Assembly: GCF_029207565.1 (NCBI RefSeq)
Contig: NZ_JANCMW010000004.1
Coordinates: forward strand, 1-64,000
DNA: 64,000 nucleotides
DNA from: Marinobacter iranensis
GTDB lineage: Bacteria; Pseudomonadota; Gammaproteobacteria; Pseudomonadales; Oleiphilaceae
Direction of reading: 5' to 3'
The notes beneath the pieces were generated by a model. That model searched no databases. It saw only the letters and a program-made list of their open reading frames with translations, and was not told the origin of the DNA. Positions 1 through 64,000 of this stretch are shown one piece after another. Position 1 is the first letter of the stretch, and each line of letters opens with the position of its first letter. The translations under genes were made by a program, and so were the position numbers.

Positions 1-77
1 ACAACGCCATCGACGAGCTATTGCCCCACAACTGGAAGCCGGCTATACCTGACAAGGTGTGATTGCCGGACGCTTAC
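1..77 (+). mobile_element. Right end of an IS66-family insertion sequence
   Basis: The sequence begins inside a transposase reading frame that stops at 60-62. Fifteen bases later it reaches an end that, read inward on the minus strand, starts GTAAGCGTC. IS66 elements typically carry GTAAGC-type terminal repeats and generate 8-bp target duplications, so the element should end at base 77 and the right-hand duplication would be 78-85 (cgtgcctg). The left end lies outside the window, so the duplication cannot be checked. Confidence 0.6.
3..62 (+). CDS. IS66-type transposase, C-terminal fragment
   Basis: Only the last 19 codons are present. They read NAIDELLPHNWKP followed by AIPDKV and a TGA stop. 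The LLPHNW core resembles the short C-terminal segment found at the end of IS66 TnpC transposases (usually LLPWNW). The gene enters from the left edge of the window, so nothing can be said about whether the complete protein is intact. The terminal inverted repeat just downstream supports the identification. Confidence 0.55.
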   Translation, partial: NAIDELLPHNWKPAIPDKV

Positions 78-182
78 CGTGCCTGGCCAGTTTTACTCAT
101 TTAAGGAGGCTCCTGGCAATGCGCTGGCATGGAAGGAGAGCGCAAATAAAATCCGTAATAATGTTATTCGAACGCATACTGT

Positions 183-210
183 ACTGCGCATAATGTATAT
201 TATGTTAAAC
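183..210 (+). other. dif: XerCD recombination site dif
   Basis: The 28 bases consist of a left arm ACTGCGCATAA (183-193), a central hexamer TGTATA (194-199) and a right arm TTATGTTAAAC (200-210). Compared with the Escherichia coli dif site (GGTGCGCATAA, TGTATA, TTATGTTAAAT), only the outermost bases of each arm differ. The site would be where XerC and XerD resolve chromosome dimers at the terminus. A near-inverted copy of the XerC arm (TTATGCACAGTA, 212-223) follows two bases later. The rest of the 78-367 interval shows no gene. Confidence 0.9.
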
Positions 211-367
211 GTTATGCACAGTATCTTTTAATCCATGGGCTATTGAGCAACTCAAGCCTGGCGCAGTAACTGTTAGCTTTCCTGAATACACCACCGAAGA
301 CCTTCCCTTTTTCTTCTTGAATGAGCCGTGACCAGTGCATGCCTTTTTAATTTTCTACTAAGGAGCA

Positions 368-1192
368 TCAAAAAACATAAATGAAGCCAACACCGACTTC
401 CGCCTCGTAGTCATTTCGAGAGATCGGACTGTCTGAAACATCACTGCCAAAAGCTTCGTAAAGAGCTTCACCGAAAATCTGCCAGTTCTCGTTCACGTAA
501 TTACGGTAGCTAACATTGAAACCGGTTGATCTGTACCCGCTATCAACATCGGTTTCCGGAAGACCTGAGTCTATGGATTGTTGAGTGTCCACACCAAAGT
601 CCCGGTTGGCGAGTTCTCCATCGTGGAAAGTGACAACAGCGCCAATTTCCCAACCAGTGCCGTCAGGTTGGCAGGCCAGGCAGGTTCCTGCGCCGAAAAT
701 CCCGAGCGTACCAATTTCTCCCGCTGAAACACGGCCATCCAGAAAGTAACGCCAGTCTTCTGCAAGGGCATAACGCACCTCCAACAGCACTGTCGCCCCA
801 GAACTCGATTCACCTAATCCATCCAGTCTGCCATCTTCCGAATCGCCCTCTTCCCGGCCTTCTTCGTAACCTAAAGATGTCTGAAACAACCAGGAATCCC
901 TAGCCAAAGTCCGCCATCCAATGGCTTCACCTGCCCAGAAGAAAATGTTTTCGCCAGTTCGCCACTGAACACCCCCGGCTGGATCGACCTCAACCTCAAA
1001 TTCGTCCGAACCCTCATACGCAGTCTCATATTCAACGCCCAGCCCAAGCCCAACACCCCAACCATCGCCATTTGTAAAATCGCCGATAGAGGGAAGCGGA
1101 ACAAGAGGGGTTCTCGTCTCCGTCGCATTTACCGATCCAAAACATGAAAGAGCGCCAAGAAATGTGGCGACTTGAAGGACTATTTTTTTCAT
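368..1192 (-). CDS. MipA/OmpV family outer-membrane protein
   Basis: A 274-residue protein with a Sec signal peptide (about residues 1-23, cleavage after VNA). The mature part is dominated by alternating hydrophobic and aromatic beta strands and ends in Phe, as expected of an outer-membrane barrel. The early GLGVEYETAYEGSDEFEV stretch is characteristic of the MipA/OmpV family, whose members have been described as MltA-interacting scaffolds or osmo- and polymyxin-responsive porin-like proteins. I chose the ATG at 1192 because GGAAAG sits six bases upstream; an in-frame ATG at 1210 lacks such a site. Substrate or partner cannot be told from the sequence. It is the first gene after dif and reads toward it. 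Confidence 0.8.
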   Translation of the reverse strand: MKKIVLQVATFLGALSCFGSVNATETRTPLVPLPSIGDFTNGDGWGVGLGLGVEYETAYEGSDEFEVEVDPAGGVQWRTGENIFFWAGEAIGWRTLARDSWLFQTSLGYEEGREEGDSEDGRLDGLGESSSGATVLLEVRYALAEDWRYFLDGRVSAGEIGTLGIFGAGTCLACQPDGTGWEIGAVVTFHDGELANRDFGVDTQQSIDSGLPETDVDSGYRSTGFNVSYRNYVNENWQIFGEALYEAFGSDVSDSPISRNDYEAEVGVGFIYVF

Positions 1193-1233
1193 GGTTCTTT
1201 CCATTATCAAGCAGTAGTCGGTAATACGACTTG

Positions 1234-1251
1234 CTCATCACTATGGATGAG
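1234..1251. promoter_or_regulatory. Inverted repeat upstream of the MipA/OmpV gene
   Basis: CTCATC (1234-1239) and GATGAG (1246-1251) form a perfect six-base inverted repeat with a six-base spacer, about 45 bp upstream of the barrel gene start. A run of T follows on the + strand, but no plus-strand gene ends here, so a repressor or activator site is more likely than a terminator. No binding protein can be assigned. Confidence 0.3.
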
Positions 1252-1308
1252 TATTTTTAACTCGCTCTCCAGTGCTTTTGTTATCATCGTTCCGCGACCA
1301 CCCATCTG

Positions 1309-2127
1309 TCACTCCTTGAAATAGACCACCTGGTGCGTCGTAGCAAGAAGCCCACCTGCCCTGCTCCATACCTCCGCGCTCTGATCAAAAAAGCCCTTGC
1401 CGAAGTGGTTCGCCCGGGCAATACCCAGCACATGCTCAGTGCCCGCCGAGGCCAATTGTTCGCCGTTGGTATGGAAGTAAGTGGTCAGGGAGACAGTACC
1501 AATAGGTACCAGTTTCGGCCGGCGAACATAGATGCGGGGGAAGAAAGCATCACACAGTGCCGAAAGGGACACGTAGTCCAGTGGGCGTGGCGGCTGGTCC
1601 CGCATCCACACGCGGCTTCTGGAGGGATGGTCTTGGTCTGGTGCTTCCATCAGCTCGCCATCCACAAATCGCATATCGTAATTCCGGGTCCAGGGTGGCA
1701 CTGACTTTTTTGAGAATATCGGCAGGTCTGAAGCCAGCGGAACGTCGGGGAATGCAGCCTCCGTTTGCTCCCAGGTATCGCGCCGGCGAGCAGTTACCAC
1801 TGTGGCAAAGGCCACGACTTGCCCATCCTGAACCATTTCAGCCCACCAGTGCTGGCTGTTTCGGTTGGTTCGAAGGGGGCGCGCAACCACCTCGAAATTG
1901 CCGTCAGCCACCGGTGCGGCAAAGTTGACGGTCAGGGAAACCGGTTCGCCCAGGAGCTCCTCATGGGACAACACGCCCTGGAGAAGCGTGGCGCCGGTGG
2001 TACCACCAAACGGACCCACCATGTTGGCGTAGGCTTGACTGGTCGTTCCCTGCCAGCGCCCCTGATCGAGCGCCTTGAGGGCAACCGCCTGATCAAGTGG
2101 ATGAACGGTTAATTCGTTATTTGTCAT
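1309..2127 (-). CDS. Acyl-CoA thioesterase-like protein, double hotdog
   Basis: A 272-residue protein of the thioesterase-like superfamily related to TesB/Acot8 (4HBT_3 type). The first hotdog carries the NMVGPFGGTTGATLLQ stretch, and the second contains FFPRIYVRRPKLVPIGTVSLTTYF, typical of these double-hotdog enzymes that hydrolyse acyl-CoA to free acid and CoA. The start at 2127 is preferred over an ATG at 2148 because GAGG lies seven bases before it. It is separated by 116 bp from the MipA/OmpV gene on the same strand and is divergent from the MFS transporter. Chain-length preference cannot be inferred. Confidence 0.8.
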   Translation of the reverse strand: MTNNELTVHPLDQAVALKALDQGRWQGTTSQAYANMVGPFGGTTGATLLQGVLSHEELLGEPVSLTVNFAAPVADGNFEVVARPLRTNRNSQHWWAEMVQDGQVVAFATVVTARRRDTWEQTEAAFPDVPLASDLPIFSKKSVPPWTRNYDMRFVDGELMEAPDQDHPSRSRVWMRDQPPRPLDYVSLSALCDAFFPRIYVRRPKLVPIGTVSLTTYFHTNGEQLASAGTEHVLGIARANHFGKGFFDQSAEVWSRAGGLLATTHQVVYFKE

Positions 2128-2342
2128 AAGTGCCTCATGAGCAGTCATGTGTGCGAAAGTAATGAGCTGTTTGCTGACTCGCGCAGCTCACTCGAAAGGG
2201 TGTCGTCATCCAGTGAACCGACTCGCTCGGAGACACATTCACTAGCCCCCCCTTTTTATTCACCAATCCTACCCCCACAGTCCCTGCTAAGGTGTTACCC
2301 AGACACCACAGCGACTTTCCATCAACCCAGGATGGAGGATTG

Positions 2343-3659
2343 ATGCAGAAAACCATTACCAGTCTTTCGTCACTAATCCTCAGTATTATCCTGCTCATCA
2401 TGGGCAACGCCTTCCTGATGACCCTACTCGGGTTACGTCTCAGCATTGAGGAATTCAGCGCCAGCGTTATCGGCTGGATTCTGGCGTTCTACTCCATCGG
2501 CTTCGTTGCCGGTACGCTCTACGCCGGGCGAATCATCGAGAAAGTTGGTCATATTCGAGCTTTCGCGGTTTTCTCCGCAGTACTCGCCGCCTCAATACTG
2601 ATCTACCCGATGGCAATCGAAGCCAGCCTTTGGAGCTTATTACGGGCACTGGGCGGCTTTGCGATGGCCGGGCTAATGATTGTCATGGAAAGCTGGTTCA
2701 GCAGCAAGGCTGACAACCGCAACCGGGCCAGCCTGTTTGCCATCTATCAGGTTATCTTTTTCCTCTCCACCGCAGGCGGCCAGGTTCTGATCCGGGTGGC
2801 CGATCCCGCCGGTTTTATTCCGTTTTCCCTGGCAACGATACTGGTTGTCCTTGCTCTCACACCCTTGTCGATGACTCGACGGGCATCTCCGGTCATTACG
2901 CAGGGGGACCGGCTGTCGTTAACCAAGCTTTACCGGAAATCGCCGGTAGGCACACTGGGGGCGTTGATTGCCGGGCTTTTGATCAGCGCCTTCTACGCCA
3001 TGGGCCCGGTGTATGCTGATCGGATCGGGCTGGATCTGGGTCAGCTTTCCAACTTCATGGCCTCCGCCATTGTCGCCGCCATGCTGCTGGCCTGGCCTAT
3101 TGGCCGTCTGTGTGATCGATTCGACCGTTACCGGGTGATGTTGGTGGCAGCGGTCATTGCTGCCCTGTGCAGTCTGGTCGCCGCTGTCATCGGAAGCCTC
3201 AACATGATCGCGCTGGTGCTCTTTGTGGGGCTGTATATGGGTATCAGCGCTGCCATCTACCCCATCGCTGTTGCTATCACCAACGACCTGATGGAGCCCC
3301 ATCGGGTTACTTCCGCCAGTACAGCCCTGCTACTGAGCTATGGGTTGGGCAGTATCATCGGTCCGCTGGTAAGTGCCCTGTTCATGGATTTTGTGGGCCC
3401 ACGCGGGTTGTTTATCAGTAACACCCTCATTTTGGGTGGGCTGATCGCATTCATGCTGTTGGTGTCGAAACGCCGTCATCCTCCGGTTGCGCAACAGGAA
3501 CAGTACTACACCACAACCCCCGAAGCGGCGCTGGGCCTGTCAGAGCTTGATCCCAGGAATCCCGAGTTTGAAGAATCAGGCGAAATGAAAGAGGGAGAAA
3601 TATCCGAAAACATCAATGAGCAGGAAGCAGAGGAAGAAAGGAATACGCCCGGGCGCTAA
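2343..3659 (+). CDS. MFS transporter (YcaD-like)
   Basis: A 438-residue integral membrane protein with about 12 predicted helices in two halves. The first inter-helix loop carries YAGRIIEKVGHIR, the MFS motif-A region, and the equivalent loop in the second half reads GRLCDRFDRYRVM. Overall shape and the MESWF segment resemble the YcaD-type group of poorly characterised MFS permeases. The last 45 residues form an unusual acidic tail (EEEE/NEQEAEEERN) predicted to be cytoplasmic. The ATG at 2343 follows a GGAGG site; an upstream in-frame ATG at 2292 would add an implausible 17-residue leader. Substrate unknown. Confidence 0.8.
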   Translation: MQKTITSLSSLILSIILLIMGNAFLMTLLGLRLSIEEFSASVIGWILAFYSIGFVAGTLYAGRIIEKVGHIRAFAVFSAVLAASILIYPMAIEASLWSLLRALGGFAMAGLMIVMESWFSSKADNRNRASLFAIYQVIFFLSTAGGQVLIRVADPAGFIPFSLATILVVLALTPLSMTRRASPVITQGDRLSLTKLYRKSPVGTLGALIAGLLISAFYAMGPVYADRIGLDLGQLSNFMASAIVAAMLLAWPIGRLCDRFDRYRVMLVAAVIAALCSLVAAVIGSLNMIALVLFVGLYMGISAAIYPIAVAITNDLMEPHRVTSASTALLLSYGLGSIIGPLVSALFMDFVGPRGLFISNTLILGGLIAFMLLVSKRRHPPVAQQEQYYTTTPEAALGLSELDPRNPEFEESGEMKEGEISENINEQEAEEERNTPGR

Positions 3660-3684
3660 CACTCTGTTATCTGGGGAGAAGACG

Positions 3685-3709
3685 AGGCTGCCCAAGCGCG
3701 GGGCAGCCT
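3685..3709. terminator. Bidirectional stem-loop between convergent genes
   Basis: AGGCTGCCC (3685-3693) pairs perfectly with GGGCAGCCT (3701-3709) across a seven-base loop. It lies between the ends of the convergent MFS and rhodanese genes. Neither side has a long U-tract, so it may act as a weak or factor-assisted terminator or as a 3-prime RNA protector. Confidence 0.5.
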
Positions 3710-3734
3710 TCCAGACGTTTACTGCTGGAACCGG

Positions 3735-4061
3735 TCAGGCGGCGCGTTTCTGGTCAAACCAGTCCTTGGTGCCGCCTTCGTAATCGTAGACATTTGTAAA
3801 GCCGGCCTCTTCCAGCTTCTTGGCCGCCTTGGGAGAGGCGTCACACTCAAAATTCGCGCAGTAGACCACGATCTTCCGATCCTTACTGCCGGTAACCGCC
3901 TCTACCTGCTCCAGAAACGAGGGTTCTTCCACCGGAATATTGATGGATGTCCGGATGTGTTCCCGGTTAAAGACGTCCCGTGGCAGGACGTTGATGAGCA
4001 CAAAATCCTCATGCTCGGTTTCGTTCATTTGTTTGAGGTCGTCACGGCTAATGCTTTTCAT
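3735..4061 (-). CDS. Single-domain rhodanese
   Basis: A 108-residue cytoplasmic protein made of one rhodanese domain. The active-site loop is CANFECDAS, with the presumed persulfide-forming cysteine at Cys68; an N-terminal VLINVLPRDVFNREHI block and the C-terminal YEGGTKDW complete the family signature. Such proteins carry sulfane sulfur between donors and acceptors. A strong AAGGAG site precedes the ATG. It stands alone, convergent with the MFS gene and divergent from a binding-protein gene, so its partner is not evident. Confidence 0.85.
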   Translation of the reverse strand: MKSISRDDLKQMNETEHEDFVLINVLPRDVFNREHIRTSINIPVEEPSFLEQVEAVTGSKDRKIVVYCANFECDASPKAAKKLEEAGFTNVYDYEGGTKDWFDQKRAA

Positions 4062-4285
4062 AGCGTTTCTCCTTCGCTGAGGAAATGTCTACCTCACCCC
4101 TATACCGTGATGATTTCTGAATCGATTTCAAGGCATTCAGAGAAGAGTTTCAAGAGAATCCGGAATTGGCCCGGACCACCTCTTTTACACGTTGTTGCAA
4201 GAAATACGACCATAGGTGTATTCGCCAGTTCTATTAGCTGTATAAACTGACAAGTTCTTGAGACTGTATTCCAGGATACCCGTAA

Positions 4286-5134
4286 ATGACGTGCCGACGG
4301 TTTCTTGCGCTTGCAATGGTTGGGACACTCCTGTTGTTCAGCCAGGCGCTGTTTGCTGCACAAACAATCAGGATAGCCACGGGCCACTGGCCGCCCTACC
4401 TTAACGAGGACTTGCCAGATGATGGGTTCCTCGCTGAGATTATCCGGGAGTCGTTTGCGAACGAAGGCATTGAAGTGAAATTCTCCTTCCTTCCCTGGTC
4501 CAGGGCCCTGGCAATGGCCAAAACGGAAAACTACCAGGCATCCGCCGTCTGGTCGTGCACGGCATCGAGAAGCCTTGATTTCCTATATTCAGCGCGGATC
4601 CTGCCCTACCAGTACGTCTTCTATCACCGCGCGGGGGACGACTTCGATTGGGAATCCCTCGCAACGCTCAGAGGCGAAAAGATTGGCTTAACGCAGGATT
4701 ACAGTTACGGCGAAACACTCAGTGGTGCTATTGAAAGCGGCCTGGTCAGTGCCGATGTGACGACGTCTGATCTTGCCAACTTCAAGAAGCTGCTTCTTGA
4801 TCGCATCGACTTGTTCCCCATGGATCCTGTGGTCGGTGAGGCAATGATCAGAAACCAGTTTGCTTCCCAGGCCTCCCGACTAACATTTCACCCGAAACCG
4901 CTGAGAAAAGCGTTCTATCATTTGCTGTTTGCAAAGAAATCACCGGACGCTCCAGATCTGAAGCGCGCGTTTGACCAGGGGTTGAGAACCCTGCGGGAAA
5001 GCGGTCGCTATGAAGCAATTATTGAGAACGCTCTGACGGAGAACAGCTCACCGATAGCTGCGAAAATACTGGAGGAGAAACTGGTCAACTGGGAGGGTGA
5101 GTCGCTTCCCTGCCCGCCTCCTACTGGCGAGTAA
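4286..5134 (+). CDS. Periplasmic solute-binding protein, family 3
   Basis: A 282-residue protein with a signal peptide (residues 1-25, cleavage after LFA) and a type-3 extracellular solute-binding fold: IRIATGHWPPYLNEDLPDDGFLA at the mature N terminus is the usual start of this family. No ABC permease or ATPase is adjacent. Orphan proteins of this group often serve as sensors or signalling binding proteins rather than transport subunits. The TonB receptor gene lies 223 bp downstream on the same strand; a shared substrate is possible but unproven. Confidence 0.75.
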   Translation: MTCRRFLALAMVGTLLLFSQALFAAQTIRIATGHWPPYLNEDLPDDGFLAEIIRESFANEGIEVKFSFLPWSRALAMAKTENYQASAVWSCTASRSLDFLYSARILPYQYVFYHRAGDDFDWESLATLRGEKIGLTQDYSYGETLSGAIESGLVSADVTTSDLANFKKLLLDRIDLFPMDPVVGEAMIRNQFASQASRLTFHPKPLRKAFYHLLFAKKSPDAPDLKRAFDQGLRTLRESGRYEAIIENALTENSSPIAAKILEEKLVNWEGESLPCPPPTGE

Positions 5135-5154
5135 TACCGGCAGTTTGTTGCGAT

Positions 5155-5173
5155 GCCTCCCGCAGGCCTTTTT
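5155..5173 (+). terminator. Weak intrinsic terminator after the binding-protein gene
   Basis: A short GCCT/AGGC stem with a five-base loop is followed by CTTTTT (5168-5173), 20 bases after the stop codon. The stem is short, so termination may be leaky. Confidence 0.35.
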
Positions 5174-5357
5174 ACACTTGCTTATGCCACGAATGCGGCT
5201 AAACTCCTATTCAGCTTGCATTTTTTTCGCTGTTTGATCTATAAACACAAATCATTGCCACCCTTAAGCGCAGGATTTGTCGGGAGCGAGTCTCGGAGTG
5301 CAACCATTGACTGAATCGTTTCAACCAATGCAAAGACTAAAGTGCTGAGATGTCGCC

Positions 5358-7487
5358 ATGCAGCAACTCCTATCGTCCCTGACCAAGCCTTCGCTTCCCT
5401 TTGCAGTTGCAAAGGTGTGCATCAGTGCCGGATGTATCACGTTTGCCAGTACCGTTTCCGCTGCTGATGAATCGCTCTGGGACATCCCACTGGAAGAGCT
5501 CAGTCAGATTCGAGTCGTCTCTATTGCCTCGGGAACCGAAACGCCGTTGGATAAGGCAGCAGCAGTCACCTCGGTAATCAGTGCTGAAGACATTGCCGCA
5601 ATGGGTGCGACAGATCTCGACCAGGTTCTGGAAACGGTGCCAGGTCTTCACGTAAACCATTCAGACCAGGGGTTTTCCCCTAAGTATGTTTTTCGGGGTA
5701 TAACGTCAAGTAACAACGCACAGGCGCTTCTACTGATTAACGGCATTCCCACAACCACCATGATGTATGGCAATCGTGGCAATGCATGGGGCGGTATGCC
5801 TGTGAAGGCAATCGAACGAATTGAGGTTATCAGGGGCCCTGGCTCCGCGCTTTACGGTGCCGACGCCTATTCCGGCGTTATAAATATCACCACAAAGGGC
5901 CCGCAATCGATCGATGACCAGACAGTTGGTGGCAGACTCGGTAGTAATGATACGCGCGGCGGTTGGTTGGAGTCAGGCCATCAAGTGGGTGATTTGGGCT
6001 TGAGTATGGTACTGGAATACCAAACCACAGATGGCTGGGACGACACTATTGAACGCGATGCGCAGACGAGTTTTGATGAAACCTTTAACACCTCGGCTTC
6101 TCTCGCCCCCGGGCCAGTAAATACCGAGATGGATCAGTTGGATGCCCGCTTTGAAATGGGCACCGAACAATGGACATTGCGTGCAGGTGTTCAGGACCGC
6201 AGCAATCTCGGTACGGGCCCGGGCCTGGCCCAGGCTCTGGATCCGAAGGGCCAGTATTCGTCTCGCCGGGTAAACCTGGACTACAGCTACCGTTGGCCCG
6301 ATCTTACTGAAGGGCTGGATGTGGAAACCAGAGTGTCCTACTTCAATATTACTCAAGAGCCGGAAAACGATATCGTTCTTTACCCGCCAGGTGCGTTCGA
6401 CGGCGACTTCCCGGATGGCTTGATTGGCAGCCCGGGGTACAAGGAAAATCAGATTCGGTTGGATCTGAGCGCTGTTTATCGAGGCCTCAAGAATCATCGC
6501 ATACACACTGGCTTTGGTACGCTTTGGGCTGACCTTTATGAGGTTACCGAACGTAAGAACTTCAATCCGGATTTCAGCCCCAAGGGTAGCGTAGTTGATG
6601 TATCTGACGATCCCGATGAAGTCTGGATGCCGGAGGAAGATCGCACAAATTATTACATGTTCGTGCAGGACGAGTGGAAGCTCGCGCAGAACTGGCAACT
6701 GGTCAGTGGCGTCCGTTTCGATGACTACTCAGATTTTGGCAGCACAATCAATCCGCGGGCTGCGCTGATATGGGCCACCACCGATACCATTACGACCAAA
6801 CTCCTATACGGCCGCGCCTTCCGTGCCCCATCATTGAATGAGCTTTATGTCTCAAATAATCCGGTGTTTACGGGCAACGACGAACTTGACGCTGAAACCA
6901 TTGACACCTACGAAATTGGGGTGTCCCATCAGGTGACCCCGCGTGCTCTATACGCTCTGAACCTGTTCTATTATGAGATTGACGATCTCATCAATGCGGT
7001 ACCGATTTCTGGACTTATCGCTACCGAATATCGAAATGCGGGTCAGAGAACCGGGCATGGGGGTGAGCTTGAATTGGCCTATCAGGTTTCGGACGACTTG
7101 TCGCTAAAGGCCAATTACGCGTATCAGACCGCTAAAGATGAACGTACCGGGCAACCCGTAGGCGATGCGCCCAACCACCAGATTTACGCCCGGGCTGATT
7201 GGTCCGTATCACCACACTGGCTATTCAGCTCACAGGTCAATTGGGTGGGCGAGCAGAAAAGAACTGCAGCTGACCAACGAGAGCCCGTACCAGATTCCAC
7301 TACCGTGGATATGACCCTTCGGACACAAGGGTTATGGCAGGGGCTGGATCTTTCGTTATCCGTAAAAAATATCTTCAACGAAGATGTGAGAGATCCAAGC
7401 CCCTTTGCCGAACCAACCCCGCCCATTCCGAACGATTTCCCGATGCCAGGACGTCGCTTGGTAGGAGAGCTATACTACAGCTTCTGA
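5358..7487 (+). CDS. TonB-dependent outer-membrane receptor
   Basis: A 709-residue receptor. After a signal peptide (cleavage near residue 35, VSA-ADE) comes a plug domain of about residues 50-175 with typical blocks VPGLHVN, INGIPTT, IERIEVIRGPGSALYGADAYSGVINI, and then a 22-strand barrel ending in GELYYSF. A TonB-box-like LEELSQIRVVS segment lies just before the plug. The barrel shows colicin-I/vitamin-B12 receptor character (CirA/BtuB-like), which fits siderophore or cobamide uptake, but no ligand-specific motif is visible. No Fur box or cobalamin riboswitch was recognised in the 223-bp leader. Confidence 0.88.
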   Translation: MQQLLSSLTKPSLPFAVAKVCISAGCITFASTVSAADESLWDIPLEELSQIRVVSIASGTETPLDKAAAVTSVISAEDIAAMGATDLDQVLETVPGLHVNHSDQGFSPKYVFRGITSSNNAQALLLINGIPTTTMMYGNRGNAWGGMPVKAIERIEVIRGPGSALYGADAYSGVINITTKGPQSIDDQTVGGRLGSNDTRGGWLESGHQVGDLGLSMVLEYQTTDGWDDTIERDAQTSFDETFNTSASLAPGPVNTEMDQLDARFEMGTEQWTLRAGVQDRSNLGTGPGLAQALDPKGQYSSRRVNLDYSYRWPDLTEGLDVETRVSYFNITQEPENDIVLYPPGAFDGDFPDGLIGSPGYKENQIRLDLSAVYRGLKNHRIHTGFGTLWADLYEVTERKNFNPDFSPKGSVVDVSDDPDEVWMPEEDRTNYYMFVQDEWKLAQNWQLVSGVRFDDYSDFGSTINPRAALIWATTDTITTKLLYGRAFRAPSLNELYVSNNPVFTGNDELDAETIDTYEIGVSHQVTPRALYALNLFYYEIDDLINAVPISGLIATEYRNAGQRTGHGGELELAYQVSDDLSLKANYAYQTAKDERTGQPVGDAPNHQIYARADWSVSPHWLFSSQVNWVGEQKRTAADQREPVPDSTTVDMTLRTQGLWQGLDLSLSVKNIFNEDVRDPSPFAEPTPPIPNDFPMPGRRLVGELYYSF

Positions 7488-7504
7488 AGGCAAGGGGCCC
7501 GAAT

Positions 7505-8302
7505 TCAATCACCCCAATCTCGCTTACCAACCCCGCCATAAACAATACTGTCACACCGAATTGGGAAGAAGCTGCCTTCTGGCCGACTCTTCGCATCTTT
7601 GAAGCACGGAGCCATTCCGGTTACGAAGCCTGGTGACAGGAGGAGTTGGTACTCCTCGCAACTGAAACCCATGTCTGCAGCCAGCGCGGCGTGCACTGCA
7701 GCAACATTCATCGAGTATCCGTACTCTCGGTTCAGGTGTTCATAGACTGCGAACGCCATTTTTAAATGGCGCCCCTCGGAGAAGCCGTATTCCTTTGCCT
7801 TGTCCAGCGTGAATTCAATGCGCTCATCGGTTTTCGCCAGCGGGCGTCCGTAGCCATAAAGGATACGCCCCAAGGATTTTTCATGATCGACAAACTCCTC
7901 CAGCTTTCCACCGTCATCGCACCACTTACCTGCCCGGTAGAAGAAATCGAGCGCTCGGACCTCGGGTCTGCGACCATAAATGGACGCTTCCGAGATGCTT
8001 AAACCTGCCATCAGGCCAAGTGAGGGAGTGGTGCGAACGGAGCCGGCCAAGGCTGCAACATGATTGGGCCAAATGGACGGATCCGGGTAGCTGCTACCAA
8101 CCCAATAACAGTTCAGCATATTGGCGACGTTCTTACCTGGATCTTTTCCGAGAATGGCGTACAGATACAGATGAAGCCATTCGAGGTGATCCAGTTCATG
8201 GTGGAGATCTTTGCCGTGCATGACCACGCGTTCGGTAAGAAAGGCCTTTCCAATACGGGTTACTAGGTGGCTTTCGGTTTCATACAGTTGTTCGTGGTTC
8301 AT
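7505..8302 (-). CDS. Citrate-synthase-like protein, small subunit B
   Basis: A 265-residue protein, about 60 percent of citrate synthase length and near that of citryl-CoA lyases. Its C-terminal half follows the citrate synthase layout: GYGRP (150-154) occupies the place of the catalytic GYGHP or GFGHR loop, and MNVAAVHAAL (198-207) that of NVDGALAA, so the usual histidine and aspartate appear replaced by Arg and Ala. The start overlaps the stop of the upstream gene by ATGA, implying translational coupling. It may be a non-catalytic partner of the other subunit or catalyse a different CoA-thioester reaction. The function is not established. Confidence 0.65.
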   Translation of the reverse strand: MNHEQLYETESHLVTRIGKAFLTERVVMHGKDLHHELDHLEWLHLYLYAILGKDPGKNVANMLNCYWVGSSYPDPSIWPNHVAALAGSVRTTPSLGLMAGLSISEASIYGRRPEVRALDFFYRAGKWCDDGGKLEEFVDHEKSLGRILYGYGRPLAKTDERIEFTLDKAKEYGFSEGRHLKMAFAVYEHLNREYGYSMNVAAVHAALAADMGFSCEEYQLLLSPGFVTGMAPCFKDAKSRPEGSFFPIRCDSIVYGGVGKRDWGD

Positions 8303-9129
8303 TGGTTGCCCTCCGCACTGGGCTTTTTATAAGGGCCTGGGTCGTCTTCCAGTTCAATAGCAGGGCCGTAGAAGGGAAACTTTTTCCAGCCCATTTTCCG
8401 TTGTTCCAGTGCATGGACTGCCGCACCAGGCAATCGGAGCATGAGGTAGAGCATACTGCCCTGATCCTGATCCAGATCGAGATCGACGAGTGCTGCCGCC
8501 GCAACCGCAGTGACGGAAATGGGGCAATCAAAGAATGCCTCCAAGGTGTTGCGATGGCTCTGCAGCCAGGCCAAAGCCCCATCCTCCGGTGCAAACTGAA
8601 CCAAAAGCTCCAGTGATTGGCGAAGTATCGTCGGAATGTTGTCGCCATTGGGATCGAAGCCCGGTGGGTGTTCTATGGCTGGCCATATGTCAGCCCTTTC
8701 GTCCTCCTGGGGAGCCTGAAGGCGGGCTTTCCAAAGCTCGATATCCTGACCACACTCTCCCCACAAGCGAATACAGATCTCAAGTTCCTGAGAGCCCCCA
8801 TAAAGACCGGAACCCACTGCAAGAGATGACATAAGTGCAGAGCTATGATTAGTGCCAGCCACGCCGCCGTTCATAGCTGCACGAACACTGGCCTCCTTAG
8901 GGCCCTGATTGGCAAGGACCATGGCCAGCCGCTCTAGCAAAGCCGCTTCAGTGGGTTCCGGTCGTTCACCTTTGAACATCAACAACAGGTACTCAAACCA
9001 GCTTGCTTTCGCGATAACCTGGCCATACACGTCATAACCATGACAGTAGCAGGCCTTTGCAGCGAATGGATTGGATTCTTCCGGCTCTTCAAACCAGAAA
9101 TTGGAATGATAAACGTAGTCTGATGGCAC
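8299..9129 (-). CDS. Citrate-synthase-like protein, small subunit A
   Basis: A 276-residue protein of the citrate synthase/citryl-CoA lyase superfamily. The block SSLAVGSGLYGGSQELEI (about 101-117) aligns by eye with the LWGPLHGGANEA segment that carries the first catalytic His, with Tyr110 in its place; LPGAAVHALEQ (233-243) matches the terminal GLIAHALE motif. It lies 15 bp downstream of a thiamine-diphosphate enzyme gene and overlaps the next citrate-synthase-like gene, so the three are one operon. By analogy the pair may form a hetero-oligomer acting on a CoA ester made or used by the first enzyme. This role is inference. Confidence 0.65.
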   Translation of the reverse strand: MPSDYVYHSNFWFEEPEESNPFAAKACYCHGYDVYGQVIAKASWFEYLLLMFKGERPEPTEAALLERLAMVLANQGPKEASVRAAMNGGVAGTNHSSALMSSLAVGSGLYGGSQELEICIRLWGECGQDIELWKARLQAPQEDERADIWPAIEHPPGFDPNGDNIPTILRQSLELLVQFAPEDGALAWLQSHRNTLEAFFDCPISVTAVAAAALVDLDLDQDQGSMLYLMLRLPGAAVHALEQRKMGWKKFPFYGPAIELEDDPGPYKKPSAEGNQ

Positions 9130-9144
9130 GCCAGTTCCCCTACT

Positions 9145-10881
9145 CTATTTGTCAGTTTGTATTGAGCTGGTTAACACCTTCATTCGTGAACCCAAAGGTG
9201 GCACCTGGTCACCATCAACGATGACATCCACAAGGCATGGACCAGGCCGAGACAAAATCTCGGTGATATCGAGGTCCGCCAACTGCTCCATGGATTCGAC
9301 CCGGTAGGACTCAACTCCCAGTGCCCGGGCCATCATTGAAAAATCGACACTTGGCAAACGGGTTGCTACCTGCTCCCCGCCACTCAATTTTTGTCCATGG
9401 CTGACCATGCCCAATGAAGCGTCATTGAGTACCAGCATGAGAATATTCAGGTTTTCCTGTAGCGCTATGGTCAACTCCTGACCGGACATAAGGTAACTGC
9501 CATCTCCGGTAAAACAGACCACCGGATGCTGACGACCGGCGGCGGCCATGCCGACAGAGGTTCCGATTGCCCAGCCCATGGCCGCGAAGCCCAGCCCTAT
9601 GTGAAAGTGGTTTATTTCCGGAGGCATATTGGTGGGGCGACGCACATTCCAGTAGTGGATCCCCCACAGAAAACTGTTCCCGGTGTCCATTAAAACCCGG
9701 GTATCCAGAGGGCATATCCGGCTCATATAAGTCATCAAAGCCTGGGACTTTATGCGCCCGGATCTATCGAAGCACTTGTCAGGATCATCAAGCCTGGTGT
9801 TGACTGGTAGACGCTCGTCGCTGGATATTGATCTGCTGGCCTGGCTCGTTGGCCGGATGCTCCAAACTTTTGCCAACGATTCGAAAAGGACTTTTGGCGA
9901 ACCCAGTACCACCAATCGTGCCATGGTTGAGCGGCTTAGGTGTGCCGGATTGTTTGAGATATGAATTAGCCGATCAGACAATATTGTTGTTGGATCCCAG
10001 CCACAGGTCGACACTTCATCCAGCGCTGTGCCAATGGCTACCACACGGTCGGCATTTTCCACCTTGAGTGCGTCAGTAGCGCTATCGTGCCCGGCAAAGC
10101 CAAATACTCCGCGGTAAAGCGGATGAAAACTGTCGATCAGCCCCTTCCCGCGTGGTGTTGTTACCATCAGCCACCTTCGGGACTCCGCGATCCTGATCAG
10201 CAGTTCGCTGGCTTCTGCCGCACCCTCCCCCAGAACCAGAGTAACTTTCTTTGCAGGATCCAACTCGCCCAACGCTGATTGAATAAAGCGCTCACTCGGT
10301 GCTACTTCGTGGTTGGTAAACGCGTTGAGCGCCCCGTCTATCACATTGTCGGGGATTCTGTGGCGCATTACATCCAGAGGTATCGCCAAGTGGGCTGGCC
10401 CCGGCTGGTTGCTCACTGCGTGACTCACAGCCTGAAGCAGTTTGGTTTCAAGTTGCGCAGGATGCGACACCAGGGTGTTATATCGGGTGCATCTGGCAAA
10501 CATCTCGACAGTGTGAATTCCGGTGCAGGAGGTTTCCTGCAACGAGCCCTGGCCGAACCTATCAAGTGCGGTTTGCGCGGTGATAACGAGCATGGGAATA
10601 CCATCGGCGTAAGCCGAAGCGACACCGGTGAGCAGGTTCGTGGCGCCTGGCCCAGCGGTGGAACAACAAACCCCTATTCTCCCCGTTTCCCGGGCGTAGC
10701 CCTCTGCCATGAATGCTGCACCAGTTTCGTGACGGGCGGTAATGGTTCGGATCCCTCCCCTCCTTTCACTCCTCGCCAATGCGTCATAAAAGGGCTCGAT
10801 ACTCCCGCCAGGAACTCCAAACACATACTCGACGCCCAATCGCTCAAGATAGCGCAGAATTAAGTCACCATTCTCAAACAT
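9145..10881 (-). CDS. Thiamine-diphosphate-dependent enzyme, acetolactate-synthase-like
   Basis: A 578-residue three-domain enzyme of the acetolactate synthase/benzoylformate decarboxylase/oxalyl-CoA decarboxylase superfamily. Glu52 in ARHETGAAFMAEGYAR is the cofactor-activating glutamate, and the diphosphate-binding motif runs from GDG (459) to Asn486 in LVLNDASLG. There is no adjacent regulatory subunit of the IlvN kind, and branched-chain genes are absent, which argues against a housekeeping acetolactate synthase. An AAGGA site precedes the start. The operon partners are two citrate-synthase-like proteins, suggesting a carboligation or 2-oxoacid decarboxylation linked to an acyl-CoA condensation or lyase step. 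Confidence 0.8.
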   Translation of the reverse strand: MFENGDLILRYLERLGVEYVFGVPGGSIEPFYDALARSERRGGIRTITARHETGAAFMAEGYARETGRIGVCCSTAGPGATNLLTGVASAYADGIPMLVITAQTALDRFGQGSLQETSCTGIHTVEMFARCTRYNTLVSHPAQLETKLLQAVSHAVSNQPGPAHLAIPLDVMRHRIPDNVIDGALNAFTNHEVAPSERFIQSALGELDPAKKVTLVLGEGAAEASELLIRIAESRRWLMVTTPRGKGLIDSFHPLYRGVFGFAGHDSATDALKVENADRVVAIGTALDEVSTCGWDPTTILSDRLIHISNNPAHLSRSTMARLVVLGSPKVLFESLAKVWSIRPTSQASRSISSDERLPVNTRLDDPDKCFDRSGRIKSQALMTYMSRICPLDTRVLMDTGNSFLWGIHYWNVRRPTNMPPEINHFHIGLGFAAMGWAIGTSVGMAAAGRQHPVVCFTGDGSYLMSGQELTIALQENLNILMLVLNDASLGMVSHGQKLSGGEQVATRLPSVDFSMMARALGVESYRVESMEQLADLDITEILSRPGPCLVDVIVDGDQVPPLGSRMKVLTSSIQTDK

Positions 10882-10942
10882 TCAGAATCCTTCTAGAGTG
10901 AGGCACGAAGGGAGCTTAGAGGGCGATACACCGTTACCAGTA

Positions 10943-12634
10943 TCAATCCAGCGGCCGCGGCTTGGAAATCCCGTACCCTTGAGCATAGTCAAGGCCCAGC
11001 TCAACCAGCCGTGACTTGACGTCGTCGTTTTCCACAAATTCGGCAACGGTCTTGAGGCCAGTGGCATGACCAATTCGGTTGCAGGCGTCAACAATGGCAA
11101 GATCGATCGGGTCTTCCAGCAAGTTACGCACGAAGCCGCCGTCAATCTTGAGATAATCCACTGGCAGGGCCTTGAGATAGGAAAAAGAACTCATGCCTGC
11201 ACCAAAGTCGTCCAGTGCAAACTTAAAGCCTCTCCGCTTGGCGGCACTTATAAATCGCTGGGTTACGTTCAGGTTGGCGATAGCCGATGTTTCAGTGATT
11301 TCGAAACAGATGCGTCCCGGTTTGAGCTTATAACGTTCAGCGAGCTGGCTAATGTAGAGGAATAATTCCGGTTCGTTAAAGGAGCTTCCAGACAGATTGA
11401 TGAAAAAAGTGCCCGTTTCCCGTCGTCCCAGCCCGGTGCGATCGAGGTATTGAAAAGCCAGTTGAATGACTTTCCGGTCAATTTTGGTCATCAGGTTGAA
11501 GCGTTCAGCTGCCGGGATAAACGCACCCGGAGGGATAGTTTCGTCACCTTCCGTCAACCGAACCAGGAATTCTGTTCGATAGCCGTCCGTGGAGCCCGGC
11601 TGTAGGGCTACCATTTCCTGCTGCCAGAGACAGAAACTGTCATTTTGCAACGCCTGCTGGATACGACTGGTCCAGTTCATATCGCTCTGGCGTTGCTGCA
11701 TCTCAACGTCGTTTGTCTCATAGAGCTGGACGTTGTTGCGTCCCCGGTCCTTCGCAGCATAACAGGCCAGATCCGCATGGCTCAGGAGTTCGCCGGCGCT
11801 GTTGTAATGATCATCAATCAGTACCATGCCGATACTGAGGGATACGGAAAACGGTCTGCTTTGCCATACAAACCGGTACTCTCTGACCTCTTCACACAGT
11901 TTTTCGGCAACTTTCTGCGCATGGAGGATATCGCAGCCGCGCAGGAGCACTCCGAACTCATCGCCACCCAGCCTTGCCAGGGTATCGTCAGAACGAATTT
12001 GATGTGACAGCAAGCCGGCGATCTGTTTCAGCAAGTGGTCACCTGCCACGTGGCCGCAGGTGTCGTTGACAATCTTGAACTGATCAAGGTCGAGATACAG
12101 GAGAACGTGCTGGCGGCCGGTGTTGTGGGTGTCTTCCAGTGCCTGTACCAACCGGCGCTCAAATTCGCGGCGGTTCACAAGATCGGTCAGGCTGTCATAG
12201 TAAGCCATATGCTCCAGGGTTGTTTCGGCCACGCGCTTGGCCTGGCGCATGAAGCCTTCCCGTACCTCACGATCAATGGCGGGGATCAGCCGGGACAGGT
12301 TGTCCTTCATGATGTAATCCTGGGCACCAGCCTTCATGGCTGTGACGGCAACACCCTCCCCAATCGTTCCGGATACGATAATCACCGGTAGATCCGTGCA
12401 GTACTTTTTGGTCAGCTCCAGAACCCGGAAGGAGGAAAAACCGGGCATGTTGTGATCGGTAATCACAATGTCCCACTTACCACGGCGGAGGGCGTAGGTC
12501 AGGCGATCCTCACTATCAACCAGTTCATGATAGGGGGCTATGCCACCTTTGCGCATCTCTCGCAGCAGAAGCAGGGCGTCGTCTTCTGAATCTTCGACGA
12601 TCAACATCCGTAATGGGCTGGTTGTATCTATCAA
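10943..12634 (-). CDS. Response regulator with REC, GGDEF and EAL domains
   Basis: From the preferred TTG start at 12634 the protein has 563 residues: a receiver domain (about 8-130, phospho-acceptor Asp60 in ITDHNMPG), a GGDEF domain with intact GGDEF (223-227) and an RxxD inhibitory site (RSDD, 214-217) five residues before it, and an EAL domain. The EAL signature is EFLVRL, but downstream catalytic blocks NLSG, ITET, DDFGAG, KIDG and QGY are kept, so phosphodiesterase activity remains likely. The TTG is chosen because AAGGT lies before it and it starts 13 bp after the upstream stop; a longer ATG start at 12709 would overlap that gene by 62 bp. Confidence 0.88.
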   Translation of the reverse strand: MIDTTSPLRMLIVEDSEDDALLLLREMRKGGIAPYHELVDSEDRLTYALRRGKWDIVITDHNMPGFSSFRVLELTKKYCTDLPVIIVSGTIGEGVAVTAMKAGAQDYIMKDNLSRLIPAIDREVREGFMRQAKRVAETTLEHMAYYDSLTDLVNRREFERRLVQALEDTHNTGRQHVLLYLDLDQFKIVNDTCGHVAGDHLLKQIAGLLSHQIRSDDTLARLGGDEFGVLLRGCDILHAQKVAEKLCEEVREYRFVWQSRPFSVSLSIGMVLIDDHYNSAGELLSHADLACYAAKDRGRNNVQLYETNDVEMQQRQSDMNWTSRIQQALQNDSFCLWQQEMVALQPGSTDGYRTEFLVRLTEGDETIPPGAFIPAAERFNLMTKIDRKVIQLAFQYLDRTGLGRRETGTFFINLSGSSFNEPELFLYISQLAERYKLKPGRICFEITETSAIANLNVTQRFISAAKRRGFKFALDDFGAGMSSFSYLKALPVDYLKIDGGFVRNLLEDPIDLAIVDACNRIGHATGLKTVAEFVENDDVKSRLVELGLDYAQGYGISKPRPLD

Positions 12635-12647
12635 TGACCTTACCTTA

Positions 12648-13103
12648 TCAATACGAGCGAACTGCGCCAGCCTTGGGCACCTTGTTGACAACGAGCCAGT
12701 AGCGGGCAAGCAGTTTCATTTGTTCAGTAAACTCCCGATAGTTGATCGGCTTGGTGATAAAACTGTTGGCCCCCAGACGGTAGGCCTCCAGCAAGTCTGC
12801 CGGTTCATCGGAGGAGGTCACCATCACCACGGGCAGCCAGTTGGTAAGTGGTGAGGACCGAATACTCTTCAGTACCTCCAGTCCGCTGACCCTGGGAAGC
12901 TTTACATCAAGCAGTACAACACCAAGCGAATCCAGGTCTTTACACGGGTGTCTGGCGTGGTTGCCAAACAGGAAATCCAGAGCCTCCTGCCCGTCTTCCA
13001 GTACGATCACAGGACTGTTCTCGCTCGCGCTCTTAAGGGCACGCACTGTCAGAACCTGATCATCCGGATTGTCTTCAACCACAAGGATTGAATGGCCGTC
13101 CAT
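12648..13103 (-). CDS. Single-domain response regulator (Rcp-type)
   Basis: A receiver-only protein of 151 residues from the ATG at 13103, beginning MDGHSILVVEDNPDD and carrying the phospho-acceptor Asp in VLLDVKLPRVSG, the Thr of VMVTSSDEP and the Lys of FITKPINY. Such stand-alone receivers typically act as phosphorelay shuttles or partner with phytochrome-like kinases, which fits the HisKA type of the upstream kinase. In-frame ATGs at 13142 and 13133 would give up to 13 more residues; GAAAGGG lies before 13103, so that start is preferred, with some doubt. Confidence 0.85.
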   Translation of the reverse strand: MDGHSILVVEDNPDDQVLTVRALKSASENSPVIVLEDGQEALDFLFGNHARHPCKDLDSLGVVLLDVKLPRVSGLEVLKSIRSSPLTNWLPVVMVTSSDEPADLLEAYRLGANSFITKPINYREFTEQMKLLARYWLVVNKVPKAGAVRSY

Positions 13104-13157
13104 GTTTTTAGTTGCCCTTTCAATAAATTGCATAAATGGCATGAGCGCTTTTACAGT

Positions 13158-14612
13158 CTAGCCCTGATCTCCGGAAACAGGCAACTTCACAACAAAACTC
13201 GCACCCTCGCCCACTTTTGACGTGGCGGAAATCTCACCATGATGCCGGCGAACCACCCGATAAACCGTCGCCAGGCCAATGCCCGTGCCGCCAAATTCCG
13301 ATGGTGTGTGAAGCCGATTGAACGCGACGAAAAGTTTATCAATGTACCGCATATCAAAACCGACCCCGTTGTCCCTGACCTCAATGGCGATCCAGCGTCC
13401 TTCCTTTCGTGCAGATATGTCTATGATTCGCTTTTCTTCCCTCGCGCTGTATTTCCAGGCGTTTGCGAGCAGGTTCTGGAAGGCAACACGTAACATTCGG
13501 CTGTCGCCAATAACCCGGATGCCCTGTTGAATGTGCACTTCCGAGGGCACATCGTCACTGATATCTTCCAGTTCGTCTGTGATTTCCTGCAACAGTTGGG
13601 TCAAATCCACGGTCTGATTTTCAATCGGCTGCCGACTGACGCGGGACAGGACCAATAAACCGTCGATCAGGCCGGCCATTCGAACACTTGCCGCACGAAT
13701 GCGCCGCAGGTAGTCCTTGCCGGCTTCATTCAGTTGGTCACCACAATCCTCCTCCAGTGCCTGCCCAAACCCTTCCACTGCTCGCAGGGGTTGTCTGAGG
13801 TCGTGTGAGACCGAATAGCTGAACGCTTCCAGCTCCCGGTTGGCCATGCTCAGTTCCGACGTTCTGGCGTCGACAATTCGCTCCAGGCTGTCGTGACTCT
13901 CCAGAATGCGGCGATTCTGCTGCTGAATGGTTCCGATCATATCGTTGAAGGTGTTCCCCAGCCGCCCAAGTTCGTCGGTTCCTGAAACGGGTGCACGAAT
14001 GGAGTAATCATGGTCCTGAGCGATGCGCTCGGCGGTTTTCGAGAGTTTGAGGATGGGCTCGGAAACAATCCTTTGCAGCCTGAGTGCAAGGAACACCAGG
14101 GCCACAAGGATAACGGCACCTATGCCAGTGGCCACGAAGACGAAGGTGCGGATATGGCCGCGCAACACTTCAAGGTGGGACGTGAGGAACAACTGCCCGA
14201 CGACTTCGTTGTCAAGGGTTACCGGCATCAGGAGCCGGTAGACCTCATCGACAAATCCCACTTCCATTTGTTGGTTAACAACTGGGCATTCCCGCTTGTC
14301 CATGCCGGCCAGGGACGTCATGACGTTACCTTGCTGGTTATAGACACAGGCCTGCTGGATAGTCTCGATGCGATCAAGGCTGGAGATAATGCTGTTGAGC
14401 TGTTCATTATCCTCGAACACCAGAGCGGCGGCCGACTGCTCGGCGAGAATCCCGGCGATAACGTGAAGCTCGGACTCAAGCTGTCTACGATAATTCTGGT
14501 TCTCAACGAAGATGAGGCTGGCGCAGACCAGGGCAATCCCCAGTGCGCTGGTGAACAGGGTCAGGAAGAGCAGTTTGGTTTTAAGCCGCCAGTAGCGCCA
14601 CCGACCTATCAT
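13158..14612 (-). CDS. Sensor histidine kinase with periplasmic CHASE8-like domain
   Basis: A 484-residue kinase: transmembrane helix about 11-35, a periplasmic domain about 36-155 that looks like the CHASE8 sensor seen in YfiN, a second helix about 155-178, HAMP (about 180-235), a coiled coil, a HisKA domain with phospho-acceptor His270 in SVSHDLRQPLRAV, and an HATPase domain with N, G1 (DNGVGFD) and G2 (GGTGIGLA) boxes. Its start overlaps the stop of the yfiR-like gene by ATGA. The periplasmic YfiR-like protein is the likely ligand of its sensor domain, and the two downstream response regulators are the likely phosphate acceptors. Confidence 0.88.
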   Translation of the reverse strand: MIGRWRYWRLKTKLLFLTLFTSALGIALVCASLIFVENQNYRRQLESELHVIAGILAEQSAAALVFEDNEQLNSIISSLDRIETIQQACVYNQQGNVMTSLAGMDKRECPVVNQQMEVGFVDEVYRLLMPVTLDNEVVGQLFLTSHLEVLRGHIRTFVFVATGIGAVILVALVFLALRLQRIVSEPILKLSKTAERIAQDHDYSIRAPVSGTDELGRLGNTFNDMIGTIQQQNRRILESHDSLERIVDARTSELSMANRELEAFSYSVSHDLRQPLRAVEGFGQALEEDCGDQLNEAGKDYLRRIRAASVRMAGLIDGLLVLSRVSRQPIENQTVDLTQLLQEITDELEDISDDVPSEVHIQQGIRVIGDSRMLRVAFQNLLANAWKYSAREEKRIIDISARKEGRWIAIEVRDNGVGFDMRYIDKLFVAFNRLHTPSEFGGTGIGLATVYRVVRRHHGEISATSKVGEGASFVVKLPVSGDQG

Positions 14613-15139
14613 CGTACGACCCTCACCGCCAGCTCCAGAAGTCGGGAGTTTATGGTCAGGCCCGCTTCTGTAGCAGCTTTCAGACTTATTTCGAAGCGAA
14701 TGACGTTGCCCTGTTTGACATAACCGACCATGCCACCCTTGCGGACAAAGTCCGGCAAATCACTGATCGTAAGCATGCCCTGTTGTTGGGCCAGTTTGAG
14801 CAGCTCGTCGAGGTTACGGGATTGCGACTGGGCAATATACAGCACATCGCACCCTGCCAGGTTTGTGACATCGCCAGGGTACCGAAGCTGAAGTTCCCTG
14901 CCCTGGGATTTACGACCGCGGAGAGGATCGAGCAGATCGTCAAACGGATCATCGCCAAAAACGCATACCTCAAGGGGCTCGGAGGTATTTTCGGTATGAG
15001 GCCAGCTGACAAAGCGCGTGAAATTGTAGAGAAAGGCTGCTTTGACTTCGTATTCCGAGCGTATGGAAGCGTGCGCGGATGCCAGCCCAAGACAAAGGCT
15101 GAGAACTAGGGAAATAAGGTATTTCAGGTGATCCCTCAC
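14609..15139 (-). CDS. YfiR-like periplasmic protein (DUF4154)
   Basis: A 176-residue secreted protein: signal peptide about 1-24, then a DUF4154/YfiR domain beginning EYEVKAAFLYNFTRFVSWP, the family hallmark. Cys59 (EVCVFG) and Cys97 (AGCDVLYI) correspond to the conserved cysteine pair that forms a structural disulfide in YfiR. In Pseudomonas, YfiR represses the diguanylate cyclase YfiN from the periplasm. Here no YfiN is present; the next gene is a kinase carrying the same type of periplasmic sensor. Translation starts with GTG at 15139 without a strong ribosome-binding site. Confidence 0.85.
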   Translation of the reverse strand: MRDHLKYLISLVLSLCLGLASAHASIRSEYEVKAAFLYNFTRFVSWPHTENTSEPLEVCVFGDDPFDDLLDPLRGRKSQGRELQLRYPGDVTNLAGCDVLYIAQSQSRNLDELLKLAQQQGMLTISDLPDFVRKGGMVGYVKQGNVIRFEISLKAATEAGLTINSRLLELAVRVVR

Positions 15140-15328
15140 AAGTCGGCCACGAAGCGATTAGTCATATTGGAGCATAGAGCAAATGGGAACCCGGCAACTA
15201 CCGAAGGTTAGCACCCGTTCGGCTGGCGTCAACTGTATACCAAATCTGTGCTTCCCCAATAACACCAATCTGTATCTGTTCCACAAATACCGAACCAATA
15301 GAATTTCATGAGGCACCGGAGGTGAATC

Positions 15329-15520
15329 ATGAACATATACGCAGCCTTGATCATCAGGTTAAAACGCTACCAGGACAACCACAGTACCCGCAGCAGGCTG
15401 AAAAAGCGCCTACGGAGCATGCCGGCAAGAGAAGTGGACCGGTTAGCGTGGGACATTGGCATCTCCAGGGCCGAGCTGCTGCGCGAGGCACACAGCCCGT
15501 TCTGGAAAACCGGTCGTTAA
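15329..15520 (+). CDS. Small DUF1127-like protein
   Basis: A 63-residue basic protein preceded by a strong GGAGGTG ribosome-binding site. Its C-terminal part, with LAWDIGISRAELLREAHSPFW, follows the DUF1127 (YjiS-like) pattern of a D-I-G-I-S-R core and a terminal PFW. Short DUF1127 proteins in alphaproteobacteria bind RNA and affect sRNA turnover and phosphate or stress responses; that role is not shown for this branch. It converges on a second, similar small gene only 20 bp away. Confidence 0.65.
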   Translation: MNIYAALIIRLKRYQDNHSTRSRLKKRLRSMPAREVDRLAWDIGISRAELLREAHSPFWKTGR

Positions 15521-15540
15521 GCCTGGATTTCTATGTGGGG

Positions 15541-15783
15541 TCATTCCCGCCAGAAAGGTTTGTGTGCTTCCTCTGACAGGCTGCCGTGGGGTACGCCAAT
15601 GTCCTTTTCTATCAACTGAGTGTCCATTTCATACAGCGACTGCCTCAGCCGGTAGCGCCTGCTCCAGCGTTCTGCATAGCGTTTGAGGGTCTCCCGGGTG
15701 CGCTTGAACGCCGTATTTTCGGATTGCTGTTCGCTGATGCCCGAGGTTGTGCAAAATGTCCGATTCATGGCTGTGGTTTTCAT
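15541..15783 (-). CDS. Second small DUF1127-like protein
   Basis: An 80-residue protein from the ATG at 15783 (AGGAAG site upstream; ATG at 15789 is an alternative). The C-terminal half, RLRQSLYEMDTQLIEKDIG followed by VPHGSLSEEAHKPFWRE, is a recognisable paralogue of the convergent neighbour and fits the DUF1127 pattern. It is divergent from a LysR-type regulator gene, the classical arrangement for a LysR target, so regulation by that protein is likely. A longer frame reaching 15942 would overlap the regulator and is rejected. Confidence 0.6.
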   Translation of the reverse strand: MKTTAMNRTFCTTSGISEQQSENTAFKRTRETLKRYAERWSRRYRLRQSLYEMDTQLIEKDIGVPHGSLSEEAHKPFWRE

Positions 15784-15842
15784 TTTCATCTTCCTATAAA
15801 TATGAACGATGACTACAATGAAACCATTCTCGGCCCGCTTTT

Positions 15843-15874
15843 CCGGGTCGTCCATGGACATTTCATGAACCCGG
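15843..15874. promoter_or_regulatory. Palindromic region between lysR and the DUF1127 gene
   Basis: CCGGGT (15843-15848) and ACCCGG (15869-15874) form an inverted repeat that encloses a perfect ten-base palindrome GTCCATGGAC (15850-15859). It lies 13 bp before the lysR-type gene start and upstream of the divergent small gene, a typical place for an autoregulatory LysR site. Assignment is by position only. Confidence 0.3.
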
Positions 15875-15886
15875 TGTTCGAAAAAT

Positions 15887-16792
15887 ATGAACATAAAACT
15901 GGACAGACTGAAGTCATTCCTGCTGGTCGCGGAGGAATCCAATCTGACTCGGGCGGCGGCACGCCGTCATTCCACACCGTCGGCGGTGAGCGAGCATCTG
16001 CGCCAGCTTGAGGAAGAGTTCCAGGTTCTGTTGTTCGATCGAAGCAAACAGGGCATGTCTCTTACCGCAGCCGGAGAACGGCTGCTCATGCCAGTTCGCC
16101 AGGTATTCACTGCGGTAGAGGATGTGCGCAACACCGCTTTGTCCATGCGCTCGGTGCCGCAAGCTACCCTCCGTCTTGGCCTCAATTCGCCGCCGGAGTA
16201 CCTTCGGGTGGATGAACTGTTGCGTCGGAAAACAACCGCATTGCCTCACCTCAACCTGGAAATGAAAACCCGGTCGTCCAATCAGGTTATTGAACAGGTG
16301 CTTTCCGAAGAGCTGGACCTGGGGTACGTATACGGTAACTGGAACGACCCGCGGCTCAGAATCGCGCCGCTGAAGCCGGTGCGCGTCTCCGTGGTAGGCC
16401 CGGCGGATGCGGGAATCGATATACTGCCAGACGACTTTGACTCGCGCCGCCGCCTGCCCTGGGTCTGGCCCAACCGGGACTGCCCTTTCTTTGACTTCAT
16501 GAGCGATGTGCTTGGGCCCCAGGCGAGTCTTGCGGAGGCTGCCACCAGTTCCGACGACGAGTATTCCACGGTGGTTATGGTCAAGTCCGGAATGGGGTTC
16601 GGTCTTGTCGAACGGGAGTTCGCCTTGCAATCACAGAACCGGGGAGCCATTCGGCTGTTTGACCAGCCGGAGCTCATGACCGACCTGAGCCTGGTATGTG
16701 GGGTGCGCAGCTACGAACGCGCCGAATTGCGGGCGCTTTTTGATCTTATCGTGGGTGAATGGAAGCAAGGACAGGCTGTTATGCCCGGGTAA
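15887..16792 (+). CDS. LysR-type transcriptional regulator
   Basis: A 301-residue regulator: N-terminal winged helix-turn-helix (about 1-65, LKSFLLVAEESNLTRAAARR start and the LTAAGERLL end of the domain) and a C-terminal periplasmic-binding-like effector domain. The small DUF1127-like gene on the other strand shares its upstream region and is the natural target candidate. The 3-prime end overlaps the end of the convergent RES toxin gene by 14 bp. Effector unknown. Confidence 0.85.
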   Translation: MNIKLDRLKSFLLVAEESNLTRAAARRHSTPSAVSEHLRQLEEEFQVLLFDRSKQGMSLTAAGERLLMPVRQVFTAVEDVRNTALSMRSVPQATLRLGLNSPPEYLRVDELLRRKTTALPHLNLEMKTRSSNQVIEQVLSEELDLGYVYGNWNDPRLRIAPLKPVRVSVVGPADAGIDILPDDFDSRRRLPWVWPNRDCPFFDFMSDVLGPQASLAEAATSSDDEYSTVVMVKSGMGFGLVEREFALQSQNRGAIRLFDQPELMTDLSLVCGVRSYERAELRALFDLIVGEWKQGQAVMPG

Positions 16793-17474
16793 ACTTGTTC
16801 ACTGAACTGATTTCCTGACCGTTCCAGATAAACTCGAAATGTGCACTCTGGATAATGCTGCGAACGTGCCTCGGGGTGAACAACCCCCAGCAGGTGGCGC
16901 CGGGTTTCCGTACCGAGTGGTACTGGAGCCCTTCCGAACCGGCCTGATAGAGCTTGCGACCGAAAACCCGTGACGTGCCATAACTGTGGGGGTCGTAGAT
17001 AGGGTCCCCAAAGTCGATGGTCGTGGCGTCGTGTATAGCCATCGCCCCTACTTTGCACTTGAGCCCACGGAAAACCAGCCGATCGTAGTCCAGGCCGTGG
17101 ACGCCCTGCCAGTAACGTGACTGATGGTACGCGACTTCTGTAATAGCCGTATCGATGCTGTCCCCCATATACAGAACGCCGTACTGGCCATCGCTGAAAC
17201 GGCTGCCTTCAGGGTTAACGTGGGTAAACGGACCGGTAGCGTAGGAGCAGCCGGGAATCCCGAACGGAATCTCGGCTTTATCGATAAGGTTCAGGTTACC
17301 CAGCTCCGTCTGCAGGCGCGGATTGGTAAGCGCCTGCAGTTCGTATAACGCATCAAACTCACCCTCATCCGCCACATCATCGAACAGACTGATGGGCGGA
17401 AACCTGGAATTAATCAGACGAAAGCCGGTGATGCCCTCCATTTTCACGATCGGCGGCAGATCCTTCTGGCTCAC
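16779..17474 (-). CDS. RES-domain toxin
   Basis: A 231-residue protein with the RES fold: the GVLYMGDSIDTAITEVAYHQ block and upstream FRLINSRFPP arginine region match the conserved Arg-Glu-Ser residues of the family. RES toxins (for example ParT, MbcT and Pseudomonas Res) degrade or transfer NAD+, acting as phosphorylases or ADP-ribosylating enzymes. The start overlaps the stop of the antitoxin gene by ATGA, so the two are translated together. It is somewhat longer than minimal RES proteins because of about 50 extra N-terminal residues. Confidence 0.8.
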   Translation of the reverse strand: MSQKDLPPIVKMEGITGFRLINSRFPPISLFDDVADEGEFDALYELQALTNPRLQTELGNLNLIDKAEIPFGIPGCSYATGPFTHVNPEGSRFSDGQYGVLYMGDSIDTAITEVAYHQSRYWQGVHGLDYDRLVFRGLKCKVGAMAIHDATTIDFGDPIYDPHSYGTSRVFGRKLYQAGSEGLQYHSVRKPGATCWGLFTPRHVRSIIQSAHFEFIWNGQEISSVNKFTRA

Positions 17475-17872
17475 CAGAGACCCCCTCTTAGCACGTCGAT
17501 ACGTTTGAAGGTTTCATACAGCGCTGAGAACTGGCCGGTACTGATAATCTCAAGGGGGCTTTTGCCATTGAAGTAGGGATTATCGTTTTTCAGCGCCATA
17601 AAACCGTACACGTTCTTCGGGTTCTCAAAGATCATTCGCAGGCACCCATGGATATTCACCAGGTAGCTGAGGCGCTCAACCTGATCGTGGGTCAGATTCG
17701 CCTGCTCCGGCTTCTTGCGGTATTTGTAATACGCCGGGCGGGAGATCTGCAGAATTTTCTGGATCTGCTCCGATGTGCAGCCCCAGCGGTCCAGAATGAT
17801 GAACACGGTTTTAAGGCCAACAGCCGGGGCCCTGCTTTTGTCAACGGCTTCAAGTTTCTGCGCATTACTCAT
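17471..17872 (-). CDS. Xre/MbcA/ParS-type antitoxin
   Basis: A 133-residue protein from the ATG at 17872 (a GTG at 17884 is an alternative start). The N-terminal half is a helix-turn-helix (TSEQIQKILQISRPAYYKYRK), and the C-terminal half is the toxin-binding segment seen in RES partners (LSYLVNIHGCLRMIFENPKNVYGFM, then NDNPYFNGKSPLEII). It should bind the RES toxin and repress the operon. It precedes and overlaps the toxin gene. Confidence 0.82.
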   Translation of the reverse strand: MSNAQKLEAVDKSRAPAVGLKTVFIILDRWGCTSEQIQKILQISRPAYYKYRKKPEQANLTHDQVERLSYLVNIHGCLRMIFENPKNVYGFMALKNDNPYFNGKSPLEIISTGQFSALYETFKRIDVLRGGLW

Positions 17873-17916
17873 AGCTGACACCACTGGCTTTCGGATTTCT
17901 GAATGATCAGTATCAG

Positions 17917-17954
17917 TGTATACATTTATCTATTTTTTGTCTACACGGATAAAT
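17917..17954 (-). promoter_or_regulatory. Putative toxin-antitoxin promoter and operator
   Basis: Upstream of the antitoxin start, ATTTATC (17924-17930) and GATAAAT (17948-17954) form an inverted repeat with a 17-base spacer, next to a GTATAC palindrome (17918-17923). On the minus strand TAGACA and TATACA lie 15 bases apart and could be -35 and -10 boxes, a little close. Autorepression by the Xre protein is the expected role. Confidence 0.4.
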
Positions 17955-17965
17955 CTAAAAACCAC

Positions 17966-18556
17966 TTAGCCCGCATGTTCTTCCGCAAGTTCCGCAAGGC
18001 TTTTGTGTGCGCACTCCCGTGTGGCGAGAAAGGCGTCCGCAGAGTCGATCAGGATATTGTCGTCACGCATGAAGCGCCGCCCCAAAAGAGCCGGATAGGA
18101 GAACTTCCCGCGATCGGTGAGTGAGAACTCGGTCTTGTGGGTGGTTCCTGCAATGCAAAAGTCCATAACCACCACATACCGACGCTGGGAAGGTGCCCCC
18201 TTCCGCTTGATTTTCACGGTACGTTCAACCGGAAGGTTGAATTCCAGGATCACCTCTTCCAGGTCCTTTCCACCAGCATCATCTTCATCCTGGTGGTCGG
18301 CGAGGGGCAACTGGAAGCTTACCCACTCTTCCTCACCTTTCTTGAACGGTTCGACATTGACAGCATGCAGGGAGGATGTCTTGGCACCGGTATCAAGCCG
18401 GGCTTTCATCCGAAGCCCCGTGCCCTCAAGTACGAGCCATTCCACAAAGCCAAGCCTTTCGGGTGTGTTGTTCCCTTTTCCGGTCTCTTCAGCCATCAGG
18501 AGCGCAGGGCAAAGGAGAATAGCGACAAAAACACGCATCATGGAAACGGACAACAT
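17966..18556 (-). CDS. Secreted retropepsin-like aspartic protease family protein
   Basis: A 196-residue protein with an N-terminal signal sequence (about 1-22). The motif MKARLDTGAKTSSLHA, with Asp55, is the active-site signature of the RimB/ATP-dependent zinc protease family (PF05618), which has a retropepsin-like fold. GKFSYPALLGRRFMRDD near the C terminus is the second conserved block. The ATG at 18556 overlaps the stop of acpH (TAATG) and has AGAGGA before it. Its substrate is unknown; paralogues modify peptide or glutamate tails in the cytoplasm, but this copy is predicted to be exported. Confidence 0.75.
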   Translation of the reverse strand: MLSVSMMRVFVAILLCPALLMAEETGKGNNTPERLGFVEWLVLEGTGLRMKARLDTGAKTSSLHAVNVEPFKKGEEEWVSFQLPLADHQDEDDAGGKDLEEVILEFNLPVERTVKIKRKGAPSQRRYVVVMDFCIAGTTHKTEFSLTDRGKFSYPALLGRRFMRDDNILIDSADAFLATRECAHKSLAELAEEHAG

Positions 18557-19131
18557 TACAGATCCTCTTGGGCAAAGTGTTTGAGTTCGGGGAAAAAACG
18601 CAGGAAGCGATGCTCAAGTTCGTGATCGTGTTCCCGGATTTCCTCGATGATTCCGCTGAATTCATTCCTGAAACGGATACGACCGGCAACACGATCCAGA
18701 GCATATCCGATGTTTTCAAGGTCCATATAGGAGTGGAACCAGTCATGACGTACGATCTGGCGGGTAACCTGTTGCATTCGAGGTGGCATTAACGAGGCAT
18801 TGGCATCAAGCTCCCCATAGACTTGGTCTATAAAGGTATCAGCTTCGACATGACTGAACCGTTGCCAGTTTCTTAACAGGTAGTGATCGTAGAGGATATC
18901 CAGTGCCACGCCTGAAAAACGCCGCCTTTGCCGGGAGAACAGCCGCTTGCTGGCAATGACTTCCGGGTGCTGGTCAGTGAAGGCATCAACAGCCCGGTGG
19001 TGCTTCAGCCCTTCCCTGATTTCGGAGGGCAGATCATCCGGCACGATACCGCGTGCAAAATCCCCGAGCAGGCTACCAACACGGGCCTGGGGGGAATCCG
19101 GAGCAAGGAAAAGATGGGCAAGATGATTCAA
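18556..19131 (-). CDS. acpH: Acyl carrier protein phosphodiesterase
   Basis: A 191-residue cytoplasmic enzyme that removes the phosphopantetheine arm from holo-ACP. The HHRAVDAFTDQHP and DILYDHYLLRNW blocks carry the conserved metal-binding His and Asp residues of the AcpH HD-like fold. Translation appears to begin at TTG (19131), giving the usual N terminus MNHLAHLFLA; GGGAG precedes it. Length equals that of E. coli AcpH. It overlaps the following protease-family gene, implying coupled translation. Confidence 0.88.
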   Translation of the reverse strand: MNHLAHLFLAPDSPQARVGSLLGDFARGIVPDDLPSEIREGLKHHRAVDAFTDQHPEVIASKRLFSRQRRRFSGVALDILYDHYLLRNWQRFSHVEADTFIDQVYGELDANASLMPPRMQQVTRQIVRHDWFHSYMDLENIGYALDRVAGRIRFRNEFSGIIEEIREHDHELEHRFLRFFPELKHFAQEDL

Positions 19132-19201
19132 GCAGACTCCCGGTGCTTTGGCGACGAACAGGCATCCGCCGCCAAAGAGCCGTGTTTCCGGAGCAACCGG
19201 G

Positions 19202-19747
19202 TCAGAAGTTGAAGGTTACGCCCAGCCCAAGGCCATCAACGGTGGAGCCGTCCTTGTCATAATAACGCATGTATTCAAGGTTGCCAGACACTTCAGGTGT
19301 CAGCTCAACGTTAACACCCGCGCCGTAGGAAAAGTCCGACTCATCCTCGGTAGTGGTACCCAGGAAGGACTCCGCTTCCACCTCAACCCGGGTGAAGCCG
19401 AAAATGGCGTAGGGTGTGGCCGGAGATTCATTCGCCAGGTTAAGAGTGGCGTACCCGCCGAAAAAGTTGTCCAGGGAATAATCCACGCCACCAATACGGT
19501 CGTCGTCCACACCAAAACCGCCCCGCGCTTCCAGGCCGAAGAAGGGTGTCACCAGGCCACCCACCTTGGCAGACAAAGTGCCGACATCCACCTCATCATT
19601 GCCGTTTTCTATATTAATAAAGCTGTAGTTCAGGCCGGCGTACAGGCTGGCATCTCCAGATTTGTACACGTCGGCGGATGCGCTTTGGGATACAGCCAGC
19701 AAAGGCATCGTGGCAAGACCCAACATCAGTGCAATTGGCTTATTCAT
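19202..19747 (-). CDS. Small outer-membrane beta-barrel protein
   Basis: A 181-residue protein with a signal peptide (about 1-25, cleavage after ASA) and a porin-like OmpA/OmpW-type eight-stranded barrel: alternating segments such as SLYAGLNYSFINIEN, FFGLEARGGFGV, YATLNLAN, YAIFGFTRVEVE, and a terminal Phe in GLGLGVTFNF. The ATG at 19747 follows AAAGGAG; a longer frame to 19822 has no such site. Function beyond being a small outer-membrane protein is not evident. Confidence 0.75.
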   Translation of the reverse strand: MNKPIALMLGLATMPLLAVSQSASADVYKSGDASLYAGLNYSFINIENGNDEVDVGTLSAKVGGLVTPFFGLEARGGFGVDDDRIGGVDYSLDNFFGGYATLNLANESPATPYAIFGFTRVEVEAESFLGTTTEDESDFSYGAGVNVELTPEVSGNLEYMRYYDKDGSTVDGLGLGVTFNF

Positions 19748-19916
19748 TATCAACACTCCTTTTGGTTCCATAACCGGACTCTCAATCCGAAATTGCACCA
19801 GACTGACGACAAACACCAGCAAAGGGATCCCCGTTTACGTGGAATTTACAGTGATTTAATTTACCTGTAAGACCCTGACACACGGAGGGTTCCACCTTGC
19901 GAAAGCCCCAGGCCGC

Positions 19917-21416
19917 ATGTATTCTGACGCCGTCTCTCTGTTCAGCCGGCTAGAGCGTCCTTTGAGAAACCTGACCCCCGTAATCTTTATCATGAGCGTC
20001 ATGTTTATACTCTTGAGTATTTTCATGACCTTGCCCGTGCATCTTCTTGCATCCTCTGAATCGCCAAACGCCATGGCGTTTGCGGAGTCTGCGGCTATCT
20101 GTTTTGGCACCGGCATGCTGGGGATACTGGCGACCTACCGCCAGGCACGGGATCTTAAACCGCGTTATATGTTTGTGCTGACAGTTTCCAGCTGGTTCAT
20201 CATCGCCCTGCTCTCCTCGCTTCCTTTCTACCTCAGTGACCTGGGGCTTACCCTTGGTGAAGCCTTCTTCGAAGGCACTTCCGGCATCACCACCACAGGC
20301 GCCACGGTACTTACCGGCCTCGACACCATGGACCAGGACCTGCTGCTCTGGCGCTCGGTGCTGCAGTGGATAGGTGGTATCGGGATTATCGGCATGTTCG
20401 TCGCAGTACTGCCCTTCCTGCGTGTGGGCGGCATGCGGCTTTTTGCAACGGAATCGTCGGAGTGGACAGACAAGGCGTTGCCACGAATGAAAACCCTCAG
20501 CCGTGGCCTGCTGTTTGTTTACGTAATGTTCTCAGTGATTGCAGTAACAACTTACTGGCTGTCGGGCATGAGCCTGTTTGATGCCTTTAACCATGGCTTG
20601 ACCAGTATTGCGACGGGCGGGTTTTCCACGTCCGACCTCTCCATGGGCAAGTTCGATTCCAACCTGATCCTGCTGGAAGCCACCCTGTTCATGATGATCG
20701 GTAGCATGCCCTTCTTCCTGTTTGTACGGGAAATGCACGGCCAGCACGGTGTGCTATTCAGGGACCAGCAGGTTCGACTGTTTGTCACCATTCTTCTGGT
20801 GGTTCCCGCATTGCTGACGCTCTATCGCTGGTATGTCTCGCCAGTTGAGTTCGACCTCGTTAATGGGTACGTATCGACACTCTTCAACGTAACGTCGGTC
20901 GTCACCACAACTGGATATGCGTCGGAGGATTACTCGACTTGGGGGCCGCTGGCGTTCGTGCTGTTTTTCTTCCTGATGTTCATCGGCGGGTGCTCCGGCT
21001 CAACAGCCGGCGGAATGAAAATTTTCCGTTTCCAGCTTTCCGTTATTGTTCTTCGGGAGCAGTTAATGCGCCTGTTGCATCCCAGGGCGGTCTTTACCCG
21101 CAACTACAACGGCCGTGCGGTGAGTGACGAAATTATTTCCTCGATGATCGCCTACAGCTTCATTTTCCTGCTGAGCCTGCTGATCATTACCGTCGCTCTG
21201 GCGGCCCTTCAACTGGATTTCATCACCAGTCTCTCTGGCGCCCTGACGGCTCTGACCAACGTCGGCCCTGCCCTTGGTGGCACCATCGGCCCCGCGGGCA
21301 CCTTTGCACCGCTACCGGAGGCCGCCAAGTGGATTCTGTCGGTGGGTATGCTGATGGGCCGCCTGGAGATCCTGAGCGTGGTGATCGTGCTGTCTCCTGC
21401 CTTCTGGCGGAGCTGA
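19917..21416 (+). CDS. trkH: Trk-type potassium uptake permease TrkH
   Basis: A 499-residue membrane protein with four repeated pore units. The selectivity-filter loops are TSGITTTGAT, SIATGGFST, VTTTGYAS and LTNVGPALG, each centred on the conserved glycine. It imports K+ at the inner membrane together with the NAD-binding TrkA subunit, which is not encoded nearby. Similarity is to TrkH/TrkI proteins of halophilic gammaproteobacteria. The start at 19917 has only a weak ribosome-binding site. Confidence 0.92.
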   Translation: MYSDAVSLFSRLERPLRNLTPVIFIMSVMFILLSIFMTLPVHLLASSESPNAMAFAESAAICFGTGMLGILATYRQARDLKPRYMFVLTVSSWFIIALLSSLPFYLSDLGLTLGEAFFEGTSGITTTGATVLTGLDTMDQDLLLWRSVLQWIGGIGIIGMFVAVLPFLRVGGMRLFATESSEWTDKALPRMKTLSRGLLFVYVMFSVIAVTTYWLSGMSLFDAFNHGLTSIATGGFSTSDLSMGKFDSNLILLEATLFMMIGSMPFFLFVREMHGQHGVLFRDQQVRLFVTILLVVPALLTLYRWYVSPVEFDLVNGYVSTLFNVTSVVTTTGYASEDYSTWGPLAFVLFFFLMFIGGCSGSTAGGMKIFRFQLSVIVLREQLMRLLHPRAVFTRNYNGRAVSDEIISSMIAYSFIFLLSLLIITVALAALQLDFITSLSGALTALTNVGPALGGTIGPAGTFAPLPEAAKWILSVGMLMGRLEILSVVIVLSPAFWRS

Positions 21417-21426
21417 GGCCGGCAGT

Positions 21427-21454
21427 GCTGCAGCCCCACTTCTTGCGCTGCAGC
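21427..21454. terminator. Stem-loop between convergent trkH and esterase genes
   Basis: Two copies of the self-complementary octamer GCTGCAGC (21427-21434 and 21447-21454) can pair across a 12-base loop. The position between convergent genes suggests a shared terminator, although no U-tract directly follows. Confidence 0.35.
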
Positions 21455-21477
21455 CACTTTAAAAGCGCTCTCTCGTT

Positions 21478-22137
21478 TTACAGGACGTTTTTTCGCAGAA
21501 ACTTGCCAATATCCACGATTTCTTCCATGCACACACTGTGCTCCATGGGGAAGGTCTTGTAGGACGGTTCGAAACCCAGCTCCTTTAGCTTCTCAACACT
21601 CAGCCGGCCCAGGGCCTCCGGTACCATCGGGTCATGAGTTCCGTGGTAGACAAGGATGGGAATACCCCGGTTGGCGTCAGAAACCTCAACGGTTTTGGCC
21701 GTAGCAAAATAAGTGGAAAGAGCAATGATGCCTGCCAGCCGTTTCGGATAGCTCAGCCCCAGTTCGTAGGCGACCGCACCACCCTGGGAGAAGCCGGCAA
21801 TAACGATGTTCTCGCTTTTCACACCACGCTCGATTTCCCGGTCCACCAGCTTCGCAACGGCATCAGAAGACGTCATCAACTGGTCAGTATCCACCACTCG
21901 ATCAATGTCCATTGCCTTGATGTCGTACCAGGCGGGCATGGTCATGCCACCGTTGATGGTTACCGGCATATTGGGCGCATGGGGAAAGATAAAGCGAACC
22001 GCCGCATCCTCCGGCAATCCGAGCTCCGGTACCACCGGCTCGAAATCGTGGCCGCTGGCACCGAGACCATGGAGCCAGATAACGGATGCGGTAGGGTTCG
22101 GGTTGGTTTCCAACTCAATATATTCAAGGTCTTGCAC
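21478..22137 (-). CDS. Carboxylesterase / lysophospholipase-like hydrolase
   Basis: A 219-residue alpha/beta hydrolase of the phospholipase/carboxylesterase (EstB-like) family. The triad is visible: nucleophile Ser117 in GFSQGG, Asp169 in HGTHDPMVP and His200 in FPMEHSV; LHGLGASGHDF forms the oxyanion region. It starts with GTG, eight bases after the acyltransferase stop, with GAGG overlapping that stop, so the two form an operon. It probably hydrolyses short- to medium-chain esters or lysophospholipids. Confidence 0.87.
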   Translation of the reverse strand: MQDLEYIELETNPNPTASVIWLHGLGASGHDFEPVVPELGLPEDAAVRFIFPHAPNMPVTINGGMTMPAWYDIKAMDIDRVVDTDQLMTSSDAVAKLVDREIERGVKSENIVIAGFSQGGAVAYELGLSYPKRLAGIIALSTYFATAKTVEVSDANRGIPILVYHGTHDPMVPEALGRLSVEKLKELGFEPSYKTFPMEHSVCMEEIVDIGKFLRKNVL

Positions 22138-22145
22138 AAAATACC

Positions 22146-23357
22146 TCAGGTATCAGGAGTGTTCCGGGGTGTATCCGTGTCGCCATTGTGGGCTTCCAGC
22201 GCGGTCACCACGGGGTTGGCGTACATATCCAGCAGGTAGGGGCGAATCGCCGGGTCGCAGGCATCCAGCCGCCGCTCCATTTCTGCTTCGGCCGCTTCTA
22301 TTTCCGCTGCTGACCAGGCCTCCGCCGTCACCACCGAATCGCTCACGGAATCCCGTGTGGTATGGGAGTCCGGGTGTATGCCACGTTGCTGGTAGGCCAC
22401 AAGGTTGGACGTATGAAGGTGGTAGTTGGCGTGCATCTCGCGGTCTATCCGTGCCGCCAACGCCTTTGGCGAAGCTTCGGCGTCGGCGATAGGGGCGCCG
22501 AAATGAACGTGCACGTGCCCCTTGAACCCTGTCAGCCCGCGCATGATCTGGTCCGTGTCCTCGCCTTCCGCCTTGATGTATTTGCCGGTACGGGCTCGCG
22601 TTTCCAGCTCACAGGCCTTGTCGATATCGCAGGGGTCATACTCGTAGGCAATAGACACTGGCACGATATGCAGCCTGTTCATGGCTTCGCCAAAATCCAG
22701 CCCGCTTTTCTTCTTGCTCATGTAAAACATCTTGATGATGGCAGGGTCGGTAAAATCCAGGCCGTCTTTGGCACGACCTTCCCGCTGCGCAATCCAGATG
22801 CTCTCGTTATTGTCGATGCTGTGGTTTATAAACGCCGACAGCATGATGTAGGCGTCGCGCATTTCCCGTGGGCTGGTCATGCTGCGGCGAACAACAAAGC
22901 TTTTGTTCAGCCTCATCATCTCGGCAAACACACGGTTGGCCAGCAGGTTGTCACCAATGGCGATCCGGGTGGTGTTGAACCCATTGGCGAACAGCAGGTA
23001 GTTGACCACCATCGGGTCGAACACAATATCCCGATGGTTGGAGATAAACAGGTGCGCCGATTGCTTGTCCAGGTTTTCCAGCCCGCTGTGGGTCACCCGG
23101 GTGGTGGTGTGGTCCACCAGCTCGCCAACATACCCCGAAAGGCGGGCCTGGAGATCGTCAATACGGGAAAGGCCGCCAAAGTGGCTGACCAGCCAGCGCC
23201 TGACCCATATCCTGAGCATGGCCGGTGCCCATTTGGCCAGTGTTGGCGATTTGAAGCGGCCAACCATATCCAGAAATTCCGGATCCTTGACCAGGTTGTT
23301 GATGGCCGTTCCGGTTTCCTCGTCCGAATAGGGACGGATGGCATCGAATTCCTGCAT
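22146..23357 (-). CDS. Phospholipid/glycerol acyltransferase
   Basis: A 403-residue membrane-associated acyltransferase of the PlsC/PlsB superfamily. The catalytic block is ISNHRDIVFDP (His108), with the acidic residue in slightly unusual spacing (H-X5-D rather than HX4D), followed by the glycerol-phosphate-binding IWIAQREGRAKDG block. The N- and C-terminal extensions are longer than in 1-acylglycerol-phosphate acyltransferases of 240-260 residues. It sits upstream of the esterase in one operon and is divergent from recQ. The acceptor is not certain. Confidence 0.8.
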   Translation of the reverse strand: MQEFDAIRPYSDEETGTAINNLVKDPEFLDMVGRFKSPTLAKWAPAMLRIWVRRWLVSHFGGLSRIDDLQARLSGYVGELVDHTTTRVTHSGLENLDKQSAHLFISNHRDIVFDPMVVNYLLFANGFNTTRIAIGDNLLANRVFAEMMRLNKSFVVRRSMTSPREMRDAYIMLSAFINHSIDNNESIWIAQREGRAKDGLDFTDPAIIKMFYMSKKKSGLDFGEAMNRLHIVPVSIAYEYDPCDIDKACELETRARTGKYIKAEGEDTDQIMRGLTGFKGHVHVHFGAPIADAEASPKALAARIDREMHANYHLHTSNLVAYQQRGIHPDSHTTRDSVSDSVVTAEAWSAAEIEAAEAEMERRLDACDPAIRPYLLDMYANPVVTALEAHNGDTDTPRNTPDT

Positions 23358-23508
23358 GGAGTTCCTGTTTGTTGGGTGCAGAAAAAAGCCGCATTGTAGC
23401 GTTTATAAGGTTTGTTTGTCTCCGCCGATTCCGTGACGGGATTCTGGTATCATGGCACGCCTGCCAGAACGGCACGTTTTACCGTCAACCAACACCGCCG
23501 GCCAAGTC

Positions 23509-25365
23509 ATGGATTTTGCAGAACTAAGCACAGAGCGCCCCCGTATTTCCGACCAGGACCCGGAAGAAGTCCTGCATCGTGTTTTCGGTTACGAGACCTT
23601 CCGCCCCTTGCAGGGAGACATTATTCGCGAGATTGTCGGCGGCGGCGATGCCCTGGTGCTGATGCCCACCGGCGGCGGCAAATCCCTGTGCTACCAGGTT
23701 CCGGCTCTCGTTCGTGCCGGCACGGCCATTGTGATCTCGCCACTGATCGCGCTGATGCAGGATCAGGTTGCCGCATTGAAGGAATTGGGGGTAAAAGCGG
23801 CGTTTCTCAATTCCACCATGGATTTCGAGCAGGCCCGTGACACCGAGAATGCCCTGATGACCGGCGAACTGGACCTGCTGTACTGTGCGCCGGAACGGCT
23901 GATCCAGCCCCGCACCCTGGACCTGCTGCACCACGCGTCCATCTCTCTGTTCGCCATCGACGAGGCCCACTGTGTCTCCCAGTGGGGGCATGACTTCCGC
24001 TCCGACTATCTGGAGCTGAGCCGGCTGGCCCACGAGTTCCCCGGTATACCCCGCATCGCCCTGACGGCGACAGCCGACGAGCGCACCCGCAAGGAAATTG
24101 CCGAGCGACTCTCCCTGACCGAGGCCCGGCATTTCATCAGCGGCTTCGACCGCCCGAACATTCAGTATCGAATTGCACCAAAAACCAATGCAAACAAGCA
24201 ATTACTGGATTTTATTAAAGCAGAACATGATGGCGACTGCGGCATCGTTTATTGTCTGTCCCGCAACAAGGTAGACGCCACGGCAAAGATGCTCAGTGAC
24301 AAGGGCTACACCGCATTGCCCTATCATGCCGGCCTCAACGGCGGTGACCGCGCCCGGCACCAGGAACGCTTCCTGCGGGAAGACGGCGTGATCATCGTGG
24401 CCACCATCGCCTTTGGCATGGGTATCGATAAACCCGATGTACGGTTCGTCGCCCACCTGGACCTGCCGAAAAGCCTGGAGGCCTATTACCAGGAAACCGG
24501 CCGGGCCGGGCGTGACGGCAAGCCCTCAACCGCCTGGATGGTCTATGGCCTGCAGGATGTGATCAAGCTTCGACAGATGCTCGAAGGCTCCATGGGGAAC
24601 GACCACTTCAAGCGCGTTGAACGCCAGAAGCTGGATGCCATGCTGGGCCTGTGTGAAGTGACCAGTTGCCGGCGACAGGTGTTGCTGCGGTATTTCGGCG
24701 ACACCCTGGAACAGCCCTGCGGTAACTGTGATACCTGCCTGAATCCGCCCGAGACCTGGGACGGAAAGGTTGCCGTGCAGAAAGCCCTCTCCTGTGTGTT
24801 CAGAACCGGGCAACGTTTCGGCGTCACCTATCTGATTGACGTTCTTCGCGGCTCTGAAAACGAGCGCATTATGCAGTCCGGCCATCACAAGGTATCCACT
24901 TATGGGATAGGCACGGAGTTGTCGGCCAACGACTGGAAGTCCGTGTTCCGGCAGCTCGTCGCCAACGGCTACCTGAGGGCCGATCCGGAAGGCTACGGAG
25001 CGCTGCAACTTACCGAGCAATGCCGCCCCCTGCTGAAGGGTGAGGTGGCCATCCAGTTGCGTAAGGATCCTGTGGTGAAAGCATCCGGTGGCCGAGGTTC
25101 AGGGGGGACGGGCCGCCGCAGGATTGCGGACCAGATCACCGATAAGGCCGGATGGGAAGCGCTGCGTGCCTGTCGCAAGGCACTGGCGGACGACAAAGGT
25201 GTGCCGCCCTATGTGATCTTTCATGACGCCACCCTGTTCGAAATCCTGGAGAAGCGACCAAACAGTCTCTCGGAGATGGCGGAAATCAACGGGGTAGGTG
25301 CTGCCAAGCTGGAAAAATACGGGGAGACATTCCTCACCGCCCTGCGTGAACTGGACCGCGTCTAG
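23509..25365 (+). CDS. recQ: ATP-dependent DNA helicase RecQ
   Basis: A 618-residue helicase: Walker [15 protein letters not shown] box [15 protein letters not shown]-terminal helicase domain with [10 protein letters not shown], the zinc-binding cysteines ([11 protein letters not shown], then CGNCDTC), a winged-helix RQC region and a terminal HRDC domain. It unwinds duplex DNA 3-prime to 5-prime in RecF-pathway repair. The start at MDFAELS (23509) is chosen because conserved sequence begins soon after; an ATG at 23452 would add 19 residues. Neither has a strong ribosome-binding site. Confidence 0.93.
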
Positions 25366-25399
25366 AGTCCGGCCGCGGTACTGTTTATCCACCAATCCG

Positions 25400-25951
25400 C
25401 TAGTCCGCCTTGAAGCCCTTCTTGCGAACCCGATACTGGGCAATGGACGTGGCCACGTGGTTGCCCTCCTGGTCGTACAGGGTGCCTTCCAGCGTAAACG
25501 CCGCCCTGCCTGTTTCATCCGCTTCGGCCCTGATGGCTTCCACCGTGGCTTCATCCAGAGAGAACTCAACAAACACATCCGAATTGGCCGGTTGCAGGAA
25601 CTGCAGGGTCATCTCCTTGAGAATCGGTGTGTAAGCTGGGCCCAGGTCAAACAGGGTCAGCACACCACCGGGGATTTCGGCCACCAGGAAGTAGGCGCCG
25701 GCGTACAGGCTGCCAAAGTGGTTCTTGTTCCCCTTCAAACGGATTCTTGCCTTCACGAACCCGGGGCGGACTTCTTCAACACTGAAACCGTTGCGTGGCG
25801 CGAACGGAATCGACAGGCCGATAATCCGGTTTACTGCGGCGTATCCACTGGTTTTCCGGAGCCACGCCAGCGGCTGGGTGATTCGCGCCCCGGGGTCTGA
25901 TGCAGACACCCATTGCCCGGTTGCACCGATCAGGCTGTCGATTATCGTCAT
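25400..25951 (-). CDS. DUF4442 hotdog-fold protein
   Basis: A 183-residue protein with a single hotdog fold of the DUF4442/YiiD-C type: NHFGSLYAGAYFLVAEIPGG contains the conserved helix, and the strands around ARIRLKGNKN and AFTLEGTLYDQEGNHVATS follow. These proteins look like acyl-CoA thioesterases, but activity is rarely shown. AAGGA precedes the ATG. It is convergent with recQ and divergent from a binding-protein gene. Confidence 0.75.
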   Translation of the reverse strand: MTIIDSLIGATGQWVSASDPGARITQPLAWLRKTSGYAAVNRIIGLSIPFAPRNGFSVEEVRPGFVKARIRLKGNKNHFGSLYAGAYFLVAEIPGGVLTLFDLGPAYTPILKEMTLQFLQPANSDVFVEFSLDEATVEAIRAEADETGRAAFTLEGTLYDQEGNHVATSIAQYRVRKKGFKAD

Positions 25952-26027
25952 ACTTGTCTATCCTTCGCTGATGTAATATCAAGAACGAGTAGAATAATAA
26001 CTCGAATGGACGCGGGGCTGGTATTCA

Positions 26028-26969
26028 ATGAAAGTGAGGCGAGCGTATTGCTGGTTGGCGGGTGTGGCGTTTTCGCTGGTTGGCCCGGGCGTCAGTGTGA
26101 CTTCCGCATACAGCACCGCAGAGGACACGGTAAAGGAATATCGCCTTTGGTACCGCAACTACGACAGCCCGCAGATCCGCGCCCTTGTAGCCCTCGCCTT
26201 TGATAAAACACCGGAATACGGCCCTTACCAGATTACCCGCACGCCTGAAATGGCCCAGGGCCGGGTTATCCGTGAACTGGAGCAGCAGCGATCCACTCTG
26301 GTAGACCTTGCCAACGTTGCAACAACGGGCGAAAGGGAGCGAGATCTGCGGGCGATACCCATCCCGATTGATGGCGGACTTTTGGGGCTTCGGGTATGTG
26401 TGGTGCTGAAGGAATCGCTACCAAAATTCGAGGGTATCCGCAGCCTGGATGACCTGCAGGAAGCTGGTATCCGCATTGGCCAGGGCGCGCACTGGCCGGA
26501 CTCATCGATTCTGCAGGTTAATGGAGTTACCGTGGTGACTCACTCCCGGTACGAAATCCTTTTCCGAATGCTGGAGAATCATCGCTTCGAATGCTTTGCG
26601 CGAGGAGTCAGCGAAGTCCTCTTTGACCTGGCACTTGAAAACGACGCGGACTTTGTGATCGAACCCAACCTGCTTCTTGCCTACCCGATGCCCTCCTACT
26701 TTTTTGTCAGCCGCAACGACCATGAAACCGCACAGCGGCTGCAACTGGGTATGGAGCGGGCGATTTACGACGGAAGCTTTGGAGACTACCTGAACCGCTA
26801 CTACGGCAGGGCCATTGACGAATTGGGGCTGGATAACAGGACCGTCCTTGTCCTGGATAATCCTTTTCTGACCGGCGAGTCCTGGGCCATTGGCCGTCAG
26901 ACTCTCCGGGAGCTACGGCGACGCATCAAGCTGCTGTCTACACCCGACACAGACCCGGTCAAACCCTGA
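26028..26969 (+). CDS. Periplasmic binding-protein-like protein, function unknown
   Basis: A 313-residue exported protein (signal peptide about 1-27) with the general layout of family-3 solute-binding proteins, for example the [13 protein letters not shown] and [12 protein letters not shown] segments, but with weak motifs. No transporter genes flank it. Its end overlaps the end of the convergent chemoreceptor gene by 11 bp. It could be a ligand-binding partner for that receptor, which is speculation based only on position. Confidence 0.6.
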
Positions 26970-28845
26970 AGCGCGACACATTCTGGCTGAGGGTGTTGCC
27001 AATCGACTCGATCTGACCGCTGTAAACATCGTTTTCGCTGGCAGCTTTGGCAGCTTCCTGCCCCTGGTCTGCTATGCGGGTGATGGACGAGTTCAGTTCC
27101 TCAGTCACTGACGTCTGCTCTTCAGACGCCGTCGCAATCTGGGAAGTCATCTGGCTGATCGATGTGATGGCATCAGCAATCCGGTTAAGCGATTCCATGG
27201 CATCCTGGGCTTTTTCCATACTCACATTGGAAACCGCGGTTGATGCTTTCATGACGTCAACAGCCTGATTTGCCCCACTCTGCAGGCGTTCGATCATGTT
27301 GTTGATTTCCTTGGTGCTGTCCTGGGTGCGACGGGCAAGGTTGCGCACCTCATCGGCGACCACCGCAAAGCCACGGCCTGCATCCCCTGCCCTGGCCGCC
27401 TCGATGGCCGCGTTCAGCGCCAGCAGGTTGGTCTGTTCGGCAATGCCCTGAATCACCTCAAGAACAGACGTAATGTCGGTAACATCCTTGCCGAGCTTGT
27501 CGATAACCTCAGCCGCGGCATTAATCTCCTTGGACAACTTCTGCACCGCATCCCTGGAGGCAGTGACGGTTTCGAGCGAGGCGCGGCTGTCTGCATCGGC
27601 CGTGTTGGATGCATCCGCCGTCTGCTGGGCGTTCTGTGCAATCTCTCCCGCAGCTGCGGACATTTCATTGATCGCAGTGGCCACCATATCAATCTCGGCC
27701 TGCTGCTTTTCCACGCTGTCGCGGCTGGTGCTGGCGGTATCCCGTAGCGAGGAAACGTTATCTCCCAGTTCTGAAGTGCCTCGCTGAACATCGCGAACCA
27801 CATTCTGTACATTCTCCACAAAACTGTTGAATTCCGCGGCCAGTTTGCCGAATTCATCGTTGGCACTGTCGTCCAGGCGCTTGGTGAGATCCGCCTCGCC
27901 ACTGGCGATGGAGGCCATGGCCGCATTAAGCCTGTGGACCGGCGCCATCAGCACTCGGATGCCGAAGTGCAGGATGACCAGTGACACCAGCAAACCAATA
28001 ACCGCGATGATCAGCCCCGTTACGCGCGCGGCCTCAACCGGCGCATTGATCTTGCCTTCATTGATGAAAGTGCCGAGATACCATTCAACACCACGGGCAC
28101 CTTTTATCCGGTGGAAACTGGCTGTCCAGTTGGTTTCGCCCGCATCGTAACGGTGCGCCTCTCCGCTGAGCCGAGGTTCTTCCCCCAGAAGGCTATTGAT
28201 CTTCTTACCCACCAGCTTCTGGTCTGGATGGAACAACACGGTGCCATCGTCACTGATCAGCGCAGCGTAGCCGGTATCAGCCAGGGTGATTGCGGAAAGG
28301 GTTTGTTCGATAGTCTTAAGGGCAATATCACCACCGACAACGCCCTGGTAGGCGCCACGCTTGACCGGCGCCAGGGTGGAAATGATCGTACCGCCAGTGC
28401 CCGCGTCCAGATACGGCTCTGTGAAGGAGGCCGAGCCCATTTGCTTTGCCTGCTTGAACCAGGGGCGGGTACGTGGGTCATAATCACTGGGCAGCGTGGC
28501 TTCAGAGGCGTCGTCCTTCATCAGCATGTAGCCATCATCGCGCCCGACATACACATCAATGAAACCGCCGCCTGTGGTTGCAGCCGCCAGGATGACCCTT
28601 GCCTCCGAGTCTGTCTCGACCGACTCCAGAGCCCTTGCCGTTGATTCCGTCATCGCAAGGCGGGTATTGAGCCAATCGGCAATACTGGACGTACTCTGGG
28701 CCACGGTGTCCTCAATCAGCGCATCCACATAGGTGTCCGTGGTGTCCTGTAGCCTGAGGTTGCCGCTGATGGTGAACGCCCCCATAACAAGCAAAAGCAA
28801 AATACCGAAGGCAATGAGCAACTTCTGGCCAAAACTCAGGTTCAT
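26959..28845 (-). CDS. Methyl-accepting chemotaxis protein with dCache sensor
   Basis: A 628-residue receptor: transmembrane helix about 7-28, a large periplasmic double-Cache domain (about 35-275, with [15 protein letters not shown] and [12 protein letters not shown], typical of dCache_1), a second helix about 280-300, HAMP, and a cytoplasmic signalling hairpin containing [19 protein letters not shown]. The dCache type often senses amino acids or other small organics. The ATG at 28845 is preceded by AAGGA; a frame extending to 29052 overlaps the divergent gene and is rejected. Confidence 0.9.
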
Positions 28846-29031
28846 TTCTCGGGTCCTTTTCGGGTCATTCTGGTCGCGGGGTGCAAGCATACAGCGTGTT
28901 GGCTGCGTGTTCTGTATAAGTTTGTTTTCGGCATTTGCGGCGAAGTCTTTAACGCTATCTGATAAAATGGCACGAACATTCAACGATTTTCTCCAGAACT
29001 TTCCTTCTGCATCCAACGGGAGCTGCCACGT

Positions 29032-30579
29032 ATGGCCCACGAAGAACTGCACCTCAACCTTCGTAACCTGACCAACGATGACTACCCCCAGCTCCAGCGT
29101 TTAATGGACAGGGTTTACGATGACATCGGCGGCGCCTGGCCCGAAGACACCATCAAGGCGCTGGTTGACCAGTTCCCGGACGGGCAGATCTGCATTGAGG
29201 AATCCGGCGAATTGATCGCCGTGGCACTCACTGTCTGCGTCAAGTATGAGCGATTCAGCAACCCCCATACCTATGACGACCTGATACTGCGAAATGAGAA
29301 AATCTGGCACAACGCCAAAGGCGATTCGCTTTACGGGCTGGATGTGTTTATCCATCCGGACTATCGCGGTTACCGCCTTGGCCGGCGCCTGTATGAGGCT
29401 CGCAAGGAGCTGTGTCGCTCCATGAACCTGCGCGCCATCCTGGCGGGCGGCCGTATCCCCGGCTACCACAAGTATTCGGACCAGTATTCCCCGGAAGAAT
29501 ACATCCAGCGAGTGGATCGCAAGGACATCTACGACCCCATCCTCAGCTTCCAGCTGTCTAACGATTTCCAGGTCACCCGGCTGATGCACAAGTATCTGCC
29601 GGAAGACGAGAAGTCCTTGGGCTACGCCACCCTGCTGGAGTGGCGGAACATCCTCTATACGCCGCCTTCACCGGTGCTCAGTGTCAAGAAAACACAGGTG
29701 CGCCTGGGTGCGGTCCAATGGCAGATGCGTGAGTTCACGTCGGTGGAAGAAGTGTTGGAACAGGTCGAGTACTTCGTGGATGCCCTGTCGGACTACAAGA
29801 GCGATTTCGCGCTGTTTCCCGAGTTTTTCAACGCCCCACTGATGGGCCTGACGGACCAGTTGGACCAGACCCGCGCCATTCGCTTCCTCGCAGGCTTCAC
29901 GGAGCAGTTCCGAAACCAGATGTCGGAAATGGCGGTCAGTTACAACATCAACATCATCACCGGGTCGATGCCCTTGCTGGAAAACGACCGGGTGTATAAC
30001 GTTTCCTATCTTTGCCACCGTGACGGCCGTGTCGATGAGCAGAGAAAAATCCACATTACGCCCCACGAGCGCCGCGACTGGGTCATTGAAGGTGGCGAGA
30101 AATTCAAGGTGTTCGATACGGACGCGGGCCGCGTTGCCATCATGATCTGTTACGACATCGAGTTCCCGGAACTCGGGCGTCTGGCCGCCAGCGATGAGGT
30201 GGATATCATCATGGTGCCGTTCTGGACAGACACCAAGAACGGCTACCTGCGGGTTCGGCACTGCGCCCAGGCCCGTGCCATAGAAAACGAATGTTACGTG
30301 GTGATCACAGGCAGCGTAGGCAACCTGCCCAAGGTCGAGAATCTGGACGTTCAGTATGCCCAGTCCTCGGTATTCTCCCCCTCGGATTTTGCTTTCCCCC
30401 ACGACGCAGTGATGGCGGAAACAACCCCGAACACGGAGATGATCATGTTCTCAGACATGGATCTGGAGAAGCTGAAGCTGGTCCGTAACGAAGGCTCGGT
30501 CACCAACCTGAAAGACCGGCGCACGGATATCTACGCGCTCAACACCATACAAACGGGCCAAAATGATACTGACAGTTGA
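29032..30579 (+). CDS. GNAT acetyltransferase fused to a nitrilase-family amidohydrolase
   Basis: A 515-residue two-domain protein. Residues about 1-205 form a GNAT fold (the acetyl-CoA loop lies in [18 protein letters not shown]). Residues about 220-510 form a carbon-nitrogen hydrolase domain with the triad Glu (FPEFFN), Lys (KIHITPHE) and Cys (ICYDIEFPE). The fusion is known in bacteria but its substrate is not. A deacylation on one domain and N-acetylation on the other, or amide transfer, are possible. GGGAG precedes the ATG. Confidence 0.87.
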
Positions 30580-30724
30580 AGAACTGCCTGAGAGCCCTAT
30601 CGTATGACACTGAACACGTTGCCAAACTGTCTGAGTGTGGCTATTGTTTAACCATACACATCCAAGGTCACTCCCACGGGGTGTCACCCGGGCAAGCCCG
30701 GAGTCCAACAGAGATCGCGTTTAA

Positions 30725-31123
30725 ATGAACGAAGCACTGCCGGATCTTGTTGCACATTTCCACATAAAGCGTGGCCTGTTCCGTCGCGAACGGGTGGAAG
30801 CCGCGCTGTTCGAGCTGGATAATTTCGGTTGTGTCATCAAGACCGACAAGGTTTTCAATCCCGGTGACACAATCATTCTGGACCTCGTCATGGAAATGCC
30901 GTTTGACAACATCAGGGCTGATGGCATTACCGGCCTGGTGACCGAGCGTAGAAAGCACTGCAGCAATTTCTTTTATTCGGTTGATTTTGTTGAACTTAAT
31001 GACAGCTCTTCTTCAGCCCTGGCCGAGAAGCTCAGGCGCATCCGGGAAGTGGTCGGTAAAAAGCAGTCACTGAAATCCAGACGATCCTCCGGGCCCGCCT
31101 CCGGCCTCCGGCAAATGGCCTGA
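30725..31123 (+). CDS. PilZ-like domain protein
   Basis: A 132-residue cytoplasmic protein with a single small beta-barrel-like domain. RRERVEAALFELDNFGCVIKTD resembles a PilZ RxxxR...(D/N)xSxxG core with the serine replaced (LDNFGC), and ADGITGLVTERR follows. If it is PilZ, c-di-GMP binding may be altered. The basic tail (SLKSRRSSGPASG) is disordered. It lies upstream of the AlgP-like gene on the same strand with a 43-bp gap. Confidence 0.55.
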   Translation: MNEALPDLVAHFHIKRGLFRRERVEAALFELDNFGCVIKTDKVFNPGDTIILDLVMEMPFDNIRADGITGLVTERRKHCSNFFYSVDFVELNDSSSSALAEKLRRIREVVGKKQSLKSRRSSGPASGLRQMA

Positions 31124-31166
31124 ACCCACCCGTATACTCAAATCGCACCGTAAGGAGACAGCCCTC

Positions 31167-31925
31167 ATGGCCAAGAAAGCCAAAAAGCAGAATGTTGATA
31201 AAGTCGTCAAGAAAGTGAATAAAGAGTTTGAAAAAACGTCGTCACAGATCGAAAAGCTGATCAACGATGCCCTCAAACAGTTCGACGGCCTCCAGAACCA
31301 GATTCAGGAACCCGTTCGCAAACTGTTGAAGGAACTGGATGAACTTCGTGACCGCGAAATGAAGCGCTTCAGCGATGAATATGAGCGCCGTCTGGGAGAG
31401 TTCCAGGAATTGCAGAACAACATCCTCGACCGCCTTGGCATCGCCAGTAAGGAAGCCAAAGAGGACGTACAAAAAGCTGCGGATAAAGCCGCCCAAAAGG
31501 CACCGTCTTCTGTCGCTGCCAAGTCTGCCCCGAAAAAAGCGGCAACCAGCAAAACAACTGCCAAAAAGCCGGCTGCAAAGAAGGCAACAACGGCCAAGAA
31601 AGCCGCCAAGGCCAAGGCCGGTACAACGGCCAAAAGCCCGGCTTCCACTGCGAAGGCCGCACCTGCTAAAGCAGCGCCAAAAAAGACCGCTACCGCTGCA
31701 AAGAAACCGGCAGCGGCAAAGCGTACTCCCAAGCCGAAGGACAAGAGCGATCTGACGCAGGTCAAAGGCATCGGCCCCGCCACCGCCCGGAAAATGAAAG
31801 AGGCAGGTATTACATCGGTTGACCAGATCGCCAACCCCTCGGCGGCCGACCAGGAAAAGCTGAAGGCGTTCTCGAACGTTAAAGGCTTCAGCACCTTTAG
31901 TGACGAAGCCAAGAAAGTCATTTAA
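31167..31925 (+). CDS. AlgP-like histone-H1-type protein with phasin-like N terminus
   Basis: A 252-residue protein in three parts: an N-terminal amphipathic coiled coil (about 1-95) resembling phasins; a low-complexity Lys/Ala/Pro-rich tail (about 96-195, many KKAA and AKKP repeats) like AlgP and eukaryotic H1; and a C-terminal helix-hairpin-helix domain (VKGIGPATARKMKEAGITS). Such proteins bind DNA or polyhydroxyalkanoate granules. Its TAA stop overlaps the ATG of the selD fusion (TAATG), so the two are translationally coupled. A GGAG site precedes the start. Confidence 0.75.
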   Translation: MAKKAKKQNVDKVVKKVNKEFEKTSSQIEKLINDALKQFDGLQNQIQEPVRKLLKELDELRDREMKRFSDEYERRLGEFQELQNNILDRLGIASKEAKEDVQKAADKAAQKAPSSVAAKSAPKKAATSKTTAKKPAAKKATTAKKAAKAKAGTTAKSPASTAKAAPAKAAPKKTATAAKKPAAAKRTPKPKDKSDLTQVKGIGPATARKMKEAGITSVDQIANPSAADQEKLKAFSNVKGFSTFSDEAKKVI

Positions 31926-34201
31926 TGCAACAATCCGAACAGCCTGTTTTACGGGACATTGTCCTGGTTGGCGGCGGACACAGCCATGTTGGGGTTCTCA
32001 AGCGTTTCGCCATGAACCCCGTGCCTGGTGTCCGCCTGACACTCATCTGCAGGGACACCCACACGCCCTACTCCGGCATGCTGCCCGGCTACGTGGCCGG
32101 GCACTATTCCTACGATGACGTCCATATCGACCTCAGCAAACTGGCGGAATTTGCCGGCGCGCGCTTCTACCGGGATGAAGTCACCGGGATAGACCGCTCC
32201 CGGAAACGCGTTGTTTGCCGCTCCCGGCCGGATGTGCCTTACGACATCCTCTCCGTGAATATTGGCTCATCCCCCCGGGTTGGCGATGTCAACGGCGCCA
32301 CGGAGCATGCGGTACCGGTCAAGCCCATTAACGGCTTCAATAACCGCTGGCTGTCCCTTTTGTCGCGCCTTGAAAACCACGAAGGCCCCATGTCCGTTGC
32401 CGTGGTTGGCGCCGGTGCCGGCGGCGTTGAACTTACCCTGGCCATGCAGTTCCGGCTAAGGGCGGAACTGCAGAAGCGCGGCCATGACCCGGACCAGCTT
32501 CACTTTCATCTGTTCGATTCGGAAAGCCAGATTCTGCCAACCCACAATGCGCGGGTGCGAGCGGTCTTTGCTGAAAAGCTGGCTAGCCGGGGCGTGAAGG
32601 TGCACTTGGGCTCGGCCGTTTCAAACGTCGATGCCAACCACCTGATGACCGAGTCTGGCGAGAAACACCCTGTTGACGAAGTTCTCTGGGTGACACGCGC
32701 TGGCGGCCCGGATTGGCTTGCGGATACCGGCCTTGCGCTGGATGAGGGCGGCTTTATCCGGGTGAAGGACACGCTGCAATCGGAATCCGACGACGACATC
32801 TTCGCCGCCGGTGATATTGCCAATATGGTGGACCATCCCCGCGAAAAAGCTGGCGTGTTCGCCGTCCGCCAGGGCCGCCCGCTGGCCGACAACCTTAAGC
32901 GCTATGCCCTGGGTAAAACGCCGAAGCCCTTCAACCCCCAGAAAAAGTGGCTGGCACTGATCAGCACCGGCGACAAGTTTGCGGTCGCTTCCCGGGGTGA
33001 CATGTCCTTTTTCGGTAAGTGGGTCTGGCGCTGGAAAGACAGCATTGATAAACGCTTCATGGCAAAGTTTAATGACCTCCCCGCCATGGAAGAGAACACG
33101 GCGCTGCCCGATACCGGTGCGGCCCAGAACGCCGAGGAAGCCTCCCAGGCCATTTCCGCCGTGGCCATGCGCTGTGGCGGCTGTGGCGCCAAGGTGGGCA
33201 GTACCGTTTTGTCCCGCGCCCTGGGTGAATTGCGCCCGATTGAACGCGACGACATCCTGATCGGCCTGCATGCGCCGGATGACGCCGCTGTACTCACGGT
33301 TCCACCGGGCAAGGCGGTGGTGCACACCGTCGACTTCTTCCGGGCCTTTATCGACGATCCTTACGTGTTTGGCAAAGTGGCCGCCAATCACGCGCTGGGG
33401 GATGTGTTCGCCATGGGCGCCGAAGCCCAGAGCGCGACCGCCGTTGCCACGGTACCCTACGGCATTGAGTCCAAAGTGGAAGACGTGGTCTACCAGATGA
33501 TGTCCGGAGCCGTGGAAGTACTGAATGAAGCCGGTTGCGCCCTGGTCGGAGGCCATACCGGCGAAGGCCGTGAGCTCGCCCTCGGATTCGCCGTTAACGG
33601 CCTGATTGATCCGGATGAAGTGATGAGCAAGGGCGGCCTGCGGGCCGGAGATGTGCTGATTCTGACCAAGCCGATTGGCACCGGCACCCTGTTCGCTGCC
33701 CACGCCAAGCTTGCAGCCAAAGGCCGCTGGATTGACTCGGCGCTCGCCTCAATGATCCAGTCCAACAAGGATGCAGCACAATGCTTGCGCCGATATGGCT
33801 CAAAAGCCTGTACGGATGTGACCGGTTTTGGGTTGCTGGGGCACCTTGTTGAAATGACGCGCCCGTCCGGTGTTGATGCGCAACTGGATCTGGGTGCAAT
33901 CCCGATACTCCCGGGCGCCGAGGAAACCGCAGCAGCCGGAATCCTCAGTTCACTGCAGCCGGCCAATATTCGCCTGCGGCGTGGCATCCGCGACCAGGAG
34001 AAGTGGGTCAAGCACCCCCGCTATCCGTTGATCTTCGACCCCCAGACCGCCGGTGGTCTGCTGGCCAGTGTGCCCGCTGATCAGGCCGATGCCTGCGTCA
34101 GTGAGTTGAAAGCCATGGGTTATCCCCATACGGCGATCATTGGAAAGGTGCTGCCCCAGGACGAAAGCGGGCCTATCGAGCCGATCACGCTCCGGGACTG
34201 A
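31925..34201 (+). CDS. selD: Selenide, water dikinase fused to an NADH-dehydrogenase-like FAD domain
   Basis: A 758-residue fusion. The N-terminal part (about 1-395) is a pyridine-nucleotide-disulfide oxidoreductase related to type-II NADH dehydrogenases, with the FAD loop VGGGHSHVGV and a second dinucleotide loop VGAGAGGVEL. The C-terminal part (about 410-758) is SelD, which makes selenophosphate from selenide and ATP. The active-site segment CGGCGAK has Cys420 and Lys423 at the catalytic positions, so this is a cysteine, not selenocysteine, form. The oxidoreductase domain may reduce selenium species to selenide for the partner domain. Confidence 0.93.
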   Translation: MQQSEQPVLRDIVLVGGGHSHVGVLKRFAMNPVPGVRLTLICRDTHTPYSGMLPGYVAGHYSYDDVHIDLSKLAEFAGARFYRDEVTGIDRSRKRVVCRSRPDVPYDILSVNIGSSPRVGDVNGATEHAVPVKPINGFNNRWLSLLSRLENHEGPMSVAVVGAGAGGVELTLAMQFRLRAELQKRGHDPDQLHFHLFDSESQILPTHNARVRAVFAEKLASRGVKVHLGSAVSNVDANHLMTESGEKHPVDEVLWVTRAGGPDWLADTGLALDEGGFIRVKDTLQSESDDDIFAAGDIANMVDHPREKAGVFAVRQGRPLADNLKRYALGKTPKPFNPQKKWLALISTGDKFAVASRGDMSFFGKWVWRWKDSIDKRFMAKFNDLPAMEENTALPDTGAAQNAEEASQAISAVAMRCGGCGAKVGSTVLSRALGELRPIERDDILIGLHAPDDAAVLTVPPGKAVVHTVDFFRAFIDDPYVFGKVAANHALGDVFAMGAEAQSATAVATVPYGIESKVEDVVYQMMSGAVEVLNEAGCALVGGHTGEGRELALGFAVNGLIDPDEVMSKGGLRAGDVLILTKPIGTGTLFAAHAKLAAKGRWIDSALASMIQSNKDAAQCLRRYGSKACTDVTGFGLLGHLVEMTRPSGVDAQLDLGAIPILPGAEETAAAGILSSLQPANIRLRRGIRDQEKWVKHPRYPLIFDPQTAGGLLASVPADQADACVSELKAMGYPHTAIIGKVLPQDESGPIEPITLRD

Positions 34202-35168
34202 GCCGGGCACGCCCGGCCAACGCCTTCTCAATGGTAGCCAGCAAGGCCGCCTGCTCCGCTTCAGGCGTAAAAAGGCGGGCCAATTCCCGGACGCGGTTGT
34301 GCAGTTCTCCGAGGAACCTGGAGGATTGCTCCGCTTGCTGCAGCACCCTGGCGAGATCGGCCTCGTCGCCAACACGGAAATAGCCGGGATAGTTGTCGCC
34401 CAGCAGGCCAAGGTTTCCGGAAATATCCGATGCAATCACGGGCAGGCCGGCTCTGCAGGCTTCAGACACAACATTGGCGCCGCCCTCCATCAACGAACTG
34501 ATCACCATGGCGCGGGATGAGTGCATCAACCGATGGATAGCGGGCTTGTCCAGCTCCCCCAGCCATTTGAAGCGGGGGTTGGCTTCCTGCTCAGCCAGGG
34601 CCTGCTGCTCCCAGTCCGGGGTATGGGCCTTGCCGGCATTGAATACGCGAATAGCCGAGGTGTCGGGCAATAGCCGTGCCGCCAATGCGGCCCTCAGGGG
34701 GTCTTTCTCCTGGCGCAAGTGCCCGATGACGCAGATATCAAAGGTGTTTTTACGGTCATCCGTCCCGTTTACGGGTTTGTCGGCTGACTGCAGTACCGTG
34801 ACCAATTTATCCGCAAAGCGTTCGGGAATGTCCCGGCCGACCCGATGGTGGAGCCCAACCAGGCAATCGGCAACCTCCATGGAGTTGTGGGTTTGTTCCG
34901 GATAACGGTACTGATGGTCGTAGATATCAGTACCCGTAAGCACGACAATCAATGGCGTTTCCGGGTGCAGGTGCCGGAAGCGGGTCACGGCTTCGTGGCT
35001 TCTCCAGGCGTGGAGCGCAATAAACAGGTCACAGGGCTCATCCGTGTATTCAGTAAGCAAGGACACCTGATGCCCTGCCTGCTGGAGAAGTCCGCTCCAA
35101 CGCTCTGCTGTCGCCCGGTTACCGGCTTTGGACCCGGGCGGCGCGGGCGTGATTAATGCTATTTTCAT
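34185..35168 (-). CDS. senB: SenB-type selenosugar synthase, glycosyltransferase-like
   Basis: A 327-residue GT-B glycosyltransferase-fold protein. The start MKIALITPAPPGSKAGNRAT and the blocks ALHAWRSHEAV and VVLTGTDIYD match the group once called TIGR04348 and now assigned to SenB, which joins selenophosphate to a nucleotide sugar to give a selenosugar in selenoneine biosynthesis. A GT family-1 C-terminal domain (SLMEGGANVVSEACRAGLPVIAS) follows. The gene converges on selD with a 17-bp overlap. No SenA/EgtB-like gene is present in the window. Identification is from remembered family features and should be regarded as likely, not proven. Confidence 0.8.
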   Translation of the reverse strand: MKIALITPAPPGSKAGNRATAERWSGLLQQAGHQVSLLTEYTDEPCDLFIALHAWRSHEAVTRFRHLHPETPLIVVLTGTDIYDHQYRYPEQTHNSMEVADCLVGLHHRVGRDIPERFADKLVTVLQSADKPVNGTDDRKNTFDICVIGHLRQEKDPLRAALAARLLPDTSAIRVFNAGKAHTPDWEQQALAEQEANPRFKWLGELDKPAIHRLMHSSRAMVISSLMEGGANVVSEACRAGLPVIASDISGNLGLLGDNYPGYFRVGDEADLARVLQQAEQSSRFLGELHNRVRELARLFTPEAEQAALLATIEKALAGRARLSPGA

Positions 35169-35316
35169 CGGCGCAGGTGTCCGTAAAGATTTTCATTTTT
35201 GATGGATATCCATAACCTGTTTAGCTCAGTAAATCGTATAGCTGTTCAGAGTTGAGGTAAATCACGGTATTCTGAGTCGCTTCGAACATATCTGAATTAC
35301 ACACAAGGAAATTCAA

Positions 35317-36192
35317 ATGGCCTTGAATCTCATACGGAAGTTAATGGTTTCCAGCCTCTTTTGTTTCGGCGCAGCGTCTGCCTCGGCGGAAACGTTTGTG
35401 TTCACTGCAATCCCGGATGAAGACGAAACCAAACTGGTTGAGCGTTTTCGCGGTGTCGCCGATTACCTGTCCAGCGAACTGGATGTGGATGTGCGTTACA
35501 TACCGGTGAAATCCTATGCCGCCGCCGTCTCCGCGTTTCGCAATAACCAGGTTCAACTGGCCTGGTTTGGTGGATTGTCCGGCGTTCAGGCCCGGCGCCT
35601 GGTACCCGGTTCCGAAGCCATTGCCCAGGGCGTGGAAGACCAGGCTTTCGAGACCTACTTTATTGCCAACACCAGCACTGGTATTCAGCCAGCGGACGAG
35701 CTCTCCGCCCTCGAGGATGAGCTGGAAGGCAAAACCTTTACCTTCGGCTCCAAAGGCTCTACATCCGGGCGCCTGATGCCGGAATTCTACATCCGCGAAA
35801 CCTTTGGCCAGCAGCCAGAAGAGTTCTTTTCGCGGGTGGGCTTCAGTGGCAACCACACACGCACACTCCGTCTGGTTGAAGCGGGCACCTACGAGGTTGG
35901 CGCCCTGAACTTCCAGGTATGGGAGAAGGAACTGGAAAACGGCAACATCGATACCGACGCGGTACAGGTGATCTGGAAGACCCCAACCTACCCGGACTAC
36001 CAGTGGACCATTCGTGGCGATGTGAATGAGCGGTTCGGTGAAGGCTTCAAGCAACGCGTCACCGAAGCATTGCTGAACCTGGACGACCCTGAGCTTCTTG
36101 AAAGCTTCCCGCGCTCTGGATTCATTCCTGCGTCCAATGACGACTATGAGCCCATCAGCAAGACTGCGGAAGAGATTGGAATCCTCGATTGA
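35317..36192 (+). CDS. Periplasmic binding protein of a putative selenium-oxyanion ABC importer
   Basis: A 291-residue PhnD-like binding protein with a signal peptide (about 1-25). FTAIPDEDETKLVERFRGVADYLS and the VQLAWFGGLSGVQAR block are characteristic of the group annotated as putative selenate ABC transporter binding proteins, named for neighbourhood with selD. It should capture a phosphonate-sized oxyanion or selenium compound and hand it to the two following subunits. AAGGAAA precedes the start. The substrate is not experimentally known. Confidence 0.8.
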   Translation: MALNLIRKLMVSSLFCFGAASASAETFVFTAIPDEDETKLVERFRGVADYLSSELDVDVRYIPVKSYAAAVSAFRNNQVQLAWFGGLSGVQARRLVPGSEAIAQGVEDQAFETYFIANTSTGIQPADELSALEDELEGKTFTFGSKGSTSGRLMPEFYIRETFGQQPEEFFSRVGFSGNHTRTLRLVEAGTYEVGALNFQVWEKELENGNIDTDAVQVIWKTPTYPDYQWTIRGDVNERFGEGFKQRVTEALLNLDDPELLESFPRSGFIPASNDDYEPISKTAEEIGILD

Positions 36193-36842
36193 TGACTGGT
36201 TTCGATCTGTCAGGCCTAACGGCGTCGTTTGGGGGGGAGCGGGTCATTGGTCCGCTCTCCCTCAGAGTCCAGCAGGGGGAAAAAGTTGCCCTGGTTGGCA
36301 AAAGCGGAGCCGGAAAGTCGACCCTCATGCGCCTGATCCACGAGCAGGTTAACCGTGACGCCTCCCTTGTTCCCCAGGAGCTGGGCCTGGTAAACGCGTT
36401 GCCGGTGTTCCATAACGTATTCATGGGGCAACTGGACAGGCACCGTAGCTGGTACAACACCGTCACCCTCGTGCGGCCATTCTCCCGCGACCGGGATGGC
36501 GTGCGGGAACTGCTGAAAGCACTGGGTATGCCGGAAAAGCTATGGATACCCACTGCGTCCTTGTCTGGTGGACAGCGGCAGCGTGTGGCAATTGCCCGGG
36601 CCCTGTATCGCAATGCTCCACTGCTACTGGCCGATGAGCCTATTTCCGCCCTGGATGGGCCTATGGCGCATCAGGTAATGCAGTTGCTGAAAGAACACTT
36701 TTCAACCAGTGTGTTTGCGCTTCATGATGTTGACATGGCGCTCGCCTACTGCAACCGAATCGTCGGTATCCAGGATGGCCAGATAGCGCTTGACGAGCCC
36801 GCCGAGCGATTGGTGGCCTCAGACATCATGTCTCTTTACTAG
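36192..36842 (+). CDS. ABC transporter ATPase, PhnC-like
   Basis: A 216-residue ATP-binding subunit with Walker A GKSGAGKST (36-44), Q-loop VPQELGLV, signature LSGGQRQR, Walker B PLLLADEP and H-loop ALHDVD. It resembles PhnC but is short. Its ATG overlaps the stop codon of the binding-protein gene (TGATG), so it is translated with it. It powers import through the following permease. Confidence 0.88.
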   Translation: MTGFDLSGLTASFGGERVIGPLSLRVQQGEKVALVGKSGAGKSTLMRLIHEQVNRDASLVPQELGLVNALPVFHNVFMGQLDRHRSWYNTVTLVRPFSRDRDGVRELLKALGMPEKLWIPTASLSGGQRQRVAIARALYRNAPLLLADEPISALDGPMAHQVMQLLKEHFSTSVFALHDVDMALAYCNRIVGIQDGQIALDEPAERLVASDIMSLY

Positions 36843-36859
36843 CGAAGCCGACCCGTTTC

Positions 36860-38326
36860 ATGCTCCAGTCCCCGACGGTCCGAACCAGCCTAATTTTCCT
36901 CGCCATTGCGTTGGTAGCGCTGCTGTTTACCGATATTGCCATCACCGCCTCCAACCCCTGGCGGGATCTCGGTAATTTCTTCCTCGGTGTGGTAACACCC
37001 AACTTCTTCAGCAGCGAAGGCCTGATGACGGCTTTACTCCGAACGGTGGCCTTTGCGTTCGTTGGGGTCGCCCTGGGCAGCGTTTGCGGGTTTCTTTTGG
37101 CGTTGGTGTACCGTTGGCTGCCCGTAAGGATTATGTGTGCCTTTGTGCGAGCCATACACGAGTTGTTCTGGGCGCTGATTTTTTTGCAGTTTTTCGGGTT
37201 CCATCCACTGACGGGCGTGTTGGCGATTGCCATTCCCTACTCCGGCATCTTCGCCAAGGTCTATTCAGAAATCCTCGACGAAGCCGATCCCGAGCCGGGC
37301 CGGTTGCTGCCCCCTCGCACCGGTGTGATTGCCGCGTTTCTCTACACCCGCATACCGGATTGCTGGGTCCAGATGCGAACCTACACCGCTTACCGGCTTG
37401 AGTGCGGCCTTCGGTCCAGCGCCATTCTGGGCTTTGTCGGGCTACCTACCCTCGGGTTTTATCTGGAATCGGCGTTTTCCCAGGGCCACTACTCCGACGC
37501 TGGCGCCATGCTGATTCTTTTCTACGTCCTGATCGCGACCATGCCGCTCTGGGTCAGGCCCAAACTGTTACCCGTTTATCTCGTTGGCGCCCCGTTTTTC
37601 CTCGGCGAAGGGCTGCCCATCGTCTGGGGCAATGTTGCCCGCTTCTTCACCCAGGATATTGTGCCATCGCCCTTACGGGGTGAAGAGGGTTGGTCGGGCA
37701 TGGGCCCATGGCTAGGCGATATGCTCATCAATCAGGCCATGCCGGGCATCTGGAACACAGTGCTCCTCACCCAGGTTGCCCTGGTGGCGACCGGCATCAT
37801 TGCCCTGCTGGCCTTCCCGTTGATCTCCACCCATTTCGGCGGGCCGGTGCGCCGCACCTCCGGCCATGTGTTCCTTGTGATCATGCGCTCAACGCCGGAA
37901 TACATTCTGGCCTACATCCTGCTACAACTCTGGGGGCCTTCAATGCTACCCGCTGTGGTGGCATTGGCGCTGCACAATGGCGGCATTATTGGCCACCTTA
38001 TCGGCCGTCAATCCAGTACCATCCGCCTGAGAACAGACGCACCAACCGGCCTGGACCGGTACACCTATGAACTCGTCCCCAGGGTATACCGCTCATTTCT
38101 GGCTTTCCTGTTTTACCGCTGGGAAATCATCATGCGGGAAACCGCCATCCTGGGTATCCTGGGTATCTACACACTGGGCTTTTACGTCGACAGTGCCATC
38201 CAGAACATCCAGTTCGACCGTGCCATGGTGCTGATTCTGATCACCGCATCCCTGAATATCGGTGTTGATATCCTGGGCCGCTATATCCGCAGGAAGCTCG
38301 CCCTGCAGACCATGCCTACCTGCTAG
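36860..38326 (+). CDS. ABC transporter permease, tandem PhnE-like
   Basis: A 488-residue membrane protein that contains two PhnE-like permease halves in one chain: each ends with a conserved coupling loop and a final G-x-LG-x-Y segment (SSAILGFVGLPTLGFYLES in the first half, ETAILGILGIYTLGFYVDS in the second). A fused pair would provide both transmembrane halves of the importer. It lies 17 bp after the ATPase gene. Usual PhnE is half this length. Confidence 0.85.
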   Translation: MLQSPTVRTSLIFLAIALVALLFTDIAITASNPWRDLGNFFLGVVTPNFFSSEGLMTALLRTVAFAFVGVALGSVCGFLLALVYRWLPVRIMCAFVRAIHELFWALIFLQFFGFHPLTGVLAIAIPYSGIFAKVYSEILDEADPEPGRLLPPRTGVIAAFLYTRIPDCWVQMRTYTAYRLECGLRSSAILGFVGLPTLGFYLESAFSQGHYSDAGAMLILFYVLIATMPLWVRPKLLPVYLVGAPFFLGEGLPIVWGNVARFFTQDIVPSPLRGEEGWSGMGPWLGDMLINQAMPGIWNTVLLTQVALVATGIIALLAFPLISTHFGGPVRRTSGHVFLVIMRSTPEYILAYILLQLWGPSMLPAVVALALHNGGIIGHLIGRQSSTIRLRTDAPTGLDRYTYELVPRVYRSFLAFLFYRWEIIMRETAILGILGIYTLGFYVDSAIQNIQFDRAMVLILITASLNIGVDILGRYIRRKLALQTMPTC

Positions 38327-38358
38327 CTGACTACCCCGTCACAGTTCCGCAGATTCAC

Positions 38359-38376
38359 ACCCGGTTTGGCCCGGGT
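38359..38376 (+). terminator. Stem-loop after the selenium-type ABC operon
   Basis: ACCCGG (38359-38364) and CCGGGT (38371-38376) form a six-base stem with a six-base loop, 32 bp after the permease stop. A short pyrimidine run follows (TCCCTT). Likely a modest terminator. Confidence 0.4.
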
Positions 38377-38447
38377 TCCCTTAGTGCTCAGATATACACT
38401 TGGTTACAATCCGATAACGGATGTAACAAACACCAGAGCAATGCGGA

Positions 38448-38930
38448 ATGCTTATGATGAACAGCCTTGGAAATGCGTCACCTCCGCAGCCTGTCCAGAA
38501 ACGTCCAGTTTCCGAGCGCCAGCCACCCCAACAGGGGCGCTCAGACAAGTGCGGGCTGATCACCCAGTTGCATATTCTGATCAGCCTCCAGGTGAGAGAC
38601 TGCCGGGAACAGGGGCTGGAGATCGAGACCGCTCCACAGGCTGTAAGGGAATACGCGGTTGCCTGGTTATATGGTGCGGCCTGCGCCCTGTGTGATAAGC
38701 CGCAGCGCCATTCCGGCGCACTGATCAACCTCGTCAGTCAGTTGGCCAGTCGTAAAACCGGCATCCGGCAACCGGAGGCTGTCCAGGCGCTTTCAACGCT
38801 CACGGGTAACGCCACCCTGCTGGCCTGTTTCAGGAACGGTGTGAGTGGTGCGGAGCACTGGAGCGGGCATCGGTATGTTCCGCAGGAGAACAGCCTTTAC
38901 GTGGCTGTCACCTCGAACGCGTTTATCTGA
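38448..38930 (+). CDS. Hypothetical protein
   Basis: I do not recognise this 160-residue protein. It has a disordered Pro/Gln-rich N terminus (about 1-35), then a mostly helical region with Cys residues at about 35, 51, 79 and 82 (the last in ACALCDKPQRHSG) and 126. No signal peptide or membrane segment is seen. The true start could be ATG 38448, 38454 or 38457; none has a good ribosome-binding site. It stands between the selenium-type ABC operon and a convergent hypothetical gene. Confidence 0.5.
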   Translation: MLMMNSLGNASPPQPVQKRPVSERQPPQQGRSDKCGLITQLHILISLQVRDCREQGLEIETAPQAVREYAVAWLYGAACALCDKPQRHSGALINLVSQLASRKTGIRQPEAVQALSTLTGNATLLACFRNGVSGAEHWSGHRYVPQENSLYVAVTSNAFI

Positions 38931-38958
38931 CCGAAATTGTAAGAAGGACTGAGCCCGT

Positions 38959-39276
38959 TCAGTTACGGGCTGCGGGGCGTGTAGCGGTGTCTTCCAGTGC
39001 CCAATCGGTCCCCAGGTACTCGGCATCTACGGTTTCCGGACTGTCTGCCGGGGCACCGGTTATCGCGGGCCGGGAAAAGCTGCCATCCTCCTGGCGCTCC
39101 ATGCTCTCTACGTCCACGGAACGCACGACGTAGCTGGCTCCTTTACTCGTCACCTTTGTGCGATGGCTGAGCCCGAAGATGAAGCGGCAATAATCGAGTT
39201 TGAGCTGAAGCAGGTCCTGTTCCGCCTTCTGGATTTTCCTCAGCAGGACTTTCTGAACGCTATCGCCATAATCCAT
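38959..39276 (-). CDS. Hypothetical small protein
   Basis: A 105-residue protein from the ATG at 39276, preceded by AGGGA. The N-terminal third is a Lys/Leu-rich helix (VQKVLLRKIQKAEQDLLQLK) that could form a coiled coil; the rest is polar and probably disordered, ending in ALEDTATRPAARN. No family recognised. It follows another hypothetical gene on the same strand. Confidence 0.5.
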   Translation of the reverse strand: MDYGDSVQKVLLRKIQKAEQDLLQLKLDYCRFIFGLSHRTKVTSKGASYVVRSVDVESMERQEDGSFSRPAITGAPADSPETVDAEYLGTDWALEDTATRPAARN

Positions 39277-39345
39277 ATGCGCTTCCCTGGACGATTGTTG
39301 TGATTCCGTGATTTTACACAATCCTGACACACTGTCATCCTGTCG

Positions 39346-39834
39346 TCAGGCGCGGCCCTCGGCAATAAAGGTCAGTTTTACAGGCATCGCGGTTTCCTGG
39401 TCCATGCCGGCCTGCAGGTCAACTCTCCAGGTCATTTTGGGGTCCGTGGTGCAGAAAGGCGCCGTAAACCGCGCCTCCCATAACTGGCCTCCATCATCCG
39501 GCGCCAGCCCGGCCCTGGCCATGGGAACCGGGTACTCGCCCAGGTACATGGACTCACCGCGCAACACAGCCAGCAAACGGGGCTGGCTGCTGTCTGTCTT
39601 TATCGTCAGGTGATACTCCGTGCCCTGCCCCTGAACGCCCTCTTTTTTCAGCTGTGCCTGCCAGTTCCTGCCCTGTTGTTCCCAACTGCACGTATCATTG
39701 AGCAGGTCGCATAGCACCTCACCCTGATCGGCCGGGGCGCGGTCTTCAGACATCAGCCAGCGCGGGCCGAATATACCCAGCGCGATCACACCAATGATGG
39801 CCAACACAGCAACAAGCGCTCTCAACACATCCAA
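39346..39834 (-). CDS. Membrane-anchored hypothetical protein
   Basis: A 162-residue protein with one N-terminal membrane helix (about 3-27) and no clear cleavage site, followed by an extracytoplasmic beta-rich domain with three Cys, two close together (CDLLNDTCSWEQ) and one near the C terminus (FCTTDPKM), so a disulfide is possible. The gene starts 117 bp before the divergent YadG-like gene. No known function. Confidence 0.55.
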   Translation of the reverse strand: MDVLRALVAVLAIIGVIALGIFGPRWLMSEDRAPADQGEVLCDLLNDTCSWEQQGRNWQAQLKKEGVQGQGTEYHLTIKTDSSQPRLLAVLRGESMYLGEYPVPMARAGLAPDDGGQLWEARFTAPFCTTDPKMTWRVDLQAGMDQETAMPVKLTFIAEGRA

Positions 39835-39950
39835 CCCTCCACGGTTAAGCGGGCATTATGGGGATAATCGCTGACAAGGCAAAGCTTTCTAAATCATCAC
39901 CGGTCATGAGAAAATACCGCGCTTTGATCCACCACCAACAGGACAAGCCA

Positions 39951-40871
39951 GTGCAACCGGATATCTCCGTCAAGCACCTCAACAAAGTCTACGCGGATGG
40001 TTTCAGGGCCCTCAACGACATCAACCTCGACATCAAGCCTGGCGAGATCTTCGCCCTGCTGGGGCCGAACGGCGCCGGCAAGACCACGTTGATCAGCATC
40101 ATCTGTGGCATTGTGAACCTATCGGAAGGCGAAGTGAAAGCGGCCGGCTACGACATCGTCAAGGATTACCGCAAGGCCCGCGAAAGCATCGGCCTGGTTC
40201 CCCAGGAGCTCAATACCGACGCCTTCGAGACCGTCTGGGACGCCGTCTCGTTCAGCCGGGGCCTGTTCGGCAAACCACCCGCGCCGGACCACATCGAAAA
40301 AGTGCTGAAAGACCTGTCGCTGTGGGACAAACGCAACAACCGCATCATGTCCCTGTCGGGGGGCATGAAACGCCGTGTGATGATTGCCAAGGCACTGTCC
40401 CACGAACCTCGCATCCTGTTCCTGGACGAGCCCACGGCCGGTGTGGACGTCGAGTTGCGCCGGGACATGTGGGAAATGGTGCGCAAGCTGCGGGAAAACG
40501 GTGTCACCATCATCCTCACCACCCACTACATCGAGGAAGCGGAGGAAATGGCCGACCGCATCGGGGTTATCCGCCACGGCGAGATCATCCTGGTCGAGGA
40601 CAAATCCCGGCTGATGAGCAAACTGGGCAAGAAGGAACTTCGCCTGCACCTGCAGAACCCACTGGAAAAAATACCGGGAGAACTCATCCTGGAGCCCCTG
40701 GAGTTGTCGGATGATGGTTACGAGCTGGTCTACACCTTCGACTCCCAACAGGAACAGGCAGGCGTGGCACGGCTGCTGCGAACCCTGGGCGACCTGGGCA
40801 TCGAATACCGGGATCTTCAGACCAGGGAAAGTTCCCTGGAAGAGATTTTTGTTGGCCTGGTGCATGAATAA
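39951..40871 (+). CDS. yadG: ABC-2 type transporter ATPase (YadG-like)
   Basis: A 306-residue ATPase from a GTG at 39951, chosen because AGGACAAG precedes it and it gives the length of E. coli YadG (308); upstream ATGs at 39858 and 39906 would add up to 31 poorly conserved residues. Walker A is GPNGAGKTT, the Q-loop [14 protein letters not shown], the signature LSGGMKRR, and Walker B ILFLDEP. The C-terminal extension (about 215-306) ends [14 protein letters not shown] as in YadG. It works with the permease 28 bp downstream; the exported substrate is unknown. Confidence 0.85.
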
Positions 40872-40898
40872 AACCAACCGGTATGCGGGAGTAACGCA

Positions 40899-41659
<761 letters not shown>

Positions 41660-41660
<1 letters not shown>

Positions 41661-42163
41661 TGCAGCATCGGATACCGGGGCGCAGCCTCAGGGCGTTTTT
41701 GCCTGTGATGGCCCTGCTGTTCTCCGGGTGCCTGGCCGCGCTTCCCGATAACGAGTCGTTGCCAGTGAAGCAGGCCTGCCTGATATCCGGGGAGCAGGCG
41801 GTTCCCATCACCGTCGAAATTGCCAGGACTTCGGCAGAGAGGAGCCGGGGGCTGATGGACAGGGTAAGGCTGGCTCCGCACTCAGGAATGCTGTTTGTCT
41901 ACAATGACCAGCGCCGGGCGGATCACGGCTTCTGGATGTACCGCACACTGATTCCGCTGGACATCGCCTACCTGGATCGCGACGGCATCATCGGTGCGAT
42001 TCGCCATATGGTTCCCTGCCCGTCAGACCAGGGCCGGGACTGCCCCACCTATCAGGCGGGCGTCCCTTTTCGCCAGGCACTTGAGATGAACCTGGGCTAT
42101 TTCGAAAGCCAGGGCATTGGCGTGGGAGATCGGCTTTCGCTGGAAGCGACTGACTGCCGTTAG
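41660..42163 (+). CDS. DUF192-domain lipoprotein
   Basis: A 167-residue protein with a lipobox LFSGC (Cys24), then a DUF192 domain: the block RSRGLMDRVRLAPHSGMLFVYND and the following HGFWMYRTLIPLDIAYLD are its hallmarks. It is predicted to be anchored to a membrane facing the periplasm. The start overlaps the stop of the ABC permease gene. DUF192 proteins are widespread and of unknown function; some are linked to cell-envelope or surface-polymer processes. Confidence 0.82.
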
Positions 42164-42174
42164 TCAAGTCCTCC

Positions 42175-42969
42175 CTACTCGTCTTTCCATTCCGGTTTGC
42201 GTTTGTCCATGAAGGCACAGATGCCCTCCTGGGCGTCCACCGCCTGCAGGTTCTTCGCCATCACTTCCGAGGTAAAACCATAGGCTTCGGCCAGCCCCAT
42301 TTCCAGTTGCTGGTAAAACGCCTCTTTACCGATCTGGAGGGTACGCCCGGACTTGCCCGCAATGGTGGCAGCCAGACGATACACGGTTTCATCCAGCACC
42401 TGCTCATCCACCACCCGGTTCACCAGCCCGATCTGCTCTGCTTTCAGCGCGTTGACCATCTCACCCGTCAGCAGCATTTCCATGGCGTGCTTGCGGGACA
42501 CATTCCGGGACAGCGCCACCATGGGCGTGGAACAGAACAGCCCAATATTCACCCCCGGCGTGGCAAAACGCGCGGTATCGGCTGCAACCGCCAGGTCGCA
42601 ACTGGCCACCAGTTGGCACCCTGCGGCCGTAGCGACACCAGCCACGCGGGCAATCACCGGTTTCGGCAGGTTTACAATCTGCTGCATCACCTTACTGCAC
42701 AGGTTGAACAGCTTTAGCTGGAATTCGTGGCTGTCCAGCTGGTCGCGGATCTCCCGCAGGTCATGCCCGGCGCAGAACACCTGCCCGGCCGATGCAATGA
42801 CCACCACCCGGGTGCTCACATCACCCGAGACCGATTCGAGCTCTTCGGACAGTGCCGTCAGCATAGCCATGGACAGGCTGTTGCGGCGTTCCGGCTGGTT
42901 CAGCGTGAGCGTGGTGATTCCATTTTCAGTGTATTTTTTTACCAACGCTTCGGTTTGCTCGGTCATCAT
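42175..42969 (-). CDS. Enoyl-CoA hydratase-like protein lacking both catalytic glutamates
   Basis: A 264-residue crotonase-fold protein most like ECHDC3-type sequences. The oxyanion-hole segment FCAGHDLREI and VAGVATAAGCQLVASCDLAVA are clear. However, the two glutamates of true hydratases appear replaced: Gln in GCQLV where GCELA is usual, and Gly in TPGVNIGLF where PEVNLG is usual. Another crotonase reaction, or a non-catalytic role, is more likely than hydration. It converges on the DUF192 gene with an 11-bp gap. Confidence 0.8.
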   Translation of the reverse strand: MMTEQTEALVKKYTENGITTLTLNQPERRNSLSMAMLTALSEELESVSGDVSTRVVVIASAGQVFCAGHDLREIRDQLDSHEFQLKLFNLCSKVMQQIVNLPKPVIARVAGVATAAGCQLVASCDLAVAADTARFATPGVNIGLFCSTPMVALSRNVSRKHAMEMLLTGEMVNALKAEQIGLVNRVVDEQVLDETVYRLAATIAGKSGRTLQIGKEAFYQQLEMGLAEAYGFTSEVMAKNLQAVDAQEGICAFMDKRKPEWKDE

Positions 42970-43006
42970 ACCCCCTGTTCCGTTTTCCTGTTGTATCCTT
43001 TATCCC

Positions 43007-44473
43007 ATGAGAGATGCAAAGAAACAACGCCGTAAACTGAAACAGCAACTCGCCGAAGCCACTTCCTACGAACAGTGGCTGGCCATCGCCACGCACCTGG
43101 ACGAACTGGAAGGCATGCTCGCCTGGCGGGAAGAGGAAGGCTGTGAACTGCTGCATGAAGCGCTGATTCGCGAGCATATCGACGCCATGGTGCGCTGCCG
43201 TGAAAACGGCGATACCCGTGGCCTCACCCGCGTTCTTCAGGAAAGCCTCTACCGCCACCTGGGTGAGATCGCCAACCCGGACCTCTACGCCATCGCCTGG
43301 ACCGGCACCAAGTATCTGGTGTCTGAATTCCTTGATGAAGTGGAACGCTCGATGTACTTCATCTGCGACAACCGCATGCCGGGTGTGACCAACCAGCAGA
43401 AACTGCGGCTGTTTCAGGACGCAGAGAGGGTTTATGGCCGCCCCGCTCTGATGCTCAGCGGTGGCGCCGCTTTCGGGATCTATCACATTGGCGTTACCCG
43501 TGCCCTCTGGCAGCAGGGGCTGCTTCCGGACGTGATCGCCGGCTCCAGCATGGGTGCCATTGTGGCAGGCGCCATCTGCACCCGGAGCAATCCAGAGCTG
43601 GAACGCTTCTTCTATGAGCCCGGCGAGGTCCACCTGGACGCTTTTCGCTGGCTCGAACCCGGCCGAATCTGGCGTAAGCGCCACGCCATGGACCAATCCC
43701 AGCTTCTCCATCACATCCATAGCAATATCGGCAGCATCAGTTTCCGTGAGGCAGCAGAACATAGCGGGCGTACCCTCAATATTTCAGTATCGCCCACCAG
43801 GACCCGCCAGAAACCCAGGCTACTGAACAACCTGGCGTCGCCCGAAGTACTGGTGGACTCTGCCATCCTGGCCTCCTGTGCGGTGCCGGGGATCTACCCA
43901 CCAGTCACACTCCAGGCCCGGGACGGCGCCAAAGGCAAAGCTGGCTCGAAGCCCTATATGCCCACCGAGCGCTGGATCGACGGCAGTGTGCACGGGGACC
44001 TGCCATTGATGCGCATGGCGCGGCTGCACAACGTCAACCGCACCATTGTCAGCCAGGCCAACCCCCATGTGTTGCCGTTTATCAGCTATCACCACCAACG
44101 CGGCCCCGCCGCATCGGCAAAACAGGCCGCCACTTCGCTGATGCACGCCCAGGTAGCCACCACCCTGAACCTGACCCGTAACAGCTGGTCGTCAACCATC
44201 CTGCGGCCATTGCTGGAACAGGCCCATGCCATGGCCACACAGACCTACCTGGGGGATATCAACATACAATTCCCGTTCCGGCCGTTGTTGTATCGCAAAT
44301 TACTCACCAACCCCGGCCAGGAGGAGCTGGAAATGTTCATCCGCCTGGGTGAGCAGGCCACCTGGCCGCGACTGGCCATGATCCGGGACCAGACCCGAAT
44401 CAGCCGTACCTTTACCAACTGCATCGCGCGGCTTCAGCAGGCCTGCGCCGCCAACGACAACGCCCCGGAGTAG
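43007..44473 (+). CDS. Patatin-like phospholipase with DUF3336
   Basis: A 488-residue protein: an N-terminal DUF3336-like helical part (about 1-140), then a patatin domain with the GGAAFGIYHIG oxyanion loop, the GSSMG nucleophile elbow (Ser181) and the catalytic Asp325 in DGSVHGD. Eukaryotic relatives with DUF3336 are triacylglycerol lipases (Tgl3/4/5). The reading frame stays open far upstream (to 42353), but that part is antisense to the crotonase gene; the start at 43007 (MRDAKKQRRK) fits the family, although no good ribosome-binding site is seen. Confidence 0.87.
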   Translation: MRDAKKQRRKLKQQLAEATSYEQWLAIATHLDELEGMLAWREEEGCELLHEALIREHIDAMVRCRENGDTRGLTRVLQESLYRHLGEIANPDLYAIAWTGTKYLVSEFLDEVERSMYFICDNRMPGVTNQQKLRLFQDAERVYGRPALMLSGGAAFGIYHIGVTRALWQQGLLPDVIAGSSMGAIVAGAICTRSNPELERFFYEPGEVHLDAFRWLEPGRIWRKRHAMDQSQLLHHIHSNIGSISFREAAEHSGRTLNISVSPTRTRQKPRLLNNLASPEVLVDSAILASCAVPGIYPPVTLQARDGAKGKAGSKPYMPTERWIDGSVHGDLPLMRMARLHNVNRTIVSQANPHVLPFISYHHQRGPAASAKQAATSLMHAQVATTLNLTRNSWSSTILRPLLEQAHAMATQTYLGDINIQFPFRPLLYRKLLTNPGQEELEMFIRLGEQATWPRLAMIRDQTRISRTFTNCIARLQQACAANDNAPE

Positions 44474-44477
44474 CTCC

Positions 44478-45350
44478 TTGCAGACAACGCGGATAAAAGG
44501 CCTGACCATTGCCGCCCTGGGCGTGCTGTTTATCGTTCCAGACGCACTGCTTATCAAGATTACCTCGGTGAACCCCGTGGTCTTCCTGTTCTGGCGTGGT
44601 TTGCTGCTGGCCGCCAGCTTCCTGGTGATAGGCTCGCTGAGATACCGTTCCCGCCTGGGCCCGGAAATCAGGCGCTGCGGCTGGAAAGGGGCGTTTTGCG
44701 CCGTTGCATTCGGGTTCAGTCAGCTCGGCTTCGTGATGGGCATGAAGAACACCGCCGCCGGTAATGTGCTGGTGATCCTCAATACGTCACCGGTCATCGC
44801 CGCGCTCATCGCCTGGCTGGTCTGGAAGGAAGCCCTGCCCTGGCGAACCTGGATTGTCATCCTCGTGTGCGTGGCGGGCGCCACCCTGATGGCCATGGGG
44901 GAATGGGGCCGCGGCGACCCGCTGGGGCTGATCATGGCCGGTGTTGCAGCAACGGCCCTGGCCCTGAACCTCAACATGGCACGCTCGAAACCCGACAGTG
45001 ACATGAGTGTTGTGCTGATGTTCGGCTCGCTGGCCGTCGCCGGCGTGGCCGCCCTGGCCGGTGGCGCGGTATGGCTCTCGCCACGGGACGGCTTCTTCAT
45101 CGCTCTGCTGTGCCTGTTTTTCCTTCCGATAGCCTGCGTCCTCATCCAGATTGGCCCACGCTATATTCCGGCGGCGGAAGTCAGCCTGATGCTGCTACTG
45201 GAGACTGTGCTGGGCTCGTTTCTGGTGTGGCTGTTTCTGGGAGAGGTGCCCACAACGCTCAGCCTGATCGGGGGAGCGATTGTCTTCTCTGCATTGTTGG
45301 TTCACGGCTGGGTTGAGGTAAAACGCTATCGGCAAACCCGAGCGGCCTGA
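44478..45350 (+). CDS. EamA/DMT-family permease
   Basis: A 290-residue membrane protein with about ten helices in two EamA repeats. It starts with TTG at 44478, supported by GGAG six bases before and lying four bases after the patatin gene stop. AAGNVLVILNTSPVIAALIAWLVWKEALPWR and EVSLMLLLETVLGSFLVWLFLGEVPT are the repeat ends typical of the family. These proteins export or import small metabolites; the substrate is not known. Confidence 0.85.
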   Translation: MQTTRIKGLTIAALGVLFIVPDALLIKITSVNPVVFLFWRGLLLAASFLVIGSLRYRSRLGPEIRRCGWKGAFCAVAFGFSQLGFVMGMKNTAAGNVLVILNTSPVIAALIAWLVWKEALPWRTWIVILVCVAGATLMAMGEWGRGDPLGLIMAGVAATALALNLNMARSKPDSDMSVVLMFGSLAVAGVAALAGGAVWLSPRDGFFIALLCLFFLPIACVLIQIGPRYIPAAEVSLMLLLETVLGSFLVWLFLGEVPTTLSLIGGAIVFSALLVHGWVEVKRYRQTRAA

Positions 45351-45478
45351 CGCATCCGTTGATGTACGGACAATCCCGCCCGATTTGTAAGCCACCCAAG
45401 ACTTGAGGCGGCAAAAACTGGATAATGGCAGCCGGCTTTTCATAGCCCGCTCAATTCTGCAAACGCGGTACCCTGTTC

Positions 45479-47662
45479 ATGGAAATCAAAGTTAATTTTC
45501 TCGAAAACCTCAGGCTTGAAGCCAAGTTTGATGATTTCACCGTCGTCACCGACCAGCCCATTCGCTACAAGGGCGATGGCTCGGCACCCAGCCCGTTCGA
45601 CTATTTCCTGGCCTCGTCGGCGCTCTGTGCGGCTTACTTTGTACGGGTGTACTGCAAGGCGCGGGACATTCCCACGGAAAACATCCGCCTGTCGCAAAAC
45701 AACATTGTCGACCCGGAGAACCGCTACAACCAGATTTTCAGAATTGAGGTGGAACTGCCGGAAGATATTTCCGACAAGGACCGCCAGGGCATCCTGCGCT
45801 CAATCGACCGCTGCACCGTGAAAAAAGTGGTGCAAACCGGCCCCGAATTCCAGATCGAAACCGTCGAAAACCTCGACGAAGACGCCCAGGCCCTGCTGAT
45901 GGCGCCGGAAGGTGATACCAGCACCTACATAGAGGGCAAGGATCTGCCGCTGGAACAGACCATTGCCAACATGAGTGGCATACTGGCGGACTTGGGCATG
46001 AAGATCGAAATCGCCTCCTGGCGGAATATCGTGCCCCACGTATGGTCCCTGCACATCCGCGACGCTGCCTCCCCCATGTGTTTCACCAACGGCAAGGGCG
46101 CCACCAAGGAAAGCGCACTGTGCTCGGCCCTGGGTGAATTCATCGAGCGACTGAGCTGCAACTTCTTCTACAACGACCAGTTCTTCGGCGAAGACATCGC
46201 CAACAGCGAGTTCGTCCACTACCCCAACGAAAAATGGTTCAAGCCGGGACCTGACGACGAGCTGCCCGACGGCATCCTCGACGATCACTGTCTGGCCATC
46301 TACAACCCGGAAGGTGAGCTCTGCGGGTCCAACCTGATTGACACCAATTCCGGCAAAACCGACCGGGGCATCGTGTCGCTACCGTTCGTTCGCCAGTCCG
46401 ACGGCGAAACGGTGTATTTCCCTTCCAACCTGATCGAGAACCTGTTCCTCAGCAACGGCATGAGCGCGGGCAACACCCTGCCAGAAGCCCAGGTACAGTG
46501 CCTGTCTGAAATCTTCGAGCGCGCGGTCAAGAAGCAGATCATTGAAGAGGAAATGGCGCTGCCGGACGTGCCCCAGAATGTGCTGGATAAATACCCGCAC
46601 ATTGTTGAGGGCATCAATGCTCTGGAAGCACAGGGTTTCCCGATTCTGGTGAAAGACGCCTCCCTGGGCGGTCGATTCCCGGTTATGTGCGTGACGCTGA
46701 TGAACCCGCGAAACGGCGGCGTGTTCGCCTCTTTCGGCGCGCATCCGAGTTTCGAGGTGGCGCTGGAACGCAGCCTGACCGAACTGCTGCAGGGCCGCAG
46801 CTTTGAAAACCTCAACGACGTACCGGCGCCCACCTTTAGCACCCAGGCGGTGACGGAGCCCAACAACTTTGTCGAGCACTTTATCGATTCCACGGGCGTG
46901 GTGTCCTGGCGGTTCTTCAGCGCCAAATCCGATCTGGCGTTCTGCGAGTGGAACTTCTCCGGCACCAACGAAGAAGAGGCCCGCACCCTGTTCGGCATTC
47001 TGGAAGACCTTGGTAAAGAAGTGTACGTGACTACCCATGAAGACCTGGGCGCACCGGTATGCCGCATCCTGGTCCCCGGCTATTCCGAGGTCTATCCGGT
47101 AGAAGATCTGGTGTGGGACAACACCAACATGGCGCTGGACTATCGCGAAGATATCCTCAACCTCCATACCCTCAGCAATGATCAGCTGGCCGATCTGGCC
47201 GAGCGCCTGGAAGCCAGCCAGCTCGACAACTACATGACCATCATCAGCCTGATTGGCATCGAGTTCGACGAGAACACGGTCTGGGGCCAGCTCACCATTC
47301 TGGAACTCAAACTGCTGATCTGCCTGGCCCTGCAATGGCACGAAGAAGCCCAGGAATTTGTCGACATGTTCCTGCAGTTCAACGACAACACCGTGGAACG
47401 CAACCTGTTCTACCGCGCCATTAACACCGTTCTGGAAATCACCCTGAGTGACGAACTGGAACTGCCCGATTACCTGCCCAACCTGCAGCGTATGTTTGGC
47501 GAAGACACCATGGCCGCCGTGGTTGGCTCGGTCAGCGGCGAAGTACGCTTCCATGGCCTGACGCCCACCAGCATGAAACTGGAAGGCCTGGATAAGCATC
47601 AGCGGTTGGTTGACAGCTATAAGAAATTGCACGCGGCGCGGGCTGCCAACGCGGGTTTATAA
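45479..47662 (+). CDS. OsmC-YcaO fusion protein
   Basis: A 727-residue protein. Residues about 1-140 form an OsmC/Ohr-like domain (GDGSAPSPFDYFLASSALCAAYFVR, with the one central Cys of YeiE/YhfA-type OsmC, then DRCTVKKVV). Residues about 150-560 form a YcaO domain with the ATP-binding GKGATKESALCSALGEFIERLS and the SEIFERAVKK block, and about 560-727 a helical tail as in E. coli YcaO. YcaO proteins phosphorylate amide backbones; E. coli YcaO helps RimO thiomethylate ribosomal S12. No precursor peptide gene is next to it, so a natural-product role is not suggested. Confidence 0.88.
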   Translation: MEIKVNFLENLRLEAKFDDFTVVTDQPIRYKGDGSAPSPFDYFLASSALCAAYFVRVYCKARDIPTENIRLSQNNIVDPENRYNQIFRIEVELPEDISDKDRQGILRSIDRCTVKKVVQTGPEFQIETVENLDEDAQALLMAPEGDTSTYIEGKDLPLEQTIANMSGILADLGMKIEIASWRNIVPHVWSLHIRDAASPMCFTNGKGATKESALCSALGEFIERLSCNFFYNDQFFGEDIANSEFVHYPNEKWFKPGPDDELPDGILDDHCLAIYNPEGELCGSNLIDTNSGKTDRGIVSLPFVRQSDGETVYFPSNLIENLFLSNGMSAGNTLPEAQVQCLSEIFERAVKKQIIEEEMALPDVPQNVLDKYPHIVEGINALEAQGFPILVKDASLGGRFPVMCVTLMNPRNGGVFASFGAHPSFEVALERSLTELLQGRSFENLNDVPAPTFSTQAVTEPNNFVEHFIDSTGVVSWRFFSAKSDLAFCEWNFSGTNEEEARTLFGILEDLGKEVYVTTHEDLGAPVCRILVPGYSEVYPVEDLVWDNTNMALDYREDILNLHTLSNDQLADLAERLEASQLDNYMTIISLIGIEFDENTVWGQLTILELKLLICLALQWHEEAQEFVDMFLQFNDNTVERNLFYRAINTVLEITLSDELELPDYLPNLQRMFGEDTMAAVVGSVSGEVRFHGLTPTSMKLEGLDKHQRLVDSYKKLHAARAANAGL

Positions 47663-47757
47663 CGGCTACCGCCCCCGAACCAGGCGTTACCAAGACCTAT
47701 GGACAGGTGGGTCTCCGAGACCTAACTTGGCTATAAACGTCTTTAAAGGAAAACGGC

Positions 47758-48609
47758 ATGAAAGTTGGCACGGTTGAATCAGTCTGGCGTTACCCTGTAA
47801 AAGGGATGGCCGGCGAACGCCTGGAGCGCTGTGACTTTGATCATGAAGGGCTGAAAGGCGACCGTATCTGGGCGGTGCAGGACGTAAGACGTCAGGAAAT
47901 ACAGAGCTGTAAATTTCGCCCGCAGCTACTGCAGTGTCGTGCCCACACTCGTGGAAATGGCCAAAGCCGGTATATTGAGATCCAGTTTCCCGATGGCAAG
48001 CTGTTTCGGTGTGATGACCCCGAGGCAAGCATGAAAGTGTCCGTCCTGGTTGGCCACGACAGCCAATTGCGAACCTTGCAGCCAAAGGCGGAGGCAGACT
48101 TCTATCGCCGCTACAAACGGGACAGTCACACATGGCTGGATGAACTGAAAGCGACGTTCGAACGTGAGGAGGGTGAGCCACTACCGGATCTGGATAACCT
48201 GCCAGAATCCGTGCAGGAATTTGTCTCCCTGCAGGGTACGTTTTTCCTGGCCTCGACCTTTCATGTTCTGACCACCGCCAGCCTTGACCACATGAGGCAG
48301 GTGCATCCCCAGTCTGACTGGCATATTGAACGTTTTCGGCCCAACCTGATGATCGATACCCTGCCAGGAATAGAAGGGTTGGCGGAACAGGCCTGGGTCG
48401 GAAAAACCCTTCAAATCGGTGAGCTGGTCTTCGACTGCAGTGACCCGGCCCCACGCTGCGGCGCTGTCACCAGAAAGCAGAGCGGACTGGCTGCAGATAC
48501 CAGCCTGCTGCGCAGCATTGTGCGCCAGGCGGATCAGAACCTTGGTATTTATGGCAGTATTCTGAACGCCGGGGTGATCAATACTGGTGATGAAGTTCGT
48601 CTGATTTAG
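47758..48609 (+). CDS. MOSC-domain protein
   Basis: A 283-residue protein with an N-terminal MOSC beta-barrel (VESVWRYPVKGMAGERL) and a C-terminal MOSC domain (IERFRPNLMID; then CSDPAPRCGAVTRKQSG with the Cys residues expected to bind sulfur or the Mo cofactor ligand). It resembles YcbX/mARC proteins but lacks the ferredoxin domain of YcbX. AAGGAAAA precedes the start. It could act in reduction of N-hydroxylated compounds or sulfur transfer. It converges on the dihydroxyacetone kinase gene with a 4-bp overlap. Confidence 0.82.
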   Translation: MKVGTVESVWRYPVKGMAGERLERCDFDHEGLKGDRIWAVQDVRRQEIQSCKFRPQLLQCRAHTRGNGQSRYIEIQFPDGKLFRCDDPEASMKVSVLVGHDSQLRTLQPKAEADFYRRYKRDSHTWLDELKATFEREEGEPLPDLDNLPESVQEFVSLQGTFFLASTFHVLTTASLDHMRQVHPQSDWHIERFRPNLMIDTLPGIEGLAEQAWVGKTLQIGELVFDCSDPAPRCGAVTRKQSGLAADTSLLRSIVRQADQNLGIYGSILNAGVINTGDEVRLI

Positions 48610-50243
48610 ACGATCTCTGGCCTGTGGGCGGCAAGGCTCTCAAACAAACGCGCCACGGCTTCGGCTCCCGGGTCAATATGACCCTGAAGCTGCTCGGCAT
48701 TGATGTAGGACGCCCGCCCCACTTTGGCCTTAACAATGGTTGACGTATGAACGGCGCCTTTGCGTGCTGCCTCCGCGGCGGCCGCATAACCGTTATCAAG
48801 CGAGTCCAGGGCGGGTTTGAGTGCATCCACCATGGTCCTGTCTCCCAACTGGGCACCGCCAATCATTTGCATCCGGTTAAGCCCTTCTTTCAATGCCGCA
48901 ACCCTGGGTTGCCCGCTGGAAGCTGCGTCACCGGCGGCGGTGAAGAAAATGGCAAGCAGGACGCCAGACGAGCCGCCCATGGTCTGGCTGAGTTCTTGCC
49001 CGATAGCCCGGTAAAGCTGGGTGTGGTCCGCCAGGGGCATTCTCTCCAGGGCGCTTAGAAGGGCCCGGGCGGCGCCTGCCAGGGTTGACCCGGTATCGCC
49101 ATCGCCGGATTTGGCATCCAGGGCGTTCAGGTCCGCCTCGGAGTTAATCAGCACCTGGCACCATCGGGTAAGAAAATTCGCTGTCTGGTCGTGCCAGGAG
49201 GGAATGGGCTGAATCGGCATCAAGCCATCGGGCAGCTCTTTGACTGCAACCGGTCTTACCGCTTTGCAGCCAGGCCAGGCGCTGGGGCTGCAGGGGGCTA
49301 CAAGAAGGGCTTCATCTTCCTCATTCACAGGGTAGACAGAAACCGAGAACCCCCGCATATCCAGCGACGTCATCATCGGAGCAGGCCCAACAATGAGTTT
49401 CAGTTGTTTTGCAATGGAAGAGGACAACAGTTCATTGGCTAGAACAGACATCTCGAGGGTTGAGGCGCCGCCCAGATTGTTCAGCAGCGCCACGTGGGGC
49501 TGCTTGCCCATAGTCGTTGCAAGTTTCCCCGCGACGGCGGCAATGGCGTTTTTTGCACCATCGTAAGGAACCTGCTCGACACCAGCTTCACCATGAATAC
49601 CCAGCCCCAGCTCTGCCATTCCGGCGGGAATGCGGTGTTCCTTGGGGGACCCGGGAACTGTGCAGGTATCCAGCGACATACCGATGCTGTGGATGTTTCC
49701 GATCACCCTTTCGGCGGTTCGGGTAAGTACCTGCAGGTCTGCACCCCGCTCGGCCAGCGCGCCGACGATCTTGTGGACAAAGAGAGTACCTGCAATCCCT
49801 CGTGCCTGGGGCAGATCAGGCAGCGCGATGTCGTCATCCACTACCACCATGGTGACCTTATGGCCAAAGGCGCGAGCGCGTTCGGCGGCCAGCCCGAAAT
49901 TCAGGCGGTCGCCGGTGTAGTTCTTGACGATCAGCAGGCACCCGGCAGGCCCGGTCACCGCCAGAATGCCGGCCAGAACGGCATCCACTGAAGGCGAGGC
50001 GAACACATCGCCGCAAACCGCAGCCGTCAGCATACCCTGGCCGACAAATCCGGCATGGGCGGGTTCGTGTCCGGAGCCGCCGCCGGAAATCAGCGCGACC
50101 CTGGATTTGTCCCAGTCGGCCCGCACTACCACCCGAATGTGCGGATAGCCGTCCAGGCGGGCCAACTGGCCACCGGACGCCCTGACAAGGCCGTCGATGG
50201 CTTCGGTGACCGTGTCTTCTTTGCGGTTGATGAATTGACTCAT
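48606..50243 (-). CDS. ATP-dependent dihydroxyacetone kinase (DhaK-DhaL fusion)
   Basis: A 545-residue single-chain glycerone kinase. The DhaK part (about 1-330) has GGGSGHEPAHAGFVG and the substrate-linking His217 in GIHGEAGVEQ. The DhaL part (about 350-545) has the Mg-ADP site DAKSGDGDTGSTLAG and GGSSGVLLAIF. It converts dihydroxyacetone, and possibly other short-chain ketoses, to the phosphate using ATP rather than the PTS. It is the last gene of the ABC uptake operon and overlaps the ATPase gene by ATGA, strongly linking uptake with phosphorylation. Confidence 0.9.
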   Translation of the reverse strand: MSQFINRKEDTVTEAIDGLVRASGGQLARLDGYPHIRVVVRADWDKSRVALISGGGSGHEPAHAGFVGQGMLTAAVCGDVFASPSVDAVLAGILAVTGPAGCLLIVKNYTGDRLNFGLAAERARAFGHKVTMVVVDDDIALPDLPQARGIAGTLFVHKIVGALAERGADLQVLTRTAERVIGNIHSIGMSLDTCTVPGSPKEHRIPAGMAELGLGIHGEAGVEQVPYDGAKNAIAAVAGKLATTMGKQPHVALLNNLGGASTLEMSVLANELLSSSIAKQLKLIVGPAPMMTSLDMRGFSVSVYPVNEEDEALLVAPCSPSAWPGCKAVRPVAVKELPDGLMPIQPIPSWHDQTANFLTRWCQVLINSEADLNALDAKSGDGDTGSTLAGAARALLSALERMPLADHTQLYRAIGQELSQTMGGSSGVLLAIFFTAAGDAASSGQPRVAALKEGLNRMQMIGGAQLGDRTMVDALKPALDSLDNGYAAAAEAARKGAVHTSTIVKAKVGRASYINAEQLQGHIDPGAEAVARLFESLAAHRPEIV

Positions 50244-51250
50244 GTTGTGGTCCTCGGAGGAATGCGAGCGCCATTGGCGTCAAAATAAAAGGGATTCTGC
50301 GGGCGGATCGGAACAATATCCCCGGGCTTCAGCTCGGTGTGGGCGTCGGTGACAGTAATCAGTTTGTGGTCCTTGAAAGCCAGATGCAGGCGGGTCTGGT
50401 CCCCCAGGCGTTCCACCCGCTGGACGAGGCTGCTTTCGCCCTCGCCCTGTTTGATCTGCTCCGGTCGCAGACCAATCTCGGTGGCATTCTCAGGAGCACC
50501 AGGGAACAAGTTCGCGGGAATCAGGTTGATGCGGGGCTGCCCCAGGCGGCTGGCGGCGTAAATGCTGACCGGGTTTTCGTAGATTTCACGGGGCGTGCCA
50601 AACTGGACCAGCCGGCCATGATCCAGAACGCCAACATGGGTGGCCATGGTCATGGCTTCAATCTGGTCATGGGTCACGTACAGGAAAGTGGCGCCTGCCC
50701 TGGCCTGTATGTTCTTTATCTCAATCCGCAGGTCGGCTCGCAATTTGGCATCAAGGGAACTCAGGGGTTCGTCCATCAGGAAGACCGCCGGATTGCGTAC
50801 CAGGGCGCGGCCAATCGATACACGCTGCATTTCCCCACCGGAAAGCTCCGTGGCCCTGTTGTTGAGTTTATGGCCAATCTGTAGGATGCCGGCGACTTCG
50901 TTGACCTTACGGTCAATCTGAACTTGCGGCGTCTTGAGCTGGGGGGATTTGAGCGGGAATTCCAGGTTCTCCCGAACCGTCAGGTGCGGGTACAGGGAAT
51001 ATTGCTGGAACACCATCGCCACATTGCGCTGGGCCGGTGTCAGGGCGGTGACATCCAGGCCACCAATGAAGACTCGTCCTGAATCCGGCCGGTCAAGCCC
51101 GGACACCATGCGCAAGGTGGTGGTTTTACCGGCACCCGTCGGGCCCAGTAAGACCACAAACGAGCCATCGGGCACGGTCATGGTCAGATTGTCCAGCGCT
51201 GTGTCTGAACCAAAGGATTTCGACACCCCGGTCAATGTTACTTCAGCCAT
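50240..51250 (-). CDS. ABC transporter ATPase, GlpT-like
   Basis: A 336-residue carbohydrate-type ATPase: Walker A GPTGAGKTT, signature LSGGEMQRVSIGRAL, Walker B VFLMDEP, and a C-terminal TOBE region. It is the second of two ATPases in this operon, as in the rhizobial glycerol importer GlpS/GlpT, where both are needed. Its start overlaps the upstream ATPase gene by eight bases and its stop overlaps the kinase gene. Confidence 0.88.
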   Translation of the reverse strand: MAEVTLTGVSKSFGSDTALDNLTMTVPDGSFVVLLGPTGAGKTTTLRMVSGLDRPDSGRVFIGGLDVTALTPAQRNVAMVFQQYSLYPHLTVRENLEFPLKSPQLKTPQVQIDRKVNEVAGILQIGHKLNNRATELSGGEMQRVSIGRALVRNPAVFLMDEPLSSLDAKLRADLRIEIKNIQARAGATFLYVTHDQIEAMTMATHVGVLDHGRLVQFGTPREIYENPVSIYAASRLGQPRINLIPANLFPGAPENATEIGLRPEQIKQGEGESSLVQRVERLGDQTRLHLAFKDHKLITVTDAHTELKPGDIVPIRPQNPFYFDANGARIPPRTTT

Positions 51251-52340
51251 GTTGGAGCACCCCCTGATTGGCTTCAGACAGCAGCGCCCGGCCAGACGCC
51301 GCGTCGAACAGTGTCACGGTACGGGCATCAAATTTAAGGCCGGTCAACTCCCCGACCCTTGCTCTCTCGTGGCTTTCAATCCTGGCCTTGACCGGTCCGT
51401 TGGGTGTATCCAGGCTGACGATCTGGGTGGTGCCAAGGTACTCGGTGGCCACAATCCGGCCCTTGTAGGGGGCGGTGCTGTCCAGGCGGATGTGTTCCGG
51501 GCGAATGCCGAAGGTCAGTTCGCCCTGGGTGCCTTCCAGAAGCTTTGGAACCTCAAGCTCGGTGCCGTCGAGAGTCACTTTGTCCATACCGTTGCCGACC
51601 ATGCCGTGGAACTCGAGAAAGTTCATCGGCGGCGATCCAATAAACTGGGCCACAAATTTGGTGGCCGGCCAGTCGTAGATTTGCTGGGGTACGCCGAATT
51701 GCTCGACAACACCCTGATCCATCACCACGATCTTGTCGCCCATCTGCATGGCTTCCAACTGGTCGTGGGTAACGTAAACCGTGGTGGACCCCATCCGGTC
51801 ATGCAGCGCCCGCAATTCTTCCGACATGTGTTCGCGGAACTCCGCATCCAGTGCCCCCAGTGGTTCATCCATGAAAAAGGCCTTGGGTTCCCGCACAATG
51901 GCCCGCCCCAGCGCAACCCGTTGTCGGTCGCCGCCAGACAGGCCGCCGACCGGCCGGTTAAGGATGTTTTCAATGCCCAGAATGCGGGCCACCTCAACCA
52001 CCTTTTTACGGGCCTCGGCCCGGGACATGCCCTGGCTTATCAGCGGGTAGCTGATGTTCTTGCCTACATTCATATGGGGGTAAAGAGCGAACATCTGGAA
52101 CACGAAAGCGATATCCCTCTGGCTGGCGGGCTTCTGGCCAACTTCTTCACCGTCGATGTAAATCTCACCGCTGGTGGGCAGTTCAAGCCCCGCCATCATT
52201 CGGAGAGTGGTGGTTTTACCGCAACCTGAGGGCCCCAGGAGCATGAAGAATTCGCCGTCCTCGATGGTAAAACTGGAGGATTCGACCGCCGTAAAAGCCC
52301 CGAACTCCTTGCGCACGTTTTCAATTCTGATCTGTGCCAT
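51243..52340 (-). CDS. ABC transporter ATPase, GlpS-like
   Basis: A 365-residue carbohydrate-type ATPase: Walker A GPSGCGKTT, signature LSGGDRQRVALGRAI, Walker B AFFMDEP and a TOBE-type C-terminal region. It most resembles UgpC/MalK-type ATPases and GlpS of glycerol importers. GGAG precedes the ATG, which lies three bases after the DUF2160 stop. It would pair with the second ATPase as a heterodimer. Confidence 0.88.
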   Translation of the reverse strand: MAQIRIENVRKEFGAFTAVESSSFTIEDGEFFMLLGPSGCGKTTTLRMMAGLELPTSGEIYIDGEEVGQKPASQRDIAFVFQMFALYPHMNVGKNISYPLISQGMSRAEARKKVVEVARILGIENILNRPVGGLSGGDRQRVALGRAIVREPKAFFMDEPLGALDAEFREHMSEELRALHDRMGSTTVYVTHDQLEAMQMGDKIVVMDQGVVEQFGVPQQIYDWPATKFVAQFIGSPPMNFLEFHGMVGNGMDKVTLDGTELEVPKLLEGTQGELTFGIRPEHIRLDSTAPYKGRIVATEYLGTTQIVSLDTPNGPVKARIESHERARVGELTGLKFDARTVTLFDAASGRALLSEANQGVLQHG

Positions 52341-52343
52341 GGG

Positions 52344-52532
52344 CTACTCCGGGAAGTGGCTGACGGTGAGAAACATCACCGTGCCAACCAGAATGACAAT
52401 GAAAGAATAGGTGTAGAGCGTCATCCAGAACGGCTGCATCAGCATCAGCACCCCCACTCCAATCAGCACGGATGCCACCATTTCCCAGGGGCCGCGGCGG
52501 ATGTCCAGAAGGCCACGAATAAAAGCATTCAT
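52344..52532 (-). CDS. Small membrane protein DUF2160
   Basis: A 62-residue protein with two predicted membrane helices (about 19-35 and 39-57). Its family, DUF2160, is found almost only inside glycerol-type ABC operons, between permease and ATPase or binding-protein genes, as here. It presumably stabilises or assists the permease complex. The ATG overlaps the permease stop codon (ATGA). Confidence 0.85.
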   Translation of the reverse strand: MNAFIRGLLDIRRGPWEMVASVLIGVGVLMLMQPFWMTLYTYSFIVILVGTVMFLTVSHFPE

Positions 52533-53467
52533 TTGCGAACCGCTCCAAAAGTAATGCCGCGCAACAGGTGCTTGCGCAAAAGAATGGTGAACACCATGAC
52601 CGGTACCAGGAAGACAGTGGCGCCGGCGGCCACCGCAGGCCAGTCTTTGCCGCTAACACCAATAATGGTGGGAATGAACGGTGGCGCAGTCTGTGCGGTA
52701 CCCGACGTCAGTAACACCGCAAAAGCATACTCATTCCACGCAAAAATCAGGCAGAAAATGGCAGTGGAGGCAATGCCGGTGGCAGCCTGCGGCAGTACCA
52801 CCTTGTAGAAGGCCTGGAACCGGGTGTAACCGTCAATCAGGGCCGCTTCCTCGTATTCGATCGGGATTTCGTCAATGAAGCCCTTCAGTAGCCAGACCGA
52901 CAGTGACAGGTTTACGGCGGTGTAAAGCAGAATCATGCCCAGATGGGTGTCGTTCAGACCCAGGCTGCGGAACATAAGGAAGATGGGGATGGCCACGGCA
53001 ATGGGTGGCATCATCCGGGTGGACAGGATGAAAAACAGAAGGTCATCCTTGAGCGGCACCCGGAAACGACTGAAGGCATAGGCAGCGGCCGTTCCCAGGA
53101 TCATGCACAGGGCCGTCGAGCCAAACCCGATAATCACCGAGTTCATGAACCGTTCGCCATACCGGGACGGGCCGGCAATCACCATGCCCTGGTCGTGAAC
53201 GATGGCTTCATACCAGGTGGCTCCTTCACTCACCTGGGCCAGCGTTTCTTCGGTGGCGCGGGTGCGTTCGGTAAACAGGTTTACATAGCCTTCCAGCGTG
53301 GGGTCAAAGACCACTTTGGGCGGGTAGGCAATGGCGTCTGACGGCGACTTGAAGCCGGTCGCGATGATCCACAGCAGGGGGATGATGGTGATCAGCGCAT
53401 AACCGACCACCAGAATGCTCGCGACCCACTTGGTGCGCCCGGATGGCTCCATAACTGAGGCCTTCAT
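52529..53467 (-). CDS. ABC transporter permease, GlpQ-like
   Basis: A 312-residue membrane permease with six helices, of the MalG/UgpE class. The EAA loop reads YEEAALIDGYTRFQAFYKVVLP. A large extracytoplasmic loop follows the first helix (about 35-90), as in glycerol-type permeases. Its start overlaps the stop of the other permease gene by ATGA. Confidence 0.9.
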   Translation of the reverse strand: MKASVMEPSGRTKWVASILVVGYALITIIPLLWIIATGFKSPSDAIAYPPKVVFDPTLEGYVNLFTERTRATEETLAQVSEGATWYEAIVHDQGMVIAGPSRYGERFMNSVIIGFGSTALCMILGTAAAYAFSRFRVPLKDDLLFFILSTRMMPPIAVAIPIFLMFRSLGLNDTHLGMILLYTAVNLSLSVWLLKGFIDEIPIEYEEAALIDGYTRFQAFYKVVLPQAATGIASTAIFCLIFAWNEYAFAVLLTSGTAQTAPPFIPTIIGVSGKDWPAVAAGATVFLVPVMVFTILLRKHLLRGITFGAVRK

Positions 53468-54411
53468 CTCTGTTTCACCTTATTGAGGGCTTTTACGTAG
53501 ATTGACGCCAACCCGAAAACAGTGACGAACAGGATCACCGCATAGGCGGAGGAATAGCCGGTACGCCATTTTTCGAAGGCTTCACGTTTGAGATTGATGG
53601 AAGTCAGTTCAGTCACCGATCCGGGGCCGCCACCGGTCAACTGCACTACCAAGTCGAACATCTTGAAGTTCTCGATGCCCCGAAACAGTACCGCCAACAT
53701 CAGAAATGGCAGCACCATGGGAACGGTTATGGTCCAGAACTGTCGCCAGTGGCTGGCGCGGTCGCACTCGGCGGCCTCATAAAGACTCTCCGGAATCGAT
53801 CGCAGGCCTGCGAGGCAAATCAGCATGACGAACGGCGTCCACATCCAGGTGTCGGCAATCACGATAGCCCAGGGCGCCAGGTTCACATCGCCAATCATGG
53901 AAAAGCTCGCCGGATCGGTGCCGGTCAGGAACCCTACCGCGTAATTGAACAGGCCGATCTGAGGCTGGTACAGGAATGTCCAGAAATTGCCCACCACCGC
54001 AGGTGACAGCATCATTGGCAGCACTATGATGGTGGTCCAAAGGTTGTTGCCCTTGAATTTCTTGTTGATCAGATAGGCCAGCGTGAAACCAATCAGCACC
54101 TGGATCAGGATGGTCCAGAACAGAAAATGCGCGGTAGCCTGCATGGTGTTCCAGATATCCGGATCCGAGAGGATGCGTTCGTAGTTGCGTAAACCAACCC
54201 AGTCAACGTCGTTGTTCGGGCGGTTTACGCGGTAGTTGGTGAAGCTCAGCCAGATGGTTCGCAGCAGTGGGTAGATATTGACGGCCAGTAGCAGAAAAAT
54301 CGTAGGTGCAACAAATATCCAGGCGATGGAACGGTCGGATAATCCGCGGATGCGCCTTGCCACAGGTTCTGGTGTTGCCTCAGCTGCTTTGCTGATTTGA
54401 GACTGAATCAT
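53464..54411 (-). CDS. ABC transporter permease, GlpP-like
   Basis: A 315-residue membrane permease of the MalF/UgpA class with six helices and EAA loop LYEAAECDRASHWRQFWTITVPMV. The ATG at 54411 follows AGAGGA, which lies at the foot of a strong stem-loop; a GTG at 54429 is less likely. It forms the channel together with the second permease. Confidence 0.88.
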   Translation of the reverse strand: MIQSQISKAAEATPEPVARRIRGLSDRSIAWIFVAPTIFLLLAVNIYPLLRTIWLSFTNYRVNRPNNDVDWVGLRNYERILSDPDIWNTMQATAHFLFWTILIQVLIGFTLAYLINKKFKGNNLWTTIIVLPMMLSPAVVGNFWTFLYQPQIGLFNYAVGFLTGTDPASFSMIGDVNLAPWAIVIADTWMWTPFVMLICLAGLRSIPESLYEAAECDRASHWRQFWTITVPMVLPFLMLAVLFRGIENFKMFDLVVQLTGGGPGSVTELTSINLKREAFEKWRTGYSSAYAVILFVTVFGLASIYVKALNKVKQR

Positions 54412-54426
54412 GAGCTCGGGTCCTCT

Positions 54427-54458
54427 CACCGCAGAGAGCCAGGAAGCTCTCCACGGTG
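54427..54458 (-). promoter_or_regulatory. Intercistronic stem-loop between binding-protein and permease genes
   Basis: On the minus strand CACCG, TG, GAGAGC, a six-base loop, GCTCTC, TG, CGGTG form an 11-base-pair stem with a 2-by-2 internal loop. It lies between the binding-protein stop and the permease start, directly before the permease ribosome-binding site. Similar elements (for example malE-malF) stabilise upstream mRNA and lower downstream translation, giving more binding protein than permease. Confidence 0.6.
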
Positions 54459-54502
54459 GACTGGGTTCTCAGGTAGGTCGGAGCGTTCAATGATGGCAGG
54501 TG

Positions 54503-55819
54503 TTACAGCTTGCCCTCGTATTCGAAGGTCTCAGTCCAGTCCCGGACGACACCATCCAGCGCCTCCTTGGCAGTGCCAGACCCGGCGACGACGTAAGTAT
54601 GCAGGCGAGCCTGCATGGCCAATAGAAGCTCGGCATAGGCGGGCTCGGCCCAGAAGTCCTTCACGATGGCCATGGAGTCCAGGAAGGTCTGGGCATAAGG
54701 CTGGCTGCTGGCGAAATCCGGATCTTCAACCACGGCTTTGAGCGCAGAATAGCCACCCAACTCCCACCAGCGGGCCTGGACCTCAGGTTGAGCAAACCAG
54801 CGAATGTATTCGAGTGCGGCTTCCTGTTTTTCGGAATAGGCCACCACCGAAATACCCTGCCCCCCAAGCTGTGCATACTGGCCCGCGGGGCCGGCAGGAT
54901 TGGGGAAGTAACCTGAACGCTCACCACCGACATTGGGGTCGGCGTGCACGCCCGGCCAGATGAATGCAAAGTTCATCTGCATTGCCACCTGACCGGATTT
55001 GTAGGCGTCGATGTTCTCGCTCATGTACCAGTTGGAGGATCCCGGAGGCGTGCCGGTTTTGTAAAGCTCCTTATAGTACTCAAGCCCTGCGACGGCGCCC
55101 GGGGAGTTCACATAGCCTTCCAGTTCATAGGGATTGTCCGGGTTCTGATATTCGAACCCATAGTTATACAGAGCGTTGGTTGCGCCCATGGTGATGCCTT
55201 CGGAACCCCGCTCAGTGTAGATGGAAGCGCCATAGACCGTATTGCCGTCAATGGTCCGGCCCTGGAAGAACTGGGCGATGTCTTTCAGCTCCTCGAGTGT
55301 GGCGGGCGCCTCCAGGTCACGACCATATTTTTCCCGAAATTCCGCCCGTAGTTCAGGCCGCTCAAACCAATCGCGGCGGTAGGTCCAGCCAACAACGTCG
55401 CCAAACGCAGGCAGCGCATAATAGTTTGGCGTGCCTTTGGGCCATTCGGCGTAACCGGTAACCGTTGCCGGAATGAAGTCGTCCATGGAGATGCCGTTTT
55501 TCTCAAAGAACTCATTGAGTTTCACGTAGTGTCCGCTTTCTGCACCCCCGCCGATCCATTGGCTGTCGCCGATCATCAGGTCACAGAGCTGTCCGCCGGA
55601 ATTCAGTTCATTCAGCATGCGGTCGGCAAAATTGGGCCAGGGTACGAATTCGAAACTCATTTTATGGCCGGATTGCTGCTCGAAGTCCTTGCTGAGCTCA
55701 GTTAATGCGTTAGCCGGGTCCCATGCCGCCCAGCAGAGTGTCAGTTCCTCTGCCTGGGCCGAGCTGGCGGCGGCTGCCATCGCGAATGAAGCCACGGTGT
55801 AAGTCAGTTTCTTGTTCAT
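54503..55819 (-). CDS. ABC transporter solute-binding protein, GlpV-like
   Basis: A 438-residue family-1 extracellular binding protein with a signal peptide (about 1-23, cleavage after AQA). Mature start EELTLCWAAWDPANAL and the MIGDSQWIGGGAESGHYVKL segment resemble the glycerol-type binding proteins (GlpV). It is the first gene of the operon, as usual for the most abundant component. GAGGA precedes the ATG at 55819; longer in-frame starts lack signals. The ligand is inferred only from the partner kinase: dihydroxyacetone, glycerol or a related small polyol. Confidence 0.88.
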   Translation of the reverse strand: MNKKLTYTVASFAMAAAASSAQAEELTLCWAAWDPANALTELSKDFEQQSGHKMSFEFVPWPNFADRMLNELNSGGQLCDLMIGDSQWIGGGAESGHYVKLNEFFEKNGISMDDFIPATVTGYAEWPKGTPNYYALPAFGDVVGWTYRRDWFERPELRAEFREKYGRDLEAPATLEELKDIAQFFQGRTIDGNTVYGASIYTERGSEGITMGATNALYNYGFEYQNPDNPYELEGYVNSPGAVAGLEYYKELYKTGTPPGSSNWYMSENIDAYKSGQVAMQMNFAFIWPGVHADPNVGGERSGYFPNPAGPAGQYAQLGGQGISVVAYSEKQEAALEYIRWFAQPEVQARWWELGGYSALKAVVEDPDFASSQPYAQTFLDSMAIVKDFWAEPAYAELLLAMQARLHTYVVAGSGTAKEALDGVVRDWTETFEYEGKL

Positions 55820-55882
55820 TGTTGATGTCCTCACTGGGGGCTGTCGCGGCTCATGGGTCGCGAATTGTTGTGTTGTCATTTC

Positions 55883-55912
55883 AAGCTAGTTGAGGTACGC
55901 ACCTCATGTCAA
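55883..55912 (-). promoter_or_regulatory. Promoter of the ABC-dhaKL operon
   Basis: On the minus strand a perfect -35 hexamer TTGACA (55907-55912) is followed, 18 bases later, by a weak -10 TAGCTT (55883-55888). The first LacI-type operator (55891-55906) fills the spacer between them, so repressor binding would block RNA polymerase. Confidence 0.55.
55891..55906. promoter_or_regulatory. LacI-type operator O1
   Basis: TGAGGTAC GCACCTCA is a near-perfect 16-base palindrome with a central CG, the typical LacI-family form. It sits between the -35 and -10 boxes of the operon promoter. A second copy lies 30 bp away centre to centre, about three helical turns. Confidence 0.75.
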
Positions 55913-55920
55913 TAAAATTC

Positions 55921-55936
55921 TGAGGTGCGCACATCA
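55921..55936. promoter_or_regulatory. LacI-type operator O2
   Basis: TGAGGTGC GCACATCA repeats the same palindrome with one imperfect position and the same central CG. It lies nearer the regulator gene and upstream of the operon -35 box, suggesting cooperative binding with O1 and autoregulation. Confidence 0.7.
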
Positions 55937-56008
55937 GAAACTTGCGCTAACTTTAAAATCACAGTACAAGGCCCTGAGTTGAAAGAGTTCCCGAAGAATA
56001 AGGACAGC

Positions 56009-57034
56009 ATGAGACCGACGACAAAAGACCTGGCGCAAGCGGCAGGTGTAAGCCTGGCTACAGTAGACCGTGTTTTGAACGGGCGCCCGGGCGTTCGCAA
56101 GAAAACCGTGGATGCGGTTAACAACGCTATCCAGAAAATCGGCTTCGAACGCAATCAGGTGGCCGCGACACTGGCCAGAAAGCGAGGTTATCGTTTCGGA
56201 TTTGTCCTGCCAAAAGAGGGTGATGAATTTCTGGATGAGATCATGGAGCGCATCCGCGAGATCCAAAGGGCCGGTCGTGCCGAAATGATGAGCGTAAAAA
56301 CAATTCGTATCGACGAACAGGACCCACACAAGGCCGCCGCATCGCTTTCACGACTGAAGACCGAGGATTTCGATGGCATTGCCATCATGGCCCCGGAAAC
56401 GCCCCAGATTCGGGATGCCATCTTGCGCATGCGGGAGCGCGGCATACTGACAATTCCTTTTATTTCCAATCAGCAGAACGATGAAAACGACGTGTTCGTT
56501 GGCATTGATAACCGCGCAGCAGGGGCTACGGCCGGACGGCTGATGGGACGCTTTGTTTGCGCACAACAGGGCGTTGTGGCCGTTATTACCGACACAGTGC
56601 AGGCACGGGACAGTCTGGAAAGGCGGCTGGGGTTCGACGATGTCATCAACCACGATTTTGCCAACCTGAGAGTGTTACCGACCCTTGAAACCTACGCTGA
56701 TCCGGAACGAACACAGCGAATCATCCGGACCATTATGGCCAGTCAACCGGACCTTGTCGGCATTTATATGATGGGGTCGGAGGCCCGGGTTCCACTTGAA
56801 ATGCTTAGCCAGTTCAGAACCGATGAAGACTTGGTAACCATCGCCCATGAGAAGACCCCCTCCACTGTGGCGGCCCTAAGGGATCGAAAGCTTGACGCGC
56901 TGGTTGCCCAGAACCCTGGGCACCTGGTAAGAAGTGCGGTCCGGATTCTTCGCGCTAAATGCGAAAACCGACCTACCCTGGCCTCACAGGAAAAAACACG
57001 AATTGAAATACTGATCGCGGATAATCTTTACTGA
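56009..57034 (+). CDS. LacI-family transcriptional regulator
   Basis: A 341-residue regulator: helix-turn-helix at about 3-25 (TKDLAQAAGVSLATVDRVLN), hinge helix (VAATLARKRG) and a periplasmic-binding-like effector domain (about 60-341). The ATG at 56009 follows AAGGACAGC; an in-frame ATG at 55925 would start inside the second operator and is rejected. Divergent position and the twin operators make it the repressor of the ABC-kinase operon. Glycerol systems usually use a DeoR-type GlpR instead. Confidence 0.88.
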   Translation: MRPTTKDLAQAAGVSLATVDRVLNGRPGVRKKTVDAVNNAIQKIGFERNQVAATLARKRGYRFGFVLPKEGDEFLDEIMERIREIQRAGRAEMMSVKTIRIDEQDPHKAAASLSRLKTEDFDGIAIMAPETPQIRDAILRMRERGILTIPFISNQQNDENDVFVGIDNRAAGATAGRLMGRFVCAQQGVVAVITDTVQARDSLERRLGFDDVINHDFANLRVLPTLETYADPERTQRIIRTIMASQPDLVGIYMMGSEARVPLEMLSQFRTDEDLVTIAHEKTPSTVAALRDRKLDALVAQNPGHLVRSAVRILRAKCENRPTLASQEKTRIEILIADNLY

Positions 57035-57125
57035 TCCATGTTGAGGAAAAGCCAAGGACGTGCGGAGACACCGTGGTCGGCTCAGTGGCGGAGGCGACTC
57101 TACCCGCCCCCGCCTGAATCCGGTG

Positions 57126-57854
57126 TTATTCCAACACTGGGCGTGCGTTGGTTGACTGGATGGGGCGGTTGTTGTGATGGTGCATAACCTGCAGGAACTG
57201 GTCGATCTGCGCCTTGGACGCTGAGATCGGTTGCTTCATCACCAACCAGCGCACACCCTCTGAGCAAGGTGGGGTGGTTAACGAGCCGTTAAAGCGGTAG
57301 TAATCATGCTCTTTCGGCAGGATTTCCAGAGGAGAGATGTCTGATGTCAGGGCTTTTACCTCCCCTTTTTCGGGCATCTGTGCCCACGCCTTTGCAAGCG
57401 CCGTATTTTCCTCACCTTCGGTAACCATAACCGCTACGACAGCCAGGTTGCCATCGTTGTCAGCATGGACCAGGTGACCTTCCATGGGGTACGACTTGCC
57501 ATGTATCTGGTTTTCGCTCGGCACGTGAAAGTGGAACTGCTTGAGCTCGAACTCGATGCCATCAACGGCGATGGTGCTACCCGGAAGCGTGTTTACCTGA
57601 ACGGTATGGCCGTTATTCAGGATCTCTGAACTGCCAGCCCCATACTTGAAGAAAACAGGCTCCAACTTGGCGTCTATGAAGCCCGCCAGGTTAATGGGCG
57701 ACTGATTGCTCCCTGCGCATGCGCCGTATTCGGGGCTGAGTTTCGCCCAGTTGTCGGGCCCTGTGTCGCCGGTATAGTCCCAGGCTGCACCATTACCGCT
57801 GAATGCAAAGCTTGAAAACAACAGCATACCAACTGCAATCAATGCTCTTTTCAT
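57126..57854 (-). CDS. Periplasmic alpha-carbonic anhydrase
   Basis: A 242-residue enzyme with a signal peptide (about 1-22). The three zinc-binding histidines are visible as His108 and His110 in QFHFHVPSEN and His127 in EGHLVH; the substrate-pocket block SLTTPPCSEGVRWLV is intact. It interconverts CO2 and bicarbonate in the periplasm. AGAGGAGAA precedes the ATG. PmrA-like direct repeats upstream suggest control by the neighbouring two-component system. Confidence 0.92.
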   Translation of the reverse strand: MKRALIAVGMLLFSSFAFSGNGAAWDYTGDTGPDNWAKLSPEYGACAGSNQSPINLAGFIDAKLEPVFFKYGAGSSEILNNGHTVQVNTLPGSTIAVDGIEFELKQFHFHVPSENQIHGKSYPMEGHLVHADNDGNLAVVAVMVTEGEENTALAKAWAQMPEKGEVKALTSDISPLEILPKEHDYYRFNGSLTTPPCSEGVRWLVMKQPISASKAQIDQFLQVMHHHNNRPIQSTNARPVLE

Positions 57855-57905
57855 GATTCTCCTCTCGAATACTTTGTTTAGGGAGTCGACAAGATAGAGG
57901 GCCCG

Positions 57906-57925
57906 GCGTTAAGGCCGCGTTAAGG
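57906..57925. promoter_or_regulatory. OmpR-family (PmrA/QseB-like) direct-repeat site
   Basis: GCGTTAAGG occurs twice (57906-57914 and 57917-57925) with an 11-bp period. Read on the minus strand it is CTTAA, six bases, CTTAA, close to the PmrA/QseB box. It lies about 52 bp upstream of the carbonic-anhydrase start and just beyond the kinase stop. Binding by the adjacent response regulator is the natural prediction. Confidence 0.55.
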
Positions 57926-57929
57926 TATG

Positions 57930-59189
57930 TCAGGAGGGTTCAACCGAGGGCACAGAAGGAAAGGACAGCACAAACCGGGTTCCCCCGCCTTGCGGAATTT
58001 CAAGGTGGATGTCCCAGCCGATATGATCCGCCACACGTTTTACGATCGACAGCCCCAGCCCCGCACCTTCATGTGCCGGCCGGTCATCACCGTGGACGAA
58101 CCGTTCAAACAATCGCTCGCGCACGTTTTCTGGGATGCCTGTGCCGGTGTCTTCAATCACCAGGCTGCCAGCGGCAAGTTCGACGCAAACCAGGCCCTGT
58201 TCCGTGTGCCTGCATGCGTTACGCAGCAAGTTGCCGATTACGATACCGGCCAGTTCCGGGCGCACAAGGGTCGAGACCTGTTCAGACCATTCCAGCCTGC
58301 ATTCGACTTCCTTATCCCGCAGTAGCGGCCTGCAACGTTCCATTTCCGATTCAATAATAGGGTTAAGCGCAGTACGAGGCGCATCCAGGGATTCCGGGCC
58401 ACGTGAAAGCAGGAGCAGTGCACTCACCCGTTGCGCGGTCTCGTCCACCACACGCCGGATGCGCTCAGCGGTAGTGTATTGCGCCGGCTGCCCTGATAGC
58501 TGCGAAGCCAGCACTTCTGCCGCACCCAGTATGACGGTCAATGGCGTGCGCAACTCATGGCTGACGTCGCCGGTGAACAATCGCTCGCGATGCAGGATTT
58601 GCTGGAGTTCATCGGTGCGCTTGGCGAAGGCCCGCGCCAAGACGCCAATTTCATCGTGCGCACGCAGTGAAGGCAATTCGGTTGGCCCGGCGTTGCGGGA
58701 AACAGCATCGGCAAGCGCAGCGACCGGCGCGATCGTACTGCGGGCACTCAACACGCCGAGGATCCCGGCTAACAGGACGCTGAACACAAAACCGATGGCC
58801 AGGGAAAGGAGAATGACCAGTTCAGTATGCTCGAGCTCTTCGACTTCCTGTACCACGGCATAACGGCTGGCATCGTGATCGCGCAGCAACGCGTGAACAT
58901 GCCGATCGCTGATCGGTAGCTCATGGATGCCGGCGGACAATGCCCTCAGCTCTGTCGGAATAGCTTCATCAATGAGGAATCGCACGTCCGGTGGCGCATC
59001 CGGCATATGCCCCTTCTGATGGAATTCAATCAGCCGATTGGCCATCTTTGCCAGTCGCGCATCGATGACCTGCTCTTCAATGACTTTCACCGAGATATAG
59101 GTAACCAGACTAAAGGCGCCGGCTACCGCAACTGCGAGCAGGATATAGGTGAGCGTAATGCGCTTTTTGAGCGAAAGTCTAGGCTTCAC
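57930..59189 (-). CDS. Sensor histidine kinase
   Basis: A 419-residue kinase: first transmembrane helix about 10-33, a periplasmic domain (about 34-122), a second helix about 123-146, HAMP, HisKA with the phospho-acceptor His in TGDVSHELRTPL, and HATPase with IVIGNLLRNACRH, DTGTGIP and GAGLGLSI boxes. It overlaps the upstream response-regulator gene by 11 bp. Stimulus unknown; the carbonic-anhydrase gene downstream suggests a link to pH, bicarbonate or envelope state. Confidence 0.9.
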   Translation of the reverse strand: MKPRLSLKKRITLTYILLAVAVAGAFSLVTYISVKVIEEQVIDARLAKMANRLIEFHQKGHMPDAPPDVRFLIDEAIPTELRALSAGIHELPISDRHVHALLRDHDASRYAVVQEVEELEHTELVILLSLAIGFVFSVLLAGILGVLSARSTIAPVAALADAVSRNAGPTELPSLRAHDEIGVLARAFAKRTDELQQILHRERLFTGDVSHELRTPLTVILGAAEVLASQLSGQPAQYTTAERIRRVVDETAQRVSALLLLSRGPESLDAPRTALNPIIESEMERCRPLLRDKEVECRLEWSEQVSTLVRPELAGIVIGNLLRNACRHTEQGLVCVELAAGSLVIEDTGTGIPENVRERLFERFVHGDDRPAHEGAGLGLSIVKRVADHIGWDIHLEIPQGGGTRFVLSFPSVPSVEPS

Positions 59190-59862
59190 CGGGCACCACG
59201 AGTCGATAGCCTGTACCCGGCAGGGTCAGCAGCATCGAATGGGAAAACGGTTTGTCGAGCGCCTGGCGCAACGTATGAATATGAGTACGCAAGGCATCGC
59301 TGTCCGGTGGATTGTCACCCCACACTTCGCGCTCAAGCGCTTCACGAGGCAGCAACGCCGGCGCGACACGCATTAGTGCGACGAGGATCTTGTAGCCGGT
59401 CGGCGTCAGCTCCAGTGCCTGGCCGGCGCGTGTGGACTGGCCGGTGCTGGTATCCAGTTGAAGATCACCAAAGGTCAGAACTGACTGCACATGCTCGTTG
59501 CGCGCACGGCGTACAAGGGCTTTCAGGCGCGCATCCAGTTCCGGGAGTGAGTAAGGTTTGACCAGGTAATCGTCGGCGCCGACCTCGAATCCGGTCAGCT
59601 TATCATGCACCGTGTCACGCGCGGTCAGCATCAGAATCGGCGTCGCCAGCCGATGCTCACATCGAAGCGTGCGGCACACCTCCACGCCATCCATGCCCGG
59701 CAGTGACAGGTCGAGGACAATCGCATCATGGATGGACTCCGTTGCGCAGCAGACCCCGGCCTTGCCAGTGCGCGCCACGTTCAGCGTATAGCCAAGCGGT
59801 TCCAGATAGCCGTACAAGTTCGCGACAATATCCGGATTATCCTCAATGATCAGCACATGCAT
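59179..59862 (-). CDS. OmpR-family response regulator
   Basis: A 227-residue regulator: receiver domain (Asp in VLDLSLPGMDG; Lys in YLVKPYS) and a winged-helix trans_reg_C DNA-binding domain (ELTPTGYKILVAL, then LRTHIHTLRQALD). The ATG at 59862 follows GGAAA; two ATGs farther up (59880, 59901) are less likely. It is the partner of the next kinase and resembles the PmrA/QseB branch. Confidence 0.9.
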   Translation of the reverse strand: MHVLIIEDNPDIVANLYGYLEPLGYTLNVARTGKAGVCCATESIHDAIVLDLSLPGMDGVEVCRTLRCEHRLATPILMLTARDTVHDKLTGFEVGADDYLVKPYSLPELDARLKALVRRARNEHVQSVLTFGDLQLDTSTGQSTRAGQALELTPTGYKILVALMRVAPALLPREALEREVWGDNPPDSDALRTHIHTLRQALDKPFSHSMLLTLPGTGYRLVVPGEA

Positions 59863-60009
59863 GGGTTTTCCGTCTAACATCCAAAACGGCATTCGGAACA
59901 ATGTCTATTGTCCACCATCCACTGGTAGCGTTCCCGTTATTTTTCAGGAAACGGCGTTAGACATTCGTCAGGTACTGCCCTTGGCTGAGAATCAGTTTTG
60001 AGCGGAATA

Positions 60010-60096
60010 TGGTGCCCGGAGCCGGAATCGAACCGGCACAGCCTTACGGCCGAGAGATTTTAAGTCTCTTGTGTCTACCTATTCCACCATCCGGGC
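60010..60096 (-). tRNA. tRNA-Leu (anticodon UAA)
   Basis: On the minus strand the acceptor stem begins GCCCGGA and the 3-prime end is TCCGGGCACCA with an encoded CCA. The anticodon arm GAGACTTAAAATCTC places TAA in the loop, and a long variable arm follows (CTCGGCCGTAAGGCTGTG), as in class-II tRNA-Leu. The T arm CCGGTTCCGATTCCGG is present. Length is 87 bases with CCA. Confidence 0.97.
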
Positions 60097-60194
60097 ATTC
60101 GGAGGGGGTTGTGAGGAGCTTTTGAGGGGCAGGATTGTATAAGGCCCTGCCCGGTAACGCAATTGGGATTGCGGGTGAGGATGGTGAAGCCGGG

Positions 60195-60818
60195 TTAGGC
60201 GGGCCGCTGCGCCCTGCCCTTGTAGATATAGCCGGCGAATTTCGGTGCCTTTGGTAGGTAACAGTTTTCCAGTTCGGTGATGTCGAAACCCGCTTCCTGG
60301 ATCAGTTCTGTGATCGGGCGGTTCAGGTGGCAGCCGCCGGCAATTTTCTTCCAGCCCGGGGTGATGCGGTGTTGCCACTTTCGAACGCCCTGGTCCGGGG
60401 ACTGGCCGTGTTCCAGGAACAGCAGTTCGCCACCGGGCTTGAGCACCCGTTTCATCTGGTCCAGGGCGGCCCGCCAATCCGGGATGGTGCACAGGGTGAA
60501 GGTCAGCAGTACGGTATCTACGCTGTCATCCGGTAGTGGGATCTTCTCGCCGGGCAGGTCCAGCCATTCCACGTTAACGGGGGATTTGGCGAGATTGGCC
60601 TGGGCCTTGCGCCGCATGCCTTCGGACGGCTCCAGTCCGTAGACCAGGCTTACTGTGTCGGGGTTGTAGAATTCGAGATTGATTCCGGAGCCCATGCCTA
60701 CCTCCAGCACGGTGCCCGTTGCCCGGGGAACGACCTGGCTGCGCAGTTTCATCACCGGCCCTACGGAGCAGGAATAGTCGATCAGGTGCGGCAGTATTCG
60801 TTCGTCGTAAAAGCCCAT
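60195..60818 (-). CDS. Class I SAM-dependent methyltransferase
   Basis: A 207-residue methyltransferase (UbiE/Methyltransf_11 type). Motif I is VLEVGMGSGINLEFY, motif II LPDDSVDTVLLTFTLC, and post-motif LKPGGELLFLEHGQSP. It resembles human METTL7-like/phosphatidylethanolamine methyltransferase-like sequences of small bacterial proteins, but the substrate is not known. It is divergent from the cioAB genes. Confidence 0.8.
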   Translation of the reverse strand: MGFYDERILPHLIDYSCSVGPVMKLRSQVVPRATGTVLEVGMGSGINLEFYNPDTVSLVYGLEPSEGMRRKAQANLAKSPVNVEWLDLPGEKIPLPDDSVDTVLLTFTLCTIPDWRAALDQMKRVLKPGGELLFLEHGQSPDQGVRKWQHRITPGWKKIAGGCHLNRPITELIQEAGFDITELENCYLPKAPKFAGYIYKGRAQRPA

Positions 60819-60832
60819 GGTTATCCCCGTGC

Positions 60833-60846
60833 TTGTCTTAAATCAA
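60833..60846. promoter_or_regulatory. FNR/Anr-like box upstream of cioA
   Basis: TTGTC TTAA ATCAA matches the FNR/Anr consensus TTGAT-N4-ATCAA at eight of ten defined positions. It lies 154 bp before cioA and close to the divergent methyltransferase start. Oxygen-responsive control would suit a bd-type oxidase; only a candidate. Confidence 0.35.
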
Positions 60847-60876
60847 TAGGTGCGACATTCTGTCCCTTGGTTTCCG

Positions 60877-60896
60877 CCATGCTATTGGTAGCATGG
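60877..60896. promoter_or_regulatory. Perfect 8-bp inverted repeat in the cioA leader
   Basis: CCATGCTA (60877-60884) and TAGCATGG (60889-60896) are perfectly complementary with a TTGG loop. It may be a repressor operator or a leader-RNA hairpin. It lies 103 bp before the cioA start with no T-run after it, so termination is unlikely. Confidence 0.4.
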
Positions 60897-60999
60897 TAAC
60901 CATCTGCCGGCGAAAACAACACTACAATCCAGTCAAGGCAGCGGCCAAACGGGCGCCGTGTCCGTTTATTGTGTTCACTGTAGTGTCCGGAGGTTCCGC

Positions 61000-62430
61000 A
61001 TGGAGCTTGATCCCATTATTCTATCGCGAATCCAGTTCGCGTTTGTGGTGTCCTTCCACGCCATATTCCCTGTGTTTACCATCGGGCTGGCGTCCTATAT
61101 CGCCGTGCTGGAAGGTTTGGCGTTCAAAACGAATAACCCGGCCTGGGTGAAGCTCTCTGCCTTCTGGACCAAGGTGTTCGCTGTGGTGTTCGGTATGGGT
61201 GTGGTGTCGGGCATTGTGATGTCGTTCCAGTTCGGCACCAACTGGAGCAATTTTGCCCAGGCGTCCGCCAACTTCCTGGGGCCGATGCTGAGCTACGAGG
61301 TGGTGACGGCCTTCTTCCTGGAGGCATCTTTCCTTGGCGTGCTTTTATTCGGCCGTGACAAGGTGCCCGCAGGGGTTCACCTGTTTGCGGCGGTGATGGT
61401 GGCAACCGGTACCTTTATCTCGTCGTTCTGGATACTCTCCGCCAATAGCTGGATGCACACCCCCGCCGGTACGGAATTCCGGGACGGGGTGTTCTTTGTC
61501 ACCTCCTGGAGCGAGGCGATTTTTAACCCGTCCTTCCCCTACCGCTTTGCCCACATGGTGGTAGCGTCGTTCCTGACCGGCTCGTTCGTGGTGGCGGGTG
61601 TCAGTGCCTGGTACCTGCTCCGCAAGCGTGAGGTGGAGGCGAACCGGCGCGCGCTGTCCATGAGCCTGTGGCTGATTCTGGTTCTTGCTCCCACCCAGGC
61701 GGTTATCGGGGATTTCCATGGCCTGAACACATTAGAACACCAGCCCATGAAGGTAGCGGCGATGGAAGGCAACTGGGAGACTTCCCGCAACGTGCCACTG
61801 CTGCTGTTCGCCATTCCGGACCAGGAAAACCAGACCAATCACTTCGAGGTGGGCATTCCCAGCCTGGCCAGCCTGATACTCACCCACGAATGGGATGGCG
61901 AAGTGCCCGGGCTGAACGAGGTGGCAGTGGATGAGCAACCGCCGGTGGCGATCGTGTTCTGGTCGTTCCGGGTGATGGTTGGCCTAGGCGTATTGATGAT
62001 CCTGTTCGCTTTTACGGGCCTGGCGTTGCGAGCCGGTGGCCGCTACTGGCGCACACCCTGGTTCCTTCAGGGGTTGCGCTTGATGAGCCTGACGCCCTTC
62101 GTGGCGGTACTGGCCGGATGGTTCGTGACGGAAATCGGCCGCGCGCCCTGGCTGGTGTACGGGCTGATGAGCCATAGTGAGGCTGTCACCCCTTCGTTGA
62201 CTGGCGGTATGGCGCTGTTTTCACTGATTGGTTACATCGTGGTCTATTCTTTGGTGTTCAGTGCGGGCGTTTATTACCTGATGCGTGTCCTCTATGTGGG
62301 CATTGAGGACAACGAATTCGAGGAGGAGAATGAGGCCGACAGGCCGAAACGCCCCTTCTCTGCCAGCCATGTACCGTTTGAGATCGATGACAACGGTAGC
62401 CACAAGCCACTGAACCAGGGAGGCCACTGA
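61000..62430 (+). CDS. cioA: Cytochrome bd-type (CIO) quinol oxidase subunit I
   Basis: A 476-residue membrane subunit. His20 in SFHAIFP is the heme ligand; GRAPWLVYGL and the ANSWMHTPAG block are conserved. The quinol-binding loop is short, the form seen in the cyanide-insensitive oxidase CioA rather than in long-loop CydA. It reduces O2 to water using ubiquinol. The ATG at 61000 follows a GGAGG site; a longer frame to 60958 is rejected. It starts a cioA-cioB-cydD run. Confidence 0.93.
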   Translation: MELDPIILSRIQFAFVVSFHAIFPVFTIGLASYIAVLEGLAFKTNNPAWVKLSAFWTKVFAVVFGMGVVSGIVMSFQFGTNWSNFAQASANFLGPMLSYEVVTAFFLEASFLGVLLFGRDKVPAGVHLFAAVMVATGTFISSFWILSANSWMHTPAGTEFRDGVFFVTSWSEAIFNPSFPYRFAHMVVASFLTGSFVVAGVSAWYLLRKREVEANRRALSMSLWLILVLAPTQAVIGDFHGLNTLEHQPMKVAAMEGNWETSRNVPLLLFAIPDQENQTNHFEVGIPSLASLILTHEWDGEVPGLNEVAVDEQPPVAIVFWSFRVMVGLGVLMILFAFTGLALRAGGRYWRTPWFLQGLRLMSLTPFVAVLAGWFVTEIGRAPWLVYGLMSHSEAVTPSLTGGMALFSLIGYIVVYSLVFSAGVYYLMRVLYVGIEDNEFEEENEADRPKRPFSASHVPFEIDDNGSHKPLNQGGH

Positions 62431-62432
62431 TT

Positions 62433-63434
62433 ATGGAACAGTTCGATCTGGCCCTTATCTGGGCATTTATTATCGGTTTCGGCATCATTATGTATGTGCT
62501 GATGGACGGTTTTGACCTGGGCATTGGCATTCTCTTCCCCTTCGCGCCAAAAGAAGAGGACCGGGACACCATGATGAATTCCGTGGCTCCGGTCTGGGAT
62601 GGCAACGAGACCTGGCTGGTGCTGGGTGGCGCTGGCCTGTTGGCCGCGTTCCCCCTGGTCTATTCCACCATCCTGCCAGCACTGTACATTGGCGTGTTCC
62701 TGTTGCTGGCTGGCCTGATCTTTCGTGGGGTGGCGTTTGAGTTCCGCTTCAAGGCCAATACCTCTCGTTACCTCTGGAACTGGGCCTTCGCCGGTGGTTC
62801 AACGGTGGCGTCCTTTGCGCAGGGCGCTGTGGTCGGGGCCTATATCCAGGGCTTCGAGATTACCAACCGGGTATACACCGGCGGTGCGCTGGACTGGCTG
62901 ACGCCATTCACGGTTCTGACCGGCTTCGGGCTAATGGCAGGGTACGCCCTGCTGGGCTCTACCTGGCTGATTATGAAAACCGAGGGGCGCCTGCAGGAGT
63001 GGGCCTACAGGATCACCATTCCACTGTTGCTGGGCGTGCTGGGCGTGTTCGCACTGATCAGTATCTGGACACCGTTTGTGGACGAGATGGTGAAGGACCG
63101 CTGGTTCTCCAATATCACCATTATCTGGATACTGCCGGTACTCGCCCTGCTCTGCGCGTTCCAGGTGTATCGCTCCGTGCGCAACCGGTTTGAGGGCATG
63201 CCCTTCGTGGCCACCGTGGGGTTGTTTATTTTCACTTACCTGGGGTTGATTGTCAGTCGCTGGCCCTATGTGGTGCCGCCGGAGTATACGCTGTGGGATG
63301 CCTCTTCCGCCTACGGTTCCCAGCTGTTCCTGCTGCTCGGGCTGCTGTTTGTGATTCCCATAGTGCTGGCCTATACCGCCTGGACCTATTGGGTGTTCCG
63401 CGGCAAGGTGCGCGCTGGGGAGGGCTACCACTAG
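62433..63434 (+). CDS. cioB: Cytochrome bd-type quinol oxidase subunit II
   Basis: A 333-residue membrane subunit starting two bases after cioA. The MDGFDLGIGILFPF and VWDGNETWLVLGGAGLLAAFP blocks are hallmarks of CydB/CioB. It holds no heme but forms the heterodimer with subunit I. Eight to nine helices are expected. Confidence 0.94.
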   Translation: MEQFDLALIWAFIIGFGIIMYVLMDGFDLGIGILFPFAPKEEDRDTMMNSVAPVWDGNETWLVLGGAGLLAAFPLVYSTILPALYIGVFLLLAGLIFRGVAFEFRFKANTSRYLWNWAFAGGSTVASFAQGAVVGAYIQGFEITNRVYTGGALDWLTPFTVLTGFGLMAGYALLGSTWLIMKTEGRLQEWAYRITIPLLLGVLGVFALISIWTPFVDEMVKDRWFSNITIIWILPVLALLCAFQVYRSVRNRFEGMPFVATVGLFIFTYLGLIVSRWPYVVPPEYTLWDASSAYGSQLFLLLGLLFVIPIVLAYTAWTYWVFRGKVRAGEGYH

Positions 63435-64000
63435 GTGGTTGAGCAGGCCGTGGCAAGGCGTTGGTTGGGCGGGCTATCCGCCCACAGCCGGCCGCTGATC
63501 CTGGCGACGGTATCGGCGGGTGTCGTGGTGGGCATTGCCACCATTGTACAGATGGCACTGCTGGCAGGGATTGTCCATCAGGGCATCGTTGAGAAGGTAC
63601 CAGTTGATGAACTTTCCCTGCTGTTCACCGGTGCCATCGCCGCCATCCTGATCAGGGGTGTTGCCCAGGGGCTTCAGGCCCGTTATGCGGCACGCTGCAG
63701 CCGCACAGTACGCAGCGAGGTAAGGCATCAGATCAACCGTTGCTGGCAGGCCAGTGGGCCTGTTGCCATTGGCCAGACCTCCGCCGGCACCCTGGCCAGG
63801 GAATGGCTGGATCACACCGATGCCCTGCACGGCTATTTCGCCCGTTTCCTGCCCCAGATGATGCTTGCGGTGATTGTACCAATGATCATCCTGGTGGTGG
63901 TGTTCTCACTGGACTGGCTGGCCGGTGTGTTCCTGTTGCTGTCCGCCCCCCTCATCCCGCTGTTCATGGCATTGGTGGGGATGGGTGCGGAAAAGCTGAA
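63435..64000 (+). CDS. cydD: Cysteine/glutathione ABC exporter subunit CydD, N-terminal part
   Basis: The reading frame runs off the right edge; 188 codons are visible from a GTG at 63435 (GTG 63450 is an alternative). It has membrane helices such as PLILATVSAGVVVGIATIVQMALLAGIV and PQMMLAVIVPMIILVVVFSLDWLAGVF, in the transmembrane domain of CydD-type ABC exporters, with the family block GQTSAGTLAREWLDHTDALHGYFARFLP. CydDC exports reduced thiols needed for bd-oxidase assembly, fitting the cioAB neighbourhood. Confidence 0.8.
   Translation, partial: MVEQAVARRWLGGLSAHSRPLILATVSAGVVVGIATIVQMALLAGIVHQGIVEKVPVDELSLLFTGAIAAILIRGVAQGLQARYAARCSRTVRSEVRHQINRCWQASGPVAIGQTSAGTLAREWLDHTDALHGYFARFLPQMMLAVIVPMIILVVVFSLDWLAGVFLLLSAPLIPLFMALVGMGAEKL

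Follow-up and report, generated by a model that had tools for sequence, protein, structure and literature searches.

The described systems closest to the locus examined here are the selenoneine cluster (SenA, SenB and SenC), the ovoselenol pathway, and the PhnD1-type importers of picocyanobacteria. The ovoselenol pathway, with OvsA and its partners, was reportedly described by Kayrouz et al. in Nature Chemistry in 2024 (reference 21 of PMC13188914), and PDB entries 8u41, 8u42 and 8ux5 bear molecule names from it. Ovoselenol is also named in PMC13188914 and PMC12631010. Ndh-SelD fusions, about 40% of the Cys-type SelDs in ocean samples, are reported to carry a CxxC motif (PMC2398784), and mutagenesis of the SenB of Variovorax showed that N20, T23, K158, E231 and E239 matter (PMC10891094). 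The PhnD of Prochlorococcus, as reported in 2017, binds phosphite, is neither phosphorus-responsive nor linked to phosphorus genes, and belongs to a transporter that is ubiquitous in that genus and whose in vivo function was given there as unknown (PMC5700983). The PhnD1 of Synechococcus favours phosphite over phosphate; strains WH8102 and MITS9220 were unable to grow on phosphite, and the authors proposed a constitutive phosphate transporter (PMC10284923). The string "selen" is absent from the main texts of these two importer papers, which name phosphorus ligands alone as bound.

In this study, we analysed a stretch of 64,000 nucleotides from Marinobacter iranensis, called the window below. 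Five ORFs lie at 31925-38326 in the ORF list of the sequence. The ORFs and their NCBIfam matches bore out the layout proposed by the sequence-only reading, namely an oxidoreductase fused to SelD, a SenB gene converging on it and a PhnDCE-like importer, all adjoining one another (Table 1). The SelD and SenB genes share 17 bp at their 3' ends, the importer runs divergently from SenB, and the ATPase gene overlaps the binding protein gene by 4 bp. We consider it quite probable that the window encodes that half of a split selenium pathway which would import selenium, activate it and transfer it to a sugar, and that the last enzyme, an OvsA relative encoded on another contig, would likely put selenium on histidine on the way to ovoselenol. 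No known RNA element was detected in 28000-42000, and sigma-70-like promoters numbered 0, compared with 2.6 in shuffled sequence. Upstream of the fusion, positions 31167-31925 encode a protein rich in alanine and lysine that carries a helix-hairpin-helix at its C-terminus; its reading frame ends on the first base of the ATG of the SelD fusion. A match to this protein lies upstream of the fusion in all 11 of the compared genus loci that hold the fusion.

Table 1. Features of the window locus and of the unlinked OvsA locus in the same genome.
Feature	Position	Strand or setting	Size and basis
Fused NAD(P)/FAD oxidoreductase-SelD (selenide, water dikinase)	31925..34201	+	758 aa; TIGR03169 + TIGR00476
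SenB, Se-glycosyltransferase (selenosugar synthase)	34185..35168	-	327 aa; TIGR04348
Divergent gap between senB and importer	35169..35316	.	148 bp; senA position in relatives L193, L194, L203
Importer periplasmic binding protein, PhnD1-like	35317..36192	+	291 aa; TIGR04553
Importer ATPase, PhnC-like	36189..36842	+	217 aa, TTG start; ABC_tran over cut-off
Importer permease, PhnE-like	36860..38326	+	488 aa; TIGR01097 below cut-off, two stretches
OvsA relative	G000:C219:216161-217537	contig other than the window's	458 aa; PDB-chain search
OvoA-type N-methyltransferase	G000:C219:217548-218291 (start codon inferred)	next to OvsA	TIGR04345

The oxidoreductase part of the fusion scored 517 bits against TIGR03169 (cut-off 310), and the SelD part 302 bits against TIGR00476 (cut-off 125). 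The SelD part begins CGGCGAK, with a CxxC at C417/C420 followed by K423, which we take to be the catalytic Cys and Lys of SelD. With its N-terminal oxidoreductase and Cys-type SelD bearing the CxxC, the protein looks like an ordinary member of the Ndh-SelD fusions, and no difference from those described was found (PMC2398784 and PMC4561486, as far as their accessible text goes). SenB passed TIGR04348 by 114 bits (414 bits, cut-off 300), and its N17, T20, K155, E228 and E236 align with N20, T23, K158, E231 and E239 of V. paradoxus. It matched four solved chains, all SenB-type. A general glycosyltransferase was rejected on this score and these residues. Family models and conserved residues support the earlier view that SelD and SenB are predicted selenium genes. 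Two positions of the Variovorax enzyme are changed in the window SenB, V157 to E and H235 to N; a role for this pair as a sugar-donor mark of an OvsA partner was rejected, because 6 of 8 SenBs of other genera, leaving Variovorax aside, share both changes. On plasmids, SenB was found in 3 records, all annotated senB.

The binding protein of the importer has an N-terminal stretch that by eye resembles a signal peptide, and it scored 431 bits against TIGR04553, "putative selenate ABC transporter SBP" (cut-off 250). The best NCBIfam match of the ATPase was PhnC at 159.5 bits, below the cut-off of 266.1. The permease had no Pfam match and scored 194.8 bits against PhnE (TIGR01097), below the cut-off of 216.7; this match falls in two stretches, so the permease is probably two PhnE-like halves in one chain. 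In a class sample of 369 genomes, with SelD called at E 1e-40 or better, TIGR04553 was over cut-off in 15 (own genome included) and SelD in 87, and all 15 have SelD. When the own genome is excluded, SelD occurs in 14/14 genomes with TIGR04553 vs 72/354 others (86/368 overall; p = 6e-10, kinship ignored). A sister protein scoring below the cut-off, at 208-240 bits, occurs in seven genomes of this sample, none of which has SelD, and no such permease was found in the seven fetched stretches. The co-occurrence with SelD supports the prediction that this is a selenium importer, although 6 of 14 class loci have no SelD in the stretch. Two of the sister proteins (L208 6079-7032 and L210 6637-7581) have a histidine kinase as neighbour and come from genomes in which SelD had no match; they are likely sensors rather than importers. 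One candidate for a pocket residue dividing SelD-linked from SelD-less binding proteins, position 68, was rejected: it is mostly G in SelD-positive rows, but F/Y in L198, L199 and L205.

Within the genus, 124 genomes were sampled, 108 of which have SenB over cut-off and three of the other 16 are less than 90% complete. The binding protein is over cut-off in 108/108 SenB-positive and 12/16 SenB-negative genomes, indicating that the importer is not tied to SenB or ovoselenol. The binding protein adjoins SenB in all 30 SenB loci compared (own included; 30 of the 108). Beyond those 30, G053 has SenB and the permease without an adjacent binding protein, which is on another contig (L094, L095). In seven SenB-negative genomes, SelD and the importer are adjacent at this chromosomal site, where the neighbouring genes are also the same and SenB alone is missing. 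In four others (G048, G066, G073 and G096) the importer is apart from SelD, and G021 and G070 have SelD without the importer.

The closest solved binding proteins are the PhnD1 of Synechococcus (7S6G), with which the window protein shares 47% identity, and of Prochlorococcus (5LQ5). Stretches of both pass TIGR04553, at 333.6 and 294.5 bits, respectively. Eleven positions of 5LQ5, the phosphite-contact, capping and pocket residues given in PMC5700983, were compared (I11, D13, Y46, F90, S126, T127, S128, H158, N176, D205 and Y206), and all eleven are identical in the window protein. The window protein thus resembles PhnD1 in passing the family cut-off and in its ligand site, and it differs in standing beside SelD and SenB. 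Like phosphite, selenite is a pyramidal oxyanion with three oxygens, so it should fit this site better than selenate. Since PhnD1 belongs to TIGR04553 and the phosphite site is shared, the predicted ligand of the importer is selenite and not the selenate of the family name.

The importer might instead be a phosphite/phosphate or phosphonate transporter that merely adjoins selenium genes, which we consider unlikely but deserving of real weight. Phosphite (in the uM range) and phosphate are the ligands of its nearest solved relatives (PMC5700983, PMC10284923), all eleven phosphite-site residues are kept, and the picocyanobacterial copies have no SelD in their flanks. However, a phosphorus importer would not readily account for the presence of SelD in all 15 genomes with TIGR04553 and in none of the seven with the sister protein, which lacks the permease in every stretch and, in both cases inspected, adjoins a histidine kinase, nor for the adjacency of SelD and importer in the seven SenB-negative genomes. 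The reported behaviour of the relatives, PhnD being neither phosphorus-responsive nor phosphorus-linked in Prochlorococcus (PMC5700983) and two Synechococcus strains failing on phosphite (PMC10284923), also argues against it. No ptxD was found among the window neighbours scanned, and no literature tying selenite uptake to a phosphonate-type ABC transporter was found. The earlier claim that the ABC genes bring in selenium therefore stood in part: the co-occurrence of TIGR04553 with SelD favours it, whereas the closest solved relatives, though of the same "selenate" family, bind phosphite, which makes a phosphite substrate, named in that reading as breaking the selenium assignment, an ambiguous criterion.

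The sequence-only reading had observed that SenA is not here. This is true of the window, which has no SenA/EgtB-type gene because both FGE-domain matches of the own genome, a 458-aa and a 307-aa protein, sit on other contigs. Against solved chains, the 458-aa protein scored 640 bits to "Selenoxide synthase OvsA" (8u41/8u42), 181 to SenA, 168 to EgtB and 81 to OvoA, and assignment as EgtB or OvoA was rejected on these lower scores. It is 62.3% identical to 8u41 (281/451 positions), with HX3HXE at 135. In a tree of 40 rows, which also held eight SenA-type rows and one EgtB, the own protein, 29 genus proteins and 8u41 formed one group (100/99) apart from SenA; the support of the SenA group is only 72/0, and a long-branch warning applies to EgtB and L205. 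The stretch MSTLQF...RQAY is present in the 27 of 31 OvsA rows printed and missing from every SenA-type row shown, where YSxPWF...RNFF or something close to it stands instead. The genome thus holds a putative OvsA orthologue, and no SenA by the tree, even though its homologue passes NF041186, the NCBI SenA model (430.9 bits, cut-off 420). Because it passes narrowly, public records may label this protein SenA.

Across the genus, 101 of the 105 genomes that hold an OvsA-range match clear the cut-off of NF041186, so many public SenA labels may be OvsA. A second group of 16 matches to this model, at 320-359 bits, consists of EgtBs, because an EgtD match adjoins each of the 16. Across the genus, the FGE-domain search returned open frames of ~440-590 aa in many genomes (among the matches listed), and the OvoA-type matches to NF041186 have open frames of 717-747 aa, with one of 1086. 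On plasmids, the two top-scoring matches to OvsA carry the label senA, and most others among the matches listed are labelled egtB or have no annotation. One genus protein (L052, G016:C8:423193-424485) scores (513 bits) and groups as SenA in a genome that also has OvsA and EgtD; in G016 a single SenB may therefore serve the synthesis of selenoneine as well as that of ovoselenol.

OvsA and SenB co-occur closely. OvsA-range matches (NF041186, 412-449 bits, the score range of the treed OvsA proteins) were found in 105/108 SenB-positive and 0/16 SenB-negative genomes, 30 of the 105 being placed by the tree (own included) and the rest by score alone (Fisher p = 2e-17, kinship ignored). Among the three exceptions, G056 and G065 have OvsA broken into two frames (L096, L097), perhaps by sequencing error, and the G099 genome is 72% complete. 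On a SelD tree that includes 7 of the 16 SenB-negative genomes, the SenB label needs 4 changes, 2 of them forced by well-supported branches, which suggests that independent events were few. In the 21 genomes with both genes on one contig, the straight distance between senB and OvsA is 1.14-2.67 Mb. SelD is over cut-off in 123/124 genus genomes, and MnmH is present in the own genome and in 123/124 of the genus; SelA had no match in the own genome. At three loci (L009, L010 and L022, of G099, G037 and G015), the 1.5-kb flank around SenB and the binding protein shows no SelD, and these genomes carry a stand-alone SelD elsewhere, at 430 bits and more.

Behind OvsA, 10 bp away by the likely ATG, begins a methyltransferase of the OvoA C-terminal type (TIGR04345, 287 bits, cut-off 170). 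A search of the own genome for EgtD gave no match, so hercynine, which SenA needs, is not expected to be made. Like the ovoselenol pathway, this genome combines SenB, a selenophosphate synthetase, an OvsA relative and an OvoA-type N-methyltransferase, and it differs in carrying SenB, SelD and importer on one contig and OvsA with the methyltransferase on another. Since EgtD gave no match and OvsA-range matches track SenB across the genus, the predicted endpoint is likely ovoselenol rather than selenoneine. The earlier suggestion of a different selenium metabolite or a split pathway appears to apply in both its forms.

In the proposed pathway, the PhnDCE-type importer would bring in selenite, which would be reduced to selenide, perhaps by the fused oxidoreductase. 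The SelD part would then make selenophosphate, an established chemistry assigned here at the family level, and SenB, judging by family and residues, would move selenium onto a UDP-sugar to give a selenosugar. OvsA, by its clade, would couple histidine with the selenosugar in the form of a selenoxide, the sugar being lost, and the adjacent methyltransferase may N-methylate the OvsA product to ovoselenol. Selenophosphate presumably also feeds MnmH for tRNA 2-selenouridine.

OvsA could instead end at 5-selenohistidine, with the neighbouring methyltransferase serving ovothiol or something else. We regard this as improbable for the own genome, where the methyltransferase gene, starting 10 bp behind OvsA, is recognised by the model for the C-terminal part of OvoA, and where the FGE-domain matches are just OvsA and the 307-aa protein, so that there is no OvoA needing a methyltransferase. 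Among relatives, only 14 of 29 OvsA loci have the methyltransferase immediately downstream, so ovoselenol need not be the product of the whole genus. The other 15 (L055-L061, L063, L065, L071, L073, L075, L077, L078 and L080) have no methyltransferase match within 1.5 kb behind OvsA, in favour of 5-selenohistidine there; these strains may have that endpoint or use another methyltransferase. Very unlikely, in our judgement, is selenoneine made by the distant FGE-type enzyme acting as SenA on hercynine, made or taken up: the model NF041186 is passed, EgtD is over cut-off in 14/108 SenB-positive genomes and G016 has a real-SenA-scoring protein, but the own protein groups with solved OvsA, carries MSTLQF/RQAY instead of the SenA-type stretch, and has no EgtD match in its genome. 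Equally hard to credit is a selenosugar that is itself the end product or goes to an enzyme other than OvsA, for the near-perfect joint presence of SenB and OvsA-range matches in 124 genomes outweighs the distance of 1.1-2.7 Mb that deprives the two genes of any linkage as a sign of joint work.

Loci that hold this binding protein in 14 genomes from outside the genus bear on the origin of the window locus. A permease match was found in 14/14, SelD in 8 (one truncated where its contig stops), SenB in 6 and a SenA/OvsA-type gene in 5. Three of them (L193, L194 and L203) have the order fused SelD (+), SenB (-), SenA (+), importer (+), which is the window's order plus SenA in the gap between SenB and importer. 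In L197 these genes are arranged differently, and L205 has a more distant sen trio in the stretch, ~6-9 kb from the binding protein, its SenA-type call not coming from NF041186. The SenAs of L193, L194, L197 and L203 score 473-512 bits against that model. The SenBs of the genus nest with those of L193 and L203 (99/97), and its SelDs (98/87) join the SelD of L193 (100/96; midpoint-rooted tree). The window thus resembles the selenoneine cluster in its order, in a SenB with all tested catalytic residues and in SelD in the role of SenC; it differs in having no senA between senB and the importer, no EgtD match and OvsA in place of SenA. The simplest reading, and the most likely one from these comparisons, is that the locus descends from a selenoneine cluster from which SenA was lost and that OvsA took over. 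The cluster of L195 is also without SenA, so this loss may have happened more than once.

The ovoselenol pathway type is already known (2024); the split arrangement and the link to PhnD1 appear to be new. Marinobacter is not mentioned among the matches listed in the literature on ovothiol, selenoneine and ovoselenol, a search that mostly did not extend to subscription papers. A SenB locus without SenA hereby gains a definite, testable endpoint, in a pathway whose last enzyme the public SenA model would mislabel. Furthermore, the importer family tracks SelD in every class-sample genome that has it, and its solved relatives are never discussed with selenium in the texts searched. We tentatively propose, as a possibility somewhat short of even, that TIGR04553 PhnDCE, including picocyanobacterial PhnD1, until now classed as a phosphite/phosphate protein, is the missing dedicated selenite importer, which would hold pyramidal selenite in the phosphite site and feed SelD, and which in this genus would supply a senA-less cluster re-plumbed to ovoselenol by an unlinked OvsA. 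A selenium ligand, if true, would bear on the Prochlorococcus transporter proposed for phosphate in 2023 (PMC10284923).

With PhnD1 as the lead, 507 loci around PhnD1-like proteins were found and 80 were examined. SelD-type or Sen genes lie within the fetched flank in 7 of the 80; in these flanks no picocyanobacterial PhnD1 stands beside SelD or Sen genes, and MnmH adjoins none of the 80. A SelD match over cut-off occurs somewhere in 17/17 hand-picked PhnD1-locus genomes vs 2/14 control genomes, and the match of the one picocyanobacterium scanned is what NCBI calls "fusion_not_SelD". Three of the loci (L152, L153 and L169, of G138, G139 and G140; two Chloroflexi MAGs and one uncultured bacterium) have a SelD with an in-frame TGA, as would be expected if the protein contains selenocysteine; at L152 and L153 this SelD stands divergently beside the PhnD1-like importer.
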